From Acidimicrobiaceae bacterium (GTDB taxonomy: Bacteria; Actinomycetota; Acidimicrobiia; Acidimicrobiales; RAAP-2): a stretch of 64,000 nt of DNA. Location of the stretch: the NCBI GenBank assembly GCA_003170315.1, contig PNAH01000010.1:101543-165542 (forward strand), read 5' to 3'. Both the position numbers and the translations under genes were made by a program. Each line of letters opens with the position of its first letter. Positions within the stretch are counted from its first letter, which is position 1. Under the pieces are notes generated by a model. It ran no database searches. It saw only the letters and a list, made by a program, of their open reading frames with translations, and had not been told where the DNA came from. This document shows, piece by piece, positions 1 through 64,000 of the stretch.

Positions 1-741
1 GAAGATTCGATCAGGTCGGCCACGTTTCTCAACACCAACACCGACTTCAGTGTCCCCGGGGTACTCGGTTTGTTCACCGACGAGTCCACGATCGCCGGGA
101 TGGAAAAGCAGATGGCCCGCGACGGCTACCTCGAGGCTGAGTCCATGGCCCACGTGTTCGACCTCCTTCGGGCCAACGACCTCGTCTTCCAGTACGTCGG
201 CAACAACTGGCTGCTGGGCAAGCAGCCCGCCGCCTTCGACTTGCTCGTCTGGAACAACGACAGCACGCGAATGCCCGCGAAGATGCACTCGGAGTATCTG
301 CGCTCGTTCTACCTGAACAACGAGTTCGCGCGCGGCACCTTCGTGATCGACGGCTTCACCCTTGACCCCAAAGCCGTGGACGTCGACACCTACGTCGTCG
401 CGGCGATCAATGACCACATCGTCCCGTGGGTCTCGGGTTACAAGACCGCGCAGATGTTCTCCGGTGTCAACCGCTTCGTCCTCTCGACGCAGGGCCACAT
501 CGCCGGTGTGGTCAATCCACCGAGCCCTAAGGCGCAGCATTGGACCAACGACGAGCGGCCGACCGACCCCGAACAGTGGAAGGACGCGGCGCAAATGGTC
601 GACGCCACGTGGTGGATCGACTGGGCCGAGTGGATCGGTACACGAGCTGGCGACCTCATCGATTCACCCTGGGTCTTGGGTGCCGCGGACTACCCGCCCC
701 TGGAGCCCGCCCCCGGCGACTACGTGCGGGTGCGGGCGTGA
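1..741 (+). CDS. phaC: Polyhydroxyalkanoate synthase PhaC, C-terminal part (5' end outside window)
   Basis: The enzyme polymerises (R)-3-hydroxyacyl-CoA into storage polyester at the granule surface. The reading frame is open from base 1, so the N-terminus and the catalytic Cys lie upstream; 246 residues are visible. The segment starts with the family-typical LNTNTDFSVPG stretch. The catalytic Asp is in NDHIVPW (about visible residue 138) and the catalytic His in GHIAGVVNPP (about 166). The length after these motifs fits a class I synthase. The stop overlaps the next start by four bases (GTGA), implying translational coupling. An acetoacetyl-CoA reductase gene about 1.8 kb downstream supports a PHA operon. 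Family assignment is firm; substrate chain length cannot be told. Confidence 0.93.
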   Translation, partial: EDSIRSATFLNTNTDFSVPGVLGLFTDESTIAGMEKQMARDGYLEAESMAHVFDLLRANDLVFQYVGNNWLLGKQPAAFDLLVWNNDSTRMPAKMHSEYLRSFYLNNEFARGTFVIDGFTLDPKAVDVDTYVVAAINDHIVPWVSGYKTAQMFSGVNRFVLSTQGHIAGVVNPPSPKAQHWTNDERPTDPEQWKDAAQMVDATWWIDWAEWIGTRAGDLIDSPWVLGAADYPPLEPAPGDYVRVRA

Positions 742-1523
742 GAGCAACCTCGACCTTGGTCGAGACTCGAGAAATTGACGTCGGAGGACTCGCCGTCCGC
801 GTGCGGGTCGAAGGTGAGGGCGAGCCGGTTCTCTTGTTGAGCGGACTGGGCCAACCCCTCGAGAGCTGGGACCCGTTCGTGGCGTCCCTGGGCGAGCGTC
901 GAATCGTTCGCTTCGACGCTCCGGGCGTCGGCCACAGCGCGACGCCGATCTTTCCGCCCTCGATGGCGTCGCTCGCGACGATCGCCGCGGCCGTCTTGGA
1001 CACCGCGGAGATCGACCAGGCGGACGTGGTCGGTTTCTCCTTGGGTGGAGCGCTCGCCCAGCAGTTGGCGCACTCGTCGCCGACCAGAGTTCGCCGGCTG
1101 GTGTTGATCGCGACCTCGTGCGGACTCGGCACGACTGCGGGGCGATGGGACAGTCCTGACGCCTGGACCGCACCGGCGTTCGCCGCGACCATGGCCCGAT
1201 GGCCTTCGCTCGGATGGCAATCGCTGGCCTTCGTGACGTGGTCGAGCATCCCCTTTCTGGGAAGTCTCACGCAGCCCACCCTCGTCATCTGCGGTCGCGA
1301 TGACGTGATCGCCCCCCCGGTGAACGGCCGGGTGTTGGCCTCGCGCATCCCTCGCGCCCGGTTGGTCACTCTCGCCGCCGACCACGGCATGCTGCGACCG
1401 GGACCGGCCACCGAACTGGCGCACGTCGTCGAAGGGTTCCTGCGCCGTCTCGACGTCGACCCCGACACCGATCCCATCGCGGGTCGACTCACCCGGCTCC
1501 CTTCGTCAACCTCCGGCACCTAG
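738..1523 (+). CDS. Alpha/beta hydrolase, possible intracellular PHA depolymerase
   Basis: A 261-residue alpha/beta-hydrolase. The catalytic triad is readable: Ser101 in GFSLGG, Asp188/189 in CGRDDV, and His216 in ADHGML. There is no signal peptide, so it should be cytosolic. The GTG start at 738 lies inside the phaC stop (GTGA overlap), and the conserved fold begins just after it; longer upstream starts would run deep into phaC. The overlap with the synthase gene suggests a role in PHA turnover (depolymerase or chain-length control). That is inference from context, since the fold alone covers esterases, lipases and haloperoxidases. Confidence 0.82.
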   Translation: MRATSTLVETREIDVGGLAVRVRVEGEGEPVLLLSGLGQPLESWDPFVASLGERRIVRFDAPGVGHSATPIFPPSMASLATIAAAVLDTAEIDQADVVGFSLGGALAQQLAHSSPTRVRRLVLIATSCGLGTTAGRWDSPDAWTAPAFAATMARWPSLGWQSLAFVTWSSIPFLGSLTQPTLVICGRDDVIAPPVNGRVLASRIPRARLVTLAADHGMLRPGPATELAHVVEGFLRRLDVDPDTDPIAGRLTRLPSSTSGT

Positions 1524-1535
1524 AAAGGCCACACC

Positions 1536-2444
1536 ATGCAAGAACTTCGTCTCGACGGACGCGTCGCCGTCATCACCGGAGCGGGCGGCGGGCTGGGCCG
1601 ATCTCACGCCCTCGAGCTGGCGCGACGGGGCGCCTACGTGGTGGTGAACGACCTCGGCGGCGCGCTCGACGGCCAAGGCTCGTCAGAATCGGCGGCCCAG
1701 CACGTGGCCGACGAGATTACGGCGCGAGGCGGCGTCGCGGTGGCCAATCACGACAGCGTGGCGACCCCCGAGGGCGGCGAAGCCATCGTCCAGACGGCGA
1801 TCGACGCCTTCGGTCGGGTGGATGTGCTGATCAACAACGCCGGCATCCTGCGCGACAAGGCGTTCCACAAAATGGACGCCGACGTGATCAACCAAGTGAT
1901 CGACGTGCACTTGAAGGGTGCCTTCTTCGTCACCCAGCCGGCCTTTCGGCGCATGCGCGAGCAGCGCTACGGACGAATCGTCAGCACCACCTCGGCGTCG
2001 GGTCTGTTCGGCAACTTCGGACAGGCCAACTACGGGGCGGCGAAGGCCGGCCTCGCCGGCTTGACTCGGGTGCTAGCCATCGAAGGAGCCGAGCACGGTA
2101 TCGCGGCCAACGCCATCGCCCCGATCGCGAGCACCCGCATGACCGAGGGCATCCTCGGTGACTTGTCGCCACGAGTCTCGCCCAGTTCGGTGAGTCCGCT
2201 CGTCGCCTACCTCGCCAGCGAGGAGTGCTCGGTCAACGGCCACATTTATTCGGTGGCCGGCGGACGTATCGCCCGGATCTTCATCGGCGAGACCGAAGGA
2301 CTGGTGCTCGCCGAGAACAGCGCCGAAGCCATCCGCGCTTCCATCGGGGCTATCGGTGAGGTCGACACCACCGGTTTCCACGAGCCGTCGTCACTCGACG
2401 CCGAGACCACGATCATCGCCAAGGCACTCACCGACGTGTCCTAG
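1536..2444 (+). CDS. Short-chain dehydrogenase, MFE-2 (R)-3-hydroxyacyl-CoA dehydrogenase-like
   Basis: A 302-residue SDR. The cofactor motif TGAGGGLG is at 14-21 and NNAG at 100-103. The catalytic residues are Ser153, Tyr166 and Lys170 in the YGAAK context. The N-terminus and the longer tail after the core resemble the dehydrogenase domain of peroxisomal multifunctional enzyme type 2, which oxidises (R)-3-hydroxyacyl-CoA. Placed between phaC and a phaB-type reductase, it could link beta-oxidation intermediates to (R)-hydroxyacyl-CoA supply. An AGAAAGG ribosome site sits just upstream, and the gap to the preceding stop is 12 bases, consistent with one operon. Family is certain; substrate is inferred. 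Confidence 0.85.
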   Translation: MQELRLDGRVAVITGAGGGLGRSHALELARRGAYVVVNDLGGALDGQGSSESAAQHVADEITARGGVAVANHDSVATPEGGEAIVQTAIDAFGRVDVLINNAGILRDKAFHKMDADVINQVIDVHLKGAFFVTQPAFRRMREQRYGRIVSTTSASGLFGNFGQANYGAAKAGLAGLTRVLAIEGAEHGIAANAIAPIASTRMTEGILGDLSPRVSPSSVSPLVAYLASEECSVNGHIYSVAGGRIARIFIGETEGLVLAENSAEAIRASIGAIGEVDTTGFHEPSSLDAETTIIAKALTDVS

Positions 2445-2548
2445 GCGTTCACGTCGCGACCTTCGCGATGGACGCAAGAGACATTGGTAGCAACACAACT
2501 TTTTGTTCTTCGGACGTTCCCTCACTAAGTTGGTGCAGGGGTGGCAAA

Positions 2549-3289
2549 ATGAGTGAGACAAAAGTAGCGTTGGTGACCGGCGGAACCCGCGGCATCGGGC
2601 GCGCAATCACGTTGGACCTGGCCGAAACCGGGGTTCACGTCGCGGCGGGTTATTTGTCAAATGGGGACGCGGCCCAAAAGCTGGTCGACGAAGCGAGCGC
2701 CAAGGGCTGGTCGGTCAGCGTGCACCAGATGGACGTCAGCAGTCCCGAGGATTGCGTGCGCTTCGCCAACGAGGTGATCGAGGCCCAGGGCCAGGTTGAT
2801 TACCTGATCAATAACGCCGGCATCAATGTCGATCGCACCGTTCGTCGGATGACGATTGACGAATGGCACAGCGTCATGCGGGTCAACATCTCCGGGTGTT
2901 TCTACATGATCAAGGCAGTCATCGAGCACATGGTGGAGCGAAAGTCGGGACGAATCGTCAACATCAGCTCCATCATCGGTCAGACCGGCAACGTGGGCCA
3001 GGCCAACTACGCGACCTCTAAGTCCGGGCTGTTCGGCCTGACAATGTCACTGGCCCAGGAACTCGCCGGCAAGGGCATCACCGTCAACGCGGTCGCCCCG
3101 GGATTCATCAGTACTGACATGCTGGCGTCGGTGCCCCAGAACGTCCTGGACGGGATCGTCGCGCGTATTCCCGTCGGCCGACTCGGCCATCCCGAAGAGG
3201 TGGCGTTCGCCGTGACTAATCTCCTCAGTGATCGGGCGGCTTACATCACGGGCGCGGTGATCCCGGTCAACGGTGGGCTGGACATGTAG
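2549..3289 (+). CDS. phaB: Acetoacetyl-CoA reductase PhaB (NADPH-dependent)
   Basis: A 246-residue classical SDR that reduces acetoacetyl-CoA to (R)-3-hydroxybutyryl-CoA for PHA synthesis. GGTRGIG is at 11-17; the catalytic set is Ser140/141, Tyr154 and Lys158. The stretches NISGCF and GQTGNVGQANYATSK are typical of PhaB rather than generic FabG. The ATG at 2549 is chosen because the SDR core starts directly after it; an in-frame upstream extension from 2468 would add unconserved residues. It lies about 105 bases after the MFE-2-like gene, so a separate promoter is possible. FabG is the alternative, made less likely by the phaC neighbour. Confidence 0.88.
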   Translation: MSETKVALVTGGTRGIGRAITLDLAETGVHVAAGYLSNGDAAQKLVDEASAKGWSVSVHQMDVSSPEDCVRFANEVIEAQGQVDYLINNAGINVDRTVRRMTIDEWHSVMRVNISGCFYMIKAVIEHMVERKSGRIVNISSIIGQTGNVGQANYATSKSGLFGLTMSLAQELAGKGITVNAVAPGFISTDMLASVPQNVLDGIVARIPVGRLGHPEEVAFAVTNLLSDRAAYITGAVIPVNGGLDM

Positions 3290-3635
3290 CTTCGCCCTCT
3301 CGGAGCTCGGTTCACGATTACCCGGATTCCATTAGTCAGATCTCAGGGTGAAGGTATCCGTGTACTGGTGTTCCCTCTGAAGCGAGAATTTAATCTCCGC
3401 TCCCAGAGCACCGGTTCTTACGGTCACGTGTCCGCCTCATCGCAGAGTTCGCACGCTCGCGACGGCGGACTCCGGGTTTGTTCCGCCGAAACCCGATGGG
3501 GCGAATGCCCAGTGGTTTCCCAACTTGCCAATCAAGCCCAAGATGAAGGACCAAGCGCGGAAGGGTCCGGGCGGCAATTAATTCGCTATGTTTGGCGTGC
3601 AGACACCGGAATCACGCGTTCATTGGGGGATGAGC
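3290..3635. other. Intergenic region after the PHA locus
   Basis: About 350 bases between phaB and the next gene. Open frames here overlap the following gene and show no family features. I see no strong terminator hairpin with a T-run and no recognisable operator. It probably holds the promoter of the large membrane protein; a GGGGGA ribosome site lies at 3625-3630. Confidence 0.5.
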
Positions 3636-5654
3636 ATGACGAGCGGACCGCAAAGTGTGTATGGGCAATGCAGCAAAGTAAAGGGCCAACTACGTTCGCG
3701 AGAGTTGGCGGGTGCTGGCTTGGCCGCGCTCGCCTTTTCGCTGTTCTCATTCCAGCTTCTCGTGGCTCAACCCGCAATGGCCAGTAAGGTCGCCGCCGGA
3801 GTAACGCCGCCGAGTTCGGTGTCAATGGACATTCGCTTTGTCCAAGCCGAGTTCGCTACGCACTACACAACGACGATCGCAGTGAGCGAAGCCGCCACGT
3901 ACAGGTGGACGCTCATTCCCCCTTCAGTTGATCCCGCGTGCGACAACCACGGCGTCGTGACTTCAATAACGAGTGAATTCATCTGGCACCACCCCAGTGC
4001 CATCGACAGCGTTCCTTACAACTACTACCACTGCAACCACAACGTGGAGGGACTCGAGGGCCACCTCGGGACCGTCTCGGTCGTGGCGACGGGCGGCTAC
4101 TACACGGTCAGTGGCGCGACGAAGCCGTCGTGGCGCTGCACGGCGTCCTATCTCGGGACCAATGCGCCCAACGGCGCTCCCAACTATACGGTCCCCATGA
4201 AATGTGAGTCCCTCGTCGCGGTCGCGCCGACATCATCGCCATCATCGGGAGCGCCAGTTGGATTGATCGTGGGCGGTATTGCCGTCGTCGCAGCTCTTGG
4301 CGCGCTGGTCGTTGTCAAGCGTCGGGCCACGGCCGATGATTGTGCAGAACTTCGTCGACGCTGCGAAGAGTTGAAGGCCGCGGCCGCCGCCGCTCGCGCG
4401 AAGGCCCTGCAAGCAGCCAACGCTGCGGCCGCGGCCGAAGCCGCGCTTGCGGCCGCCAATCAGGCGGTCGCGACGGCGCAACACGCGTTGGATGTCGTAC
4501 AGGGTCCTGACCAATCGTCATCGTGGGTCGAGGACCCCGATACCGGTCGACGAATCACCGAATACGACCTGGCCCTCCAACGCGCCGACGAATCCGCTTC
4601 GGGTCAGGTGCCGGATTACACGCCGGAGTACCAAGCGGCGTTGCGTCAAAAGGGTATTGATCGGGCCAGCTCCGCGCTGGGCGCCGCGAAGAGCGCACAG
4701 TCGAAAGCGAATGAAGCGGCCCAGAACGCCCGGGCGGCCGCCGCAGCCGCCGCCGGCACCGCAGCGGACCTGGCCGCTCAAGCCGAACAGGCCTGTGCCG
4801 CAGCCGCCGAGTGCGCCGATGAAGTCGCCGCGGCCCCAACTGAGGTGCCTCCAGTCGCTGCACCCGTACCCCCGACGCCGCCCGTACCTCCAACGCCGCC
4901 TGTACCGCCGACGCCGCCCGTACCACCAACAACCTCGGCACCGAGCGCGCCCGAGGCTCCTCCTCCGCCCAAGACCGTTGTTCACCAAGCCACGGCCCCC
5001 GAATGCGGCCCCGGCGATACCCGCGTGCTCGCCGATCTCGAGCACCATTTCGACGTCGAGCTCTACGTGGTCGCCGCCGCCAACGTCCTGGTGTCTGGTG
5101 TATACGCGATGTCCAACGACGACGTCGAAGCGGCGATGCGAGGCTTCGAGCACTTTAAGGCGGCCGTCGATATCGCCGAAGGCGTTGAAGGTTTCGCCGG
5201 CAGCGGCGGCGACATCGTGCAAGGCGCGGTCAGTCTTGATACGGCACTCAACGCGTTCAGCACCGGGGTGGGAGCGGCGACGAACGCTTTTGATCCGGGC
5301 GCCACACTCGAAGACAGTGTGGTTGATTCGCTGAAGGAGCTCATCAAGCGGATGAACCGGGTCCGTTCGGTTGGTTACTACTCCATGAGTTGTCCGCTCG
5401 TCAGGGTGCGGGTCAGCTGCACCCCCACCGAGAAATGTGCGGGAGGACACTGGGTGCCCGGCCCACCCCTGTTCACTCTCACGTACGGCGAGCGACTCCC
5501 GTCGCCTCCAAAAGAGGCAGACCCCTATGACATCGTTCACCCGGAGGAAGCTCCGCGAGTAATTGCGCGTCTTCGCGAGCGGTTCAATCGGTTAAACGAT
5601 CCGGCAATGAAGCAAATCCGTGATGCCGAGAGGGCCTGCGCGAGCGGTCACTAA
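3636..5654 (+). CDS. Secreted/membrane-anchored Ala- and Pro-rich protein of unknown function
   Basis: I do not recognise a family for this 672-residue protein. From the start it shows a signal-peptide-like segment (to about residue 49, ending in AMAS) and an extracellular domain of about 150 residues with several Cys. A single membrane helix follows (about 208-228, then KRR), then long Ala-rich heptad-like stretches typical of coiled coil (about 230-395). Next is a PVPPTP repeat linker (about 411-435) and a C-terminal domain of about 230 residues, again with several Cys. The KRR after the helix suggests the coiled coil and tail face the cytoplasm. The ATG at 3636 is preferred over 3588 or 3630 because of GGGGGA five bases upstream. 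It stands alone between the PHA locus and unrelated genes. Confidence 0.7.
   Translation: MTSGPQSVYGQCSKVKGQLRSRELAGAGLAALAFSLFSFQLLVAQPAMASKVAAGVTPPSSVSMDIRFVQAEFATHYTTTIAVSEAATYRWTLIPPSVDPACDNHGVVTSITSEFIWHHPSAIDSVPYNYYHCNHNVEGLEGHLGTVSVVATGGYYTVSGATKPSWRCTASYLGTNAPNGAPNYTVPMKCESLVAVAPTSSPSSGAPVGLIVGGIAVVAALGALVVVKRRATADDCAELRRRCEELKAAAAAARAKALQAANAAAAAEAALAAANQAVATAQHALDVVQGPDQSSSWVEDPDTGRRITEYDLALQRADESASGQVPDYTPEYQAALRQKGIDRASSALGAAKSAQSKANEAAQNARAAAAAAAGTAADLAAQAEQACAAAAECADEVAAAPTEVPPVAAPVPPTPPVPPTPPVPPTPPVPPTTSAPSAPEAPPPPKTVVHQATAPECGPGDTRVLADLEHHFDVELYVVAAANVLVSGVYAMSNDDVEAAMRGFEHFKAAVDIAEGVEGFAGSGGDIVQGAVSLDTALNAFSTGVGAATNAFDPGATLEDSVVDSLKELIKRMNRVRSVGYYSMSCPLVRVRVSCTPTEKCAGGHWVPGPPLFTLTYGERLPSPPKEADPYDIVHPEEAPRVIARLRERFNRLNDPAMKQIRDAERACASGH
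4866..4931 (+). repeat. 18-bp tandem repeat encoding PVPPTP units
   Basis: Three full 18-base units and one partial unit (consensus GTACCNCCNACGCCGCCC) are tandemly arranged inside the large membrane protein gene. They encode a stiff Pro-rich linker. Units differ mainly at third codon positions, so the protein repeat looks maintained while the DNA drifts. Confidence 0.85.
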
Positions 5655-6008
5655 CGCGAGTGGAGCGAGGATTCGTGAGTTGTTCCGTACGCAATGCTTC
5701 GCTCCACACGCTGGGCGCTCCGGCGCAATATTCACCGTCAATTTGAGCTCAGCGACAATCAGTTCCTCGCTGCCCCGGTTAACTGACCCCGAAAGTTCAC
5801 GCTCAGAAGCCCTGCGGCAATCCCCAAGGTGCCAATCATGAGCAGGCAACTATCACGAGCACGGGCCAGACCGGGCGGCCATACCCCTCTCGTCTCCGAA
5901 GAGCAATTAACCAACGGCTATGGTCCCTCAGTCGCCGCTCGAAAGTTCACAAGTCCCGAGCAGCAAAGGTTAGATTCTCGAGATATCGCAACCTCGAATC
6001 ACTTTTGC
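5655..6008. other. Intergenic region between convergent genes
   Basis: About 350 bases between the stops of the membrane protein and a minus-strand small gene. Short open frames exist but show no start context or family resemblance. I see no RNA gene and no clear hairpin terminator. Confidence 0.45.
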
Positions 6009-6281
6009 TCAGGCTTCCCCGCTCACCTCATAGACCGCTGTGGACACAAGCTGAGGACCTCCAGTCGGTGGCTTCATCGCTTCCATGGCGGCGGCTGCGT
6101 TGTCAGCACTATCAAACACGATGACACCCATCCCATCGAGTCCGTCGTGCATCCATTTTCCACTCTTGAATCCGGACTGGGACTTCGCTAGGGGAATCAC
6201 GATTTCGCGCAACATCGTAATCCCGGCGTCGGGCGTATCGGCTTCAGGCAATTTGACCTTCATAACCACTGCGTGATCCAT
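6009..6281 (-). CDS. Small ABM-like dimeric alpha/beta-barrel protein
   Basis: A 90-residue protein with the layout of the antibiotic-biosynthesis-monooxygenase/stress-responsive dimeric barrel superfamily. It has a first beta strand (VVMKVKLP), a helix ending in VIPLAKSQSGF, then GKWMHDGLDGMGVIVFDS followed by an Ala-rich helix and a last strand. Similar small proteins of unknown role are common in actinobacteria. The ATG at 6281 has GGAGAAAG three bases upstream; a longer frame to 6386 lacks this. It stands alone. No catalytic residue can be named. Confidence 0.7.
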   Translation of the reverse strand: MDHAVVMKVKLPEADTPDAGITMLREIVIPLAKSQSGFKSGKWMHDGLDGMGVIVFDSADNAAAAMEAMKPPTGGPQLVSTAVYEVSGEA

Positions 6282-6438
6282 GGGCTTTCTCCATTCTTGG
6301 AGCCAACGGTGGCACCTAGGGCGAAATCCTATGCCCGGCGCAAAGCGCCTGCCTGACCAAGGACCGATGCCCTTTGATCCGCTCACTCTGCCCCCTTGGT
6401 CGCAGTGGCTGTAACACCCCGTAAATAAGGTCGAACAT

Positions 6439-8478
6439 ATGTTGGCTTCTCATCGAGAACTCAACGCGAGACAACGTGAGGCCGCCTCCTTTGGGGACGG
6501 GCCCCTGCGAGTCATCGCGGGACCTGGAACTGGGAAGACCACGACGCTTACGGCCAGAGTTGAAATTCTTCTCGAGCGCGGTGTCGCGCCGGAGCGAATT
6601 CTGCTCCTGACCTTCACCCGCCGCTCGTCGCGCGAGATAGTAAGCCGTGTTCGCGCACTTCGAGGCGCTGACCAAGGACGCAGGGTCTCGGGCGGGACCT
6701 TTCACTCAGTGGCCCACCACACGCTTCGCCGCCACCACGCCGCCCTGGGTTTGCCTGCAGGTTTCGGTGTTCTGGATCGAGGCGACGCTGCCGACCTCAT
6801 GGACCTTGTTCGCGGCGAACTGGGGATACTGAGCAAAGATCGGCGACTGCCGAAGAAGTCGACTCTGGGTGCACTGTACTCGCGAACGGTGAACACGGGG
6901 ATGCGACTCGCCGATGTCATGCGCGAAAACACGCCGTGGTGCGCCGAGAGCTCCGAAGAAGTCGCTTCGCTTTTTACAACCTTTGTGGCCCGAAAGCAGT
7001 CACTCGGACTTCTGGATTTTGATGACCTGCTCTTGTACTGGAGGGTGGCCGCGCAGGACGATGCCTTGGGTGAAGAGCTCGGCGCGGCCTACGACCACAT
7101 TCTGGTCGACGAGTTCCAGGACGTGAACCTTTTGCAGTTAGACGTACTCGTCGGGCTGCGCCGAACGGATCCTCGATTGACGATCGTCGGTGATGACGCG
7201 CAGGCCATCTATGGATTTCGTGGCGCGACGGCGAGGTTCTTGCTCGATGCCGAGCGCTATTTCAACGGACTAGCAACTATCACCCTGGACGTCAACTACC
7301 GCTCGTCCGGGGCCATCCTTCGGGTGGCCAACGCCATCGCCGCCGACGCGCCCGAAGGATTCTCCTCAGTCCTTCGCGAAGAGGTCCCGGTTAGTGGCGC
7401 GAGCCAGCCGCTGCTCGTCCACTGCGCCGACGAACGCGACCAGTCAGAATCCGTCGCCGACCGCGTCCTTGAGTTGTATGAACAAGGCATCGCTCTGCAG
7501 AAGCAGGCGGTGTTGTTTCGAGCGGCGCACCATAGTGCCGACCTTGAGATTGAACTCGCCCGGCGACGGATCCCCTTCGTCAAGTACGGAGGTCTGCGCT
7601 ACCTCGAGGCTGCGCACGTGAAGGACCTACTCGCGGCCTTTCGTCTCGCTGACAATCCTCGTGACGAGATGGCGTGGTTCCGACTCCTACAGCTCTTGCC
7701 CGGAGTAGGCCCAGCCAAGGCGAGGCGGGCCATCGACGCACTCCGAGACATGGACGGGGGTATTCCCCTATCCCACGGCGAAATCCAACGACGGTGGTCG
7801 AGCATCGTCGATGAGTTACCGATCGATGTCCGAGAAATGTCACAAAATCTCGCCGATGCTCTGTGCGAAAAGGAATTGGAGCCGGTCGAGTTGCATGCGG
7901 AGCGAATTCGCCGAGCGATCGTGCCGCTCATTTCATCGACGTATGACGATGCGGCGGCGCGGCTTGAGGATCTCGGGGCACTCGTGCTGGCGTGCACCGG
8001 GACGTTACGACTGAGCGATGTGGCGGCCGAGCAGGCACTAGAGCCGCCTGCGTCCACCGGAGATCTCGCTGGCCCTCCGATGATTGACGAAGACTGGCTG
8101 GTCCTCTCGACCGTGCACTCAGCCAAGGGTCTCGAGTTCGACGCGGTTCATGTCATTCATGCCGCGGACGGTAACTTTCCCTCGGACATGTCGCTGGGGT
8201 CGCCCGAAGGGCTCGAGGAAGAACGCCGTCTCTTCTATGTCGCGATCACGCGGGCACGGAGAAATCTTGCCATTTACGTACCTCTTCGCTACCACCATCA
8301 TCGAGTTCGTGATGATCACTCCTGGGCCCAGCCATCGCGCTTCTTGAGTGAATCGGTCCGCTCGACCCTCGTGGATATACCCGCTGCCGGCAAGAGCCAA
8401 CAAATCCCTGGGTCGCCTTCGACGGTCGCTATCGATGCTTCAAGTGTCGTCGAATGGCAACTGTCCAAGTTGTGGTAA
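6439..8478 (+). CDS. UvrD/PcrA-like superfamily 1 DNA helicase
   Basis: A 679-residue ATP-dependent 3'-5' DNA helicase of the UvrD/Rep group. A Q-motif Gln lies at about 12, Walker A GPGTGKTT at 28-35, motif Ia LLLTFTRRS, Walker B VDEFQD at 223-228, motif III GDDAQAIYGFRG, and motif IV NYRSS. Motif V is HSAKGLEFDAV and motif VI FYVAITRARRNLAIYV near 597-611. Length is close to family average and there is no nuclease domain, arguing against AddA or RecB. A TAAGG ribosome site precedes the ATG. No repair genes adjoin it, so whether it acts in excision repair or replication restart cannot be told here. Confidence 0.9.
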   Translation: MLASHRELNARQREAASFGDGPLRVIAGPGTGKTTTLTARVEILLERGVAPERILLLTFTRRSSREIVSRVRALRGADQGRRVSGGTFHSVAHHTLRRHHAALGLPAGFGVLDRGDAADLMDLVRGELGILSKDRRLPKKSTLGALYSRTVNTGMRLADVMRENTPWCAESSEEVASLFTTFVARKQSLGLLDFDDLLLYWRVAAQDDALGEELGAAYDHILVDEFQDVNLLQLDVLVGLRRTDPRLTIVGDDAQAIYGFRGATARFLLDAERYFNGLATITLDVNYRSSGAILRVANAIAADAPEGFSSVLREEVPVSGASQPLLVHCADERDQSESVADRVLELYEQGIALQKQAVLFRAAHHSADLEIELARRRIPFVKYGGLRYLEAAHVKDLLAAFRLADNPRDEMAWFRLLQLLPGVGPAKARRAIDALRDMDGGIPLSHGEIQRRWSSIVDELPIDVREMSQNLADALCEKELEPVELHAERIRRAIVPLISSTYDDAAARLEDLGALVLACTGTLRLSDVAAEQALEPPASTGDLAGPPMIDEDWLVLSTVHSAKGLEFDAVHVIHAADGNFPSDMSLGSPEGLEEERRLFYVAITRARRNLAIYVPLRYHHHRVRDDHSWAQPSRFLSESVRSTLVDIPAAGKSQQIPGSPSTVAIDASSVVEWQLSKLW

Positions 8479-8564
8479 TAAGCGCCAAACGCAGCGAGCC
8501 CCTTCTACCACCGTCTTGAAACAGAACTTGACGAAACTTTAACAGTGTGCAAGTATTACGAACG

Positions 8565-9188
8565 ATGACCAATATTGCAGCGACGACTGACTGGCGCGAA
8601 GCCCGGCGGCGTTCGGCTCACAATGCAATTATCGACGCTGCGTGGTCGCTAGTAAGAGAAGAGGGTCTGGCTGGCTTGTCACTGCGGGATCTGGCCCGTC
8701 GAGCGGGAATCACTGCGCCAACGGTGTACGCCTATTTCGACTCGAAGAACGCGATCTACGATGCCATGTTCGGCCGAGCGGCGACGGAGTTCGCCGAAAG
8801 AATGGCCGAACCGTACGGCAGCGATAATCCTCGCGAAGTTCTCGCGGAGAGCGCCAGACGGTTTTCCCAGTTCTGCACTAATTCTCAAGCGCACTATCAG
8901 CTGCTGTTTCAACGCACGATTCCGGGATTTGAACCGTCACCAGAGTCGTACGCACCAGCGGTGCGTTCCTTGTCGCTCGCCCGGGAAAGGCTAGCCCTCA
9001 ATGGGATAACCAAGGCGCGCCATCTCGATATGTGGACCGCACTGATAACGGGCCTGGTCGACCAGCAGGTCTCCAATGATCCCGGAGGGGATCGTTGGAC
9101 TCGTCTCATCGACGAATCAGTTGACATGTTCCTCGCTCACTGCCAGCCAACCCGAGCCGTGCGAAAGCCCACGTCTCGCCGAACTTAA
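8565..9188 (+). CDS. TetR/AcrR-family transcriptional regulator
   Basis: A 207-residue regulator. An N-terminal helix-turn-helix (about 20-65: AIIDAAW, LSLRDLARRAGITAPTVYAYF, SKNAIYDAMF) is followed by an all-helical ligand domain. The ATG at 8565 is preferred to a GTG six codons upstream because of codon type; neither has a strong ribosome site. It is followed 17 bases later by a TIGR03083-type enzyme and then an MBL-fold hydrolase, so it likely regulates that three-gene unit. The ligand is unknown. Confidence 0.87.
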   Translation: MTNIAATTDWREARRRSAHNAIIDAAWSLVREEGLAGLSLRDLARRAGITAPTVYAYFDSKNAIYDAMFGRAATEFAERMAEPYGSDNPREVLAESARRFSQFCTNSQAHYQLLFQRTIPGFEPSPESYAPAVRSLSLARERLALNGITKARHLDMWTALITGLVDQQVSNDPGGDRWTRLIDESVDMFLAHCQPTRAVRKPTSRRT

Positions 9189-9205
9189 GTTAAAGGAATC
9201 CGCAC

Positions 9206-9967
9206 ATGGCGACGATCGAAATCTCAACTATCGAACCGTTGACTCATCTGGAGGCAATGCGCCTTCAGGCCGACGAATTGGCGTTAACACTCGCGTTACT
9301 TCGATCCCTTGATGACGCAGAGTGGTCGACCGCAACCGACTGCCCCGCCTGGGACGTCCAGGCGATGTACCAACATGTCCTCGGCGCATGTGAATCGGGC
9401 GCGTCCATGCGCGAGAACATCCACCAACTACGTCGGGCTCGGGCCTACCGTAAGCAAGAAGGTGGACCGCTCGAAGCCGCACTGTCAGCGGTGCAGGTGC
9501 GCGAGCGTATGGACCTCAGCCCCGTCCTGATTGTCGAGCGACTCGCGGCCATTGCGCCCAAGACCGTTCGGGGCCGTAACCGCACTCCAGCACTCGTGCG
9601 CAATCACGCGAAACTCGCCGTGGATGGACCGGTGTACGAGAAGTGGAAATTTGGCTACCTCATCGACACCATCTATCTACGCGACCTGTGGATGCACCGC
9701 GTCGACCTGTCTCAGGCCCTCAGCCGGCCACTCGTTCTCAACGCCGACCACGATGGTCGCATCGTCGCCGACGTTGTCGCCGAGTGGGGACGCCGTCATG
9801 CAAAGCGCTTCGTGCTCGAATTGACTGGCCCTGCCGGTGGGACGTACGCCCATGAACCTGAACTCCCCGGAACTGAACATATATCGATTGACGCAGTCGA
9901 ATTCTGCCGCACGCTCGCTGGCCGTGCACCCGCCACTGGCCTGCTCACCACCGTCGTGCCGTTCTGA
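9206..9967 (+). CDS. TIGR03083-type maleylpyruvate isomerase family protein (putatively mycothiol-dependent)
   Basis: A 253-residue protein of the DinB-like helical-bundle group called maleylpyruvate isomerase family / TIGR03083. Signature parts are the N-terminal ATDCPAWDVQAMYQH and the central LRDLWMHRVDLS, whose His residues are expected to bind a divalent metal. Characterised relatives use mycothiol as thiol cofactor for isomerisation or conjugation. A TAAAGGAA ribosome site precedes the ATG. It lies between its likely TetR regulator and an MBL-fold hydrolase, suggesting a small detoxification unit. The substrate is unknown. Confidence 0.8.
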   Translation: MATIEISTIEPLTHLEAMRLQADELALTLALLRSLDDAEWSTATDCPAWDVQAMYQHVLGACESGASMRENIHQLRRARAYRKQEGGPLEAALSAVQVRERMDLSPVLIVERLAAIAPKTVRGRNRTPALVRNHAKLAVDGPVYEKWKFGYLIDTIYLRDLWMHRVDLSQALSRPLVLNADHDGRIVADVVAEWGRRHAKRFVLELTGPAGGTYAHEPELPGTEHISIDAVEFCRTLAGRAPATGLLTTVVPF

Positions 9968-10002
9968 TCGACGACACCGTACCCACACCAAGGAGAACAT
10001 CA

Positions 10003-10728
10003 ATGGACACACGCATCGACGAAGTCGCCAATCGCATTTACCGATTTTCGACATTCGTCCCCGACATCGGGCCCACTGGCTTTACATTCAATCAGTACTT
10101 CATCGACGACGATGAACCTTTGCTGTTCCACACCGGACCGCGCGCCATGTTCCCCTTTTTGGCTGAAGCCATTTCCACGATCACCCCACTCGAGCGACTT
10201 CGTTGGATCACGTTCGGCCACCTTGAGTCCGACGAGTGCGGCGCCATGAACCTGCTGCTCGCTGCCGCGCCCCACGCAGAGGTGGCCCACGGCACTCTCG
10301 GGTGTTTGGTGTCATTCAACGACTTGGCAGACCGAACGCCGGTGCCGCTCGCCGACGGTCAAGTGATCCAGCTGGGAGAGCATCGCGTACGCCACATTGA
10401 TACGCCTCACGTCCCCCACGGTTGGGAGGCGCGAGTGTTGTTCGAGGAGTCAACTAAGACGCTGTTGTGCGGCGACCTATTCACCCAACTCGGCGATCCG
10501 CCCGCCATCACGACTGACGACATCCTCGAGACCTCCTCACTGGCCGAAGACGTTTTTGGCGCTACCTGCATCACGCCGCGGACTGGGTTTACCATTCGGA
10601 ACCTCGCAGGTCTCGCCCCTGCCACCCTGGCCGTGATGCACGGCTCATGCTTCGCCGGCGATGGGGCTAAGGCTCTCCTCGAACTCGCTGACGACTACGA
10701 TGATCGCCTTGCCAAGGCAATCGAGTAA
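10003..10728 (+). CDS. MBL-fold metallo-hydrolase with flavodiiron-like site
   Basis: A 241-residue metallo-beta-lactamase-fold protein resembling the di-iron domain of flavodiiron proteins (the ODP group). The first metal motif reads HLESDECG (His73, Glu75, Asp77). Flavodiiron proteins have HxExDH, and here Glu replaces the last His. Further candidate ligands are His91 or His96, the Asp in LLCGDLF, and a late His in VMHGS. There is no flavodoxin domain. It is the last gene of a TetR / TIGR03083 / MBL unit and ends just before a strong hairpin. Activity could be hydrolytic or O2/NO-related; I cannot decide. Confidence 0.8.
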   Translation: MDTRIDEVANRIYRFSTFVPDIGPTGFTFNQYFIDDDEPLLFHTGPRAMFPFLAEAISTITPLERLRWITFGHLESDECGAMNLLLAAAPHAEVAHGTLGCLVSFNDLADRTPVPLADGQVIQLGEHRVRHIDTPHVPHGWEARVLFEESTKTLLCGDLFTQLGDPPAITTDDILETSSLAEDVFGATCITPRTGFTIRNLAGLAPATLAVMHGSCFAGDGAKALLELADDYDDRLAKAIE

Positions 10729-10745
10729 TCTTCCACTCGCCGGAC

Positions 10746-10774
10746 TCCTTCGCATTATCTCCGAATGCGAAGGA
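10746..10774. terminator. Bidirectional hairpin terminator between convergent genes
   Basis: A perfect 11-bp inverted repeat (TCCTTCGCATT / AATGCGAAGGA) with a 7-base loop. It lies 18 bases after the MBL-fold gene stop and 36 bases before the stop of the opposing transporter gene. There is no long T-run on either side, so strength is uncertain, but position and symmetry fit a shared terminator. Confidence 0.75.
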
Positions 10775-10810
10775 TTAATGTTTCGGCCCCAGACGAGCGA
10801 CGCCTAACAA

Positions 10811-11731
10811 CTACTCCAGCGGTTCCAGTGGTGTGCTCGCGGGCTCGCGCTGCCGATACGCCACGACAGCAATTGCGGTGAGGCCAATCCCAACACCCGC
10901 AATCTGCAGCGCGGTCATAACCTGACCGAGGATTACGACGGCGGCGACCGCGGCCACGAGAGAGCTCAGGTTGCCAATCACCGACGAGATTGAGGCGTCG
11001 ACGTAGAGGTGCGCCCAGTTCATAATCAGATGACCACTACCCGGCACGATAGCGAGCAGAATAATCCAGAACCAGTCGCCTCCATTGACCCGGCCGAGAT
11101 GTTGACCCGTGACCAAGATCACGAGCGTAACTGCGAAAGCCGCCGTGATCGTCGCGCCGGTCGTGTACTCCAACGCGTCGAGGTGGCGGCGCGATCGTTT
11201 GGAGACTAACCAGTACGCGGTCCAAAAAAGCAGCGCGCCGAAGGCGAAGAGGTCACCGTCGATCTGTTGGTGACCGTGCGACCTGGCGCCCACCACCGTC
11301 AACACGACTCCGACCATTGCCAAGGCGATCCAGAGAATGTCCCAACGATGGAACGATTCGCCGAACATCCGTCGCGCCAACACGAAGACGAGCGCCGGCT
11401 GAAACGCCCCAATCAGTGACGCGACCACGATGCTCGTGAGTTTCACGGCACTGTAGAACGAAATGAGATCGCCCGCAAAAAGAAGACCGCCAAGCCAGCT
11501 GACCCTCATCGTCATCCACGTCAAACGACGGCCCGTCGCGAAAGTGATGGCGGTCAGTGCCACCGTGCCAATCCAAAGCCGGTAGAAGGTCAACGCCGCC
11601 GCCGAGGAGGATGCGAGTTTCACGATGATGCCGCCGAATCCCCAGAGGGCCGCCGCTACCACGGCAGCACCTAGGCCGAGAGTTTTCCGCTTCTTCCCAC
11701 TTACCCGAGAAGATTCATTTCGCACATTCAT
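10811..11731 (-). CDS. EamA/DMT-family permease
   Basis: A 306-residue drug/metabolite-transporter superfamily protein with about ten hydrophobic helices in two EamA halves. The first half begins LGLGAAVVAAALWGFGGI, the second FAFGALLFWTAYWLVSK. Members export amino acids, nucleosides or drugs across the inner membrane. It lies 78 bases after the ABC-transporter operon on the same strand. It could be that operon's last gene, exporting an end product, or a separate unit; the gap has no clear hairpin. Confidence 0.85.
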   Translation of the reverse strand: MNVRNESSRVSGKKRKTLGLGAAVVAAALWGFGGIIVKLASSSAAALTFYRLWIGTVALTAITFATGRRLTWMTMRVSWLGGLLFAGDLISFYSAVKLTSIVVASLIGAFQPALVFVLARRMFGESFHRWDILWIALAMVGVVLTVVGARSHGHQQIDGDLFAFGALLFWTAYWLVSKRSRRHLDALEYTTGATITAAFAVTLVILVTGQHLGRVNGGDWFWIILLAIVPGSGHLIMNWAHLYVDASISSVIGNLSSLVAAVAAVVILGQVMTALQIAGVGIGLTAIAVVAYRQREPASTPLEPLE

Positions 11732-11809
11732 CTCAGCGGTACGCGTGAGGAAACGTTGTCGAATTGGGACGCGTCGCGTGGCCCATTGCGATTCACGACG
11801 TCTATGAGG

Positions 11810-12649
11810 TCATTCGACAATTCGAATCTCCCGCGAAGCGTCGAGCGGGACCGGTTGCGGGTGCGACGCGAGCAGCGATTTGGTGTACTCGTCTTGCGGA
11901 TTGTGAAAGACCTCGGCCGTCGTACCGATCTCGACGATGACGCCGAGATGCATGATCGCCACGCGGTCGGCGACTTCGGCGATCACCGAGAGTTGATGGG
12001 CGACGAAAAGGATCGCCAGGCCCAACTCGTCGCGGAGATCAAGAAAGAGGTTGAGAAGCTGGGTCTGGATCGACACGTCCAGAGCACTCACGGCCTCGTC
12101 GGCGATCAATACCTCGGGACCGATGGCCAGGGCGCGCGCCACCGCGACGCGTTGACGCTGTCCCCCCGAAAGCTCACTCGGGTGGCGCACCGCCATGGAC
12201 GCCGGGAGGCGCACCAGATCAAGGAACTTCGACACGAAGGCGTCGCCGTCTTCACTGCCAGGTTGGTGGTGGACGCGGCCGGCCTCGAGAATCGCAGTAC
12301 CGACCGTCATTCTCGGGTTGAGTGAGGCGTACGGGTCTTGAAAGACCATCTGCATGCGCCGGCGAATCTCGCGCAACTCGTGACCACGGGCGTCGCGAAC
12401 ACTACGACCGTCCACCGTGATCACACCCTCGTCCGGCTCAACCAAGCGAATCAACATTCTCGCCAGGGTTGTCTTGCCGCTCCCCGAGCCACCGGCGAGA
12501 CCAAGAATCTCACCTTTGGCGAGATCGAAGCTCACGTGATCGACCGCCAGCGCGCTATCACCCGGTTGCCGCGTCACGAACTCCCCCAGGGAGCGACGCA
12601 ACCGGAACCGCTTGGTGAGGTCCTGGACGCTGAGCAGTGTCTCGCTCAC
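11810..12649 (-). CDS. Oligopeptide/dipeptide ABC importer ATPase (OppF/DppF type)
   Basis: A 279-residue ATP-binding subunit. Walker A GGSGSGKTT is at 53-61, signature LSGGQRQRVA, Walker B VLIADEAVSALD and a switch His in FVAHQLSV. The insertion between the first strand and Walker A is typical of OppF/DppF. The GTG at 12649 overlaps the preceding ATPase stop by four bases, and the conserved domain begins right after it. It is the last of the four importer genes and should pair with the OppD-type subunit. Confidence 0.9.
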   Translation of the reverse strand: MSETLLSVQDLTKRFRLRRSLGEFVTRQPGDSALAVDHVSFDLAKGEILGLAGGSGSGKTTLARMLIRLVEPDEGVITVDGRSVRDARGHELREIRRRMQMVFQDPYASLNPRMTVGTAILEAGRVHHQPGSEDGDAFVSKFLDLVRLPASMAVRHPSELSGGQRQRVAVARALAIGPEVLIADEAVSALDVSIQTQLLNLFLDLRDELGLAILFVAHQLSVIAEVADRVAIMHLGVIVEIGTTAEVFHNPQDEYTKSLLASHPQPVPLDASREIRIVE

Positions 12650-13641
12650 GCGCCACCCGCTTCGCTGGTCGCGCTGACGTTCCGCACGAAAGGACAGGCC
12701 GTCGCGTGGGCGTCGCCCACGACTTCGAGGCTCATGTCGACACCCGCGCACTCCGGTCGCGCGAAGGCACAGCGACCGGCGAACGGACATCCCGCACCCA
12801 TCTCACCGGCGGAGGGCGGTTGACCAGGGATGCCGGCGCGTCGAATGTGATGGCCGGCCGACTCGAGACTCGGGATCGATTCGAGCAACGCGCGCGTGTA
12901 CGGGTGCTGCGGTCGGGCGCATATCTCGGCGACTGGTCCGGCTTCCACCACGTAGCCGCCGTACATCACGGCGACGCGCTGGCAGGCCTGTGCAATGACG
13001 CCGAAGTCGTGCGACACGAGCAAGACCGCCATGTTGAGATCACGACGGCGTTGCTCTATCAACTTGAGAATCTGCGCCTGCGTCGTCACGTCGAGCGCCG
13101 TCGTCGGTTCGTCGGCGATCAAGAGTCGAGGACCGGCGGAGATCGCGATGGCGATCATGACGCGCTGGCGCATGCCGCCGGAGAGTTCGTGCGGGAAGGC
13201 GCGGTAGCGCTGCTCCGGTCGGTCAATCTCAACGCTCGCGAGCAGTTCAATCGCGCGGACATGGGCGTCGGACTTGTCCATTCCCGCGTTCACGCGCAGG
13301 GTCTCCGCCACCTGTTCTCCGATCCGCTTGGTGGGATTGAAGCAGCTGAACGGGTCCTGGAAGATCATGCCGACGCTGTGGGCTCGGTGATCGCGAAGTG
13401 CTTTCCTTGACATGGCCATCACATCACGACCGTCGAACTGAACGTTGGCCGTCATCTGGGCGTGCGAGGGCATTAGGCGAATGATCGACCGACACGACAG
13501 GCTCTTGCCTGATCCCGACTCACCAACCAGACCCACGGTCTCGCCTTGCTGCACCTCGAGGTTGACCCCTCGCACGACCTCGGTGGATCCCCCGCGCGCG
13601 GGGAATGCAATTCGCAGATTCTCGATCGTGAGCAGACTCAT
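12646..13641 (-). CDS. Oligopeptide/dipeptide ABC importer ATPase (OppD/DppD type)
   Basis: A 331-residue ATPase with GESGSGKS at 40-47, signature LSGGMRQRV and Walker B LLIADEPTTALD. It carries the C-terminal extension of OppD/DppD proteins with the Cys-containing GCPFAGRCAFARPEC segment that in relatives binds an iron-sulfur cluster. The ATG at 13641 overlaps the permease stop by four bases (ATGA). It is part of the nine-gene minus-strand operon. Confidence 0.92.
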   Translation of the reverse strand: MSLLTIENLRIAFPARGGSTEVVRGVNLEVQQGETVGLVGESGSGKSLSCRSIIRLMPSHAQMTANVQFDGRDVMAMSRKALRDHRAHSVGMIFQDPFSCFNPTKRIGEQVAETLRVNAGMDKSDAHVRAIELLASVEIDRPEQRYRAFPHELSGGMRQRVMIAIAISAGPRLLIADEPTTALDVTTQAQILKLIEQRRRDLNMAVLLVSHDFGVIAQACQRVAVMYGGYVVEAGPVAEICARPQHPYTRALLESIPSLESAGHHIRRAGIPGQPPSAGEMGAGCPFAGRCAFARPECAGVDMSLEVVGDAHATACPFVRNVSATSEAGGA

Positions 13642-14516
13642 TGTGACCCCAAGGTCAAGTCGCCCCGCGTGATGCCGTCGCCAATGAGACTGACTCCGAT
13701 GCCAAAGAGCATGAGCACGACGCCCGGGATCGTCGTGATCCACCACGCGGAGAGCAGGTAACTCTGACCGCTCGCAATGATCGAACCGAGGTCGGCACCG
13801 GGCGCCTGCTGGCCGAGTCCGAGGTAGGAGAGTCCCGCGATGACGAGCATGTTCACCACGACGTCGACCGTTGAGTAAACGAGGCTCGTGCGAATCAGGT
13901 TCGGTAGCGCGTGGCGAAAGATTGCCCGAAGGTGCGAGTAGCCGAGCGCCTTGGTCGCCATGATGAAGGGCTGTTCGCGCATAACGAGCATCTCAGAACG
14001 CGCCAGTCGAAAGTACAGAGCCCATCCGACGACGACGATGCCGATGCCGACGCCCTTTAGACCTGGTCCGACGATCGCCACCACGGCGAGGACGAGCACG
14101 ATGAAAGGAAAGGCGATGACCGTGTCCGCGACGCGACCAATGACCGCGTCGAACCAGCCACCGACGTATCCGGAGATGGTCCCCAGCGTGACGCCGACGA
14201 TGAGCCCGAGGTACGTTATGACCGCGACCACGAGTAGGTCAACGCGCAGGCCGTAGAGCACGCGGCTGAAGACGTCGCGGCCGACGAAGTCCGTCCCCAT
14301 CCAGTGGTGCCAGGAGGGCGCCTGGAGCGAGTCGACAATATTGATCTGGTTCGGATGGTAGGGCGCGATGTAGGGAGCGAGCAGCGCCGCCCACACCATG
14401 ATCGCAATGACGACGAGGCCCGTCGACAGTTCCCAATTCTGCGCCCGGCGGAACGAGCGCCATAGTCGATAGATACGTCGTCGTTTCATGACCGGTCGGG
14501 TGGCGAGATCAGACAC
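13638..14516 (-). CDS. ABC importer inner-membrane permease (OppC/DppC type)
   Basis: A 292-residue permease with an N-terminal helix (WELSTGLVVIAIMVWAALL), the OppC-typical HHWMGTDFVGRDVFSRVLYG loop and five further helices carrying the EAA-like loop. The GTG at 14516, with GGGAG eight bases upstream, is preferred; an ATG at 14489 has no ribosome site. The GTG start overlaps the OppB-type gene by eight bases. It forms the channel with the neighbouring OppB-type subunit. Confidence 0.88.
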   Translation of the reverse strand: MSDLATRPVMKRRRIYRLWRSFRRAQNWELSTGLVVIAIMVWAALLAPYIAPYHPNQINIVDSLQAPSWHHWMGTDFVGRDVFSRVLYGLRVDLLVVAVITYLGLIVGVTLGTISGYVGGWFDAVIGRVADTVIAFPFIVLVLAVVAIVGPGLKGVGIGIVVVGWALYFRLARSEMLVMREQPFIMATKALGYSHLRAIFRHALPNLIRTSLVYSTVDVVVNMLVIAGLSYLGLGQQAPGADLGSIIASGQSYLLSAWWITTIPGVVLMLFGIGVSLIGDGITRGDLTLGSQ

Positions 14517-15456
14517 TCTTCGCTCCCGGTCGCACGCGAGGGTCGACCGCCGCCTGCAGCAAGTCGGTCCCCAAGTTGAGGAGAACCACCAAGGACCCGG
14601 CGAGTACCGCGAGGGATTCAACGAGCGGGTAGTCGCGCTGTTCGACGGCCTGGAACAAAAGGGTACCGAGACCCGGTATCTGGAAGACCTGCTCCAAGAC
14701 CACGGTCCCGCCAATTAAGAAGCCGACGCTGACGGCGAGCACCGTGACCGTCGGCATAACTGCGTTTCGAAACACGTGACGAATGAGGACCCGACGGGTC
14801 GTGAAACCGCGGGCCCGGGCCGCCTCGACGTACTCGAGGGACATGGTGTGGCGAAGGCTCGAACGCAGCGTTCGCACGATGACCGCCAACAGCGACAGGC
14901 CGAGCGCGATCGCCGGCAGCGTGAGCGAACGCACGATCCCCCCGAAGCCCGCGCCGTAGCCCGAAACCGGCAACCATCCGAGCTTGAGGCCGAAGATGAT
15001 GGCGAGAATCAACCCCGACCAGAACGTTGGCATCGCGAAACTGACCGACGTGAACACTCGAACCGCGTGGTCGGTCGCGGTCTCAGCCTTCAGCGCGGCA
15101 ATCACCGCCAGAGGCACTCCGAGCACAATCGCCACGATCGTCCCGTAGCTGATCAAGGCAATGCTCGGCACGACGCGCTGAGTGATCAGCGAAGAGATGC
15201 TCTGGCCGAAGGTGATGGACTGGCCAAAGTGGAACGTCACGAGGTGAACCAGGAATAGCCAGAACTGCTCCGGTAACGGCTTGGTGAGCCCGAGGCGCGC
15301 GCTGACGAGATTGATCTCCCTCGACGTCGCCCGCGGACCGAGCATGTTCGCGATTGGATTACCCGGCACGAAGTGAATCAACATGAACGCGAAGAAGGCC
15401 ACGCCCAGTAACTGAACCACGCTGATGCCGATTCGCCGAACGACGTACGCCCCCAT
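14509..15456 (-). CDS. ABC importer inner-membrane permease (OppB/DppB type)
   Basis: A 315-residue permease. The family-typical N-terminus (YVVRRIGISVVQLLGVAF, then FVPGNPI) precedes six membrane helices, with the EAA-like loop YVEAARARGF and the C-terminal PGLGTLLFQAV segment. It lies 63 bases after the solute-binding protein gene and overlaps the next permease. Together with it, it forms the pore of the importer. Confidence 0.9.
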   Translation of the reverse strand: MGAYVVRRIGISVVQLLGVAFFAFMLIHFVPGNPIANMLGPRATSREINLVSARLGLTKPLPEQFWLFLVHLVTFHFGQSITFGQSISSLITQRVVPSIALISYGTIVAIVLGVPLAVIAALKAETATDHAVRVFTSVSFAMPTFWSGLILAIIFGLKLGWLPVSGYGAGFGGIVRSLTLPAIALGLSLLAVIVRTLRSSLRHTMSLEYVEAARARGFTTRRVLIRHVFRNAVMPTVTVLAVSVGFLIGGTVVLEQVFQIPGLGTLLFQAVEQRDYPLVESLAVLAGSLVVLLNLGTDLLQAAVDPRVRPGAKSV

Positions 15457-15519
15457 CGCTACGTCACGGCACCATTCATGTCGGGACTACCTCACGTCAA
15501 CTTGGAGCATTGACTCTTT

Positions 15520-17142
15520 CTACTTTGCGATCCACGTGTACTGCAACGAGTCCGCGCCCAGTGGGTCGAGCACGGTGCCACACACGTTGTCGCGATGCGC
15601 GTTCAGGAACGGCAGGTCCATGACGTTGATGAACGGCGTCTGGTCCTGCATCGCGGCCTGGATCTTCGGCCACTGGATTGCCTGCGTCGCTGCGCTCGCG
15701 GTGTGGTCGAAGGTCGTCACCATCTTGGCGATGGTCGGATCGTTCCACCACGAGTAGAAGCTGTAGCCGCCTCCGCCGTAGGTGGTGACGAAGGTCGCGT
15801 ACTCCTCGGGCACCGTCACGTCGCTCGTGAACTCGGCGTACGGGAAGGTCATGTCGTACTGACCCTTCATGTACAGTGCGGTCTCGGTCGCTTGGTCCAC
15901 GGCCTGCAACTTCACGTGGACGCCAATGGATGCCCACTCGGCTTGGAGAATCAGCACGAGGTTGGTGTACTCGACGTAGCCGCTCGGGTACTGCATCGTG
16001 ATGGTGAAGCCCTTCGGGTAGTCGGACTTCGCCATGTACGACTTGGCGAGACTCAAGTCGTAACTGTAGGGCTTGACGACACTGTTCGGCGCGTCGAACT
16101 TCAACTGCGGCAGGACGCTATTGGGGATGGTGCCCAGCCCGTCGAAGACCGTCTTGTTTATGAGCGGACGGTTGATCGCGTACTCCAGGGCCTTACGCAC
16201 GTCGAGATTCTGGAAGGGCTTGCGCTTGAAGTTCATCCACAGGCCGACCCAGTAGGGGATCTTCACCGACTGGAGCGTCAGGTTCGAGTTGCTCTTCACG
16301 GTCGCCACCTGGTTGAACGCGATGCCGTCGGCCATCTGAGCCTGATTGTTCTCGACGTCGAGCAGTCGCGTGTTGTCATTCAACGCGTACTGATAGGTCA
16401 CCGAGTTGAGATAGGGCAAGCCGGACTGCCAGTAGTAGGGGTTGCGCACGAAGGTGATCGACGAGCCACGAACCCATTTGCTGAGCTTGAAGGGACCAGT
16501 GCCCACGGGGTTGTCCCAGAACTTGGCGCCTTCCTTCGTGACGAGAGCCTTGGGCACGATGAACGCGTCAAAGATGCTCATGTTGTAGATAAGGCCCGGC
16601 GTCGGCGCCGTGAGCTTCATCAGCACCGTCGAACTATTGACCGCTGTCGCGCTCTTGAAGCCGCCCGACAGTACCGCGGTCTCGTCCAGTTTCGGGTTGG
16701 CGAAATAGTCGAGTGAGAAGACGACGTCGGCCGCGGTGACCAGTGTGCCGTTAGAGAATTTGATCCCGGGGCGAATGTGGAAGGTGTAGCTCATTCCGTT
16801 GGCCGCCTCGCTCCAACTGCTCGCCACGGCGGGCACGATATTCGGCGTCTTACCCGTGGGGTCGGGCATCACGAGTCCTTGGTACAGCAAGGTGTCAGCG
16901 AAGATGTCGCCATTGCCGTTCGTTGGGAAGAAGGGATTAAGGGTCACGGGGCCGGCTTGGCGGGCGTAGACGAGGTTGCCACCCTTGACCGGCGTGCCAC
17001 TGCACGTGACCTGCGACGCCGTCGCCGACGACGTGACGGCGATTGGCGCGATGGCCACTGCCGCTACGAGTGACGTTGCGAGGAGAGCGGAGACGGCGAG
17101 TCTCGAACCTCCCCGTACCCTCAGTTGCTTCACTTTGGACAC
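15520..17142 (-). CDS. Periplasmic/extracellular solute-binding protein of the Opp/Dpp family (SBP_bac_5)
   Basis: A 540-residue binding protein. The GTG start at 17142 is preceded by a G-run and followed by a basic N-terminus and a hydrophobic signal segment ending near SATAS. I see no good lipobox, so it may be released or held otherwise. The mature part begins GGNLVYARQAGPVTLNPFF and contains YTFHIRPGIKFSNGTLVTAADVVFS, both typical of family 5 binding proteins. These bind peptides, but also sugars, opines and nickel complexes, so peptide specificity should not be assumed. The catabolic genes upstream in the same operon likely act on its ligand. Confidence 0.9.
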   Translation of the reverse strand: MSKVKQLRVRGGSRLAVSALLATSLVAAVAIAPIAVTSSATASQVTCSGTPVKGGNLVYARQAGPVTLNPFFPTNGNGDIFADTLLYQGLVMPDPTGKTPNIVPAVASSWSEAANGMSYTFHIRPGIKFSNGTLVTAADVVFSLDYFANPKLDETAVLSGGFKSATAVNSSTVLMKLTAPTPGLIYNMSIFDAFIVPKALVTKEGAKFWDNPVGTGPFKLSKWVRGSSITFVRNPYYWQSGLPYLNSVTYQYALNDNTRLLDVENNQAQMADGIAFNQVATVKSNSNLTLQSVKIPYWVGLWMNFKRKPFQNLDVRKALEYAINRPLINKTVFDGLGTIPNSVLPQLKFDAPNSVVKPYSYDLSLAKSYMAKSDYPKGFTITMQYPSGYVEYTNLVLILQAEWASIGVHVKLQAVDQATETALYMKGQYDMTFPYAEFTSDVTVPEEYATFVTTYGGGGYSFYSWWNDPTIAKMVTTFDHTASAATQAIQWPKIQAAMQDQTPFINVMDLPFLNAHRDNVCGTVLDPLGADSLQYTWIAK

Positions 17143-17270
17143 GACGACCCCCCCAGGTTTCGACAGGTCCGGCGCCCCCACGACCCCGGATCCGGTGTTG
17201 CAATCTTTGGGCAACCATACGTGACTGATGTCGCTAACGCAAGCCGGACGTCCAATAAAAAAAGTGAGCG

Positions 17271-18227
17271 CTACTTGATCGCCAGCGCGTTCGCCGGTGA
17301 GCCGATGCCCCCCGTGACGTTCAGTGGGGCGCTGGCCAGAAGGAACTCGTAGACCCCGTCGACGGCGCAGTCGTCCGCCAGATCCTCCAGATTCCATAGT
17401 TCGCCGATGGCGAAACCGAGCAGACCAATCAGCACGCGGTGCAAGAAGCCGTACGGTCGAGCGGCCTCAGAGAAGTCCGGGGGCCAGACCTCGGTCGCGA
17501 ATGAATCCGAGACGACGGCGGCGGCACCACTGTCCCAGAGGTACCGGGCCATCGCTTCGGTGTGTTCGATTCCCGGCGCACGCAGGTCCGAGGCGAGCGA
17601 GCGTCGCGCCTCGTCTCCCAGTTCCCGATAGTTGGCGAGGAATCCAGTGCGCACCACGATCGCACATCCCTCGCTGAACGAGAGGCCCGCGGCCTTGCGC
17701 GCGGCTTCGAGGTCCGCTACTGTAATCGAGCCATCAGGCGAAGATGAGAGTTCTCCCTTCGCGTGGTCGCGCGCGACGTCCAACAAGACGCCTCGCGTCA
17801 CGACACCGTGACGCGACCAGTGATCGATCGTATTGAATCCTCCGCTGAGGACGTCGTCGACCGATCGACCATTGTAAAAGACGCCGGGTCGAGCGGCGAC
17901 ATGCGCGAGTGAGTCCCATTGGCTTGCAATCTGAGGAAAGTAGTCGTCGAGAACGTCGTCGAGGTCCTCGACGGCCCCGGTTCCGCCGCGCAACACCCGG
18001 TGACGCGCCGGCATCCTCGTCGAATCGAGCGGAGGGTCGAAGGCCCAGACCGGCGTGTCGAGGCCGAACGTCGCTCCACGACGCACCAGACCGACGGCGT
18101 CGCGCACTACGTCGGACGTGATCAGATTGAGTCGACCAATCGAGTCGTCGGCGCCGTAGAGGCCCCACGCGGTCCCCGCCCCGGAGAGGTCACGGGGAAG
18201 TTCGTCATACGTCGGACTCGTGGCCAC
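17271..18227 (-). CDS. Cyclase-family (PF04199-like) amidohydrolase
   Basis: A 318-residue protein like the cyclase/kynurenine-formamidase family, with SQWDSLAHVAAR near residues 100-112 and HGVVTRGVLLDVAR around 140-153. The canonical metal motif HxGTHxD of kynurenine formamidase is not seen; QWDSLAHV stands in its place, as in a less studied branch. Family members open cyclic or formyl amides using metal-bound water. It lies ten bases after the aminotransferase gene in the operon, so a role in releasing an amine from the imported substrate is plausible but unproven. Confidence 0.78.
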   Translation of the reverse strand: MATSPTYDELPRDLSGAGTAWGLYGADDSIGRLNLITSDVVRDAVGLVRRGATFGLDTPVWAFDPPLDSTRMPARHRVLRGGTGAVEDLDDVLDDYFPQIASQWDSLAHVAARPGVFYNGRSVDDVLSGGFNTIDHWSRHGVVTRGVLLDVARDHAKGELSSSPDGSITVADLEAARKAAGLSFSEGCAIVVRTGFLANYRELGDEARRSLASDLRAPGIEHTEAMARYLWDSGAAAVVSDSFATEVWPPDFSEAARPYGFLHRVLIGLLGFAIGELWNLEDLADDCAVDGVYEFLLASAPLNVTGGIGSPANALAIK

Positions 18228-18236
18228 GGGCTCCTC

Positions 18237-19490
18237 TCAGTCGGCGGCGCGAAGCTCAGAGAACGCCGCGTCGGTGGCCGACAGGGCGAGCTCCAGATCC
18301 GCGTCCGTCAGCGCGGCCGAGATGAACCAGTTGTGGCGTGGGTGTAAGTACAGGCCGCGACGCAACGCGCTCGCCGCAAACCTGTTGGCCATCGCCTTGT
18401 CGACGTCGCCCACAAAACTCATGTACGGCATCTGTGAGGGTCCGGTCTGGAGCACCTCGATCCCCCAGCGCTCGGACTGTTCCGCCAATCCCGTTCGCAA
18501 CGCGTCGCCCATTGCGACCATGCGCCCGACCGCATCGTCGCGTTGCAGCACCGTGAGCGTGGCGAGACTCGCGGCCATAGGCACTGACGAGAACCAGAAT
18601 GATCCGGTCGTGAACAGCGAAGCGGCCGCGTCGCGGAATCGGTCGTTGCCCAAGACGGCCGCGAGCGGATGACCGTTGGCGATGGCCTTGCTCCACGCCG
18701 AGAGGTCGGGGGCAACCCCGATGGTTTCCCAGCTCCCACCGAAGTGGAGGCGCATGCCGCAGCGCACGTCGTCCAGGATGAGTGCCGCTCCCGACGCGTC
18801 GCAGAGTTCACGTAGTCCGCGCGCGAACGCGGGATCGACCAACTCCTGGTCGAAGCCGGCGTCGTGTCGAAACGGCGAGACCAGAATGGCCGCGACGTCG
18901 TCGGAGAATGCTGCCCGAACGCTCTCGAGGTCGTTGTACGTGTAGCGAACGAGGTTCGCGCGATCTTCGCTCGTCGTACCGGTCTCGACGGGCGTGCACC
19001 ACGGCGCGGCACCGTGATACGCGCCCTTCGCCACAAGGATCTTTCGCTTACCGGTCGCGGCGCGTGCGATTGTGCAGCACAGGGTGGTGGCGTCGGTACC
19101 GTTTTTCTGGAGCATGGCCCAGTCGGCGTGGGCGACTACCGCGACCAGCCGCTCGGCGAGCTCGACCATGCGTTCCGAGGGTCCATCGAGGCAGTCGCCG
19201 AGCGCGGCCTGACGCGCCGCGGCCTCTTCCACCTCCGGGTGTTGGTGACCCAAGAGAACCGGGCCCCAGCTACACATCAAGTCGACGAACTCTCTCCCGT
19301 CCACGTCAACGACGCGGGCGCCGCGTCCGCTGGCGAAGAACTGTGGGTACTCGGACGGCAGGGCGTTCATGTTGAGGTGACCGTACATGCCGCCGGGGAT
19401 CACGGCTCTGGCCCTCACGCGAAGTTCGGCGTCCCTCGGTCGAGATCGATTATCCACGTCCGTCGGCAGTCCACTGGTTCGTAGCGTCAT
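18237..19490 (-). CDS. Class III aminotransferase, glutamate-1-semialdehyde-aminomutase-like (PLP)
   Basis: A 417-residue fold-type I PLP enzyme. The N-terminal AVIPGGMYGH, FVDLMCSWGPVLLGHQHPEV, the PLP-ring Asp in LDDVRCGMRL (about 240) and the Schiff-base Lys in AWSKAIANGHP (about 268) all fit. The usual DEV motif reads DDV. A true HemL is unlikely, since no tetrapyrrole genes are nearby and the operon is catabolic; it probably transaminates the imported compound. The ATG at 19490 is chosen over a GTG two codons upstream because GGAGG lies eight bases before it. The next gene follows after nine bases. Confidence 0.85.
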   Translation of the reverse strand: MTLRTSGLPTDVDNRSRPRDAELRVRARAVIPGGMYGHLNMNALPSEYPQFFASGRGARVVDVDGREFVDLMCSWGPVLLGHQHPEVEEAAARQAALGDCLDGPSERMVELAERLVAVVAHADWAMLQKNGTDATTLCCTIARAATGKRKILVAKGAYHGAAPWCTPVETGTTSEDRANLVRYTYNDLESVRAAFSDDVAAILVSPFRHDAGFDQELVDPAFARGLRELCDASGAALILDDVRCGMRLHFGGSWETIGVAPDLSAWSKAIANGHPLAAVLGNDRFRDAAASLFTTGSFWFSSVPMAASLATLTVLQRDDAVGRMVAMGDALRTGLAEQSERWGIEVLQTGPSQMPYMSFVGDVDKAMANRFAASALRRGLYLHPRHNWFISAALTDADLELALSATDAAFSELRAAD

Positions 19491-19515
19491 ATCCACTTCC
19501 TCCTCAATCGGTTAC

Positions 19516-20523
19516 TCACGCGTCAATGAATTCCTGTAGTCGATGGGCCGCAGCCCGGGCCGCATCATCGTTGTATCCATTGAGCAACGTAGCGACCTGT
19601 TCGAGACCCGTGATACCAGCGTCGGATCCGAGTCCCGTCGCCACGAGCCCCCCGCAGACAGTGCCGATCCACGCCGCTGACGCCGGGTCCAGTCCGCAGA
19701 GCAGTCCAATCAGAAACCCTGCGTCGAATCCATCACCACAGCCCGTCGTGTCCACCACGTCGATGTCCATCGCGGGAATGGACACGTCGATCTTACGGGT
19801 GACCACTCGGCATCCCTTCTCGCCCCGAGTGACCGCGACACCACCGGCGCCGGCCTCGAGCATGACGAGAGCGGCCTCGAGCACGTCAGTGCACTCCGCG
19901 AGGCCGAGTAGTTGCTCTTCGTTGGGACAGAACCAATCGGTGTGGCGTAGGACCGGACCGAGGTTGTTAAGGGATCGGCGATCACCGTTGCGCAACACGT
20001 CCATCGTCACGAGCGCACCATTGCGGCGCGCCGTCGCCACGAGCTGACCAATCACTTCGGGATCCATGGCGGGCATTGCGTCCAGGCCGCCCACGTGGAT
20101 GACACTGGCGGACAAAACGGCGTCGCGCTGCTCGTTAGTAAGGTCCGTCGCATTGAAAATGGCATTGGCGCCGGGCACGTGCAGCGCTGGACGTTCGCCA
20201 TTCGGACGAATCGGCAGGATGGTCGCGGAGGTCGCACCGGCGAGTCGCAGGAGAAGACTTGAATCAACGCCCGCGTCGTCGAGGAGGCGCACGACGAAAT
20301 CACCGAGGATATCGTCGCCGATCGCGCCCACGTTTCGCACGTGGATGCCCATTTTCGCGAGATCGACGCTGGTTCCCGCGGCCGTTCCGGCGGCCGTCGC
20401 GCGTATCTCATCGATCAGGATCGAGTGTTGCCCCGGCGGGATCGTCGTGACCGGTCGGCCCAGGATGTCAAGAATATGGACACCCAGGCATACGACGGAA
20501 CCGAGTCCCTTGAGGTCGCTCAC
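19516..20523 (-). CDS. PfkB-family carbohydrate kinase
   Basis: A 335-residue ribokinase-like sugar kinase. The N-terminal glycine region (TAAGTAAGTSVDLAKMG, then VGAIGDDILGDFV) and the C-terminal anion-hole motif are present. The latter reads DTTGCGDGFDAGF rather than the usual DTTGAGDxF; the catalytic Asp is kept. The GTG at 20523 overlaps the aldolase stop by four bases. Next to a class II aldolase it likely phosphorylates the sugar-like compound that the aldolase then cleaves. The exact substrate is unknown. Confidence 0.85.
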   Translation of the reverse strand: MSDLKGLGSVVCLGVHILDILGRPVTTIPPGQHSILIDEIRATAAGTAAGTSVDLAKMGIHVRNVGAIGDDILGDFVVRLLDDAGVDSSLLLRLAGATSATILPIRPNGERPALHVPGANAIFNATDLTNEQRDAVLSASVIHVGGLDAMPAMDPEVIGQLVATARRNGALVTMDVLRNGDRRSLNNLGPVLRHTDWFCPNEEQLLGLAECTDVLEAALVMLEAGAGGVAVTRGEKGCRVVTRKIDVSIPAMDIDVVDTTGCGDGFDAGFLIGLLCGLDPASAAWIGTVCGGLVATGLGSDAGITGLEQVATLLNGYNDDAARAAAHRLQEFIDA

Positions 20524-21203
20524 CGTGCTCCGTCTTCGAGCGCCGGCCCGCCGTAGCGACGGCGACGGACCTCGGCCTCCACCTCGGCCAATTCGTCCGC
20601 GGTGAGAATGCGGGGATCGCCGTAACCGAGTGAGAGTCGATAGACCTTGGCCAACCACTCAAGGAGCAGCGCACGCTCGTACGCCTGCTGCAGCGTGGCG
20701 CCACGAGTTACCGCCCCGTGGTTCTGCAGAATCGCGGCGTTACGACTCGCCATAACCGAGATCGCACCATCCGCCAAACCGTCAGAGCCGAAGCGCACAT
20801 AGTCGACCACTGGCACCGGGCCCCCAAGACCGGCGATCACGTAGTGAACGGCGGGAAGTTCCGACTGTGAAAGCGAGAGAGCCACGACTTCAGCGGAGTG
20901 CGTGTGCACCACGGCGCGAGCGTCGGTACTGCGGTAGATACCCGAGTGCATGGGCCACTCCGACGACACGGTGGCTTTGCCTGAGAGTTTCTGACCGTCG
21001 AGGGATACCACGCAGACGTCCTCGGGCGCGATCTCGCGATAGAGGATGCCACTCGGACTGATCGCTACGACGTCGCCCACGCGCACGCTGAGATTGCCGG
21101 CCGTGCCAACGGCGAGCCCGTCCTCGAGCATTCGCACGCCGTAGGCCACCAGATCGCGACGAGCGAAGTCAAGCTCGCGCTCGTCAGCTTCCACTCGACC
21201 CAT
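20520..21203 (-). CDS. Class II aldolase (L-fuculose-phosphate aldolase / adducin family)
   Basis: A 227-residue zinc aldolase. The Zn-binding His pair is in VVHTHSAEV and the third His in ILQNHGAVTRG; the catalytic Glu is in SSEWPMHSGIY. The length matches FucA/AraD relatives. Such enzymes split sugar phosphates, usually to DHAP and an aldehyde. It is the first gene of the nine-gene operon, with GGGGGATAGGGG before its ATG. A divergently transcribed TetR gene starts 142 bases away. The kinase overlap supports consecutive kinase and aldolase steps. Confidence 0.88.
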   Translation of the reverse strand: MGRVEADERELDFARRDLVAYGVRMLEDGLAVGTAGNLSVRVGDVVAISPSGILYREIAPEDVCVVSLDGQKLSGKATVSSEWPMHSGIYRSTDARAVVHTHSAEVVALSLSQSELPAVHYVIAGLGGPVPVVDYVRFGSDGLADGAISVMASRNAAILQNHGAVTRGATLQQAYERALLLEWLAKVYRLSLGYGDPRILTADELAEVEAEVRRRRYGGPALEDGAR

Positions 21204-21240
21204 CCCCTATCCCCCGTTCGGTGCACGCGCTACGCCGCCG

Positions 21241-21268
21241 GATTTTATACGGATGACCGACAAAAATC
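21241..21268. promoter_or_regulatory. Candidate operator in the divergent promoter region
   Basis: The AT-rich block between the aldolase operon and the divergent TetR gene contains an inverted repeat GATTTT ... AAAATC with a 16-base spacer. TetR-family proteins usually bind such symmetrical sites between divergent genes. The arms are short, so this could be chance. Confidence 0.35.
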
Positions 21269-21344
21269 AATCCCGAATCAGTAATCTGCTTGCGAGTGCC
21301 CGATATCGTAGGGCGCTACCACTGAGAGTGAGGCGAGGAGGTCC

Positions 21345-21947
21345 GTGCCCAAGATCGTCGATTGGGAGGTCCGCAAGGACTCAATCTTAGAAGCGACGTG
21401 GCGCGTCATCGCCCGCGACGGACTGGCGAACACGACCGTGCGCGCCATTGCTCGCGAGGCCGATTGTTCACAGGGAATTCTCTCGCACTACTTTGACGAC
21501 AAACTGGACATCCTCGCCTCGGCCTTGTTGCTGTCACACCGTCGAGTTCGCGAGCGCACAGAAAAGAAGGTGAAGGTTCTTCGAGGCATGTCGGCCCTTC
21601 GCATCGCAATGCAAGAGGCGCTCCCCCTTGACGCCGAGCGTGAACTTGAAGCTCGCATCGAGGTGAGTTTCTGGGGACGAATGCTGGGAGACGCTCGACT
21701 CGTCGACCTAGGTCGGAGCGAAGTCGACCTCCTCCGTGACCGGCTCCGTGGCCACCTGATCGAGGCGCTTGACGCGAACGAACTACGTCCGGACCTTGAC
21801 CTGGAACTCGCGACGCAAGAATTGCTCATATTGATTGACGGCATCAGCGTCGAGCGCGTTCATTTCCCGAAATCCGTGTCGCCGTCCCGTCAGTTGGAAC
21901 TCCTTGAGCGCAGACTTTCCTCGTTCCAAGAAGTGCCGGTCCAATGA
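21345..21947 (+). CDS. TetR-family regulator (BetI-like), likely controls the divergent operon
   Basis: A 200-residue regulator. The N-terminal helix-turn-helix (about 10-55: SILEATWRVIARDGLANTTVRAIAREADCSQ, HYFDDK) and the later helices with RIEVSFWGRML resemble the BetI-like branch, which often controls uptake and catabolism of amines. The GTG start has GAGGAGG six bases upstream. Its position, facing away from the aldolase-kinase-importer operon, suggests it represses that operon. It may also be cotranscribed with the MFS gene 83 bases downstream. Confidence 0.88.
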   Translation: MPKIVDWEVRKDSILEATWRVIARDGLANTTVRAIAREADCSQGILSHYFDDKLDILASALLLSHRRVRERTEKKVKVLRGMSALRIAMQEALPLDAERELEARIEVSFWGRMLGDARLVDLGRSEVDLLRDRLRGHLIEALDANELRPDLDLELATQELLILIDGISVERVHFPKSVSPSRQLELLERRLSSFQEVPVQ

Positions 21948-22030
21948 CGCCCAATTTGAATTGACTGAGGTCGCATGATCATTCGGTCACTCATGTTGCT
22001 TTCAACTATTGAGGCTGTGAGGCACCCCAA

Positions 22031-23599
22031 ATGACCGCTGCTGACCGTCCCATTGTCCCGACGCCCGTGAGCGCCTCGCGCAACCGGTGGACGCTGATCG
22101 CGGTCTGCGCGGGCACCTTCATGCTGCTCGTTGACGTGACGATCGTGCAAGTCGCGCTGCCGACGATCCAACGGCACCTCGGCGCCTCATTCACCGACCT
22201 CCAATGGGTGATCGACGCTTACGCGCTCAGCCTTGCCGCGTTCATCCTCACCTGGGGTTCGATCTCAGACCGCTTCGGACGGAAGCGGGTCTTCATCGCC
22301 GGGCTCGCAGTGTTCACGGCGTCGTCACTGCTCTGCGGGCTCGCCCAGTCGATCAACATGCTCATCTGGTCGCGCGCCTTACAGGGCGTCGGCGGCGCAG
22401 CGATGTTCGCGACCGGTCTCGCCCTCATCGCCCAGGATTTCCAAGGCCCGGCGCGCGGCAAGGCGATCGCGGCGTGGGGCGCAACCGTCGGCGGCGCGGT
22501 AGCGATCGGGCCGCTCGTCGGCGGGGTGCTCACGAGCGGCGTCGGCTGGCGCTGGATCTTCATCGTCAACGTGCCCATCGGCGTCGTGGCGATCTGGCTC
22601 TCCTCGACGAAGATGCGCAACAAGAAGGACCCTGGCGCGACTCGCCTCGACGGTCTCGGCCTCGTCAGTTTCTCTGCGGCGATGTTTCTGCTTGAGCTCG
22701 GTCTCATCCGGGGTAACTCTCTCGGTTGGTCGAGCGGGCCGATTGTAGCGATGTTCTGTGGCTCAGGGGCCGCCTTTCTCGCCTTCGTCTTCATTGAACT
22801 CCACCAGGTCCGGCCAATGTTTGACCTCTCGCTCTTTCGCAAACCCGGCTTCAGCGGAGTCTCGCTCGGCACCTTCGCGGTCGGCGGCGGAATGTTCGCC
22901 CTCATCCCGTACCTCACCTTGTACCTGCAGAACGACCTCGGCTACTCTCCGCTCAGCGGAGGTCTGCGCCTCTTGCCGATGACCGTGCTCACCTTCCTCG
23001 TGCCATTCATCTTCCGCGCCCCCGCACAGAAACTCCCGCCCGGCGTCGTGCTCGGTGGTGGCATCGCGATCACCGCCAGTGGCATCGTCGCGTTGCTCGC
23101 GGTTGGGGCCAGCTCCGGCTGGACCGTCCTGATCCCGGGGATGGTGCTCTCCGGCATCGGCATCGGCATCGCCAATCCGGCCATCGCGCGCGTTGGTCTT
23201 GGTGTCGTACCACCTGAACGCAGCGGCATGGCGTCGGGTATCAGCAACACGTTCCGCATCGGCGGGCTCGCGACAGGGGTTGCGGCGCTCGGCGCGGTGT
23301 TCCAGCAGCGGATCACCTCCTCGATGTCGGCAAGTATCGGCGCGCACGCCGCTGCGCTGGGCCGCGTCATCTCCTCGGCTGGCGTCAAGGCGGCCGCACA
23401 CGGCCAAATAAGGATCGCTGACGCTGCCCGCGTCGCCTTCGTCTCGGGGCTGCGCACGATCCTCATCATCGGCGCGTTTGTCGTCGCGTTCGGTGCGGTC
23501 GCCGCCGCGTGCCTCGTCCGATCCAAGGACTTCCACCCTGCAACCACGCCGGTGTCCAAACCCGAGCCCGCCCCACCCATCGCGACCGAGCCCACTTAA
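22031..23599 (+). CDS. MFS exporter, DHA2 (EmrB/QacA) family
   Basis: A 522-residue transporter with about 14 hydrophobic helices. The motif-A loop reads GSISDRFGRKRVFI; the N-terminal LLVDVTIVQVALPTIQRHLG and LQWVIDAYALSLAAF are hallmarks of the EmrB/QacA drug:H+ antiporter group. The fifth helix shows the motif-C-like GPLVGGVLTSGVGWRWIFIVN. The ATG at 22031 begins the conserved cytosolic N-terminus. Its GC content and C-ending codon use look stronger than in neighbouring genes by eye, hinting at separate acquisition. The substrate is unknown. Confidence 0.9.
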   Translation: MTAADRPIVPTPVSASRNRWTLIAVCAGTFMLLVDVTIVQVALPTIQRHLGASFTDLQWVIDAYALSLAAFILTWGSISDRFGRKRVFIAGLAVFTASSLLCGLAQSINMLIWSRALQGVGGAAMFATGLALIAQDFQGPARGKAIAAWGATVGGAVAIGPLVGGVLTSGVGWRWIFIVNVPIGVVAIWLSSTKMRNKKDPGATRLDGLGLVSFSAAMFLLELGLIRGNSLGWSSGPIVAMFCGSGAAFLAFVFIELHQVRPMFDLSLFRKPGFSGVSLGTFAVGGGMFALIPYLTLYLQNDLGYSPLSGGLRLLPMTVLTFLVPFIFRAPAQKLPPGVVLGGGIAITASGIVALLAVGASSGWTVLIPGMVLSGIGIGIANPAIARVGLGVVPPERSGMASGISNTFRIGGLATGVAALGAVFQQRITSSMSASIGAHAAALGRVISSAGVKAAAHGQIRIADAARVAFVSGLRTILIIGAFVVAFGAVAAACLVRSKDFHPATTPVSKPEPAPPIATEPT

Positions 23600-23639
23600 T
23601 GGGCGCGCGCTCGTTTCAACGCCGACTCCTGATAGCGGG

Positions 23640-23673
23640 CTCGAGTCGCCAGCGTTTAGTAGCAGATCTGTTG
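23640..23673 (+). repeat. 34-bp imperfect direct repeat, copy 1
   Basis: This segment (core GTAGCAGATCTGTTG) recurs at 24191-24224 in the same orientation with five mismatches by my alignment. The two copies bracket a small membrane-protein gene and lie just outside the left boundary of the island. No coding or RNA function is evident. Confidence 0.7.
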
Positions 23674-23779
23674 AGGCGATACCATCAAACGCGCAGAGCG
23701 AGATTGTTCAACATAGTCAACCTCAACATTCGAAGGAAAGTTGACCTATGATCACTTTGTCCTTGAGAAGGGATTTACT

Positions 23780-24013
23780 GTGTCCGCTGGTCGCAATGCC
23801 CTCATTACGTTATTGGTACTGATCGGTCTCATTTTTATCGCGGTAGGCATCGTGTACTTCACGGTGAAAGCTGGATCGTTACCGTCGTTCATTCCAGGAC
23901 ACATCGCTCATTCAAGCGCCCACCGCTCCAAGCGCGGACTGATCGCCGTCATCCTCGGTGCGGTCGTGTTGCTGGTCGCGATGGTTGGCGCATCGGTCGG
24001 GCGGCGGCGCTAG
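23780..24013 (+). CDS. Small two-helix membrane protein
   Basis: A 77-residue protein with two hydrophobic helices (ALITLLVLIGLIFIAVGIVYF and GLIAVILGAVVLLVAMVGA) separated by a His/Ser/Lys-containing loop and ending GRRR. The GTG start at 23780 has AGAAGGGA upstream at good spacing; a TTG 39 bases earlier lacks this. Small proteins of this layout are frequent in actinobacteria; I know no function. It sits between the two 34-bp direct repeats. Confidence 0.6.
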   Translation: MSAGRNALITLLVLIGLIFIAVGIVYFTVKAGSLPSFIPGHIAHSSAHRSKRGLIAVILGAVVLLVAMVGASVGRRR

Positions 24014-24190
24014 ATAAATCCAGCCGAAGCCGAGTCACGACAAAATACGGCCCTGAGATTCTGCGTTCTCTAACGGATTGCTTCAACTCTGCTTTGGTGA
24101 TACTGCCTCAGCGAGCAGTACCCCAATCATTGAGATAACGGGAAATTTTCGGCGATTGCTTCTCCAGATTTGCAGTCATGACCTGTTTCA

Positions 24191-24224
24191 CTCAAGCCGC
24201 CAGTGCTTGGTAGCAGATCTGTTG
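24191..24224 (+). repeat. 34-bp imperfect direct repeat, copy 2
   Basis: Second copy of the element at 23640-23673, about 550 bases away in the same orientation. It lies about 110 bases before the tRNA-like fragment at 24337, so it may mark an older recombination event near the same insertion hotspot. Confidence 0.7.
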
Positions 24225-24336
24225 CTTCGGTTCGCCGATCTCAACCCACACTTCGAACTGCTCACTCAGTTGCTCATGGATCAACTTTGGAGGGAGTTAA
24301 TCCTCCCAAGAATCGAAGGTTTACGGGAAAAATCGA

Positions 24337-24373
24337 TGGGTCGTACAGGACTTGAACCTGTGACCCCTTGCGT
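24337..24373 (-). repeat. tRNA 3'-end fragment, candidate distal attachment site
   Basis: Read on the minus strand this is the 3' half of a tRNA: the 3' arm of the anticodon stem, the variable region, a complete T-arm (ACAGG-TTCAAGT-CCTGT), the acceptor strand ACGACCC and discriminator A. No D-arm or 5' acceptor strand precedes it, so it is not a tRNA gene. It differs from the same part of tRNA-Val at three positions, two of them a compensating T-stem pair. It begins one base after the stop codon of the aldehyde dehydrogenase gene. Confidence 0.8.
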
Positions 24374-24374
24374 A

Positions 24375-25760
24375 TTAATCCTTGGTTGTACTCGGAGTAT
24401 GGATCAACTTCTTGTTCACGAACTCTTCGATGCCGTAGGGACCGAGTTCGCGACCCACGCCGGATCGCTTCGTGCCACCGAATGGCAACTCAGCGCCGCC
24501 GCCCTCCGGTGTGTTGATCCACACCATGCCCGTGTCGAGGCGGTCGGCCACGTCGAGCGCCAACTTCTCGTTGGCACTGTAGACACTCGCGCCGAGGCCG
24601 TATGGCGTGTCGTTCGCTAGGGTCACGGCTTCGTCGGCGTTAGCGACACGGTAAACCACGGCGACTGGTCCAAAAAGTTCCTCACGGAACGCGCGCATCG
24701 CGGGCACTACGTCAGTAAGCACACTCGGTTCGAAGAACGCACCCGGTCCGCTCACTCGACTTCCGCCGGTGCGCACGGTCGCGCCCTTGCTAACGGCGTC
24801 ATCAACTTGCTCTTGCAAGTTCCTCGCGGCCTGCTCGGATGACAGTGGGCCGTACGAGGTGTCCGGGTGAGTCGGGTCGCCAGTCTTGCGGGACGCCATC
24901 GCGTTGGTGAACTGTTCGACGAAATCGTCGTAGATGGCGTCGGCCACGATAAAGCGCTTTGATGCGTTACAGGCCTGACCGCCATTCTCCATGCGCGCGC
25001 CGACCGCCTCGCCAACCACTTTTGCTAGATCGTCAGTGTCGAGGACAATGAACGGATCTGACCCACCGAGCTCAAGGACGACCTTCTTCAAGTTCTTTCC
25101 CGCAATGGCCGCGACGGCGGTTCCTGCGCGTTCACTTCCGGTCACGGACACGCCACAAATACGAGGGTCGGCAATAATCTCGGCGACCTGTTCGTTCGTG
25201 GCGAAAATATTGATATACACATCGGCCGGAAGTCCAGCGTCATGGAAGATCTTTTCCATCGCGAGCGCCGACTCGGGACACTGTGGCGCGTGCTTGAGCA
25301 AGATGGTATTGCCAATCATGATGTTGGGTGCGGCGAACCGAGCAACCTGGTAGTACGGGTAGTTCCACGGCATGATGCCCAGTAGCGCGCCGACTGGAGC
25401 TTTGCGAACCCACGCGGTGCCGCCCGTGTTGGATGCGAGGGGTGCGTCGGCCAGCAGGGTCGGCCCCTGGTCGGCGTAGTACCGGTAAATATCGACCACA
25501 AAACTAATTTCGCCCAGTGCTTCGGCGGTCGTCTTACCCATTTCGCGCGTGATGACTGCGGCAAGCGTGTCGGCCCGATCACGATAGAGATCGGCCACTC
25601 GATGCAATATCTTCGCGCGTTCTGTCTTCGCCGTGGTACGCCATGATTGGTAGCTCTCGTGAACGCGAGCGAGGACGTCGGCAATCGTGGCGTCTGTCGC
25701 AGTCGGGAATTCACTCAGGGTCTGGCCGGTGGCGGGATTAACGACTTGGTACAGGCTCAT
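24375..25760 (-). CDS. NAD(P)-dependent aldehyde dehydrogenase, succinate-semialdehyde-type
   Basis: A 461-residue aldehyde dehydrogenase of the GabD-like (SSADH) branch. The catalytic Glu230 is in VVLELGGSDP, the nucleophile Cys264 in NGGQACNASKR, the cofactor region is SVTGSERAG, and there is a C-terminal PFGGTKRSGVGRELG. It oxidises an aldehyde such as succinate semialdehyde to the acid. GAGGAA precedes the ATG. It lies at the island's left edge, its stop adjoining the tRNA fragment. A 27-bp palindrome and a candidate promoter are upstream, so it probably has its own transcript. Confidence 0.88.
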   Translation of the reverse strand: MSLYQVVNPATGQTLSEFPTATDATIADVLARVHESYQSWRTTAKTERAKILHRVADLYRDRADTLAAVITREMGKTTAEALGEISFVVDIYRYYADQGPTLLADAPLASNTGGTAWVRKAPVGALLGIMPWNYPYYQVARFAAPNIMIGNTILLKHAPQCPESALAMEKIFHDAGLPADVYINIFATNEQVAEIIADPRICGVSVTGSERAGTAVAAIAGKNLKKVVLELGGSDPFIVLDTDDLAKVVGEAVGARMENGGQACNASKRFIVADAIYDDFVEQFTNAMASRKTGDPTHPDTSYGPLSSEQAARNLQEQVDDAVSKGATVRTGGSRVSGPGAFFEPSVLTDVVPAMRAFREELFGPVAVVYRVANADEAVTLANDTPYGLGASVYSANEKLALDVADRLDTGMVWINTPEGGGAELPFGGTKRSGVGRELGPYGIEEFVNKKLIHTPSTTKD

Positions 25761-25819
25761 AGTGAAATTCCTCTTTCAATTGTGGCAGGGGGGCCGAGAA
25801 CCCTCATGCCCGGCCGACG

Positions 25820-25848
25820 GTATAACAATCGATCTACTTACTTCTTAA
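25820..25848 (-). promoter_or_regulatory. Candidate promoter of the aldehyde dehydrogenase gene
   Basis: On the minus strand TTAAGA (25843-25848) and TTATAC (25820-25825) are separated by 17 bases, a reasonable housekeeping-sigma promoter, about 60 bases upstream of the start codon. The -35 hexamer abuts the 27-bp palindrome. Confidence 0.45.
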
Positions 25849-25874
25849 GTCCGTCGACGTCACGTCCACGGACT
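25848..25874. promoter_or_regulatory. 27-bp near-perfect palindrome, candidate operator
   Basis: Two 13-base arms (AGTCCGTCGACGT and its partner) with one mismatch flank a single central base. The palindrome directly adjoins the candidate -35 box of the aldehyde dehydrogenase gene. Size and symmetry suit a dimeric regulator. It has no loop and no T-run, so a terminator role is less likely. Confidence 0.55.
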
Positions 25875-26303
25875 CAGGGGCACGGTGGCGCCGTTCCCCA
25901 GTTCAGTGTAATGACGTCAGTCGAGCCGGGTTTCTTAGTCATGAAAGTCCTCAGAGTAGGGTCTGCCCCCGAATTAGTTGACTCCTTGACCTGACCTCAA
26001 GATTTCGCGTCCCAAGTTCGCGTGGAGTTCCCGCGACTAAGAAAAGTGAAGAACCTGCCGTTAGAAACACCAGTTGATTAGCGATTATCCTCGCTCCAGT
26101 TAGAAAGGACCTCCGCCCTTTCAAGATGGCGTGAGTAATTCGAACCCCATTTAGTGGGTCCCTTAGCCTCTACCAATGTTCGACGCGCGCCGAGATTGAC
26201 TTCGACTTCGTCATACCGGACAAGGTTTTTGGTCGCCGAAATCACTTTTGACCCTCAACGGAATTATCGGCTCACCAGCCAATATTCTCACGAATGTTCC
26301 GAA
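25875..26303. other. Intergenic remainder upstream of the palindrome
   Basis: About 430 bases between the aldehyde dehydrogenase promoter region and the stop of the ThDP enzyme gene. Open frames are short and lack family features. It may hold the 3' UTR of the upstream operon; I see no clear hairpin terminator. Confidence 0.4.
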
Positions 26304-27980
26304 CTAATTCGCCGCCGGCGGGCGCACCGTACCAACATAGGGCACGGTCATCGGGCCGATTGCATTGAGATCAACCTCGACCACGCAAGGCTCCCGATCA
26401 GCAAGCGCTCCCTTGACGGCCGACACGTAGTCCCCGATTGATTCGACGCGAGCGGCACGAATCCCGAACGCGGTTGCAAGGCCGCAGAAATCTGGCCGTC
26501 CAAGGTCCACGCCGATCCGGCCGTCCTCGTGCCCATACTGGCGATCCTGGATGTTGCGAATAACTCCGTAGCCGCCGTCGACAAAGACGATCACCACGAT
26601 CGGAAGCTGCTCCTGCGCGACCGTCGCGAGTTCAGATGCCGCAAGCAGGAAACCGCCATCTCCGGCGAGAAGCACGACTGGCGCCTCCGGCGACCCGACG
26701 GCGGCACCAAGTGCTTGCGGCAGACCGAGCCCGATCGCGAAACTGTTCGACTGGATCGAGGTACGAGGCCGACGCACCGGCAATAGCCGGTTGCCCCACG
26801 TGTAAGCCGAGATGGTCGAGTCCTTCACAACGACGGTACCGGGATGGAGGCATGGGGCCAATCCGTCGAGAAGACCTACTTGCGGCCCGAGAGTGCCCCG
26901 CAGCCACTTCCGGCTGGAGTCTTTGACGGCGACGACCCGCTCAAGCCAACCGGCCTCAGCGAGAACCTCCGGAGCGCCGATCCCGTCGAGCGCGTCTAGC
27001 AACGCCTTTGTCGATACCTTCGCGTCGGCCACGATCGCGGCTTCAACGGGATAGTTCCGACCGGGCACGGCGGGATCGATATCGAGATGCACAAGACGCG
27101 CGGGCAGCTCCATCTTCCAATTCTCAGTGTGCGGCCCCTGAAATCGAGTCCCTATCGCTACCAGGAGGTCCGCCTCTCGGCACAGGGCCCGTACTTCGGG
27201 GTCCCAGGAGAGGTTGCCGATGCACATTGGATCGTCTTCGGGAAGGACCCCTCGCCCGTTTGGGCTCGTCAGCAGTCCGGCACCGAGTCGGCGCACCAGC
27301 ATCACAACTTCGTCCACAGCTCCGGCAGCGACGACGCCGCCGCCCGCCCACACGATGGGTCTCCGGGAACCCGCGATAATCTCGACCGCGTGAGCCACTT
27401 CGGCCTCATTAGGCCCAACCGCTGCCTTCGAAACGGCTGGGACCAGGCCCGGCTCGGTGGAGCAAGGCGCGTACTGGAGGTCGATTGGGATCTCCAGCGA
27501 CACCGGACCGCGTCGGCATGCCATTGCCTCTGACGCAGCGGTCGTGACTAGCTCACCGATGCTATTGGTGGACGTGGCGCAAAAATGGGCCTTAGACAAC
27601 GACGCCAACATGCCGAGCTGGTCGGGTACTTCATGGATGAAGCCTCGGCCCTGATCCAGGAATCGGCTATCGATCTGGCCAGTTAGATGCAAGACCGGCG
27701 ACGACGAGACGTACGCCTCGAGTTGTCCGCCCATCGCATTCGCTGCTCCCGGACCGGTGGACGTAATGAACACACCGAGGCGCCCTGTGGTTCGTGCGTA
27801 CCCGTCGGCCGCTCCGCTGGCACCTTGCTCATGTCTAACGGTGATCGCGCGAATCTTACCGTCGCGTCTAATCGCGTCGTAGATGGGCAGGTTGTGGACA
27901 CTCGGGATGCCGAAGACAACGTCGACGCCCGCCCGCTTGAGCCCATCCACGACCGCATCACCACCGGTTCGATCAGTCAT
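26304..27980 (-). CDS. Thiamine-diphosphate-dependent enzyme (acetolactate synthase / 2-oxoacid decarboxylase superfamily)
   Basis: A 558-residue ThDP enzyme with the N-terminal pyrimidine-binding domain (catalytic Glu51 in VRHEQGASGAADGYAR), a middle domain and the C-terminal diphosphate domain. The last has the ThDP motif beginning LLAGDGGFLL and ending VFVDGGYGVI, where the usual Asn pair is Asp-Gly. The ATG at 27980 has GGAGGC just upstream. In relatives these enzymes make acetolactate, decarboxylate benzoylformate-type 2-oxo acids or act on oxalyl-CoA. No regulatory subunit gene adjoins, so biosynthetic acetolactate synthase is unlikely. With an aminotransferase and aldehyde dehydrogenase nearby, 2-oxoacid decarboxylation is the favoured guess. 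Confidence 0.82.
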   Translation of the reverse strand: MTDRTGGDAVVDGLKRAGVDVVFGIPSVHNLPIYDAIRRDGKIRAITVRHEQGASGAADGYARTTGRLGVFITSTGPGAANAMGGQLEAYVSSSPVLHLTGQIDSRFLDQGRGFIHEVPDQLGMLASLSKAHFCATSTNSIGELVTTAASEAMACRRGPVSLEIPIDLQYAPCSTEPGLVPAVSKAAVGPNEAEVAHAVEIIAGSRRPIVWAGGGVVAAGAVDEVVMLVRRLGAGLLTSPNGRGVLPEDDPMCIGNLSWDPEVRALCREADLLVAIGTRFQGPHTENWKMELPARLVHLDIDPAVPGRNYPVEAAIVADAKVSTKALLDALDGIGAPEVLAEAGWLERVVAVKDSSRKWLRGTLGPQVGLLDGLAPCLHPGTVVVKDSTISAYTWGNRLLPVRRPRTSIQSNSFAIGLGLPQALGAAVGSPEAPVVLLAGDGGFLLAASELATVAQEQLPIVVIVFVDGGYGVIRNIQDRQYGHEDGRIGVDLGRPDFCGLATAFGIRAARVESIGDYVSAVKGALADREPCVVEVDLNAIGPMTVPYVGTVRPPAAN

Positions 27981-28109
27981 CTTGCCTCCATCCTCCGATC
28001 CAATGTACGGAGGCCCCCGGACGGCGGTAGGCCTCGTAAGTTTCGTGGCCTTGAACGGGTAGTTCTTCCGACTTCCCAATTCGTGTTAAGTCCGTGCGTC
28101 TGACTTGAA

Positions 28110-28451
28110 TCACGCCGCGCCGCTCGTAGGCTGTTGACAATCGAGCCGCCACTTTGCACGGTGGAGAACCTGAATGTCGGTGAACTCGAAGAATCCCCAC
28201 GGCCCGATTTCAACCCCAAGTCCGCTCCACTTGGTACCACCAAACGACTGATGAGGCGCCAGGGCAAGGTGGGCGTTCACCCAAGCGGTGCCAAAGTGAG
28301 CCTTGGCAAAGGCGTCCATCGCAGCGTCGAGTTCCGAGCGCGAGCACTCAGGCGCCTCCGCATAAACATCGCCCGACGCAGGATTGACCACACCGAAACT
28401 CCCGCTCGTGGTGAGTGCATCACCGCCAACCGTCATCGTGAACTGAGACAT
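28110..28451 (-). pseudogene. Aldehyde dehydrogenase gene with large in-frame internal deletion
   Basis: The 113-codon frame starts like an aldehyde dehydrogenase (SFGVVNPASGDVYAEAPE, SELDAAMDAF). After about residue 53 it jumps straight to the C-terminal end of the family (GTAWVNAHLALAP, SFGGTKWSGLGVEIGPWG). The central 370-390 residues, including the cofactor fold and the catalytic Cys and Glu, are missing. The ribosome site GGGAGG and ATG are intact, so a small non-catalytic protein could still be made. It lies between a RidA-type gene and the ThDP enzyme gene on the same strand. Confidence 0.88.
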
Positions 28452-28540
28452 GACACCACTTCCTCCCGATCGGCTGGCGAAGATCGCCCGCCGCAGTCAT
28501 TGACGACACGCGTGCATCCCTGCTCAAGCGTAAGAACTCT

Positions 28541-28942
28541 CTATGACACCTCGAGAGCCGCGGTCACATCTATTTCAACCTCCACGCCCACCCTGAATCC
28601 GATCCCGGGCAAAGTCGTTCGCGCCGGCCGATGATCCCCGAACATCTCGGCATAGGTGGCGTCCATCTCCGCGAAAGCAGACGGATCACGCAAGTAAACC
28701 ATGGCCCGAAGTACCTGTGTGAGGTCACTGCCGACGCCACTGAGGACGATCTCGAGGTTTTGAATCGCTCTGCGCGTCTGCGCCGCGACCCCGGCAGCCA
28801 TCTCACCGCTCACCGGGTCAATGCCGAGTTGCCCCGAGCAATAGACAATCCCACGATGCACCGTCGCGTGAACGTACGCGCCTTTCGGTATTGGCAAACC
28901 CGCTACTAAAACCCGCTCAACTGACCCGATGCTCTCGTTCAT
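28541..28942 (-). CDS. RidA/YjgF/L-PSP family protein
   Basis: A 133-residue RidA-family protein, usually a trimeric deaminase of reactive 2-iminoacids released by PLP enzymes. Typical parts are YVHATVHRGIVYCSGQLGIDP near the N-terminus, AQTRRAIQNLEIVL, LTQVLRAMVYL and a C-terminal PARTTLPGIGFRVGVEVEIDVTA. The Arg of PART is the substrate-binding Arg in characterised members. GAGGAGG lies before the ATG at 28942. Placed after a class V aminotransferase gene, an imine-clearing or specific hydrolase role fits. Confidence 0.85.
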   Translation of the reverse strand: MNESIGSVERVLVAGLPIPKGAYVHATVHRGIVYCSGQLGIDPVSGEMAAGVAAQTRRAIQNLEIVLSGVGSDLTQVLRAMVYLRDPSAFAEMDATYAEMFGDHRPARTTLPGIGFRVGVEVEIDVTAALEVS

Positions 28943-29144
28943 ATTTCCTCCTCTCGAAGTGCCCCCATGTCCCCACCAAAAGCCCTTTACCTCAATCAAT
29001 ACGACCTTCATGTTTCGCCGTTGCAACCTCATTCGCGCTTCGACCGCACTATTCGAAATCCTCATTCGACTTCCACCTGCCCTCTGGTCAGACCTCTTCG
29101 TAACTAACGAGCCGCCTGCCAGGCGCCGCCAAGGGGCCTTCTCG

Positions 29145-30311
29145 TCAAGGGGTTGGGAGTGCTGCGACAAGGCGTTCTATATCGGTCCAGTCGTTGAACA
29201 GATGACAAGAGATTCGCAGACGTCCATCGCGCACGGCACAAGAGACGTTTTTTTCGGCGAGCGCCGCGCGCACACGCTCCGCATCCCCGTCCGGAACGTC
29301 GGCTGAGACAATTCCCGACCGCTCACCATCACGAGTCGAGCTCGACACCGGGTAGCCTTTTTCTTCTAGCGCTTCAGCCAATCCCGCACTAACCTCGAGA
29401 ACCCAGTCGTTGATGAGTTGGACGCCGGCGCCAGTGAAGAGATCAATGCTCGCCCCGAGCCCGTACATACCCGCCAAATTCGGAACGCTATTTTCATAGC
29501 GCCGTGCATCCGAGGCGTATCTTAAGTTGTACTGCAACTGCTTCTCGAGAAATGGGGCGTCTTCGATGTTCTTCCACCCCGGGGCGGAGACCTCGAGCAC
29601 CTCTCGCAGCTTCGGAGCTACATAGCAAAAGCCGATCCCGTACCCTGAACAGAGACTCTTATAGCCATGCGCCGCCACCAAATCAGCTCCCAGGGAGCCG
29701 ACATCGACAGTGAGCGCCCCGACAGCCTGCACCACGTCGGCTAATAGCAATGAACCATTCGAGTGGCAGAGTTTGGAGATCTCCTCGATCGGAGCTCTGA
29801 ATCCGTGAAAGCAGTTTACGAGGCTTATACAGACAACACGAGTACGGTCCGACAGTAAGGCTTCGACATCTTCGACATCGAAGCGATGGCGACCCAGGTC
29901 TTCGATAAATCGAACGATTACCCCCCGCTTCTCGAGCGCAAGCCAAGGGTAGACACCGGCCGGAAACTCTTGGTCATAGACCACGACTTCGTCCCCGACA
30001 TTCCAGTCGAGCCCGAGCGACACGAGGCTGAGGCCTTCAACGGTACTGTGCAGAAGTGCCACATCACGCGGATCGCACCCTATAAGGGTGCCCACCTTGC
30101 TTCGAACTTCCGCCGCCCCTTCCCACCAATGCCCTACTCCTTTCGCACCAGCGCCCATCATCATCCCCTCGAGGAATTCCTTCTGGGCATTCACGTTCGT
30201 CACCGGCAACGGTCCATACGTGGCGGTATTGAACCAGGTCTTATTCTCAGTAACCGGAAACTCCTCCTGGCGCAGCCTGTGCATCGCTTGATTCTGATGT
30301 TTGGAACTCAT
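29145..30311 (-). CDS. Class V aminotransferase family PLP enzyme
   Basis: A 388-residue fold-type I PLP protein like cysteine-desulfurase/isopenicillin-N-epimerase relatives. It has FNTATYGPLP at the N-terminus, the PLP-ring Asp192 in LLLADVVQAVG and the Schiff-base Lys218 in VAAHGYKSLCSGYG. It lacks the mobile Cys loop needed for desulfurase action as far as I can see, so an epimerase, lyase or aminotransferase role is more likely. AAGGAGG precedes the ATG. The start region is part of a 68-bp tandem duplication that places a mini-ORF directly upstream, overlapping this start by four bases. Confidence 0.82.
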   Translation of the reverse strand: MSSKHQNQAMHRLRQEEFPVTENKTWFNTATYGPLPVTNVNAQKEFLEGMMMGAGAKGVGHWWEGAAEVRSKVGTLIGCDPRDVALLHSTVEGLSLVSLGLDWNVGDEVVVYDQEFPAGVYPWLALEKRGVIVRFIEDLGRHRFDVEDVEALLSDRTRVVCISLVNCFHGFRAPIEEISKLCHSNGSLLLADVVQAVGALTVDVGSLGADLVAAHGYKSLCSGYGIGFCYVAPKLREVLEVSAPGWKNIEDAPFLEKQLQYNLRYASDARRYENSVPNLAGMYGLGASIDLFTGAGVQLINDWVLEVSAGLAEALEEKGYPVSSSTRDGERSGIVSADVPDGDAERVRAALAEKNVSCAVRDGRLRISCHLFNDWTDIERLVAALPTP

Positions 30312-30406
30312 GGATCATTCCTCCTTGATCTGGACCGACGCAGCCTTTGCATCGATCGATTCTGATTTTTGGAACTCATGGATTCTTCCGCCTTAATCGG
30401 GACCCA
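30271..30406 (-). repeat. 68-bp imperfect tandem duplication covering the aminotransferase start
   Basis: Segments 30271-30338 and 30339-30406 align over the full 68 bases with about 12 mismatches by eye. Each unit carries a purine-rich ribosome site, an ATG and the first codons of the aminotransferase (MSSK-NQN then M-RLR). The downstream unit (30271-30338) is the real gene start; the upstream one encodes a mini-ORF. Confidence 0.85.
30308..30379 (-). CDS. 23-codon mini-ORF from duplicated gene start, possible leader peptide
   Basis: The upstream copy of the 68-bp duplication gives a 23-residue frame (MSSKNQN ... RRSRSRRND P) with its own ribosome site. It ends in a TGA overlapping the aminotransferase ATG (ATGA). 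It cannot be an enzyme. It could couple translation of the aminotransferase or simply be a duplication by-product. Whether it is translated is unknown. Confidence 0.4.
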   Translation of the reverse strand: MSSKNQNRSMQRLRRSRSRRNDP

Positions 30407-30461
30407 TCACGCTTCACCTGTCGGTGTGACGGCCCTCCGATGCGAGCACGCACCGCCCCAG

Positions 30462-31658
30462 TCATTTCGTCGAGCCACTACTCCACCTTCGAATCGCAAA
30501 GCGCTCCACCCGCTCCGGCACCACAGGAAAACCATTTCCAGGGCGTGACGGAACGCTGATACAGCCGTCCAGTTCAATGTCGAACGTCGGTTCTACGAGA
30601 TCCTCCTCATAGAAGATGCGAGCCGGTGACATATCAGCGTGCATCGTGAATCCCGGAAGCGAAGCGAGGGCAAGGTTGAAGCCCCGGCCGATACCCGTCT
30701 CCAACGTTCCGCCACACCACGCGGGAACTTCGAGATCAACGCAGAGATCGTGAACCGCAAAACATTCCAGGAGTCCACCGAGTCTCGGGGGCTTAATGTT
30801 AACGATGCGACCTGCCCCTAAGTGCAAGGCCGTTCTCGTCGTGTTGTAACCAGTGGCACTTTCATCAAGGCAGATAGGCGTTTGCAAAGTGGACTGGAGC
30901 GTTGACAACTCCATGAGCGCGTCGCCCGGCAGCGGCTGCTCAATCATGAGCAAGTCGAGGTCATCGAGCTCTTTCCACGGGCCCGATTCGACCGTGTAAC
31001 CGCAGTTTGCGTCGACCGATAGCGGAGTCCCCGGGAAAGCATTCTTGACCGCCGAGACGACGGAGACATCCCAGCCAGGGGCAATTTTCAACTTGATCCG
31101 GCTGAATCCTTCCTGCAACCGAAGAGCGATCTCATCAAGCAGAAGTTCGGTGTTGTCATAAATGGAGAAACTCTCTCCGACAGGAATCCTCGCTCGGACT
31201 CCGCCCCACATCAAGGCGAGCGGCACACCCATCTTTTCCGAGGCAATCGCCCACGACGCGGACTCGGCGGCATGTTTAGCGTAGTGCTGACCGAGAAGGT
31301 CCTCCCACGTTTTGGCGAGTTGACTCGGCCCACTAAATGTTCGAGCCATAACTCCGGGCAGGATCAGGTCCGCCAAGACCGACCAGGTACCTTCAGGAGT
31401 ATCAGTACCGTAAACGGGCCGCTCCGGTGCCGGTGCCTCACCCCATCCCACCGTTCCGTCATCGTCTTCCAGCCTGACCAGGATCGCTCGCTTCATGCCA
31501 GTTGACGCGCCATAAGCTGATTTGAAGGTCCGACACATTGGCAACGACAGCATGAAGAGATCTGCTCGGCGAAGTCGTATCGGAGTTTCAATTGCTTTCG
31601 CCCGCTCAAACGAGCCAGGACTCATGGGGTCCCCACCGGTGTTCGCTGAAGTTTGCAT
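30462..31658 (-). CDS. Enolase-superfamily enzyme, MLE / OSBS / N-acylamino acid racemase subgroup
   Basis: A 398-residue enolase-superfamily protein. Catalytic Lys189 and Lys191 are in IKLKIAPGWD, metal ligands Asp216 (VDANCGYT), Glu240 (MIEQPLP) and Asp265 (LDESATG), and the opposing Lys289 is in NIKPPRLGG. Two Lys, one on each side of the barrel, mark the muconate-lactonising / o-succinylbenzoate synthase / N-succinylamino acid racemase group. The His-Asp dyad of mandelate racemase is absent. No menaquinone genes adjoin, so racemase or epimerase action on an amino-acid derivative is favoured. It lies eight bases after the ligase gene. Confidence 0.83.
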   Translation of the reverse strand: MQTSANTGGDPMSPGSFERAKAIETPIRLRRADLFMLSLPMCRTFKSAYGASTGMKRAILVRLEDDDGTVGWGEAPAPERPVYGTDTPEGTWSVLADLILPGVMARTFSGPSQLAKTWEDLLGQHYAKHAAESASWAIASEKMGVPLALMWGGVRARIPVGESFSIYDNTELLLDEIALRLQEGFSRIKLKIAPGWDVSVVSAVKNAFPGTPLSVDANCGYTVESGPWKELDDLDLLMIEQPLPGDALMELSTLQSTLQTPICLDESATGYNTTRTALHLGAGRIVNIKPPRLGGLLECFAVHDLCVDLEVPAWCGGTLETGIGRGFNLALASLPGFTMHADMSPARIFYEEDLVEPTFDIELDGCISVPSRPGNGFPVVPERVERFAIRRWSSGSTK

Positions 31659-31666
31659 CTTGCCCC

Positions 31667-33043
31667 CTATAGCATTTCTCGATATTCAGCAATCTCCCAG
31701 TCACTCACGTGCCCGAGATAGCGTTGCCAATCAAAGCGCAGCAACTCTGTATAGGTCGTTGAGAAAACGACTCCCAGTGCCGCCCCCAGCTCACCGTCGC
31801 TTGCAAGAGCGTCCAATGCCTCGACAAGGCTCATCGGAAGACGATCAAAGCGGACGTCGTTGAAGAGGTTCCCGTCGGTTGGATCACCGGGATCAAGACC
31901 TCTCCTGACGCCGTCAACTCCCGCTGCAACCATGGCCGCCGCGAGAAGGTAGGGGTTGGCATCCGAACTCCCCAACCGATTCTCAATCCTGGTGTTTCTG
32001 CCATCGGGCAGGGCCCGCGCCAGAGCTGTTCGATTCTCGACACCCCAAGCGATCCGAACGGGTGCCCAGGTGCCCGGTCGGTATCTCTTGTAGGCCGTCA
32101 CCGTTGGAGCAGCTAATGCAGTCATGCCTCGCGAGTGAAGCAATTGCCCGGCGATGTAGCTTCTGGCAATCTCTGATAGACCGTGCGGCGCTGAGGGGTC
32201 GAAGAAGAGATTCTCTCCGTCAGGGCTCAAGGCCGATTGGTGCACGTGATAGCCACTCGGCGGCGTCTCGTCGCGATTGGTCGGCTTCGCCATAAAGGTC
32301 GCCCTTAGGCCCAGTGAAGACGCAACCTCCTTGATCGCAATCTTGAGCGCGACGACGTGGTCAATGGCCCCGACACCGGATCGCGGCTCGAGATTCACTT
32401 CGAATTGCCCGGCACCGTGCTCGCTGAAGATCTCGTACAGCGGTATCCCCATCTTGCTAGCCGTGTCCTGAAGCGCATCGACGAACTCTTGGGCCTGCCC
32501 TAGCGCGTGGATGGAGAACCAGGACTGCATGCCATGGATCGTGTTGAATCCATCATTGCTCGGCTCAGGCTGAAAGACGTAGAACTCAAGTTCGTTGCCA
32601 AATACGGGCTCCAAGCCAATAGAGCGGGCATCGTCCAACACTCGACGAAGCACAGACCTCGGCGTTGCCACCACGCTGCCCGCCTGGTCGTAGAGATCGG
32701 TAAGCACGTGTGCCGTATCCGGCGTCCAGGGAAGTGCGGTAAAGGTCGATGGGTCTAAGATAAGGACACCATTCCTATATCCGATGTCTTTACCGTATTC
32801 GGTCTCATTCGGCGAGTGCGTCTCCCAGAGATTGCACGCCAGAAGCGGAATCGCGAACGGGTGCCCTTCGGAGAGAGCGCGCTCGAATCGTTCGACGGGA
32901 ATCACTTTTCCGCGTGGCACGCCGTACATGTCGGTCACGACAAGACGTACCTTACGGATGCCCTCATCACTGATTCGCTGAAGCACTCGGGCCCTTAGCT
33001 TCGCCGTATCCTCCTCGACGAATGAAGCCTTCTCAGTGTTCAT
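31667..33043 (-). CDS. Glutamine-synthetase-family ligase, likely gamma-glutamyl-amine synthetase (PuuA/GlnT-like)
   Basis: A 458-residue member of the glutamine synthetase superfamily. It has RLVVTDMYGVPRGKVIPV in the N-terminal domain, metal-ligand Glu residues in FGNELEFYVF and QFEVNLEP, the His region GYHVHQSAL, and the C-terminal NTRIENRLGSSDANPYL. The sequence departs from housekeeping GlnA, and it lies among amine/aldehyde genes with its own GntR regulator. A ligase joining glutamate to an amine (as PuuA, GlnT or GmaS) is therefore likely. GGAG precedes the ATG. It shares an operon with the racemase-like gene. Confidence 0.85.
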   Translation of the reverse strand: MNTEKASFVEEDTAKLRARVLQRISDEGIRKVRLVVTDMYGVPRGKVIPVERFERALSEGHPFAIPLLACNLWETHSPNETEYGKDIGYRNGVLILDPSTFTALPWTPDTAHVLTDLYDQAGSVVATPRSVLRRVLDDARSIGLEPVFGNELEFYVFQPEPSNDGFNTIHGMQSWFSIHALGQAQEFVDALQDTASKMGIPLYEIFSEHGAGQFEVNLEPRSGVGAIDHVVALKIAIKEVASSLGLRATFMAKPTNRDETPPSGYHVHQSALSPDGENLFFDPSAPHGLSEIARSYIAGQLLHSRGMTALAAPTVTAYKRYRPGTWAPVRIAWGVENRTALARALPDGRNTRIENRLGSSDANPYLLAAAMVAAGVDGVRRGLDPGDPTDGNLFNDVRFDRLPMSLVEALDALASDGELGAALGVVFSTTYTELLRFDWQRYLGHVSDWEIAEYREML

Positions 33044-33254
33044 ATCGCTCCAATACTTAACGCGTCACGTACCTCGCCGACGCTCAAATGGCTAAAGCGA
33101 GAGCCGCACACGACACGGCCGGACGGACCACTGACTTCGCTCATCGCGCACGCCCACCAAGGACCCCTGAAATTAGCAATCTGGCCCGCGTCGCGCTGGC
33201 TGCGCGTCGCCGCCTTGGCCCTCGCGAAACTGAGCACGGTTTGAGTGGCAAGAG

Positions 33255-34013
33255 TCAACTCGGGTCCGATGGCACTTCCTCAACGCCCTGTGCAGCGAGG
33301 GCGGCACTCACAGCGCGCGCGGTAGCATCAATGTGAACCCGCATCACCGCGCTGGCTCCTGGAGCGTCACGCGCATCGAGGCAGTCAATGAGTTGCCCAT
33401 GGCACTCGACTGATTGTCTTCTACGGTCACTTGTAGATTTGAGTAGATCCAACCCTGGCGCCAACTTGACGCGAATGTCTTGTACGGCGTCGATTAGATA
33501 GGCGTTTCGACTTGCTTTCGCAATGATCTGATGGAGTGCCACATCAATCGCACGAAACCGGTCACGTTCCACCCTTGGCTCGCGCAGCTCCTCCTCGTGC
33601 AGCAGGCGGAGCCGAGAAAGTTCGCTTTCACTTATTCTTTCGGCGGCCAACGCAGCGACAAGCGGTTCCACCGCCGTTCGGTATTCGAACAACTGCCGCA
33701 GATCGGCGGCTCTGCCGGCAAGCCGATCCATGACAACATCGAGTTCTGGGTCCAAAACGAATGCGCCTCCATTGCGCCCCCTTTTCATCCGAATGTATTT
33801 GTGATCCTCAAGCCAGCGCAGCCCCTCGCGCACAGCCATACGATTCACGCCAAGTTGGGTGCAGAGTTCCATTTCGGTGGGCAGGCGCTCCCCGGGCATA
33901 AACTCATGGAGTCTGATGGCCGTCAGGATGAGATCAGCGACTTGCTCTCCCAGCCGATAACGCAGCGGTTGCACAGCGGCGAGGTGGCTCAAGTCAGGCA
34001 TCCTGTCGCTCAC
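33255..34013 (-). CDS. GntR-family regulator, FadR/FCD subfamily
   Basis: A 252-residue regulator. The N-terminal winged helix (about 20-85: LPTEMELCTQLGVNRMAVREGLRWLEDHKYIR) is followed by a helical FCD ligand domain with metal-site-like His residues (ALHQIIA, ECHGQLIDCL, VHIDATA). The GTG at 34013 has GGAAAGG eight bases upstream; an ATG at 34001 is possible. It lies between the class II amidotransferase and the ligase genes, so it probably controls the surrounding catabolic operon. The ligand would be an organic acid of that pathway. Confidence 0.87.
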   Translation of the reverse strand: MSDRMPDLSHLAAVQPLRYRLGEQVADLILTAIRLHEFMPGERLPTEMELCTQLGVNRMAVREGLRWLEDHKYIRMKRGRNGGAFVLDPELDVVMDRLAGRAADLRQLFEYRTAVEPLVAALAAERISESELSRLRLLHEEELREPRVERDRFRAIDVALHQIIAKASRNAYLIDAVQDIRVKLAPGLDLLKSTSDRRRQSVECHGQLIDCLDARDAPGASAVMRVHIDATARAVSAALAAQGVEEVPSDPS

Positions 34014-34053
34014 GAAAGGAGCCTTTCCAAAACCACTGCGACGCGACGACCGC

Positions 34054-34728
34054 TCATAACGTTGCGCGCCCCTCAACAACCCTTCTTTCGGTCGAATCCA
34101 GAAAGACCAGGTCGAAAAGTGAGTTATCTGACGAATGTAATTGGGTAGCAGCCATCACTACATCACTCATTCGAAAGGTCCAAAGCCGATTCCCTTCATT
34201 ACTGCTATAGAGCGCGATGGCTCCCTCGTTGTCGATAGCCGCGAGATTCGCCGGTCCGCCAAGTTTTGAGTGGGCAATCTGCATCGATTCATCCATGGGA
34301 ACCCCCGCGGCGACGAGGTCCTCGAACATCAAGAATCCAACCTCGCTGTCGGCTGCTCCAACACATCGGTCGGCATACGCTGGTCGATACTCCATCTCAT
34401 TAATAAATCGCCCATTGTGAACGAAAGCCATGGACTGTTCTTCGTCCAGGAACGGCTGCGTATCCTCGATTTGAACCGTCGACAACTTACTCGGTCGTCG
34501 AAAATGTATTAGGAAATGTGTTGACTCCACGTCGTTCAGAAAGTTGGCATCTTTCGCATCATCGGCTAGTCGGCCCACGTTTCTGTAACGTCGCACCTTG
34601 CCCGAATCGAGCCACGCGACGCCCCAACCAAATTTGGCCGAGCCGTAATACTCCATTTTACGACCCAGTTCCTTGAATTCCAAGAAACGTCTTGGCGTTT
34701 TTGATCTCACGACCAAGATCTCACACAT
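34054..34728 (-). CDS. Class II glutamine amidotransferase-like hydrolase (YafJ/EgtC-like)
   Basis: A 224-residue Ntn-type amidohydrolase. The nucleophile is Cys2 (MCEILVVRS). THFLIHFRRPS supplies the Arg-containing region and FVHNGRFINE the oxyanion Asn/Gly element; GAADSEVGF also fits the glutaminase fold. There is no synthase domain, so it should hydrolyse a gamma-glutamyl bond, as EgtC does. Two genes away from a GS-like ligase and 24 bases from an aldehyde dehydrogenase, it may remove the glutamyl group after amine oxidation. GGAAAGG precedes the ATG. Confidence 0.85.
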   Translation of the reverse strand: MCEILVVRSKTPRRFLEFKELGRKMEYYGSAKFGWGVAWLDSGKVRRYRNVGRLADDAKDANFLNDVESTHFLIHFRRPSKLSTVQIEDTQPFLDEEQSMAFVHNGRFINEMEYRPAYADRCVGAADSEVGFLMFEDLVAAGVPMDESMQIAHSKLGGPANLAAIDNEGAIALYSSNEGNRLWTFRMSDVVMAATQLHSSDNSLFDLVFLDSTERRVVEGRATL

Positions 34729-34751
34729 GGCGGGCCTTTCCTTCCTTATAG

Positions 34752-36227
34752 CTACTGATCACTGACATAGACGTTCTTTATCTCCGTATAGTCCCAAAGC
34801 CCATCGAGACCTTGCTCCTTGCCGAGTCCGCTTCGTCGGTAACCGCCAAACGGAGCTTGAATGTACGAACTCGAGTCGGAGTTGATGCTCAAAAGTCCGG
34901 TACGAATCCCGCGTGCCACACGAAGCGCTCGACCAATATCGCGCGTCCACAGCGAGCCACTGAGACCGTACTGAGTCCCATTGGCCAAAGCAATCGCTTC
35001 TTCCTCGTCATCGAAAGGAAGAATGGTGGCTACCGGTCCGAATATTTCCTCTGTTGCAATCTCGCTATCGGGAGTCGCGCCGGTAACAATGGTCGGCGCT
35101 ATCGCATTCCCTGCCTCGAGGCCTGCGGCGCTCACCACGTTACCTCCGCACACAAGCTCGGCGCCGCCGGCCCTCGAACGATCAAGGAAACCGAGAACGC
35201 GATCGCGCTGATCCGAGGAGATCAGACTTCCTAGAGTCATGGTCGGATCCATCGGATCGCCTTGGCGAACTTTTGACGCATTCTTGGCCAGCAATTCAAC
35301 GAACTGTTCCACGACCGGACGCTCGACGATCATGCGACTTCGGGAGCAACAATCCTGACCCGAATTCGCAAAAACCGCGCCCATTGCCGATTTAGCGACA
35401 TCGGCCAGTGGCGCGTCGGCGAACACGACATTCGGAGATTTCCCGCCGAGTTCGAGACTCACGCGCTTTATCCCCGCAGCGGCTCTAGTCAAAATGTCGA
35501 CACCGGTGGTGGTGCTGCCAGTGAAACTAATCTTCGCAACGTCAACGTGCGCCACCAATTGTTGACCAAGTTCTCGAGTCGATCCCGTGAGGACGTTAAT
35601 CACTCCGGCGGGTACACCGGCTTCTTCGCATATTCGCGCAAGCCTCAAAGTCGTGAGCGGGGTAGGTGGTGCCGGCTTCAGAACGACGGAGTTGCCCGCC
35701 GCGAGCGCGGGCGCGGCCTTCTTTGCAGCAATAGCAATTGGTCCGTTCCAGGGCATGATGAGGGCACAAACTCCGATTGGCTCTCGTAATGTGAAGTCGA
35801 GTCCGCTTGCGTTGACAGGAATGGTCTGGCCGGTAAGGTGATTCACCGCCGATCCGTAAAACCGAAAATACCTCGCAGCCGCTCGAACCTCGGCATGGCA
35901 ATCCACGATGGGCTTTCCAGAACAGAGCGATTCTAGATGCGCAAGTTCTTCCTCATTCGATTCGATAGCCGCCGCGACTGCAACGAGAATCTCGCCACGT
36001 TGTGGCGGCGGGAGCTTCCGCCAACGACCCGTTTCAAACGTCCTTCGGGCAACCTGAACCGCCAAGGAAACATCGGCCTCGCACGCCTCGGCTACTTGAG
36101 CAACAATTGCGCCGTTCGCAGGATTTCGAACGATATAGGTAGCTCTACTGGCGGAATCCAAGTCGGCACCGTCGATCCGCAATTGAGCTTCGATCACATC
36201 GCGCACTTGCTTAGTAGAACTGGTCAT
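34752..36227 (-). CDS. NAD-dependent aldehyde dehydrogenase (betaine/gamma-glutamyl-aminoaldehyde type)
   Basis: A 491-residue aldehyde dehydrogenase. MPWNGPIA and SFTGSTTTG lie in the cofactor fold, catalytic Glu259 is in SLELGGKSPN, the nucleophile is Cys293 in NSGQDCCSRSR, and the C-terminal motif is PFGGYRRSGLGKEQG. It resembles the betaine-aldehyde/PuuC-like branch. The ATG at 36227 overlaps the SDR stop by four bases, so the two are coupled, and the amidohydrolase gene follows after 23 bases. A role oxidising an aldehyde made from an amine or alcohol is likely. Confidence 0.9.
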   Translation of the reverse strand: MTSSTKQVRDVIEAQLRIDGADLDSASRATYIVRNPANGAIVAQVAEACEADVSLAVQVARRTFETGRWRKLPPPQRGEILVAVAAAIESNEEELAHLESLCSGKPIVDCHAEVRAAARYFRFYGSAVNHLTGQTIPVNASGLDFTLREPIGVCALIMPWNGPIAIAAKKAAPALAAGNSVVLKPAPPTPLTTLRLARICEEAGVPAGVINVLTGSTRELGQQLVAHVDVAKISFTGSTTTGVDILTRAAAGIKRVSLELGGKSPNVVFADAPLADVAKSAMGAVFANSGQDCCSRSRMIVERPVVEQFVELLAKNASKVRQGDPMDPTMTLGSLISSDQRDRVLGFLDRSRAGGAELVCGGNVVSAAGLEAGNAIAPTIVTGATPDSEIATEEIFGPVATILPFDDEEEAIALANGTQYGLSGSLWTRDIGRALRVARGIRTGLLSINSDSSSYIQAPFGGYRRSGLGKEQGLDGLWDYTEIKNVYVSDQ

Positions 36228-37006
36228 ACAGCGGTATACCCTCCGTCCACGACAAAGAATGCACCCGTGATCCAACTGGAGTCATCGGAGGCAAGGAACA
36301 GCGCCATCTTCGCGATGTCTTCTGGCTGACCCCATCGACCAAGCGGCACGTGGCCCTCAACTGCTCGAACGTATTCGTCCGTGAACGGTCCAGCTAATGG
36401 TGTCATGATCGCGCCGGGAAAGATACAGTTACACCGGATCTTTTCAGGAGCGTGGAACACTGCGAGGGTCCGAGTCATCGCAGCCACGCCACCTTTGGCC
36501 GCGGTATAAGCGTCCGACGCACCGGACCCGACGCGCAGAGCAGCGATGCTCGAGACGTTGATGATCACTCCGCCGCCGACCTTCCGCATTTCTGGAATCG
36601 CATATTTGCAGCCCAAATATGTTCCCTTTAAGTTCACATCGATGGTCCGATCCCAGATGTTCTCTTCAAGGAGTGGCGATGGCGCGTCGGTGAACCCCGG
36701 TCTGTAGTTCCCTTGGGCTGAAAACCAGAGACCAGCGTTATTGTAGAGAACATCGAGTCGACCAAATTTCTCTGAGGCCAATTGAACTGCGGCTTGCACT
36801 TGAGTCGCGTCCGACACGTCACACAACGCGAACGCAGCCGCCGCTCCCGACTTGATGAGTTCGTTTGTAACTTCTTTTCCCGTTTCGATATTCACGTCCG
36901 CAACAACAACGGAAGCCCCTTCCGACGCGAACAACCGAGCGGCAGCCGCTCCCTGGCCACTGCCGGCGCCGGTAATTAGTGCCACTTGATTCTCAAGTTT
37001 TGCCAT
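36224..37006 (-). CDS. Short-chain dehydrogenase/reductase (classical SDR)
   Basis: A 260-residue SDR with cofactor motif TGAGSGQGAAAA near 14-25, YNNAGL, and catalytic residues in NVSSIAA, then DAYTAAKGG with Tyr and Lys. The C-terminus is ITGAFFVVDGGYTAV. The usual GxG motif reads GAGSGQG. GGAAAGG precedes the ATG. It is the first gene of the operon, overlapping the aldehyde dehydrogenase; alcohol-to-aldehyde oxidation feeding the next enzyme is a natural guess. Confidence 0.86.
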   Translation of the reverse strand: MAKLENQVALITGAGSGQGAAAARLFASEGASVVVADVNIETGKEVTNELIKSGAAAAFALCDVSDATQVQAAVQLASEKFGRLDVLYNNAGLWFSAQGNYRPGFTDAPSPLLEENIWDRTIDVNLKGTYLGCKYAIPEMRKVGGGVIINVSSIAALRVGSGASDAYTAAKGGVAAMTRTLAVFHAPEKIRCNCIFPGAIMTPLAGPFTDEYVRAVEGHVPLGRWGQPEDIAKMALFLASDDSSWITGAFFVVDGGYTAV

Positions 37007-37624
37007 ATTTTTTTACCTTTCCATGGTTAGGATTCGAATGATCCACGTCGAATCATCGCGATTGAAACCCTGCTCCTCGGACGCGAAACTGCTGTAGGTT
37101 CACCATCTTCTCAAACTTCCGTATACCACTTCGTCGCTTCGCTAAAACATTGAAATAATAGTACAATTACACATGATAAGGCAGGTGACATCAAGCCGGC
37201 CGAATAGGCGCACAAAAGCAAGACCGACACGACGAGATCAAGACCGTCCGCCAACTGCGCTGATTGGTCTCAAATATCAAGCGCCCAGGAATTCGCAGCT
37301 CCGAACACGACGAGTAATGGCGCGGGTGAGACCTTTGTCCGAAGAGCGGAAAGTGAGTTGACAATGACACTAATTAGTTATATGTTTCCAACCAATGCCC
37401 GTGTCTCTGAAAATCTTTGTGGCGCGCTTCACCTTTTCATCACCACAATCGATTCGAATCGTGCCTATTGCAGCATTTATAGGACTGCCTAACTTCGACA
37501 CAGGCCGCGCTGATTGCCGTCCAAACTGAGGCGCGATTGAAATGTATGTATTCAGATCGATGTTCGGATAAGAAAGCATTGATAGCGACCGTCGCTAGCA
37601 GCTCAAAGGAATGGGGGGTTCCAG
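37007..37624. other. AT-rich divergent intergenic region
   Basis: About 620 bases between the divergent SDR operon and the APC permease gene, visibly richer in A and T than the surroundings. It holds the conserved 42-bp element at 37358 and must carry both promoters. I see no gene in it. Confidence 0.6.
37358..37399 (+). promoter_or_regulatory. 42-bp conserved promoter-like element, copy 1
   Basis: TTGACA, 17 bases, then TATGTT resembles a strong housekeeping promoter in the direction of the APC permease, about 225 bases upstream of it. The segment contains the palindrome ACTAATTAGT. A second copy at 50823-50864 matches at 35 of 42 positions, including bases outside the hexamers, so more than promoter convergence may be involved. 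Confidence 0.6.
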
Positions 37625-39103
37625 ATGACAACGGTGAATAAAGAGGAGCACGAGCTCAGAAGACACTCGGTTCCATTTCTTGGAGTATTAGCCCAATCGA
37701 CTGGGCACATCGGGCCTAGCGCGGGGATCGCGCTCTATGTCGCCTATATATTTTCAGTGGGCGGACAAACCTCGTGGTTAACCTGGGCGTTCACAACCGT
37801 AATCATGCTCTTTGTGGCTATCGCCATTTCCCATTTTGCTCGGCGTATGTCCAGCACAGGCGACCTCTACGGGTTCGCCAACAAGGGCGGTGGGTCGGGG
37901 CTCGGCATTGTTACTGCCTGGTCCCAGCTTCTGTTTGGGGCAACCGTAACGGGCGGTGGCTCAATCATCTTCGGCATTTACGTGGCGGATCTTCTTGTGG
38001 CCGCACACGTGCCTAACAATCGAGGAATGATTTTACTGTGGTGCGTACTCCTCATAGTCGTCGCGAACTACCTAACCTACCGTGATGTTCGTCTCACAGC
38101 GCGATTCATGCTGTATGTAGAGGCACTATCGCTCGCCGCCATTTTCCTGCTGTTGGTTGTCACTCTGTTTCGCCACCATGGACCTATCATCGATAGCCAA
38201 CAGTTCAACTTTACCGGGTTTTCGTTTCATACCTTGCTGTTGGGCATGGCCATCGTCGTATTCGCGTTCTCGGGATTCGAATCATGCAGCGTTTTCGGCC
38301 AAGAGGCAAAGGATCCGCTGCGCACAATCCCAAGGTCACTAGTGGGCAGCGTCGCAATATGCGGTGTGTTATTTGTCATCGCCGCGTACATCGTAGTTCT
38401 CGGATTTCATGGGACCAAGTACAACTTGGCAACATCCAGCAACCCCTTGGCAGACCTTTCGATTATCAACGGCTGGGGACCATTCCAGTACGTGATCGAT
38501 GCTGGAGTCGCGATTAGCATATTTTCAGTAGCGGTAGCTGCCACGAACTCCACTTCGCGGCTTATGTTTACGCTGAGTAGGGAGCGATTATTCCCCGCTG
38601 CATTTGCTCGAGTAAGTAAGCGGCACCTTACTCCAGTGGTCGGGATAGTGGCCTTGGCCGCCCTCGACATAGTCATACTCCTAATTCTGGAGATTGCTAA
38701 CAGGGTCAATGACACGTGGTTTAACTTCATCTCTGTCTTCGGTGGATACGGTGCGATTATTGCTTACATTTTCATTTGTGTGGCGGCTTTGGGCTATCTG
38801 CGGAAAATTGGAAAACTCAATCCGGTCAACGCTTTGGCTAGTCTGATCGCTTTAGCGGGGCTGGCTTACACCATCTATGCGAACTTTGTCCCGACGTTAG
38901 CGCCGCCTCTCGACTACCTTCTCGACGTTTTCTGCGGGACTGTGGTCGCGGTCGGAATCGTATGGAGCGTCCTCGTCGTTCGGCACTCCCCGATCGTGGA
39001 CCGAGTCGGTACTTCCGTTGATGAAGACACCCAGGATGCACTGCTCGAAGAGAAGGCCGCCGAACTTGGACAGGGTCCTACGGCCAATTCGCAATCGAGT
39101 TAG
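37625..39103 (+). CDS. APC-superfamily amino acid/amine permease
   Basis: A 492-residue permease with about 12 hydrophobic helices. The first helix region contains STGHIGPSAGIAL, followed by GDLYGFANKGGG. The sixth-helix area has FSGFESCSVFGQEAKDPLRTIPRS, the hallmark acidic loop of the family. It imports an amino acid or amine. A G-run lies seven bases before the ATG. It stands apart from the divergent catabolic operon by an AT-rich promoter region and probably supplies its substrate. Confidence 0.9.
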   Translation: MTTVNKEEHELRRHSVPFLGVLAQSTGHIGPSAGIALYVAYIFSVGGQTSWLTWAFTTVIMLFVAIAISHFARRMSSTGDLYGFANKGGGSGLGIVTAWSQLLFGATVTGGGSIIFGIYVADLLVAAHVPNNRGMILLWCVLLIVVANYLTYRDVRLTARFMLYVEALSLAAIFLLLVVTLFRHHGPIIDSQQFNFTGFSFHTLLLGMAIVVFAFSGFESCSVFGQEAKDPLRTIPRSLVGSVAICGVLFVIAAYIVVLGFHGTKYNLATSSNPLADLSIINGWGPFQYVIDAGVAISIFSVAVAATNSTSRLMFTLSRERLFPAAFARVSKRHLTPVVGIVALAALDIVILLILEIANRVNDTWFNFISVFGGYGAIIAYIFICVAALGYLRKIGKLNPVNALASLIALAGLAYTIYANFVPTLAPPLDYLLDVFCGTVVAVGIVWSVLVVRHSPIVDRVGTSVDEDTQDALLEEKAAELGQGPTANSQSS

Positions 39104-39542
39104 GGCGGCATAGCCACGAAACATTCAATTGATGTCGATTCGGATGAGTGAGAGCCTTTCTAACGTCTCTGATTGCTCCGCTGGCGGGGCCATTGCCTCA
39201 GTTCGCCCCCACATGGAGGACATTCTCAATGGCCTCGCCAAATCGGTGTGAGACCAGTGCCAAGCCGATCACATCAAGTTCGGTCTGGCACTGGTTTCAC
39301 AGAAGTTATTGCCGTGACACAGCATCTTGCATCGGCCGGGTATGTGACTTGAGTACATCGTTGGCGCCTCCAATATTTTCCGTCCGCAAAGACCTGGTTG
39401 CCGACAATTTGTTAACTCATGTGCGACGGGTCTCAAAGCATCCCAGGAGATATGACTTGCTCAGACGCACCACGTTCTTGAAAAACCAAGGATCTCCCTC
39501 AGGTTGTGGTCCGATCGGTGGTCGCGCATCGTGACGCTGCCA
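39104..39542. other. Intergenic region after the permease gene
   Basis: About 440 bases. A 35-codon frame beginning ATG AGT GAG at 39142 and short frames on both strands exist, but none resembles a known family. No hairpin with T-run is obvious. It could contain a decayed gene. Confidence 0.4.
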
Positions 39543-40298
39543 ATGTTTTCCGGCGTCGGGGTCGCACTGTTGACAATTTTTGATTCCTCGGGGGCTGTGG
39601 ACGCCAGCGCCACCGCTGATCTTGCAAGTCGTTTAGTAGATCTAGGAATGCAGTCCGTGCTCGTCGCAGGAACCACTGGAGAGGCAGCATCCCTTACAAC
39701 CGAAGAGCGAACGAAGGTGGTGCTGGCTGTCAAAGCTGCATTACCAAGAGACGTCATATTGTTGGCAGGATCAGGAGCGCCTTCTGCGCAGCAAGCCGTC
39801 AATTTGACCAAGGCGGTCCTCGATGCGGGGGCGGACGCGGTGTTGGTGCTCTCGCCCCCGCAGAGCTCCGACCCACGCAGGTACTACGACCTCGTGGCAA
39901 GTGCTGCGGGTGAAGCTAGCGTGCTCGCGTATCATTTCCCCACTGCCTCCGCCCCAGGGCTACCAATTGCCATGCTTGCGGAACTTCCCGTCGTGGGACT
40001 CAAGGACTCCAGTGGGGATCTCCGCCGACTGTACGATGAACTTGAGGTTTTTGCCGGGTGGTTATACACGGGCTCAACAAATCTGGTTTTGCTTGCCGGT
40101 GCTTTGGAATGCGCGGGCGCAATTCTGGCAATTGCAAATCTGCAGCCAGAGTTGTCAATACGTGCATTTGCTGGTGATGGGAGTGCACAGCGACAACTCG
40201 TTGCCGCTGCCGATAAAGTGTTCGCCCGCCGTCCGCATGGTTTGAAAGAAGCGGTCGCTGCACGCTTCGGCACATCTTCAACCACTCGCATGGGATGA
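39543..40298 (+). CDS. DapA/NAL-family (dihydrodipicolinate synthase-like) aldolase
   Basis: A 251-residue TIM-barrel class I aldolase. GTTGE is at 43-47, the catalytic Tyr130 in LAYHFP and the Schiff-base Lys154 in VVGLKDSSGD. The protein starts MFSGVGVALLTIFD like other family members, which is why the ATG at 39543 is chosen over a GTG at 39531. It is shorter than the usual 290-300 residues, with a reduced C-terminal helical part. Housekeeping lysine synthesis is unlikely in this catabolic setting; a pyruvate-releasing or hydroxy-oxo-acid aldolase is more plausible. Confidence 0.82.
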   Translation: MFSGVGVALLTIFDSSGAVDASATADLASRLVDLGMQSVLVAGTTGEAASLTTEERTKVVLAVKAALPRDVILLAGSGAPSAQQAVNLTKAVLDAGADAVLVLSPPQSSDPRRYYDLVASAAGEASVLAYHFPTASAPGLPIAMLAELPVVGLKDSSGDLRRLYDELEVFAGWLYTGSTNLVLLAGALECAGAILAIANLQPELSIRAFAGDGSAQRQLVAAADKVFARRPHGLKEAVAARFGTSSTTRMG

Positions 40299-40433
40299 AG
40301 GAGCGAGTTTGACTGCTGGAGGCATGCTCTTGAGTTGCGCGCACCAACCGCGGTTGCGTGCTCGCGATTGGGTAACTAGAACCTCGACATCCGTTCTCAT
40401 TTCGTATCTCGCATCTGTCCTATCCAAACGCTA

Positions 40434-41108
40434 ATGATCGGAAAACAAGTGTCGAGCCTCGCCGAGGCAATCAATGGAATTCATTCCGGCGCAACCGTCC
40501 TCGTCGGCGGGTTCGGTGACGCCGGAACGCCCGTTGCGCTTCTGGAAGCTCTGCTCGAAGATGACATAAGAGAACTGACCATCGTGGCGAACAACGCGGG
40601 GTCGGGGAATCGGGGGCTGGAATCGTTGTTGCGCGAAGATCGGGTACGAAAAGTAATATGTTCGTTTCCTCGTTCTAAAGGATCGGTCTGGTTTGAACGC
40701 AGATACCTGGCCAATGAGGTCGAACTCGAGATCGTGCCCCAAGGGACTCTGACGGAGCGAATAAGAGCCGCGGGGGCTGGAATAGGCGGATTCTTCACTT
40801 CCACTGGAGTTGGAACGGAACTGGCTTCAGGCAGAGAGACCCGTATCATTGATGGTCGCGAATATCTCTTCGAGACGCCGCTTTTCGGAGACGTGGCGCT
40901 TATCAAAGCGCACCGAGCTGATCGCTGGGGTAATCTCGCTTATCATGCGAGCGGGCGAAATTACGGTCCCACCATGGCCGCAGCCGCGCAACTGACGGTC
41001 GTGCAAGTAGACGAAATCGTACCGCTGGGCTCCATTGATCCGGAAAACGTAGTCACGCCGGGAGTTCTAATCGATCGTGTCGTCAAGGTTGAGGCGGGCA
41101 AAACGTGA
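40434..41108 (+). CDS. 3-oxoacid CoA-transferase subunit A
   Basis: A 224-residue alpha subunit of a family I CoA-transferase. VLVGGFGDAGTP is near 22-33, then TIVANNAGSGNRGLESLL, GGFFTSTGVGTELA and FETPLFGDVALIKAHRADRWGN. With subunit B it moves CoA from succinyl-CoA or acetyl-CoA onto a 3-oxoacid such as 3-oxoadipate or acetoacetate. The stop overlaps the subunit B start by four bases. No clear ribosome site precedes the ATG. Confidence 0.9.
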   Translation: MIGKQVSSLAEAINGIHSGATVLVGGFGDAGTPVALLEALLEDDIRELTIVANNAGSGNRGLESLLREDRVRKVICSFPRSKGSVWFERRYLANEVELEIVPQGTLTERIRAAGAGIGGFFTSTGVGTELASGRETRIIDGREYLFETPLFGDVALIKAHRADRWGNLAYHASGRNYGPTMAAAAQLTVVQVDEIVPLGSIDPENVVTPGVLIDRVVKVEAGKT

Positions 41109-41803
41109 GCCGTCATGCGGCGGGTCCTTCCGAATCACCTCTTCAAAATGTCGTGGGTCGGCGGACATCGCGAGAACTCGCCGCCCGGCTCGCCAACGAC
41201 ATCCCAGACGGATGGTTCGTCAATATCGGCATCGGAAAGCCAACGATTATTGCAGACGTCGTCGAGCCAGAACGCGAGATTGTCTTTCACAGTGAGAACG
41301 GCATAATTGGCGTTGGCCACTTTGCTGAGGGATCTGCCCAAGACGATGATTTGATCAACGCGAGCAAGGAGCCCATCCTCATTGTGAGCGGCGCAGCATT
41401 CGTCAATCACAGTGACTCGTTTGCCCTCATTCGCGGCGGCCACCTTGACCTTGCGGTGATGGGCGCGTTTCAGGTGGCCGAGAACGGTGATTTCGCTAAC
41501 TGGAGCATTCCTGGTGAGAAGATTCCTGCCATTGGTGGAGCGATGGACCTTGCCGTCGGGGCAAAGCGGACATGGATCATGATGGATCTGTTCGACCGTG
41601 CTGGAGTATCGAAGCTCTGCGAGCGCTGCACCTACCCGTTGACGGCTCGAGGCGCGGTTGAACGGGTGTATACAGAGCTCGCTATTTTTGAAATCTCAAC
41701 CATCGGTTTCGTCGTCCGTGAACTCGTAGAGGGATTGAACCTTGAGGAGCTGCAACGTTATGTACCGGTCGAAATACGATTGGAGGATTCTCATTTGATA
41801 TGA
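41105..41803 (+). CDS. 3-oxoacid CoA-transferase subunit B
   Basis: A 232-residue beta subunit. The catalytic Glu64 lies in HSENGIIGVG, the SENG motif of family I CoA-transferases. Other family parts are VNIGIGKPT, GGHLDLAVMGAFQVAENGDFANW and AMDLAVGAKRTW. The GTG start lies in the subunit A stop (GTGA). The pair probably activates an acid produced by the island's oxidation steps. The sequence does not let me choose between 3-oxoadipate, acetoacetate and other acids. Confidence 0.92.
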   Translation: MSRHAAGPSESPLQNVVGRRTSRELAARLANDIPDGWFVNIGIGKPTIIADVVEPEREIVFHSENGIIGVGHFAEGSAQDDDLINASKEPILIVSGAAFVNHSDSFALIRGGHLDLAVMGAFQVAENGDFANWSIPGEKIPAIGGAMDLAVGAKRTWIMMDLFDRAGVSKLCERCTYPLTARGAVERVYTELAIFEISTIGFVVRELVEGLNLEELQRYVPVEIRLEDSHLI

Positions 41804-41859
41804 CCAGTTTCCTGTGGTTGTTTTGTGGATTCGCCGCTGGCGCTATGTAAAATGGACGT

Positions 41860-42657
41860 ATGACCAAAAAAGTAATTCTCATCACCGGCGCGTCAGTGGG
41901 CATCGGGCGAGCGTGTGCGGATCATCTCCATCACGAAGGTTGGGACGTCGTGGGTGCGAGTCGCGGCGACGTGGAAGATGTTGGTTGGCACGTCCTACGG
42001 ATGGACGTTGACGACGACGCCTCAGTCGCAGAGGGCGTGGCTCGGACTCTTCACGAACGGGGTCGTCTCGACGCCGTCCTCACTTGCGCGGGGTGGGGTC
42101 TCGCCGGGCCCGTCGAAACGACGCCCATCGACGACGCCAAGGCCCAGGTAGAGACCAACTTCTGGGGTGTCGTGCGAGTCGTGCAGGCTACCTTGCCTGC
42201 GCTGCGCTCGAACGGGGCGGGACGACTCATCCTCATGAGTTCCATCGGTGGTCTACTTGGTATCCCATTTCAGGCCTTTTACAGCGCGAGCAAATTTGCC
42301 CTCGAAGGCTACGGCGAATCCCTGGCATACGAGATAGCACCCTTTAACGTAGCGGTCACGCTAGTCGAGCCCGGCAACTACAAGACGGACTTCACCGCGC
42401 GCCGTCGGAAATACAACGCCGGGGGACCATACGCTACGGCTTGTACCAAGTCAGTGAGCCGTATGGAGCGCGCTGAAATCAACGGCGCGAATCCTCACGA
42501 CGTAGCTGAGCTCGTTGAAAAGTTATTACACTCATCATCCCCACCGCGCCGGGTTACGGTGGGCACGAGAGGTGAACGGATGGGGGCCGTCAGAAGACGG
42601 CTGATGCCTTTTCGCCTCTTTGAGCGGCGGGCGCGCTCAAGACTGCTTGGCGACTGA
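41860..42657 (+). CDS. Short-chain dehydrogenase, island copy of a paralogous pair
   Basis: A 265-residue SDR with TGASVGIG near 9-16, TCAGWGLAG (a variant of NNAG), and catalytic residues in LMSSIGG and AFYSASKFALEGYGESLAYE. The C-terminus RRLMPFRLFERRARSRLLG is unusual. A very similar protein is encoded at 52893-53693, just outside the island. The middle of the two proteins is near-identical, including EPGN(Y/F)KTDFTA. It follows the CoA-transferase genes after 56 bases. Function unknown; retinol- or steroid-dehydrogenase-like. Confidence 0.85.
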   Translation: MTKKVILITGASVGIGRACADHLHHEGWDVVGASRGDVEDVGWHVLRMDVDDDASVAEGVARTLHERGRLDAVLTCAGWGLAGPVETTPIDDAKAQVETNFWGVVRVVQATLPALRSNGAGRLILMSSIGGLLGIPFQAFYSASKFALEGYGESLAYEIAPFNVAVTLVEPGNYKTDFTARRRKYNAGGPYATACTKSVSRMERAEINGANPHDVAELVEKLLHSSSPPRRVTVGTRGERMGAVRRRLMPFRLFERRARSRLLGD

Positions 42658-43124
42658 TCGAGCCATATCTTTAGCGACTCAATTGTCGCCACCGGATGTC
42701 TCGACGGTAAGCATCAACTTCGTGTGGATCCGGGCGAGAGAGAGCCCACTACGTGATCACGTGTAACATCTTCCAACGTTCGGGGCCGTATCTCGATCCA
42801 CACCAACCGGGCCGCCCATCGAAGTTGAGTAACCAACGGTTGGGCACCTACTCGACGGTTCTGTCGAGCGTGTAAGCATTGGACTGACAACCACAGTACA
42901 GATTGAGCGTCGCTGTGCGGTCAACAAACCTTTTCTTAATAAGCGTAATCATGCAATTATTTATATGTCTTTGTGAAGCGTGGCACCGGGATAGCACTGG
43001 GGAGTTGTTTGAGCAAGGCGGAGAACCGACCGGGGTGTCGCGCTCAAGTTTTGGACACGGAATCCGGTGTCGCCTCGGCGTTACTCAACGCGTAACTGGA
43101 CAACGACGGGCCTCGAATCAGCTT
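42658..43124. other. Intergenic region between convergent genes
   Basis: About 470 bases with no convincing gene. It holds a 12-bp perfect palindrome ACGTGATCACGT at 42751-42762 and an AT-rich stretch around 42940-42975. The role is unknown. Confidence 0.4.
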
Positions 43125-44063
43125 TCAGGTCGCCAATTCAGCGACGACTTTCGCGAAATCAATTGCAACCGGCTGAAGGATTGTGAAGTATGAATATCCC
43201 CACCGCTCGCGAAGGGCGTAGAGACGGTCCACAATCTCGCCCACACTTCCTACGAGAACCCGGGGTGACGAGCGGACTTCCTCTTCCCCAGCTCCAAACG
43301 AATCAGTGAGCTCATCAACTATTGAAGAGTGGTCATTTGTAACGTGCGTGTGAGGCACCCAGGCGTGCAACTCCAACTCTGCAAATCTGTCACCCGCAGC
43401 CTCGCGAATCCACGACAGTTTCTCATCAATGCTTGAAGGCAGGCCATTTCGGTTTGCGGCTGGCCTCGCGTCGCTTGAAGGCAAGCTTACGTTCACGCCA
43501 ATAATGTCCGCGTGAGTTGCTGCAAAGGTCAGCATGCGCTTGCCGCCGCCGGCGATAAAAATGGGAGGTCCGCCCGCAGTGTGCGGAGCCGGCACCCCTT
43601 TAAGGTCTGAAACGTTGAAGTAGGTGCCGTGAAAGGTGAAGGGCTCTTCGCGGAAGAGTCCGCGCAGAACGGCTACGTACTCCATCAGACGACTCACTCG
43701 GATTCCCGGTGGGTCCATTGGGATGCCCGATGACGCGTAGTCGGCGACGCTGTAGCCTGCGCCAAGTCCCACCTCAACTCGGCCCTTCGATATGAGATCA
43801 ATTGTCGCTAACTCCCGCGCTAAAACAGCCGGATGCCGAAAGTCAGGGTCCAAGACGGCAGAAGCAACCTTTAGTGTCGTCGTTGCCGCCACTGCCACTG
43901 CCATGCCAGTGACCGGACCAAGTCCTTCGTCGAAGTGGTCGGAGACAAAGAGCGTCGAGTATCCAAGGTCCTCAAGCCTTCGGGCCGACTCAGCCCAAGA
44001 CAACCCTTCGAATGGTTCGAGCATCTCGACACCAAACCTAAACTTCCGAGGATGCGTCACCAT
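43125..44063 (-). CDS. LLM-class F420-type oxidoreductase (TIGR03621-like)
   Basis: A 312-residue bacterial-luciferase-like monooxygenase/oxidoreductase. The barrel shows FRFGVEM at the N-terminus, LEDLGYSTLFVSDHF, VLDPDFRHPAVLARELATIDLISKGR and EVGLGAGYSVADY, a pattern of the F420-dependent TIGR03621 group. GGPPIFIAGGGKRMLTFAA follows in the middle. The ATG at 44063 is chosen as the conserved sequence begins right after it. It stands alone inside the island; substrate unknown. FMN use cannot be excluded. Confidence 0.84.
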   Translation of the reverse strand: MVTHPRKFRFGVEMLEPFEGLSWAESARRLEDLGYSTLFVSDHFDEGLGPVTGMAVAVAATTTLKVASAVLDPDFRHPAVLARELATIDLISKGRVEVGLGAGYSVADYASSGIPMDPPGIRVSRLMEYVAVLRGLFREEPFTFHGTYFNVSDLKGVPAPHTAGGPPIFIAGGGKRMLTFAATHADIIGVNVSLPSSDARPAANRNGLPSSIDEKLSWIREAAGDRFAELELHAWVPHTHVTNDHSSIVDELTDSFGAGEEEVRSSPRVLVGSVGEIVDRLYALRERWGYSYFTILQPVAIDFAKVVAELAT

Positions 44064-44605
44064 TCTTCCCATTTTGTTAAAGCACCAGCGCCCCGTCATC
44101 GTAGTCGGTTCGTCGGGACGGTTGTCCAGTTTTATCTGGAGCTAATTAGATTTCGACGGCTCGATTAGAGTGCAATCTTGCACCATTACGCACCTCTGGA
44201 AGAGCGTTTCGGATACTTGAGTACGCAGAATTCCCGGAGGCACCTGGCCATGTTCGTTCTGGATGGAATCTCTTTGGTCCCAACGATGAGATTGAGATCG
44301 GACTGCTGAACTTGCAAACGCTGGATCCAATTATGTCGGCATCCCGGAGGGCACCGAGTGCCCATTCGACGACAATGTGGATACTACTATCGCCAACTTT
44401 GAAGTCAATGGGATTTCTTGGCTCACGTCGACTACGGCACGAGTAGCTTCTCGCCAAGATCGACCGGACGCTAGGTGACGTGGTGCTGCTTCACACAGAG
44501 AGTTACTTCGCTGGTATGTAGACCAAAATACCGTGATCCGCTCGTCGCTTGTGTCCGCTGCGACTCTTGCCTCATTCGTTACGCATGACCAATAACCGAC
44601 GGCGT
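44064..44605. other. Intergenic region, possibly a decayed coding sequence
   Basis: About 540 bases. On the plus strand two frames give protein-like but unrecognised stretches (EFPEAPGHVRSGWNLFGPN in one, VGIPEGTECPFDDNVDTTI in another) interrupted by frame changes. This hints at an old frameshifted gene. I cannot name a family. Confidence 0.3.
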
Positions 44606-45412
44606 TCAAGTCGGTCGCGTCATCTCGGTTCTGGCGGCGATCGCTGCCTTGCTATAAGCACCGTCAATCGAAATATTCGCGCCCGTAAGGAATGGTGCCG
44701 CACCGCTGCAGAGGAATACCGCACTATCAGCAACCTCGTCTACGGTACCGAATCGACCGATTGGGTGACGCGATAGCAGGATCTTCTGGTAAATACCTCC
44801 GTCGTTCGTGCTCTCCATGATTTCTTCGTGGAGGGCGGTTCTCACTGCCCCCGGCATCAAGGTATTCGAGACAATGCCCCTAGATCCATACTCCACGGCA
44901 ATGTGGTCCGAAAGCATATTGAGCGCGGCCTTCGACATGTCGTACGCGCAGTCTCCGACCCATACGGTCACGGCGCACACCGAGCTGATGTGGAGCATGG
45001 ACCCACCTCCCGCCGCTAACAGGTGAGGAATCGAATACTTGGCAACGAGAAAGGGGCCACGCGTGTTGACGGCCAGGATCTGGTCAAAACTCTCAACCGA
45101 CCAGTCAGCAACGTCGTGCCGGTCATTGGCGTCGATCCCGGCATTGTTAACGACGATGTCCAGACCACCAAGCCCATCGACCGACCTGTTCACCAATTGT
45201 TCGACTTGCTCGACCTGAGAGACGTCACCAACTACACCCACGGCCCGACCTCCAGTATCTTGAATCAGAGCACATGTCTGGCGAACCCGGTCCTCATCAC
45301 GTCCTCCTACGGCGATCGCCGCCCCTTCATGAGCGAACTTCAAAGCAATGGCCAGTCCTATGCCACTCGAAGCTCCGGTCACTAGTGCCCGCTTGCCATT
45401 GAGACATCCCAT
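44606..45412 (-). CDS. Short-chain dehydrogenase/reductase
   Basis: A 268-residue classical SDR with TGASSGIGLAIA near 13-24 and VVNNAGI. Catalytic residues are in HISSVCAVTVW and CAYDMSKAAL. The C-terminus reads FLTGANISIDGAYSKAA. The ATG at 45412 has GGGGAG five bases upstream. It is flanked by large intergenic regions and seems monocistronic. A polyol or hydroxyacid dehydrogenase serving the sugar-type ABC importer next door is possible. Confidence 0.85.
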   Translation of the reverse strand: MGCLNGKRALVTGASSGIGLAIALKFAHEGAAIAVGGRDEDRVRQTCALIQDTGGRAVGVVGDVSQVEQVEQLVNRSVDGLGGLDIVVNNAGIDANDRHDVADWSVESFDQILAVNTRGPFLVAKYSIPHLLAAGGGSMLHISSVCAVTVWVGDCAYDMSKAALNMLSDHIAVEYGSRGIVSNTLMPGAVRTALHEEIMESTNDGGIYQKILLSRHPIGRFGTVDEVADSAVFLCSGAAPFLTGANISIDGAYSKAAIAARTEMTRPT

Positions 45413-45951
45413 CACGGCTCCCCTTTGTCATGTCCTCAAGTAGAACACTTGAGATGATTAGCCAACAACTCAAACTAAGAGGTTATGTGCACTTCGCTGA
45501 GAGTAGTTCCGCTTGGAGTTGACAACGACACCCCTAAAGCGCCTCGGCGCCCTTCGTTCCAGGGGAGGAATTGTTCCACTTCGATCTGTCTCAAAAATCC
45601 GCGGCAGACAATTGTTGGCACTGGTCGAGAGCGCGATAGTCGTAATCGCGACACCCAGGCAATTCATAACAGCAAGCCACTTCGTAAGGGATTGCAAGTC
45701 GTTGGCCAGACCGGTACATCCTGAACCGGTCTGGCACCACTCATCGAAGAGACCAGTTCGCAAAGCGAATGCTTTGCTCGGCGACTTCCGAGCGTCTGAC
45801 TACGATTCGAGGGGCGGGTGTGAAGTCGAAGATGATCGATCCGGCTTTGGCTAAACTCCAAAATTTCGCTGGCGAACAGACGCCTGCGCACTTGCGTCGT
45901 CGAAGCGGCGATGAATCTCGCGACCGCAACGGGGCCGCCTACTGTCTTCAA
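45413..45951. other. Intergenic region upstream of the SDR gene
   Basis: About 540 bases between the SDR start and the hairpin after the binding-protein gene. It probably holds the SDR promoter. Frames on both strands are short or overlapping and match nothing I know. Confidence 0.4.
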
Positions 45952-46004
45952 CCGGTCAATACCGAAAGGTCGCTCGTGAATGAAGACCTTTCGGTACTGA
46001 CCGG
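45952..46004 (-). terminator. Large inverted repeat (20-bp arms) after the binding-protein gene
   Basis: Arms 45952-45971 and 45985-46004 pair at 19 of 20 positions around a 13-base loop. The hairpin lies 25 bases beyond the stop of the sugar-binding-protein gene, the last gene of its operon. There is no T-run, so it may act as a factor-assisted terminator, an mRNA 3' stabiliser or a protein-binding palindrome. Confidence 0.6.
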
Positions 46005-46029
46005 CGAAGGGAGAATCGTTGCTACCTCT

Positions 46030-47424
46030 CTAACCGCTGCTCTTAATCGTCTCGACACTGTTCGAGCCAAGTTGTTGAGTGATCAACGACTTCATCGTCG
46101 ACAGCGCCGACGACACGGTTTCCGTGTTCGGGTTTATGGCAAAGTCCTCCGTTGCCGTGTTAATCGCTCGCGTGTAGACCGTGAAGTTCGCGTTGTTCGG
46201 AAATGGAGTGCCGATGGCCGCGTACCGGCTGAACTGCAACTGGAACAATGACGACGTATCGAACGCTTTTGAAGTGGCAACACTGGTGTCCGGCGGAATG
46301 AAACCCGACTCAGTGGCCATGCTCAGCTGGTTGGCCGGCGATTCCAGGAGGGTGATGAATTTAAACGCCGACGCCTTATTTGTACAGGTCGCCGAGATCG
46401 CGTAGGCCCAGCCCCCAATGGTGCTCGCGATGCCCGGAGCCTGACCGTTCTCCGTCGGCATCGGAGCTGCGCCTACATCCTTGGACGCGGCGGGCCACGG
46501 CTCGGCTGAACCAGGTAACCAGGTACTTGGGAACCAGTTGGCGCCGAATGAGATGGCAAGCTTTCCTTTTTGCATGAGCGCCGGCGGCTCCGCGAGCGAG
46601 TCAGCGTTGAGTAGTTGGGACACCGGCGCACCGAGTCCATCCTTGGCGACCGTCTGATAGAACTTCAACGTCGCGGCCAAACCAGGGCTGTCGACAACCC
46701 ACTTGCCAGTCTTGGAGTCGAACATCTGAGGGTTGGTTGAACCAAAGATCAGGTTTCCAACCCCTTGCAATATGCCCGTGGGACCTGAAGCAACGCCGGT
46801 TTCGGCCCACAGTGCATAGACCTTCGGTTCTGCCTTATGCACTGCTTTCGCGGCCGCGATGATGTCGGCCCACGTCTTCGGAACCCAAGGCATCTTGATG
46901 CCGGCCTTCTCGAGCATCAACTTGTTGTAGACGATACCCCCGTCAGTATTGCCTAGGTTGACCGCGTAAACCTTGCCACCGATCGTGCTCATCTCTTGGA
47001 CAGCCTTGGGCATGCCTGTCCAAAACGCTGGAGCCGACGAGCCTGAGACGTAACTGTTCAGCGACGCGAGGTACCCCGAGGACGCGAACTCACCGACATA
47101 CGTCGTGGGCATCTGGATCACACAGGGGGTCGTTGACGGACTCCGGAAGAGAATTGCAGCCTTGTTCATCTCGTCAATGTCGGTTCCACCGACGCCGACC
47201 GGAGTCAGCGGCGTTGACGGATTGGCCGTCTTCCACTGATTTTCGACCGACTTCCACCATGCGTTAGCGAGCGCGTCGGTGTCCTGAACATAGTTGTACG
47301 AATAAAGCACCGAGATGCCCTTCTTCGAGTTGGACGCAGACGCCGCACCCCCACCGGCAACGGCCACCGCAGCTGCAATAACACAACTTGCGGTAAGCGT
47401 CACCCTTATTCTGTTGAATCGCAT
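46030..47424 (-). CDS. Sugar-type ABC transporter solute-binding protein (SBP_bac_1/UgpB-like)
   Basis: A 464-residue exported binding protein. The signal peptide (MRFNRIRVTLTASCVIAAAVAVAGG) ends near ASAS. The mature protein shows the family 1 pattern: DEMNKAAILFRSPSTTPCVIQM, GKVYAVNLGNTDGGIVYNKLML, MPWVPKTWADIIAAAK and AISFGANWFPSTW. GGAGAA precedes the ATG. It is the last gene of a MalF-MalG-MalK-SBP operon, ends before a strong hairpin, and is 80 bases after the ATPase gene. The ligand may be a sugar, polyol or glycerol phosphodiester. Confidence 0.88.
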   Translation of the reverse strand: MRFNRIRVTLTASCVIAAAVAVAGGGAASASNSKKGISVLYSYNYVQDTDALANAWWKSVENQWKTANPSTPLTPVGVGGTDIDEMNKAAILFRSPSTTPCVIQMPTTYVGEFASSGYLASLNSYVSGSSAPAFWTGMPKAVQEMSTIGGKVYAVNLGNTDGGIVYNKLMLEKAGIKMPWVPKTWADIIAAAKAVHKAEPKVYALWAETGVASGPTGILQGVGNLIFGSTNPQMFDSKTGKWVVDSPGLAATLKFYQTVAKDGLGAPVSQLLNADSLAEPPALMQKGKLAISFGANWFPSTWLPGSAEPWPAASKDVGAAPMPTENGQAPGIASTIGGWAYAISATCTNKASAFKFITLLESPANQLSMATESGFIPPDTSVATSKAFDTSSLFQLQFSRYAAIGTPFPNNANFTVYTRAINTATEDFAINPNTETVSSALSTMKSLITQQLGSNSVETIKSSG

Positions 47425-47503
47425 TTTTTTCTCCTACCCTATGGAATGAAATCCTAAGTATTCCTAATTATTTCGTACTTCTCTGAATGGTCCCCCTTTC
47501 AAT

Positions 47504-48601
47504 TCAGTTCAGGCGATTAGTGCTCTCGTTGTCAAACAACTTCATCTGTGGAATGTCGAACTCGAGTCGAATTGCGTCACCTGTCGAGAGACCCGTACGG
47601 GCTGGCAACTTACATGTGATGACTTGATCCATAACGCGAACCACGACGTTGGTTTCCGACCCGAGCGGCTCCACGAGCTCGACAGTTGCCGAGACCACGT
47701 GAAGTCCGTCCACGCCTTGTGGCGCCAACCGGATGTCCTCTGGTCTGAATCCGACCGTAACTTCCGTGACCGGAAGCTGTGAAAGCTTCTCTCCGAGAGA
47801 TCCGTTGAGTCGCTTGGTCAAGGAAAGGAAGTTGAGTTGAACACCATCGCTCTCTCGGCGTAACTTGCCCGGAAGCAAGTTGATCTTCGGCGTGCCCACG
47901 AAAGAGGCGGCAAAGATATTCGTTGGCTGTTCGTACAGCGTTTCAGGCTTTGCGATCTGCTGAAGTCGACCGCCATTCATGAGCGCGACTCGATCCGCCA
48001 TTGTCATCGCCTCCACCTGATCGTGCGTCACATAGATCGTCGTCACCGGATACTGCGAGTGGATACGCTTCAGTTCGACGCGCATTTGCGCCCGAAGCGC
48101 GGCGTCAAGGTTCGACAATGGCTCATCGAGAAGGAATACTTGAGGTTGCCGCAGTAACGCGCGCCCGAGTGCGACACGCTGACGTTCTCCGCCCGAGAGT
48201 TCGCCGGGCTTGCGCCCGAGCAGCTGGGAGATGCCGAGCATGCCCGCGATCTCCTCAACTTCCTTCTTGATCGATGACCTTGGGTTTCTGCGAATCTTCA
48301 TCCCAAAGGCGAGATTCTTCTCGATGGTCATGTGCGGAAACAACGCGTAGTTTTGAAATACCATCGCGAGGTTGCGGTCCTTCGGCGGAATCCGGTTCAT
48401 CACCTTGCCGCCAATGCGAAGTGTCCCTTTGGTCGGAGTCTCGAAACCAGCGAGCATCCGAAGGGTAGTCGTCTTACCGCACCCCGATGGTCCAACCACG
48501 ACAATGAATTCACCGTCTTCCACTTCCAGATCGAGGTCGTAGACAGCTGGCGTTTCTCCGTTGAAATACTTCGATACTCCCTCGAGAACGACGTTTGCCA
48601 C
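47504..48601 (-). CDS. Sugar ABC transporter ATPase (MalK/UgpC/MsmK-like)
   Basis: A 365-residue ATPase. Walker A GPSGCGKTT is at 37-45, a Q-loop in VFQNYALFPHMT, signature LSGGERQRVA, Walker B VFLLDEPLSNLD and switch His in YVTHDQVEAM. A C-terminal regulatory TOBE-type domain of about 130 residues follows (VGFRPEDIRLAP). It energises the importer with the two adjacent permeases. Confidence 0.92.
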   Translation of the reverse strand: MANVVLEGVSKYFNGETPAVYDLDLEVEDGEFIVVVGPSGCGKTTTLRMLAGFETPTKGTLRIGGKVMNRIPPKDRNLAMVFQNYALFPHMTIEKNLAFGMKIRRNPRSSIKKEVEEIAGMLGISQLLGRKPGELSGGERQRVALGRALLRQPQVFLLDEPLSNLDAALRAQMRVELKRIHSQYPVTTIYVTHDQVEAMTMADRVALMNGGRLQQIAKPETLYEQPTNIFAASFVGTPKINLLPGKLRRESDGVQLNFLSLTKRLNGSLGEKLSQLPVTEVTVGFRPEDIRLAPQGVDGLHVVSATVELVEPLGSETNVVVRVMDQVITCKLPARTGLSTGDAIRLEFDIPQMKLFDNESTNRLN

Positions 48602-48662
48602 GGTTGCCCCTACGCCATCAATCCGGTGCGCGCAATGGCATCTAGAAATGGTACGAACATGT

Positions 48663-49559
48663 TCAACCTTTCACCCCGCCGGCAAAAGCAAAGCCACCGT
48701 TCAGCCAGCGAGAACAGATGAGATACATCAGCACGACGGGCGCTGAGAAGATGATGCTGTACGCAGCGAGTGGCCCAAAGTGAACCACGCCGTTCGCACT
48801 CATGAATTGAAAGATCCCGACCGCTCCAGGCTGATCCTTCGGGTTGGCATCGAGCACTAGCGGGATCAAGAAAGCCCCCCAACTGTTTATGAACGTGAGA
48901 ATCGAGGCCACGAGTATTCCCGGCATGGCCAATGGGATGACGATCCCCCAGAGGATACGCAGATCGCTCGCCCCCTCGATCGCGGCGGCTTCCTCGAGCT
49001 CCCGGGGCACCTGATCAATGAAGTTCTTCAGCAACCAAATGGCGAAGGGTACTGAGGTTGCAGCGAGCACGAGCGATGTGTAGAACGGTGAGTTCAACCA
49101 TCCCAGGTGAACGTATATCTCGAAAATGGGAATCAGCAGGAGCGTCACCGGCAGGCCCGCCAAAAACAGGATCACGAGGAGCAGGCTTGCCTTGAACGGC
49201 ACACGGTGACGTGAGAGAGCAAAGGCTGCAATCGTCGACACCGATGTTGCCACGATCGTCGAGACCATTGCCAAATAGAGGCTGTTTTTGATGGCGCCGC
49301 CGGCGCCCGCTGCGAGCGCAGCCCGAAAGTTCGAGAGGGACCACGCGGGTCCAGTCAACGCGGCCGACGCGTGGGGATTGAGCGCGGCGTCGACCAGCCA
49401 GATCAGTGGCAAGAGGAACGCTGCGCCGATGATCGCCAGCAGCAGATTCACGCTGATCACCTGAAGGCGCCCTCGCTTGATACCGTGAGTCGTCAAACCG
49501 TCATCGGTCCCGTTCGAGTCGACAGCTACCAACGTGTCTTCTAGCCGTTCAGCCGTCAC
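48663..49559 (-). CDS. Sugar ABC transporter permease (MalG type)
   Basis: A 298-residue permease with six helices and the EAA loop ELEEAAAIEGASDLRILWGIV, typical of MalG-like subunits. The GTG at 49559 has GGGGGAGG just upstream. It lies 54 bases after the MalF-type gene and 61 before the ATPase gene. It forms the membrane channel with the MalF-type subunit. Confidence 0.9.
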   Translation of the reverse strand: MTAERLEDTLVAVDSNGTDDGLTTHGIKRGRLQVISVNLLLAIIGAAFLLPLIWLVDAALNPHASAALTGPAWSLSNFRAALAAGAGGAIKNSLYLAMVSTIVATSVSTIAAFALSRHRVPFKASLLLVILFLAGLPVTLLLIPIFEIYVHLGWLNSPFYTSLVLAATSVPFAIWLLKNFIDQVPRELEEAAAIEGASDLRILWGIVIPLAMPGILVASILTFINSWGAFLIPLVLDANPKDQPGAVGIFQFMSANGVVHFGPLAAYSIIFSAPVVLMYLICSRWLNGGFAFAGGVKG

Positions 49560-49613
49560 GCCCTCCCCCGATGTTCGTAGAAGGCACGACCGAGTCGTGG
49601 CGTGAGCGCCATG

Positions 49614-50546
49614 CTATTGCGCCTTTTTTAGTTCGGGCCGTAACTGGCGGACATAGATGATCGAAAGCAACGCGCCTACTACGATGAGAGCTAACGCGAT
49701 GGCGGTGCCGTAACCCAGGTCGTTAAATTGGAACGCCTGAATATACATGTATACAGGCAGAATCGCTGTTTCGTTGCCCGGTCCACCCTGCGTCATCGCC
49801 CAGATGAGTGTGAAGTCGGAGATCGTACCGATCGTGATCAGCAACATGTTCACCATGATCGTCGAGCGCATAATGGGTATGGTCACGCGCCACAGGCGCT
49901 GCCAGTAGGAGGCGCCCTCGAGTTGCGCAGCCTCGTCCACTTCAGCGGGAACATTCCGCAAACCCGCGCTCAGGATCAGCATGGAGAAAGCCGTACCACG
50001 CCACGCGTTGGCCACGCAGACGATCAGCAGCGGCACTGTGGCGAGTAAGTCGTCGCCTGGCCGAGCGATCAGCTCGCTGAGCGTTCCCCCCGCTTGTCCG
50101 AACGCATACCAAATAAATGCCACCGTGATTTCCGGCAACACCCACGCCAGAATCACGATCGATCCCACGGTGGCCCGCAACGAGATTTTGGCACGTTGGC
50201 CGAGCAGAGCCAGCGCGAAACCTAGCACCGTCTGGGCGATGATGCCCGACCCAATAACGAATACGAGGGTCATTTTCACCGACGACCAGAACACCGGATC
50301 GTGAATCATTCGGTCGAAATTCGAGAGACCAGTGAAAGAAAGATGCTGCGCAAACGGACCCAGCAATTGCATGTTCGTGAAACCGATATACAACGCGTAA
50401 ATCGTCGGCAATACGAACAATGCCATGACGAGGATGCCGGCTGGCGAAAGCCACAGAATGCTTGACCACTTGAACTTCTTGATGTCGGCGCGATCCACTG
50501 GGATTCCATCAAACTGCAATTCGGAAGCGTCGTGAACGGCGGTCAT
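49614..50546 (-). CDS. Sugar ABC transporter permease (MalF type)
   Basis: A 310-residue permease: first helix WLSPAGILVMALFVLPTIYAL, then about five more, with the EAA loop EVDEAAQLEGASYWQRLWRV and the family-typical TQGGPGNETAILPVYMY. The ATG at 50546 (GGGAAGG nearby, though close) is preferred over a GTG at 50579 lacking a ribosome site. It is the first gene of the importer operon; its promoter must lie in the AT-richer region upstream. Confidence 0.88.
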   Translation of the reverse strand: MTAVHDASELQFDGIPVDRADIKKFKWSSILWLSPAGILVMALFVLPTIYALYIGFTNMQLLGPFAQHLSFTGLSNFDRMIHDPVFWSSVKMTLVFVIGSGIIAQTVLGFALALLGQRAKISLRATVGSIVILAWVLPEITVAFIWYAFGQAGGTLSELIARPGDDLLATVPLLIVCVANAWRGTAFSMLILSAGLRNVPAEVDEAAQLEGASYWQRLWRVTIPIMRSTIMVNMLLITIGTISDFTLIWAMTQGGPGNETAILPVYMYIQAFQFNDLGYGTAIALALIVVGALLSIIYVRQLRPELKKAQ

Positions 50547-51005
50547 CGTCCTTCCCGTCGCCTGTGCGAATGTGGCCACCTCAATGGCACACCGATTCGA
50601 TGTTCCTTACTTGCCTTACGGTCGCTTGACGCTTCCTGCGAGCAAGAACGCGGAAAACGAAAGGCGCTCTCTCGACCGTTATCGCCAACAATTCTTTTCC
50701 CGACAAAAATTCCAGATCCCACAACCCCCAGCGCTTCGGTCACGATCCTCTGAGCCTCCCTTACTCGCCGGCGATTGGGCAAAATGCAGGTCGTAGAGAC
50801 TTGGCGCCCGGCCTCGCAAAAATTGACAATAACACTAAATAGATATATGTTTCCTGTTAATGCCTATTTATCGACATTCGGGACGCGTCGAGTGGCGTAT
50901 GGGGTTCGCCACGCACATACCGCCTCCCACCGCCTCGGCCAACTGCACCCAAACCGCCGCCAAGACCTGCAACTCCGCCACCACCGAAGCCAACACCGGC
51001 TCCTG
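50547..51005. other. Intergenic region between the importer operon and the integrase remnant
   Basis: About 460 bases, with the conserved 42-bp element at 50823. Minus-strand frames show low-complexity Gly/Pro-rich translations unlike known proteins. It may contain the deletion scar that removed the 3' half of the integrase gene. Confidence 0.5.
50823..50864 (+). promoter_or_regulatory. 42-bp conserved promoter-like element, copy 2
   Basis: This matches the element at 37358-37399 at 35 of 42 positions: TTGACA, 17 bases, TATGTT and a trailing AATGCC. It points away from the importer operon, toward the integrase remnant and tRNA. No intact plus-strand gene follows it closely, so the transcript, if any, is unknown. 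Confidence 0.55.
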
Positions 51006-51890
51006 TTAAGCCTCGTATCTCAGCAATGAAGGAGAGAGCGGCATTCGGCGCCATGGACCAAGCTCTTTGGAACGGAATTCGTCGTAAAGATGAAGCCAGT
51101 ATCGGTCCAGAGTTCGTCCATCACGATTCGCTCCTCCTCTTGCCGCCTGCGGTGCTCCATTAGCAAATTCACCTATCGCCGTCTCGTCGAAATCTTGCCA
51201 CTTCAAACCTGAGGCTTCGCCCCACCGCAAACCTGTAGAGAGCATCAGGGAATGCAACGCCTCATGGCGATGTCCTTCAAGTTCCTTTTGGAGTCTTCGC
51301 GCCTGCTCGTAGGTGAGCGTCCGGCCCTCACATCGTTCTTGCTTGGGCGACCTTGAGAGTCGTGCGACGTTTCTGTTGACGCAACCCCACCGCATTCCTT
51401 GATCAATGGCCTGACCCGAAACGCCCCGAATACGTTGCACCGTGGAGACTGAAAGTCCGCTGTCCAATTTCGACGACAGCAGTCGGTCGACGTCGACTGT
51501 TGTACGGTTCACAATCCTCTTGCTGCCCAAGTTCGGTATGATGTGATGTTTCGCGATGGTCCAATAGCTCAGCGCGGCGCTAGGGGCCACCTGGTGTCTG
51601 AGGACTTCGTCGTGCCAATGATTGAGCAGCTGAGCCACAGTCATTTTCATGTCGGGAGCAGGCAGTGGGTCATCGAGTTGTCGTTGGAGCTTCTTCAGTT
51701 TGCCAACCACCTCGGCCCGGGTCTTCGCCGAAACGGTCTTGCGAACCACACGTCCGTTGATGTCGCGCCCGATTGTCACTACGCCGAGCCAGCGTTTATC
51801 GGACGATCGCTGATAAATCGATCCTTCGCCATTGCCTCTAGAACCGGCCACAATGCCTCGTTTTCTCGTTGCTGACTCAACTGCTGACAA
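51006..51890 (-). pseudogene. Truncated phage-type tyrosine integrase
   Basis: The frame shows the AP2-like N-terminal arm-binding region (GNGEGSIYQRSSDKRWLGVV), a core-binding SAM-like domain (TVAQLLNHWHDEV ... VSTVQRIRGV) and the first catalytic Arg in LSTGLRWGEASGLKW (about residue 222). After about residue 236 family similarity stops. The remaining HxxR, His/Trp and Tyr motifs are missing, so the 3' half of the gene is lost. It starts (TTG at 51890, or GTG at 51851) about 70 bases from the tRNA-Val 3' end and reads away from it, as expected for an integrase at its attachment site. Confidence 0.85.
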
Positions 51891-51910
51891 CGGTCGCTCG
51901 AGACGTATTT

Positions 51911-51930
51911 TGGTTAAAAGTGGTTAAAGG
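51911..51930 (-). repeat. Two tandem TGGTTAAARG units between integrase and tRNA
   Basis: TGGTTAAAAG and TGGTTAAAGG lie head to tail between the integrase start and the tRNA 3' end. Short direct repeats in this position are typical arm-type binding sites for tyrosine integrases or excisionases. The function is inferred. Confidence 0.5.
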
Positions 51931-51959
51931 TCACTGCCTCTCACGAGGTATTTTGATAG

Positions 51960-52033
51960 TGGGCCGTGCAGGACTTGAACCTGCGACCCCTTGCGTGTCA
52001 TGCAAGTGCGCTACCAGACTGCGCCAACGGCCC
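51960..52033 (-). tRNA. tRNA-Val(GAC)
   Basis: A complete 74-nt tRNA on the minus strand. Acceptor GGGCCGT pairs with ACGGCCC, discriminator A. The D-arm has GCGC stems, the anticodon stem is CTTGC/GCAAG with loop ATGACAC (anticodon GAC), and the T-arm is GCAGG-TTCAAGT-CCTGC. CCA is not encoded. The integrase remnant lies downstream of its 3' end. Its 3' half is near-duplicated at 24337-24373. Confidence 0.95.
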
Positions 52034-52091
52034 CTCAGGGTGACAACCCTACCATTCCGAGAAGTTCGAACTCGCCGGCCAACAACGGCGA

Positions 52092-52754
52092 CTACGGCGA
52101 ATCGAACGATGCGACAAAGTCCACGGGATCAGAGAGGAGATCGAGCGAGGCCTGTCCCGCGTTGTTGTGGACGACCTGTTCCAGGAACACTTCGACCGCG
52201 GCCCGCGCGTCGCTTAGCGCGTCGTGTCCTCCCGGCTTAATGCCGTAATGACGACATAGATACTCTTGACCTCGTCGAGGTCGGAACTCTCGACTGGGAT
52301 CGATCGCCAGGTCGTGATCGACCACGTCGATGATTCGCAGAAGCGAGATATCGAAATATCCGTCGTTGAGCTCCATGCCGAGCACCGAGATGCAACTGCG
52401 ACGGAGCATCTCTAGGTCGAAACGAACGACGTTCGAGCCCACGACGTACGCACCGAGTGCGTGGTAGTCACGCAGTATCTGGACGGCACGCGTCAGACCC
52501 TTTTCGACGTTGAAGACGAATGCGCTCCCCCGTCTGGCTTCGATGTCCTCGACCGAGAGTCCGTGCACTCTTTTGGCCCCGGCCGAGATTGGACGATCGG
52601 GTATGACGAAGAACTGTTCGGACCAGACCGGAACTCCGAAACGGTAGGCGCAGAAGCCGTAGGAAATAGCGCGCTCACTCGAGACACTGAGCCCCGTGGT
52701 CTCGGTGTCGAATCCCAAGATGAGTTCTGGGACTCGCTGATATCTCTTTGCCAC
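52092..52754 (-). CDS. DnaQ-like 3'-5' exonuclease (DEDDh)
   Basis: A 220-residue exonuclease of the DNA polymerase III epsilon family. ExoI is GFDTETTGL, ExoII lies in VVGSNVVRFDLEML, and ExoIIIe is GGHDALSDARAAVEVF with the catalytic His. The length matches a stand-alone nuclease without a polymerase domain. The GTG at 52754, with AAGGA seven bases upstream, is preferred over a GTG at 52781. It lies 58 bases upstream of the tRNA on the same strand. The role could be proofreading or DNA/RNA turnover. Confidence 0.88.
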   Translation of the reverse strand: MAKRYQRVPELILGFDTETTGLSVSSERAISYGFCAYRFGVPVWSEQFFVIPDRPISAGAKRVHGLSVEDIEARRGSAFVFNVEKGLTRAVQILRDYHALGAYVVGSNVVRFDLEMLRRSCISVLGMELNDGYFDISLLRIIDVVDHDLAIDPSREFRPRRGQEYLCRHYGIKPGGHDALSDARAAVEVFLEQVVHNNAGQASLDLLSDPVDFVASFDSP

Positions 52755-52892
52755 GAGCCCATCCTTGCATTTTCCTGTCACACGTCAGTCGACTCCATCT
52801 CGGGAATGCGAAACGCCTCGCACCAAATCGACGAGCCGGGAATGGCTAATCGGGACGTTTGACGGGCGATGCCCGGTGCGCAAGAGTGTCCC

Positions 52893-53693
52893 ATGAACAA
52901 GTCAGTCATCCTCGTCACCGGCGCATCCGCGGGCATCGGACGCAAATGTGCCACCCACCTCGCGAGCGCCGGATGGACCGTCATTGGCGCGAGTCGTCGC
53001 GGTACTTCGAGCGACTCATGGCGCGGCGTTCCGATGGATGTCGACCGAGACCGTTCAGTTGAGCGAGCCTTCGAAATCGTCGACGCCGAGTACGGTCAGC
53101 TGAACGCAGTTCTCGCCTGCGCTGGATGGGGACTCGCCGGAGCGGCCGAGCGCACGTCACTGGAGGACGCCAAGGCGCAGTTCGAGACCAACTTCTGGGG
53201 CGCGGTGCGTGTAGTGAACGCGACGTTGCCACGGCTTCGCGAGCGAGGTGGTGGACACGTGGTGTTGATGAGTTCCATCGCCGGGATACTCGGCATCCCC
53301 TACCAAGCGTTCTACAGTGCGAGCAAATTCGCCCTCGAGGGCTACGCCGAATCGCTCGCGTATGAAGTCGCACCGTTCAACGTCCACGTCACGCTCGTGG
53401 AACCGGGCAACTTCAAGACCGACTTCACCGCCGCTCGACGAAAGGTGGAGCTCTCGGTCAACGACCCTTACCGAGGGGCGTGCGAGAAGGCGATCACCGT
53501 GATGGAACGCGACGAAGTGAATGGCGCTGATCCCGTCGACGTCGCGCGGGCGGTCGAAAAGATCTTGCGCAGCAAGAACCCACCGCGTCGCGTTTCGGTC
53601 GGCAAATTCGACGAGCGAATGGGCATCATGGGAAAACGGCTCCTTCCCTTTCGGCTCTTCGAACGGGCCGCGATGAGCAGTCTCGGCGTCTGA
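52893..53693 (+). CDS. Short-chain dehydrogenase, flank copy of a paralogous pair
   Basis: A 266-residue SDR with TGASAGIG near 9-16, ACAGWGLAG, and catalytic residues in LMSSIAG and AFYSASKFALEGYAESLAYE. It ends KRLLPFRLFERAAMSSLGV. It is closely similar along its whole length to the protein at 41860-42657 inside the island. The ATG at 52893 starts directly before the first strand. An aldo/keto reductase gene follows after 57 bases, perhaps in one transcript. Confidence 0.86.
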   Translation: MNKSVILVTGASAGIGRKCATHLASAGWTVIGASRRGTSSDSWRGVPMDVDRDRSVERAFEIVDAEYGQLNAVLACAGWGLAGAAERTSLEDAKAQFETNFWGAVRVVNATLPRLRERGGGHVVLMSSIAGILGIPYQAFYSASKFALEGYAESLAYEVAPFNVHVTLVEPGNFKTDFTAARRKVELSVNDPYRGACEKAITVMERDEVNGADPVDVARAVEKILRSKNPPRRVSVGKFDERMGIMGKRLLPFRLFERAAMSSLGV

Positions 53694-53750
53694 CCACGCA
53701 CGGTCAGTAATTTTGCGTCGCCACGTCGCCGCACCACATATGGTGAGGAA

Positions 53751-54782
53751 ATGGAACTACGAACCCTCGGCCGTACCGGCCTCAAAGTAAGCCCCCTCTG
53801 TCTCGGCGCCATGATGTTTGGCGAGTGGGGCAACACCGACCACGACGAGTCGATCAAGATCATCCACAAGGCATTGGATTCCGGGATCAACTTCATCGAC
53901 ACCGCCGACGTGTACTCCCAAGGGGAGTCCGAAGAGATCGTGGGCAAAGCCCTCTCGTCGATCGACCGCTCCCGCGTCGTCGTCGCGACCAAGGTCCACG
54001 GTCAGATGGGCGATGACCCTCTATCCCAGGGCAACTCGCGGCGCTGGATCATGGCCGAGGTCGAGCACAGCCTGAAGCGCTTGAAGACTGACTACATCGA
54101 CCTCTACCAAATTCACCGACCCGACGAGTTCACCGACATCGAAGAGACCCTCGGTGCCCTCACCGACCTGGTCCACCAAGGAAAGATTCGCTATTTCGGA
54201 TCGTCGACCTTTCCGGCCGAGCAGATTGTCGCCGCCCAGTGGGCCGCCGAGCGACGAGGGTACGAACACTTCCGAACCGAGCAGCCTCCCTATTCGATCC
54301 TCGTGCGCGGCATAGAGCGCGACGTGCTGCCGACTGCCCAATCATTCGGCATGGGCGTTATTCCCTGGAGCCCGCTCGCGGGAGGCTGGCTCGCCGGCAA
54401 GTTCGGCGAAGGCCAGAAGAACTCGAGCCGACGGGCCGCGCGTCTTCCCGATCGCTACACCCTCGACTCTCCGGGCAACCAGCGCAAGCTGGAGGCAGTC
54501 AACCAACTCACGGCCCTCGCCGACGAGGCCGGCATCACGTTGATCGAACTCGCTCTGGCCTTCGTGCTCGAACATCCTGCCGTGACCTCACCGATCATCG
54601 GACCACGAACCATGAAACACCTGGACTCCCAGCTCAAGGCGACCGACGTCCGCCTGGAGAGCGGCGTGCTCGAGCGAATTGACGAAATCAACCCTCCGGG
54701 TATCAACGTGAACCCCGCGGATGCCGGCTGGGCACCGTCGGTTCTGACCAACCTGCGACAACGTCGACGCCACCACGCTTAG
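53751..54782 (+). CDS. Aldo/keto reductase
   Basis: A 343-residue NADP-dependent oxidoreductase. The catalytic set is Asp50 (NFIDTADVY), Tyr55, Lys81 (VVATKVHG) and His122 (LYQIHRPDE). The C-terminal cofactor region has SPIIGPRTMKHL. The N-terminus MELRTLGRTGLKVSPLCLGAM is family-typical. It reduces aldehydes or ketones of unknown identity. Confidence 0.9.
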   Translation: MELRTLGRTGLKVSPLCLGAMMFGEWGNTDHDESIKIIHKALDSGINFIDTADVYSQGESEEIVGKALSSIDRSRVVVATKVHGQMGDDPLSQGNSRRWIMAEVEHSLKRLKTDYIDLYQIHRPDEFTDIEETLGALTDLVHQGKIRYFGSSTFPAEQIVAAQWAAERRGYEHFRTEQPPYSILVRGIERDVLPTAQSFGMGVIPWSPLAGGWLAGKFGEGQKNSSRRAARLPDRYTLDSPGNQRKLEAVNQLTALADEAGITLIELALAFVLEHPAVTSPIIGPRTMKHLDSQLKATDVRLESGVLERIDEINPPGINVNPADAGWAPSVLTNLRQRRRHHA

Positions 54783-54896
54783 TTGGCGCGCAGTTCGATC
54801 GATGCGCTCGTCGAAGACGTTGAATTCTCATTGAATTGCTCGTCTCGCGACACTACTGACGTTGGGTGAGCGGGTTGGCCCGGTAAACTTTCGAAA

Positions 54897-55871
54897 ATGC
54901 AGTACGCCAAGAGCCCCCTCCTTAGTTGTACTGTTGCGGCCTCGATTCTGGTCGGTTCCCTCGTCGTCGCGCCCTTTTCGCTTTCGGCCAACGCCGCCCA
55001 AGGCAATAATTCTCTCGGTCGTCGTACTGGGACGATCGGCACCCGCTACTCACACGTCGCTTTCTCGATCCGCCTCGAAGATCAACTCCTCGCCACGCTG
55101 CATTACTTACCCGTGAAGTTCGTGCCGAAGAGGTCCGTCACGAAGACCACAATTCCCCCGACGACCACGACGACATCGACGACCACTCCCTCCACCTCGA
55201 CGACCGCGCCCGCCTCGACGACCACCACCGTGCCGACCACCACCACCACGAAGCCTCGACCAAAGCCCCGACCCAAAAAGAGGTCGAGTCCGACGTCACT
55301 TCAGAAGGGTCAGTTCGTCTGGCGTTTTCCCAAGATAATCGGGCCCCTCCACTCGTTGTGGTCGGTGGGCACCAACAACATCATTCTCCAGAGCGCCGTC
55401 ATGAACTTCCAGGCGGTCCACGGGCTCCCCTGGAATACCGGCATGACCACCCAAACGTGGCAACTCATCCTCCAGGCCGCGACGAAGCGACAAAACGATC
55501 CGAACAGTTACGACTACGTCGTCGTGAGCCAGGGCACCCCCGAGTTGCTCAAGCTCTTCGTGAGTGGACACCTCGTCTACATTTCACCCGTGAACACCGG
55601 CATAAGTAGCGCGCCAACGTCGAACGGCACCTATCCGGTGTACGTTCGCTACACCGTCACGACGATGTCGGGCACCAACCCCAATGGCTCGCATTACAGC
55701 GACCCGGGTATCCCGTGGGTGTCGTACTTCCACGGCGGCGACGCCCTGCACGGATTCTTGCGCTCACAGTACGGGTACCCCCAGAGCCTGGGGTGTGTGG
55801 AGATGCCCTTCGCCAACGCCAAGCGCGTCTGGCCCTTCACACCGATCGGCACACTGGTCAGCGTCATCTAA
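54897..55871 (+). CDS. Secreted L,D-transpeptidase (YkuD) with peptidoglycan-binding-like region
   Basis: A 324-residue exported cell-wall enzyme. The signal peptide ends near ANAAQ. A long Thr/Ser/Pro linker (about 85-128) is followed by a PGB-like segment (NIILQSAVMNFQAVHGLPWNTG) and the YkuD domain. The catalytic motif runs His285 ... Ser297, Cys300 in YPQSLGCVEM. Such enzymes make 3-3 cross-links in peptidoglycan or attach proteins to it. It is preceded by a 114-base gap and appears monocistronic. Confidence 0.92.
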   Translation: MQYAKSPLLSCTVAASILVGSLVVAPFSLSANAAQGNNSLGRRTGTIGTRYSHVAFSIRLEDQLLATLHYLPVKFVPKRSVTKTTIPPTTTTTSTTTPSTSTTAPASTTTTVPTTTTTKPRPKPRPKKRSSPTSLQKGQFVWRFPKIIGPLHSLWSVGTNNIILQSAVMNFQAVHGLPWNTGMTTQTWQLILQAATKRQNDPNSYDYVVVSQGTPELLKLFVSGHLVYISPVNTGISSAPTSNGTYPVYVRYTVTTMSGTNPNGSHYSDPGIPWVSYFHGGDALHGFLRSQYGYPQSLGCVEMPFANAKRVWPFTPIGTLVSVI

Positions 55872-56203
55872 TCGCCGATTTGCCAATTCAGTCCGACTGG
55901 CGCCGCTAAAAGTTGGAGTCATTGCGGTCCGATGTTCAACCACGTCGAGTTCGTTCGGGCCCTCACGGTGCCCGGCGCGTTGTGACGCAATGACACTCGG
56001 CAAGATCCCGACGGGTTGAATTCACAGTCGTCATAGGACAATCCCTCACCCACGCCGTGAGCAATTGAGGCTCTCACGAATACAGACGCCTAGACTTATC
56101 TTTCATTTGTAATTGGTCAATTCGGATCGGTGCAGCTGTCGTGCAACAAAATCCATTCTTGCAATTTACTTCAATGAACTTCCACCAATAGGGGCCTTTT
56201 CTC
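55872..56203. other. Intergenic region upstream of the iron permease
   Basis: About 330 bases carrying the FTR1 promoter. I looked for an IdeR/Fur-type inverted repeat and did not find a convincing one. No gene or RNA is evident. Confidence 0.45.
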
Positions 56204-57121
56204 GTGATACCAACCTTCGTTATTTTTCTTCGCGAGGGAATTGAAGCGTCCATGATTGTGGCAATACTTCTCGCGTACTTGCAGCGGATCGGTAAACGTC
56301 GGCACTTTCGCGATGTCTTCAGCGGCGTTGCTGCCGCACTCGTGTTGACCCTTGGCGGGGGTATCGCTGCTTTCTTCCTCATAAGACACTACGAAGGCTC
56401 AAATGTTCAGACCTATTTCGAAACTGCCACCTACCTGCTCGCGGCGGTGATTCTCACTTATATGACGTTCTGGATGCAACGGCACGCCAAGGGTATGGCC
56501 ACGGAGCTCGAGCATCGAAGCGATCTGGCGCTGTCGAAAGGGAGGCGGTGGGGATTGGGACTGCTCGCTTTCCAGGCCGTGGGACGCGAGGGTCTAGAGA
56601 CGATGGTATTCACACTGGCGATAATCTTTGCCGCCGATCGACAGGCGGCATCGCCCGTACATGGCAAACTCCTCTTGATTGGGGCGGGCCTCGGGTTAGC
56701 GCTAGCGCTGGGCGTGGCCTTCGCCATATTCAAACTGGGCGCCAAGCTCAACCTGCGGAGATTCTTTCGAGTGCTCGGGATCGCCTTGATGATCTTCGCC
56801 GCGGGTCTATTGGCTGACGCGGTGGAAAACATGCAGCAATTGCATTGGTTGGGATTTGGTGGCCACGTGCTTTGGAATACCTCTGGCACGATTTCGGAGG
56901 CGTCGAATTTCGGCGATGTCCTTCATTCGCTGCTCGGCTACGCGGATCGTCCGACGGTGTTGCAGGCATTCGTATGGCTCATCTATGTGGTGGTCGCCAC
57001 GATTCTCTTCATTCGCGTGGGCAAAAGCGGTGGTCGTCACGGACGAAGGGGTGAGAGTTCTCACCTGGCGGGAAGTCAGTCGGACGGGCGTCTGGCGTCG
57101 ACCCCTAATAGCGAGACCTGA
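56204..57121 (+). CDS. FTR1-family high-affinity iron permease
   Basis: A 305-residue membrane protein with seven predicted helices and the two hallmark iron motifs, REGIE at 10-14 and REGLE at 128-132. The tail is hydrophilic. The GTG at 56204 begins the first helix directly. Bacterial homologues (EfeU/FtrC) transport iron with partner proteins (EfeO, EfeB, P19 or a cupredoxin). None of these is next to it here. Confidence 0.9.
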   Translation: MIPTFVIFLREGIEASMIVAILLAYLQRIGKRRHFRDVFSGVAAALVLTLGGGIAAFFLIRHYEGSNVQTYFETATYLLAAVILTYMTFWMQRHAKGMATELEHRSDLALSKGRRWGLGLLAFQAVGREGLETMVFTLAIIFAADRQAASPVHGKLLLIGAGLGLALALGVAFAIFKLGAKLNLRRFFRVLGIALMIFAAGLLADAVENMQQLHWLGFGGHVLWNTSGTISEASNFGDVLHSLLGYADRPTVLQAFVWLIYVVVATILFIRVGKSGGRHGRRGESSHLAGSQSDGRLASTPNSET

Positions 57122-57135
57122 CTCGCCATTCCTCG

Positions 57136-58005
57136 TTACGCCGCGATGCGGTCGAGCTCAACCAGATCATCGTCGGACAGCGTTAACGATGCACCCGCGA
57201 TGTTGTCTCGGAGATGCGCGCGTGACGAGGTGCCCGGAATCAACAGTACGTTGGGTGAGCGCTGCAAGAGCCACGCCAGGGCAATGGCCAGCGGTGAGGT
57301 GTCGAGTCGGGTGGCGACGGACGCGAGTTCCACGGACTGCAATGGGCTGAATCCTCCGAGTGGAAAGTAGGGCACGTAGGCGATGTCTTGCGCGGCGAGC
57401 GAATCGACCAGATCGTCGTCGATTCGGTGGGCGACGTTGAAGAAGTTCTGGACGCACACGATTGGTGCGATCGACTGCGCCTCCTTGATCTGTTCGGCGT
57501 TCACGGTGCTCAGGCCGATATGACGAATCAGACCTTGCTGTTGGAGTTCGACCAGGGCTTCGAACGGTTCCGCGAGGGAAGCGGCCTCAGCACCGGCGAA
57601 CCCACCGAGTCGCAGGTTGACCACGTCGAGCGCGTCCAGACCCAAGTGGTCCAGGTTCTCGTGGACGGCCTGACGAAGATCGTCCGGTTTCCGGGCCTCC
57701 GGCCAGGCGCCCTCGGCGTCACGGCGAGCGCCCACTTTGGTGACGATGTGCAGCGACGCCGGGTAGGGGTGCAGGGCTTCTTTGATGAGCTCGTTGGTGA
57801 CGAAAGGGCCGTAGTAGTCACTCGTGTCGATGTGGGTGATACCGCTCTCGACGACCTCGCGAAGTACGGCGATTGCTTCGTCGCGGTCCTTCGGTGGTCC
57901 GAAGACCCCCGGCCCGGCGAGCTGCATCGCCCCGTAGCCCATCCGAGTGACGTTGAGGCCTGGTGCCAAAGCAAACGTTCCGCCGGGCAATTTCGATTCG
58001 CTCAC
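57136..58005 (-). CDS. Aldo/keto reductase, AKR15-like branch
   Basis: A 289-residue oxidoreductase with Asp60 and Tyr65 in HIDTSDYYG and Lys90 in IVTKVG. The usual catalytic His position reads DVVNLRLGG, with Asn in its place, as is common in one AKR branch. The C-terminal LLIPGTSSRAHL binds the cofactor. The GTG at 58005 has AAGGGG seven bases upstream. It converges with the iron permease gene (14-base gap) and diverges from the phosphatase gene. Confidence 0.86.
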   Translation of the reverse strand: MSESKLPGGTFALAPGLNVTRMGYGAMQLAGPGVFGPPKDRDEAIAVLREVVESGITHIDTSDYYGPFVTNELIKEALHPYPASLHIVTKVGARRDAEGAWPEARKPDDLRQAVHENLDHLGLDALDVVNLRLGGFAGAEAASLAEPFEALVELQQQGLIRHIGLSTVNAEQIKEAQSIAPIVCVQNFFNVAHRIDDDLVDSLAAQDIAYVPYFPLGGFSPLQSVELASVATRLDTSPLAIALAWLLQRSPNVLLIPGTSSRAHLRDNIAGASLTLSDDDLVELDRIAA

Positions 58006-58087
58006 AATTCAACCCCTTTCGCAATGGAACGGACCTGCCGACCTTATGGGATTCAGACACGACCGATCTCGTGTTTATAGTTTTAGC

Positions 58088-58834
58088 GTGAATAACGTTG
58101 AAGGGTCTTCTCAGCGAACTCTCTACGTGGATGGGCTAGTGAATGCACGCGACTTGGGCGGCCTTCGTCGGCTCGATGGTACAACTACGCCACGCGGTGT
58201 CTTCTATCGTTCTGAGAACGTTGACGGAATAACGCCGGCCGGCTGGGAGCAGATCTATCAAGCTGGAATCAGAACGATCGTCGATCTTCGCGATCCTAAT
58301 GAGCGTGCAAGCGATCGAAACGAACGGCCGAGTTGGATTCGCACCGTGACGGTTGAACTCAACGGGTTCGACGACGAGTTTTGGCGTGACTATCTACCCA
58401 ACGGTCTTGCGAGGACAGCCCTCTATTTCCTTCCACATCTTGAAGCCATGCCGAATCGAGCGATTTCCGCTCTTTCGGCGATTGCCTCGGCACCTCCGGG
58501 CGGGGTTCTCTTTCACTGCGTGCGAGGTAGGGATCGAACAGGAATGATCTCACTGCTTCTGTTGTTAGCAGTGAACACCGATCCGGAGGAGATTGTGGAT
58601 GACTACCTCGAAACGATCCGTCGCGGCGACCTGCGCGCGGCTTGGTCCTACGAGAACAACGAGGAGGCGGCCATCGAAGCCTTCTGCCAGTCGTTAGGAA
58701 CCAGCACCGAGAACGCCTTTCGGGCAGCGCTAGAGGCCATTGATCTACGTCGAGTGCTGTCTCAAGCCGATGTCAGTCCGGTCGTTCAAGAGGCCCTTAT
58801 GAGTTGGCGTGGAACCGTCCAGCCTCACTACTGA
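58088..58834 (+). CDS. Tyrosine-protein-phosphatase-like protein (Y_phosphatase3 type)
   Basis: A 248-residue protein with the P-loop phosphatase signature HCVRGRDRTGM: nucleophile Cys144 and Arg150. The N-terminal GLVNARDLGGLRRLDG and VFYRSENVDG are typical of the lipid/tyrosine phosphatase group exemplified by mycobacterial PtpB. The GTG at 58088 is chosen because homology begins shortly after it; starts further upstream would enter the divergent gene's promoter. The substrate could be phosphotyrosine or phosphoinositide. Confidence 0.82.
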   Translation: MNNVEGSSQRTLYVDGLVNARDLGGLRRLDGTTTPRGVFYRSENVDGITPAGWEQIYQAGIRTIVDLRDPNERASDRNERPSWIRTVTVELNGFDDEFWRDYLPNGLARTALYFLPHLEAMPNRAISALSAIASAPPGGVLFHCVRGRDRTGMISLLLLLAVNTDPEEIVDDYLETIRRGDLRAAWSYENNEEAAIEAFCQSLGTSTENAFRAALEAIDLRRVLSQADVSPVVQEALMSWRGTVQPHY

Positions 58835-58995
58835 AGCGATTCGAAGCCTTCCGCAGAGTCCGCCCAAACGAACCGGAGAAACCAGCGGTCAAATGTGCCG
58901 TCACCTTCGATGGCTCAGTGTGGACAGTAGGATCGCCGCCGCACTAGACCGCTCTTTCAAATTGACCCAATGCTGAGGCTAACGCAAGATAGTGA

Positions 58996-59373
58996 TTACC
59001 TGGATGTGTAGTGCAACTTGCACGAAGTGTGATCGGGATCCGTAATGTTCAATACGTGCGTTCCCTTTGGCGTACCGAAAGCGATCGTTACCTCGACGAC
59101 GAGCTCGTTGCCATAGTCGTGAATGACGACGAACTTCGTTCCCCCTTCGTTACTGACAATTGACGGCTTGCCGTGAAAGCCATCACCAAAGATATTTATC
59201 TCTTCGGTAAAGCCCCCTCTGCCGAAACCATGGTCATGACCACAGTGAAGGCCATGCGGAAAGGTCGGCGGTGGGTACTTTGTCGCGCTAGCCGAGGTGA
59301 TGCCGACGCCAATCGTCGTCGCAAATACCAGGGCCAAGACACCTGGAATGGCAAGAATCCTTCGACCAGTCAC
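58996..59373 (-). CDS. Small secreted His/Gly-rich protein
   Basis: I do not recognise a family. A 125-residue protein: a signal peptide (MTGRRILAIPGVLALVFATT, cleavage near SASA), then a short His/Gly-rich stretch (FPHGLHCGHDHGFGRGGF) and a predicted beta-rich domain of about 75 residues ending in Cys-containing HTSCKLHYTS. The GTG has AGGGAGG eight bases upstream. It lies 101 bases downstream of the DUF4012 gene on the same strand. Two Cys could form a disulfide outside the cell; the His stretch may bind metal. Confidence 0.65.
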   Translation of the reverse strand: MTGRRILAIPGVLALVFATTIGVGITSASATKYPPPTFPHGLHCGHDHGFGRGGFTEEINIFGDGFHGKPSIVSNEGGTKFVVIHDYGNELVVEVTIAFGTPKGTHVLNITDPDHTSCKLHYTSR

Positions 59374-59474
59374 TTAGGCCTCCCTCCTCATTGGCTCGTA
59401 CTCGCCAATAGGAACTTGATTGAACGGTACCACGCACTGAGTGGGTCCGTCTGGCAACGTAAATTTATTCTAAG

Positions 59475-61286
59475 TTACGGGACGGCGACGAGTGAATACG
59501 TCAAGGTTGTGGGACGAAGTAGTGAAAATGAGCCCTTGGGCCCCGAAACAGCCCACCCGACGCCGTGGACTGAAACTGACACTGTCGCTGGATTGAGCGT
59601 CGGCTGGGGCGCCAGATGCAGAACGAACTGGCCCCCAACGACCGCGAGCGGTAGGTAGGTCGCGAACGGCGTCGACGTCGAGTGTTGGGCGAACACGTCC
59701 GTCGAAAATGCGTTCAACACGAGGCCCGACTCCGACTTGCCGCCGATGACCTTTGAGCCCGCCGGCGACCACAGGCAGATATTGGACACGTACTCCCCCG
59801 GTACGTGGGAGTTGATGTTGTCCGGGCCCAGCTGGTACGAAGGAGCTTGACCGGCGGGCGCGGCGTTGTGCACGGTAACGATGGTCGCGACCCAAGCGTC
59901 ACCACCAGGTTGGACGGTCACGTTGAAGGATTCGTGAACCGAGACGAAGTAATCCAACTTCGCCGCGACCGCGCTCTCGACGGCAACGTGGAAGGTCCGC
60001 TTGGGCAGCACCGTGTCAATCTCGCCCGACGCACCGAGCTGGACAATGGCTCTTTCGACGGAAGGATCCGCGCTCCAGAGCAGCAGGTGGCGTCCAGGGA
60101 TCTCTCCAGTAAGTGCGCGCAGGTACGACACCTGATCGTGACGAGCGGAACGAAGTCGTTGCAGGAGTGCCGTCGCAATATCGTTCAGCTCTGTTTTTCG
60201 CGGAACCTGGGTGCCGACCGGGTACTGTGCGTAGAGATCGTGCAGCACGACCGTTGAGAAGTTGGCCGTGGTGAGCTGCTCGGGAATACCGGGAATCGTC
60301 AGCGGACCGGTCACGCCCACGAGGGCGGCCATCGTGGGGACATCAACGGCGATGACCGCATTCACCGTAATCCCGGTCGCCTTTTTGAACATTGCGGCGG
60401 CGGTTGCTCCCGTCCACGAGAAGTCTGCCGTGCTATTCACGGACTGAAAGATTTCATTTGCCCCCGCAGGGTAAAAAAATGCCTTCGTGCCGGGACTCAC
60501 TGGGACATTCAGCGGTGAAGTGAGATTGATGTCAGCCACTGGGCCGGAACGAAGGACCGTGAACGATGCGCCGCGCGTGCGCACGAGACTGTAGGAGAGG
60601 ATGACTCCCTGATCGCGCATCTCCGCGTTGTTCTCGGGCAACACAAGAATCGTCGAGGTCATTCCGACGCCAAGAATCTCCCGTCCAACGCTGAGGCCAC
60701 TACTCACGTTTTTCAACTCACTCACAGCGCGCGCGACCTTTCCGTTAAACATTGCTCGTTCGCGACCAACCGGCCCGAAGAGGTTCCCGACGGGCCGATT
60801 GAGCGATGTGATTTTCGACGTCGCTAGGGCCACCTCTCGCTGCAGTGCAGTGAGACTGACGCTCGAAATGTGGCCACTAGCATCGCTCGCTTGAAACGTG
60901 TCGAGCCCATGGAGAATATCCAGTCCACTCGATGCGGCGGTGGACGCGTCGGCGAACAAGGTCGACGCCCCCTTGATCTCGCTACCGAAATAAGGGATCC
61001 ATTGCACCGCGCCGAGCACCACGGTGGACGTCAGCGAGGTGCTCGCCGTTTGGCTCTCACGTAGTGCCGTCTCGAGGTGCGCCTCGAGATTTAGCCGCCC
61101 AGGTGTAGTCGCAGCACTCGCAAGGTTGCGTTGGACGTATTGAAACTCAGTAAGCGCGCGTAACGCGTGAGAACGAGCGGTCAGCGCTGAGTAGACCGCC
61201 AGACCCACCAAGACGAAGAGAACAGTGAGAACGCCAACAACCCAAGGCCATTTATGTCCGCGAAGTGAAGAGTCCCGTCGTTTCAC
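59475..61286 (-). CDS. DUF4012-domain membrane-anchored protein
   Basis: A 603-residue protein with a short basic N-terminus, one membrane helix (WPWVVGVLTVLFVLVGLAVYSAL), a helical region, and then the DUF4012 domain. The domain's landmark stretches are LVLPENNAEMRDQGVILSY near 215-235 and ADFSWTGATAAAMFKKATG with VIAVDVPTMAALV. The bulk should be outside the cell. DUF4012 proteins are common near surface-polysaccharide genes in actinobacteria but have no established function. A GT4-type transferase gene lies 446 bases upstream on the same strand. Confidence 0.85.
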   Translation of the reverse strand: MKRRDSSLRGHKWPWVVGVLTVLFVLVGLAVYSALTARSHALRALTEFQYVQRNLASAATTPGRLNLEAHLETALRESQTASTSLTSTVVLGAVQWIPYFGSEIKGASTLFADASTAASSGLDILHGLDTFQASDASGHISSVSLTALQREVALATSKITSLNRPVGNLFGPVGRERAMFNGKVARAVSELKNVSSGLSVGREILGVGMTSTILVLPENNAEMRDQGVILSYSLVRTRGASFTVLRSGPVADINLTSPLNVPVSPGTKAFFYPAGANEIFQSVNSTADFSWTGATAAAMFKKATGITVNAVIAVDVPTMAALVGVTGPLTIPGIPEQLTTANFSTVVLHDLYAQYPVGTQVPRKTELNDIATALLQRLRSARHDQVSYLRALTGEIPGRHLLLWSADPSVERAIVQLGASGEIDTVLPKRTFHVAVESAVAAKLDYFVSVHESFNVTVQPGGDAWVATIVTVHNAAPAGQAPSYQLGPDNINSHVPGEYVSNICLWSPAGSKVIGGKSESGLVLNAFSTDVFAQHSTSTPFATYLPLAVVGGQFVLHLAPQPTLNPATVSVSVHGVGWAVSGPKGSFSLLRPTTLTYSLVAVP

Positions 61287-61731
61287 TTACCTATAATGCC
61301 ATGGCTTAGCCCTCCGACTCTTAGGTCCTTGGGAGTTGCTTGGCGTAAAATCGATCGCTTTAGGGCGAGATAACCGAAACCCGAGAAAAGTGAAATTGAC
61401 CAATCTCACCAGAAAAATGATTTGATCGATAACATTGACGCCGTCCCTCGATCAACAAAACGAATCTTGAGCGACGATGTGAAACTCGCCATTCGCGTTG
61501 CCTGCGACTACACCACCGAAGGCGACCTCGTTGGGCGCGAAGATATTTTGTGTTCATCGATTACCGAGTCACCAATAGAACGTGACTCTGGGCACCTCGG
61601 GGCAAAGTCGTTTGATAGTTTTCACCGTAACTTGCGACACGTCAAACCCCTGCGCGAGACAAATAAACGACTTCAAGAAAATCTCATGAAGAATATTTGG
61701 AGAAACTGAGGCGATGGCATCGACACGGTCA
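61287..61731. other. Intergenic region between DUF4012 and GT4 genes
   Basis: About 445 bases. Open frames on both strands are below 100 codons with no start context or known family. It probably holds the DUF4012 promoter. Confidence 0.4.
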
Positions 61732-62763
61732 TCATCCGTCGCTCGCTTCATAAGCGGGACCAGAAGGGTCATTCCAAAAATGGCCAATCAGGCTCGGCAA
61801 CGCCAGGTATCCAACCGTCAATATCGCAATCCCGACGTCTGCGACGAGGCGCGCTTGAATGGATCCGAACAAACTGATCGACCCCAACGCCGAGGACAAC
61901 GCGACAATTATAAACACAACACCGGTTGTTCGCGTATGACTCCACCCACGATCAACTAACTGTTGGTACGTGTGTTGACGATGCGCCTCGTGCCATGCGT
62001 CGTGCCTAAGTACGCGACGCGCCAAAGTCAATCCAGTGTCCGCCACATAGAGCGTAACTGGGGCAAGCATCGCCTCCGCGGGGATGGACGCTTGCAGCCC
62101 AATAACTACCATCACAGCAATCCATGAACCTATAAAATAACTACCAACGTCCCCAAGAAATAAACGAGCTTTTGGAAAGTTGAATGGGACGAAGCCGATT
62201 GCGCCCGCGGCTAGAGCGAACCCAGCTGCCTGCAGTGCATATTGGTGCTCGTTTCGAGCCATGAAACCGAAGGCGACACCGGCAACGATCCCTTCGGCAC
62301 ACGAGATTCCATTGATGCCATCCATGAAGTTGGAAGCATTCACGAAGGAGATAATCCAGACCAACGCAAGGAAACACGCCAACGCCAACGGCACAACTCC
62401 GAAGGAATGGTGATTCCAGATCAAAGTCGTAACTATAAGAGCAGCGACTAACTGCAGGACCATCCGAGTCCTAATTGAAATACCGTTCGTCAGGTCGTCA
62501 GCGAAACCAATCGCGCCGAAAGAGATGCCCGCGACGCACAGCGCGATATCTGCTGACCTGAAAATCCAACTAGCGGCCACTGCCAATGCGACAAGTGTTC
62601 CAAAGGCCAAACCGATGCCCCCTCCTCGAACCGTCGGTGTTTGGTGCGAGGATCGGTGATTAGGAACGTCAAAGACTCCCCTTCGACCAAGCAGTCGGAG
62701 GGTCAGGGCGGTGACGAGGGCGCTCGCGATGATCCCGTCCAAGACGGCAATTAGTAGAACCAT
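61732..62763 (-). CDS. Undecaprenyl-phosphate sugar-1-phosphate transferase, WecA/GT4 type
   Basis: A 343-residue polyprenyl-phosphate N-acetylhexosamine-1-phosphate transferase with about ten helices. The cytosolic loops carry DVPNHRSSHQTPTVRGGGI, the Mg-binding FADD pair, NFMDGINGI, FLGDVGS and the C-terminal HEAHRQHTYQQL. It starts lipid-linked glycan synthesis at the inner membrane. The ATG at 62763 is chosen for GGGGAAGG ten bases upstream; a GTG at 62796 lacks a ribosome site. A CapD-like dehydratase upstream fits a surface polysaccharide cluster. Confidence 0.9.
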   Translation of the reverse strand: MVLLIAVLDGIIASALVTALTLRLLGRRGVFDVPNHRSSHQTPTVRGGGIGLAFGTLVALAVAASWIFRSADIALCVAGISFGAIGFADDLTNGISIRTRMVLQLVAALIVTTLIWNHHSFGVVPLALACFLALVWIISFVNASNFMDGINGISCAEGIVAGVAFGFMARNEHQYALQAAGFALAAGAIGFVPFNFPKARLFLGDVGSYFIGSWIAVMVVIGLQASIPAEAMLAPVTLYVADTGLTLARRVLRHDAWHEAHRQHTYQQLVDRGWSHTRTTGVVFIIVALSSALGSISLFGSIQARLVADVGIAILTVGYLALPSLIGHFWNDPSGPAYEASDG

Positions 62764-62825
62764 TCCACTGAGGCCTTCCCCGCAAATTCCGGACACATTC
62801 CGATGCCGTCTGAACTTGACTCCGA

Positions 62826-63240
62826 GCGAATTGTAACTGCCACTCGATCAGCGTCATGACGTTGCCGAGTGAATACTGACGAAATCCATTGCAACGATCA
62901 ATCCATCCGGTGATTGTTCGTCGAACGTCAGCTCTCGAAGCGAAGCGGTATCAATGAATAAACTTTAGCTTCATTGTCGCCCAGAGAACTTCGGTGACGG
63001 CGCTATCGTCGCACGATCCAGTGCGTCCGACCGACTGGGCAATGCGGCTACGTTCGCACTGCGTTCACAAGTCACCCGACATGTATTGTCTGTCGCGATC
63101 GTGAAGAGCGTCGCCGCCTCGAATGTCGTCCGTCATGGGGAGAGCCCGCCTCACGAGTTCGGTGCGCGTGTTGTCGTCCAAGGCGCAATCGACGATTCGC
63201 CGTAAACCAAGTTCGAGCACATCGACTTAAATGATGCCTT
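62826..63240 (-). pseudogene. Degenerate IS3-type transposase (DDE/rve domain)
   Basis: Reading the minus strand in one frame gives the end of an IS3-family OrfB integrase core. It has RRIVDCAL and RTELVRRAL, then HDRDRQYMS (from HSDRGSQYTS), QSVGRTGSC, DDSAVTEVLWATMK and IDRCNGFRQYSLG. Two in-frame stops interrupt it and the 5' part is not recognisable. No intact ends or target duplication are visible. It separates the CapD-like and GT4 genes. Confidence 0.82.
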
Positions 63241-63349
63241 GGTGTCCAAGTTGGTCGGCAATTAATACTGGAAGCATCCAACTATCCGAATCTGAACGGC
63301 GTTGATACCAGCACCTCAGGGATCCGCGGTTTTTTAGACCAACCACCAC

Positions 63350-64000
63350 TTAAACCTGCACAGGTGGGCTCGATTCGGTCAGACTCAAAGTCTTCATCGC
63401 CTCCTTCACCCGCTCGGGCGAAGCATTAGCCTCGATCAACCAACAGGCTGCTGCGGGAATTGGGGGAACCGAACAACTTGTGATCGAAGAGTGAATCTTA
63501 CGGGGGTCAGCATCCCCGACACCAAAAAGACTTTCATGCAACTTCTCCCCTGGACGAAGCCCAGTAAAGACAATTTCGACGGGTGTTTCCAACTCTTCGA
63601 CGATTTGCTTGGCTACATCAATGATTCGAACCGGTTGGCCCATCTCGAGTACGAGAACCTCGCCGCTTTTGCCTCGTGCAGCAGCCTGCAGCGTTAGCTG
63701 AACTGCTTCAGAAATCGTCATTACGTAGCGTGTCACGTCGGGGTCGGTTATGGTGATCGGACCCCCAAAAGCCGCCTGCTTTCTGAACGCCGGGAGAAAT
63801 GAGCCGCGACTGTTCAGAACATTCCCAAATCGGACACTAATGAATTCACCATCATGGTACGAGGCGGTCAACCTCTCGGCGAGGCGCTTCGAGTATCCGA
63901 GCACGCTGATTGGATCCGCGGCCTTATCGGTGGAGATGTTTACAAAAATTTCAACACCATGGTCATGGCACGCCTCGAGTACGTTGATCGATCCCCAAAC
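63350..64000 (-). CDS. CapD-like nucleotide-sugar 4,6-dehydratase, C-terminal part (5' end outside window)
   Basis: 216 residues of an extended SDR are visible; the frame is open to base 64000, so the N-terminal part is cut off. It shows VNISTDKAADP, the catalytic YxxxK in GYSKRLAE, SVRFGNVLNSRGSFLP, ITDPDVTRYVMTISEAV, VLEMGQPVRIIDVAK and FTGLRPGEKLHE. All are hallmarks of the polysaccharide biosynthesis protein CapD / WbpM / PglF group, which makes UDP-4-keto-6-deoxy-HexNAc. A membrane-bound long form cannot be judged. It likely feeds the GT4-type transferase downstream. Confidence 0.9.
   Translation of the reverse strand, partial: VWGSINVLEACHDHGVEIFVNISTDKAADPISVLGYSKRLAERLTASYHDGEFISVRFGNVLNSRGSFLPAFRKQAAFGGPITITDPDVTRYVMTISEAVQLTLQAAARGKSGEVLVLEMGQPVRIIDVAKQIVEELETPVEIVFTGLRPGEKLHESLFGVGDADPRKIHSSITSCSVPPIPAAACWLIEANASPERVKEAMKTLSLTESSPPVQV

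Follow-up and report, generated by a model that had tools for sequence, protein, structure and literature searches.

A 113-codon remnant of an aldehyde dehydrogenase gene, probably a young pseudogene left by one in-frame deletion, in an Acidimicrobiaceae genome

A study of the extinction of Salmonella pseudogenes reports that most of them have a single inactivating mutation, occur in individual genomes only and diverge with little or no acceleration (PMC2916853). The gene remnant described here, which lies in a 64,000-nucleotide stretch of an Acidimicrobiaceae contig (hereafter the window), likewise points to one event, occurs in one genome among those searched and shows little sign of accelerated divergence. 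It differs from the Salmonella cases in that its inactivating deletion is in-frame and its reading frame is still open. The protein family to which it compares is the aldehyde dehydrogenase (ALDH) superfamily, PF00171, for which 8yen is the nearest solved relative. Both ends of the family are homologous in the remnant, including the C-terminal strand and the PFGG-K-SG region, in which PFGG reads SFGG, whereas 367 residues, all catalytic residues included, are missing. A search of the literature on truncated ALDHs found nothing comparable.

The remnant, recognised from its translation and by Pfam, is a minus-strand open reading frame (28110..28451) that starts with an ATG at 28451-28449, runs for 113 codons with no internal stop and ends with a stop codon at 28110. 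The sequence-only reading of this DNA had given exactly these coordinates and had left out the strand. It had also held that frame, start and ribosome site survive, as indeed they do: the 113 codons are open from the ATG, and a ribosome-binding-site-like GGGAGGAAG (28459..28467, minus strand), picked out from the sequence, lies 7 nt upstream. Alignment with intact relatives divides the frame into an N-terminal block, residues 1-53 (28293..28451, minus strand), and a C-terminal block, residues 54-100, GTAWVN...HRAK (28152..28292, minus strand), and places the deletion junction at, or a few nucleotides from, 28292/28293. Sequence and alignment define the rest as a 13-codon tail, WRLDCQQPTSGAA, with the stop (28110..28151, minus strand). 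Of the roughly 53 N-terminal and 50 C-terminal residues originally proposed, the first count stands and the second becomes 47 homologous residues plus the 13-residue tail. The tail is roughly as long as the extension seen in 481-residue family members, with no recognisable similarity or convincing homology; it could be a diverged extension of that type or new sequence that followed loss of a stop codon.

The Pfam Aldedh profile (PF00171) matches the remnant in two stretches with E=2.2e-9, the best aligning residues 45-94 with profile positions 409-459. Searches of single genomes gave E values of 7e-21 to 2e-23 for the C block and 2e-14 to 5e-18 for the N block, so its homology to ALDHs is beyond chance. 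With a significant Pfam match and relatives at E values down to 2e-23, the remnant is a member of PF00171 by descent. In whole-genome searches residues 1-53 and approximately 42-101 match separately, about 1.2 kb apart within single open frames of the relatives. These full-length genes, for which the earlier reading had proposed to look, were found in the same genus (G017, G429, G366 and G008), the same family (G696, G736 and G741) and the same order; of the 396 other genomes of the order that were sampled, 24 in total carry one. They encode proteins of 467-481 amino acids that belong to one actinobacterial ALDH subfamily, and identity to the full-length members is about 45-63% over residues 1-53 and 54-78% over residues 54-100. 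At 113 amino acids against 467-481, the remnant is a shortened homologue of the kind by which bacterial pseudogenes are recognised.

We aligned the relatives by motif to compare the spacing of the two blocks. Of 23 distinct intact relatives, 19 show a distance of 367 residues from the end of the N block to GTAWVN; three of the four exceptions reflect a misplaced anchor in our script and the fourth has 366. A gap of 367 residues corresponds to a loss of 1,101 nt, a whole number of codons, and because the spacing in the relatives is almost always the same, one in-frame deletion accounts for the open reading frame. An alternative origin, in which two different ALDH genes each contributed one end, could be read from the difference in best relatives, which are L036 and L069 for the N block and L029 and L033 for the C block. 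However, best matches of such short blocks are weakly ordered, both blocks show the invariant columns of one and the same subfamily, and the genome holds no other member of that subfamily, making such a chimaera extremely improbable. Repeats at the breakpoints within the window are at chance level, and there is no exact repeat at the junction. Breakpoint-equivalent sites in 20 relatives, a proxy since none of these is close or syntenic, share a longest word of 4.85 nt on average, compared to 4.65 nt for random site pairs.

The stretch that is missing, residues 54-420, contains the equivalents of four residues of L036, an intact relative: N144, E240, C274 and E371, which have established catalytic and cofactor roles in the ALDH family. 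The original claim that the catalytic core is gone is therefore borne out, and the loss of the catalytic residues, read from the sequence, is certain. The catalytic cysteine, the general-base glutamate in LELGG and the asparagine in PWNFP that mark a PF00171 enzyme are all absent from the remnant. As it has lost these residues along with most of the NAD(P) site, the remnant cannot be an aldehyde dehydrogenase.

We considered whether the organism carries a full-length gene from which 1.1 kb was lost in assembly. The genome is a draft of 36 contigs, 94.5% complete and 3.4% contaminated, in which such an error might occur. However, the junction offers no exact repeat at which an assembler would skip, and a precise in-frame join at the homologous register is unlikely to come from mis-joining. 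Nor is the core stranded on another contig: searching the genome with the missing core returned members of other ALDH families alone, at 29-41% identity, and no displaced core. We thus regard an assembly artefact as quite unlikely. A search of the same genome with the remnant itself found nothing above 42% identity besides the remnant and hence no intact copy of the subfamily. One weak match, on contig C31, was considered as a further ALDH fragment and rejected, as there is no ALDH-like open reading frame there.

The sequence that remains is conserved nearly as in a working gene. The remnant matches 29 of the 31 columns that are invariant in 22 intact relatives and deviates at Q40E and P69S only; when the intact relatives were left out in turn, each deviated at 0-1 of these columns, against two for the remnant. 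In an IQ-TREE analysis of the amino-acid sequences the terminal branch of the remnant is the second longest, and its root-to-tip distance ranks fourth of 24, inside the range of the intact members. Differences at the three codon positions (0.30, 0.20 and 0.58) resemble those of intact relatives with low third-position GC. When neutral drift was simulated from the present sequence, 0.1 substitutions per site changed about six invariant columns on average and left a stop-free frame in only 45% of runs. Since drift of this extent would alter about six of the invariant columns, the time without constraint must have been short, if there was any, and with 29 of 31 columns kept and no stop codon acquired the deletion is probably recent.

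The same conservation would be expected if the fused ends had been retained as a small protein with a structural role, for example by associating with a different ALDH subunit via the C-terminal strand. The intact frame and ribosome site, the position among open genes and the 29 preserved columns are all consistent with this idea. However, any young deletion would show equal conservation, and the drift test alone does not decide between a young pseudogene and a retained protein. P69S disrupts the otherwise invariant proline of the PFGG motif, the genome has no intact partner of the subfamily with which to pair, and overlapping searches of 100, 397, 395 and 397 genomes revealed no other short fused form. 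Structure prediction argues in the same direction, the fold of the putative small protein being modelled with low confidence. AlphaFold gave the remnant a mean pLDDT of 55 and a pTM of 0.39, from a shallow alignment of 21 sequences (20 homologues), and the C-terminal block fell largely below 50; intact L036, run as a control with nearly the same alignment, reached 85 and 0.85. Residues 429-449 of the L036 monomer, part of the C-terminal block, are also of low confidence, so the poor score of the remnant there is uninformative, and the informative change is in the N block, where pLDDT drops from 86-98 in L036 to 59-76. What tips the balance to a pseudogene is that no second short form, no partner within the subfamily and no confidently predicted fold was found. 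A retained small protein, for which there is no positive support, is accordingly quite unlikely, in keeping with the lower rank that the sequence-only reading had given it, and very unlikely is the related proposal that the fused ends act as a catalytically dead mini-protein on another ALDH or on another protein of the gene run.

Collectively, the constant spacing in intact relatives, the in-frame loss of 1,101 nt, the near-normal conservation of the remainder, the failure to find an intact copy or another short form and the poorly predicted fold favor a recent deletion, as had been suggested from the sequence. We put the probability that the remnant is a young pseudogene, derived from an ALDH gene by one internal in-frame deletion, at roughly 0.86. 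According to this model, an ALDH gene of about 480 codons lost codons 54-420 in this lineage through a single deletion of about 1,101 nt, which would have happened recently and in the organism itself. The remnant would probably still be translated from its own ribosome site, yielding a peptide that presumably does not fold and is rapidly degraded, and the other ALDHs that are kept in the gene run and the genome would have made the loss tolerable. Against a pseudogene, the surviving frame, start and ribosome site are equally expected of a retained protein; a deletion leaves the frame intact by chance in about one of three cases. If our reading is correct, the remnant represents gene loss within a catabolic-looking gene run, caught early. 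Automatic annotation would label it a short aldehyde dehydrogenase family protein even though no enzyme is possible. The remnant calls for care when genes are annotated and pathways reconstructed here, and otherwise has little general significance.

The congener G008 harbors a second decayed relic of this ALDH subfamily, on contig 21 (L078:4712-4927), in addition to its full-length member. The relic is a C-terminal frame of 71 amino acids in which family sequence is lost after GGENGP. Loss of subfamily genes is therefore not unique to the genome studied here.

The remnant lies in a minus-strand gene run that extends from about 36275 down to 24375 and in which every other member is an open frame of normal length. 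In order, the run encodes an intact betaine/aminobutyraldehyde-dehydrogenase-like ALDH (34752..36275), a class II glutamine amidotransferase-like protein, a GntR/FCD regulator, a glutamine-synthetase-like protein of the type III/gamma-glutamylamine-synthetase-like kind, an enolase-superfamily (MenC-like) protein, a class V aminotransferase, a RidA/YjgF family protein (28541..28942, 89 nt before the remnant), the remnant, a thiamine-pyrophosphate enzyme (PRK07064-like; 26304..27980, 129 nt after the remnant) and an intact succinate-semialdehyde-dehydrogenase-like ALDH (24375..25760), all on the minus strand. Orientation and spacing suggest that the run may be an operon; a promoter and terminator scan gave nothing above chance. 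The presence of glutamine-synthetase-like, amidotransferase-like, RidA, aminotransferase and ALDH genes suggests a pathway for amine or amino-acid catabolism.

The run from 24375 to 36275 is not conserved in relatives. Among 98 other congeners, none had a match to the thiamine-pyrophosphate enzyme at E<=1e-80, and none of the 60 congeners searched with the class V aminotransferase had one at 1e-50. When 26300-31700 was compared as DNA with 99 genomes of the genus, the matches outside the genome itself were all short and weak. The pathway appears to have been acquired or kept in this genome only. Full-length relatives of the remnant lie in unrelated neighborhoods, none of them syntenic and only that of G008 with a RidA gene, a distant one, nearby; where loci share the enolase-like or glutamine-synthetase-like genes, no member of the remnant's subfamily adjoins them. 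As no syntenic intact copy was found, that the deletion took place at this locus is an inference. Two further features of the region were observed. A plus-strand open reading frame of 180 amino acids (24078-24620) overlaps the end of the ALDH gene at 24375 and contains MGRTGLEPVTPCV, a peptide known from spurious open reading frames; ARAGORN predicted no tRNA in this interval. Finally, a 68-bp unit is present in two tandem copies (86% matching) at 30271-30404, spanning the start of the aminotransferase gene.
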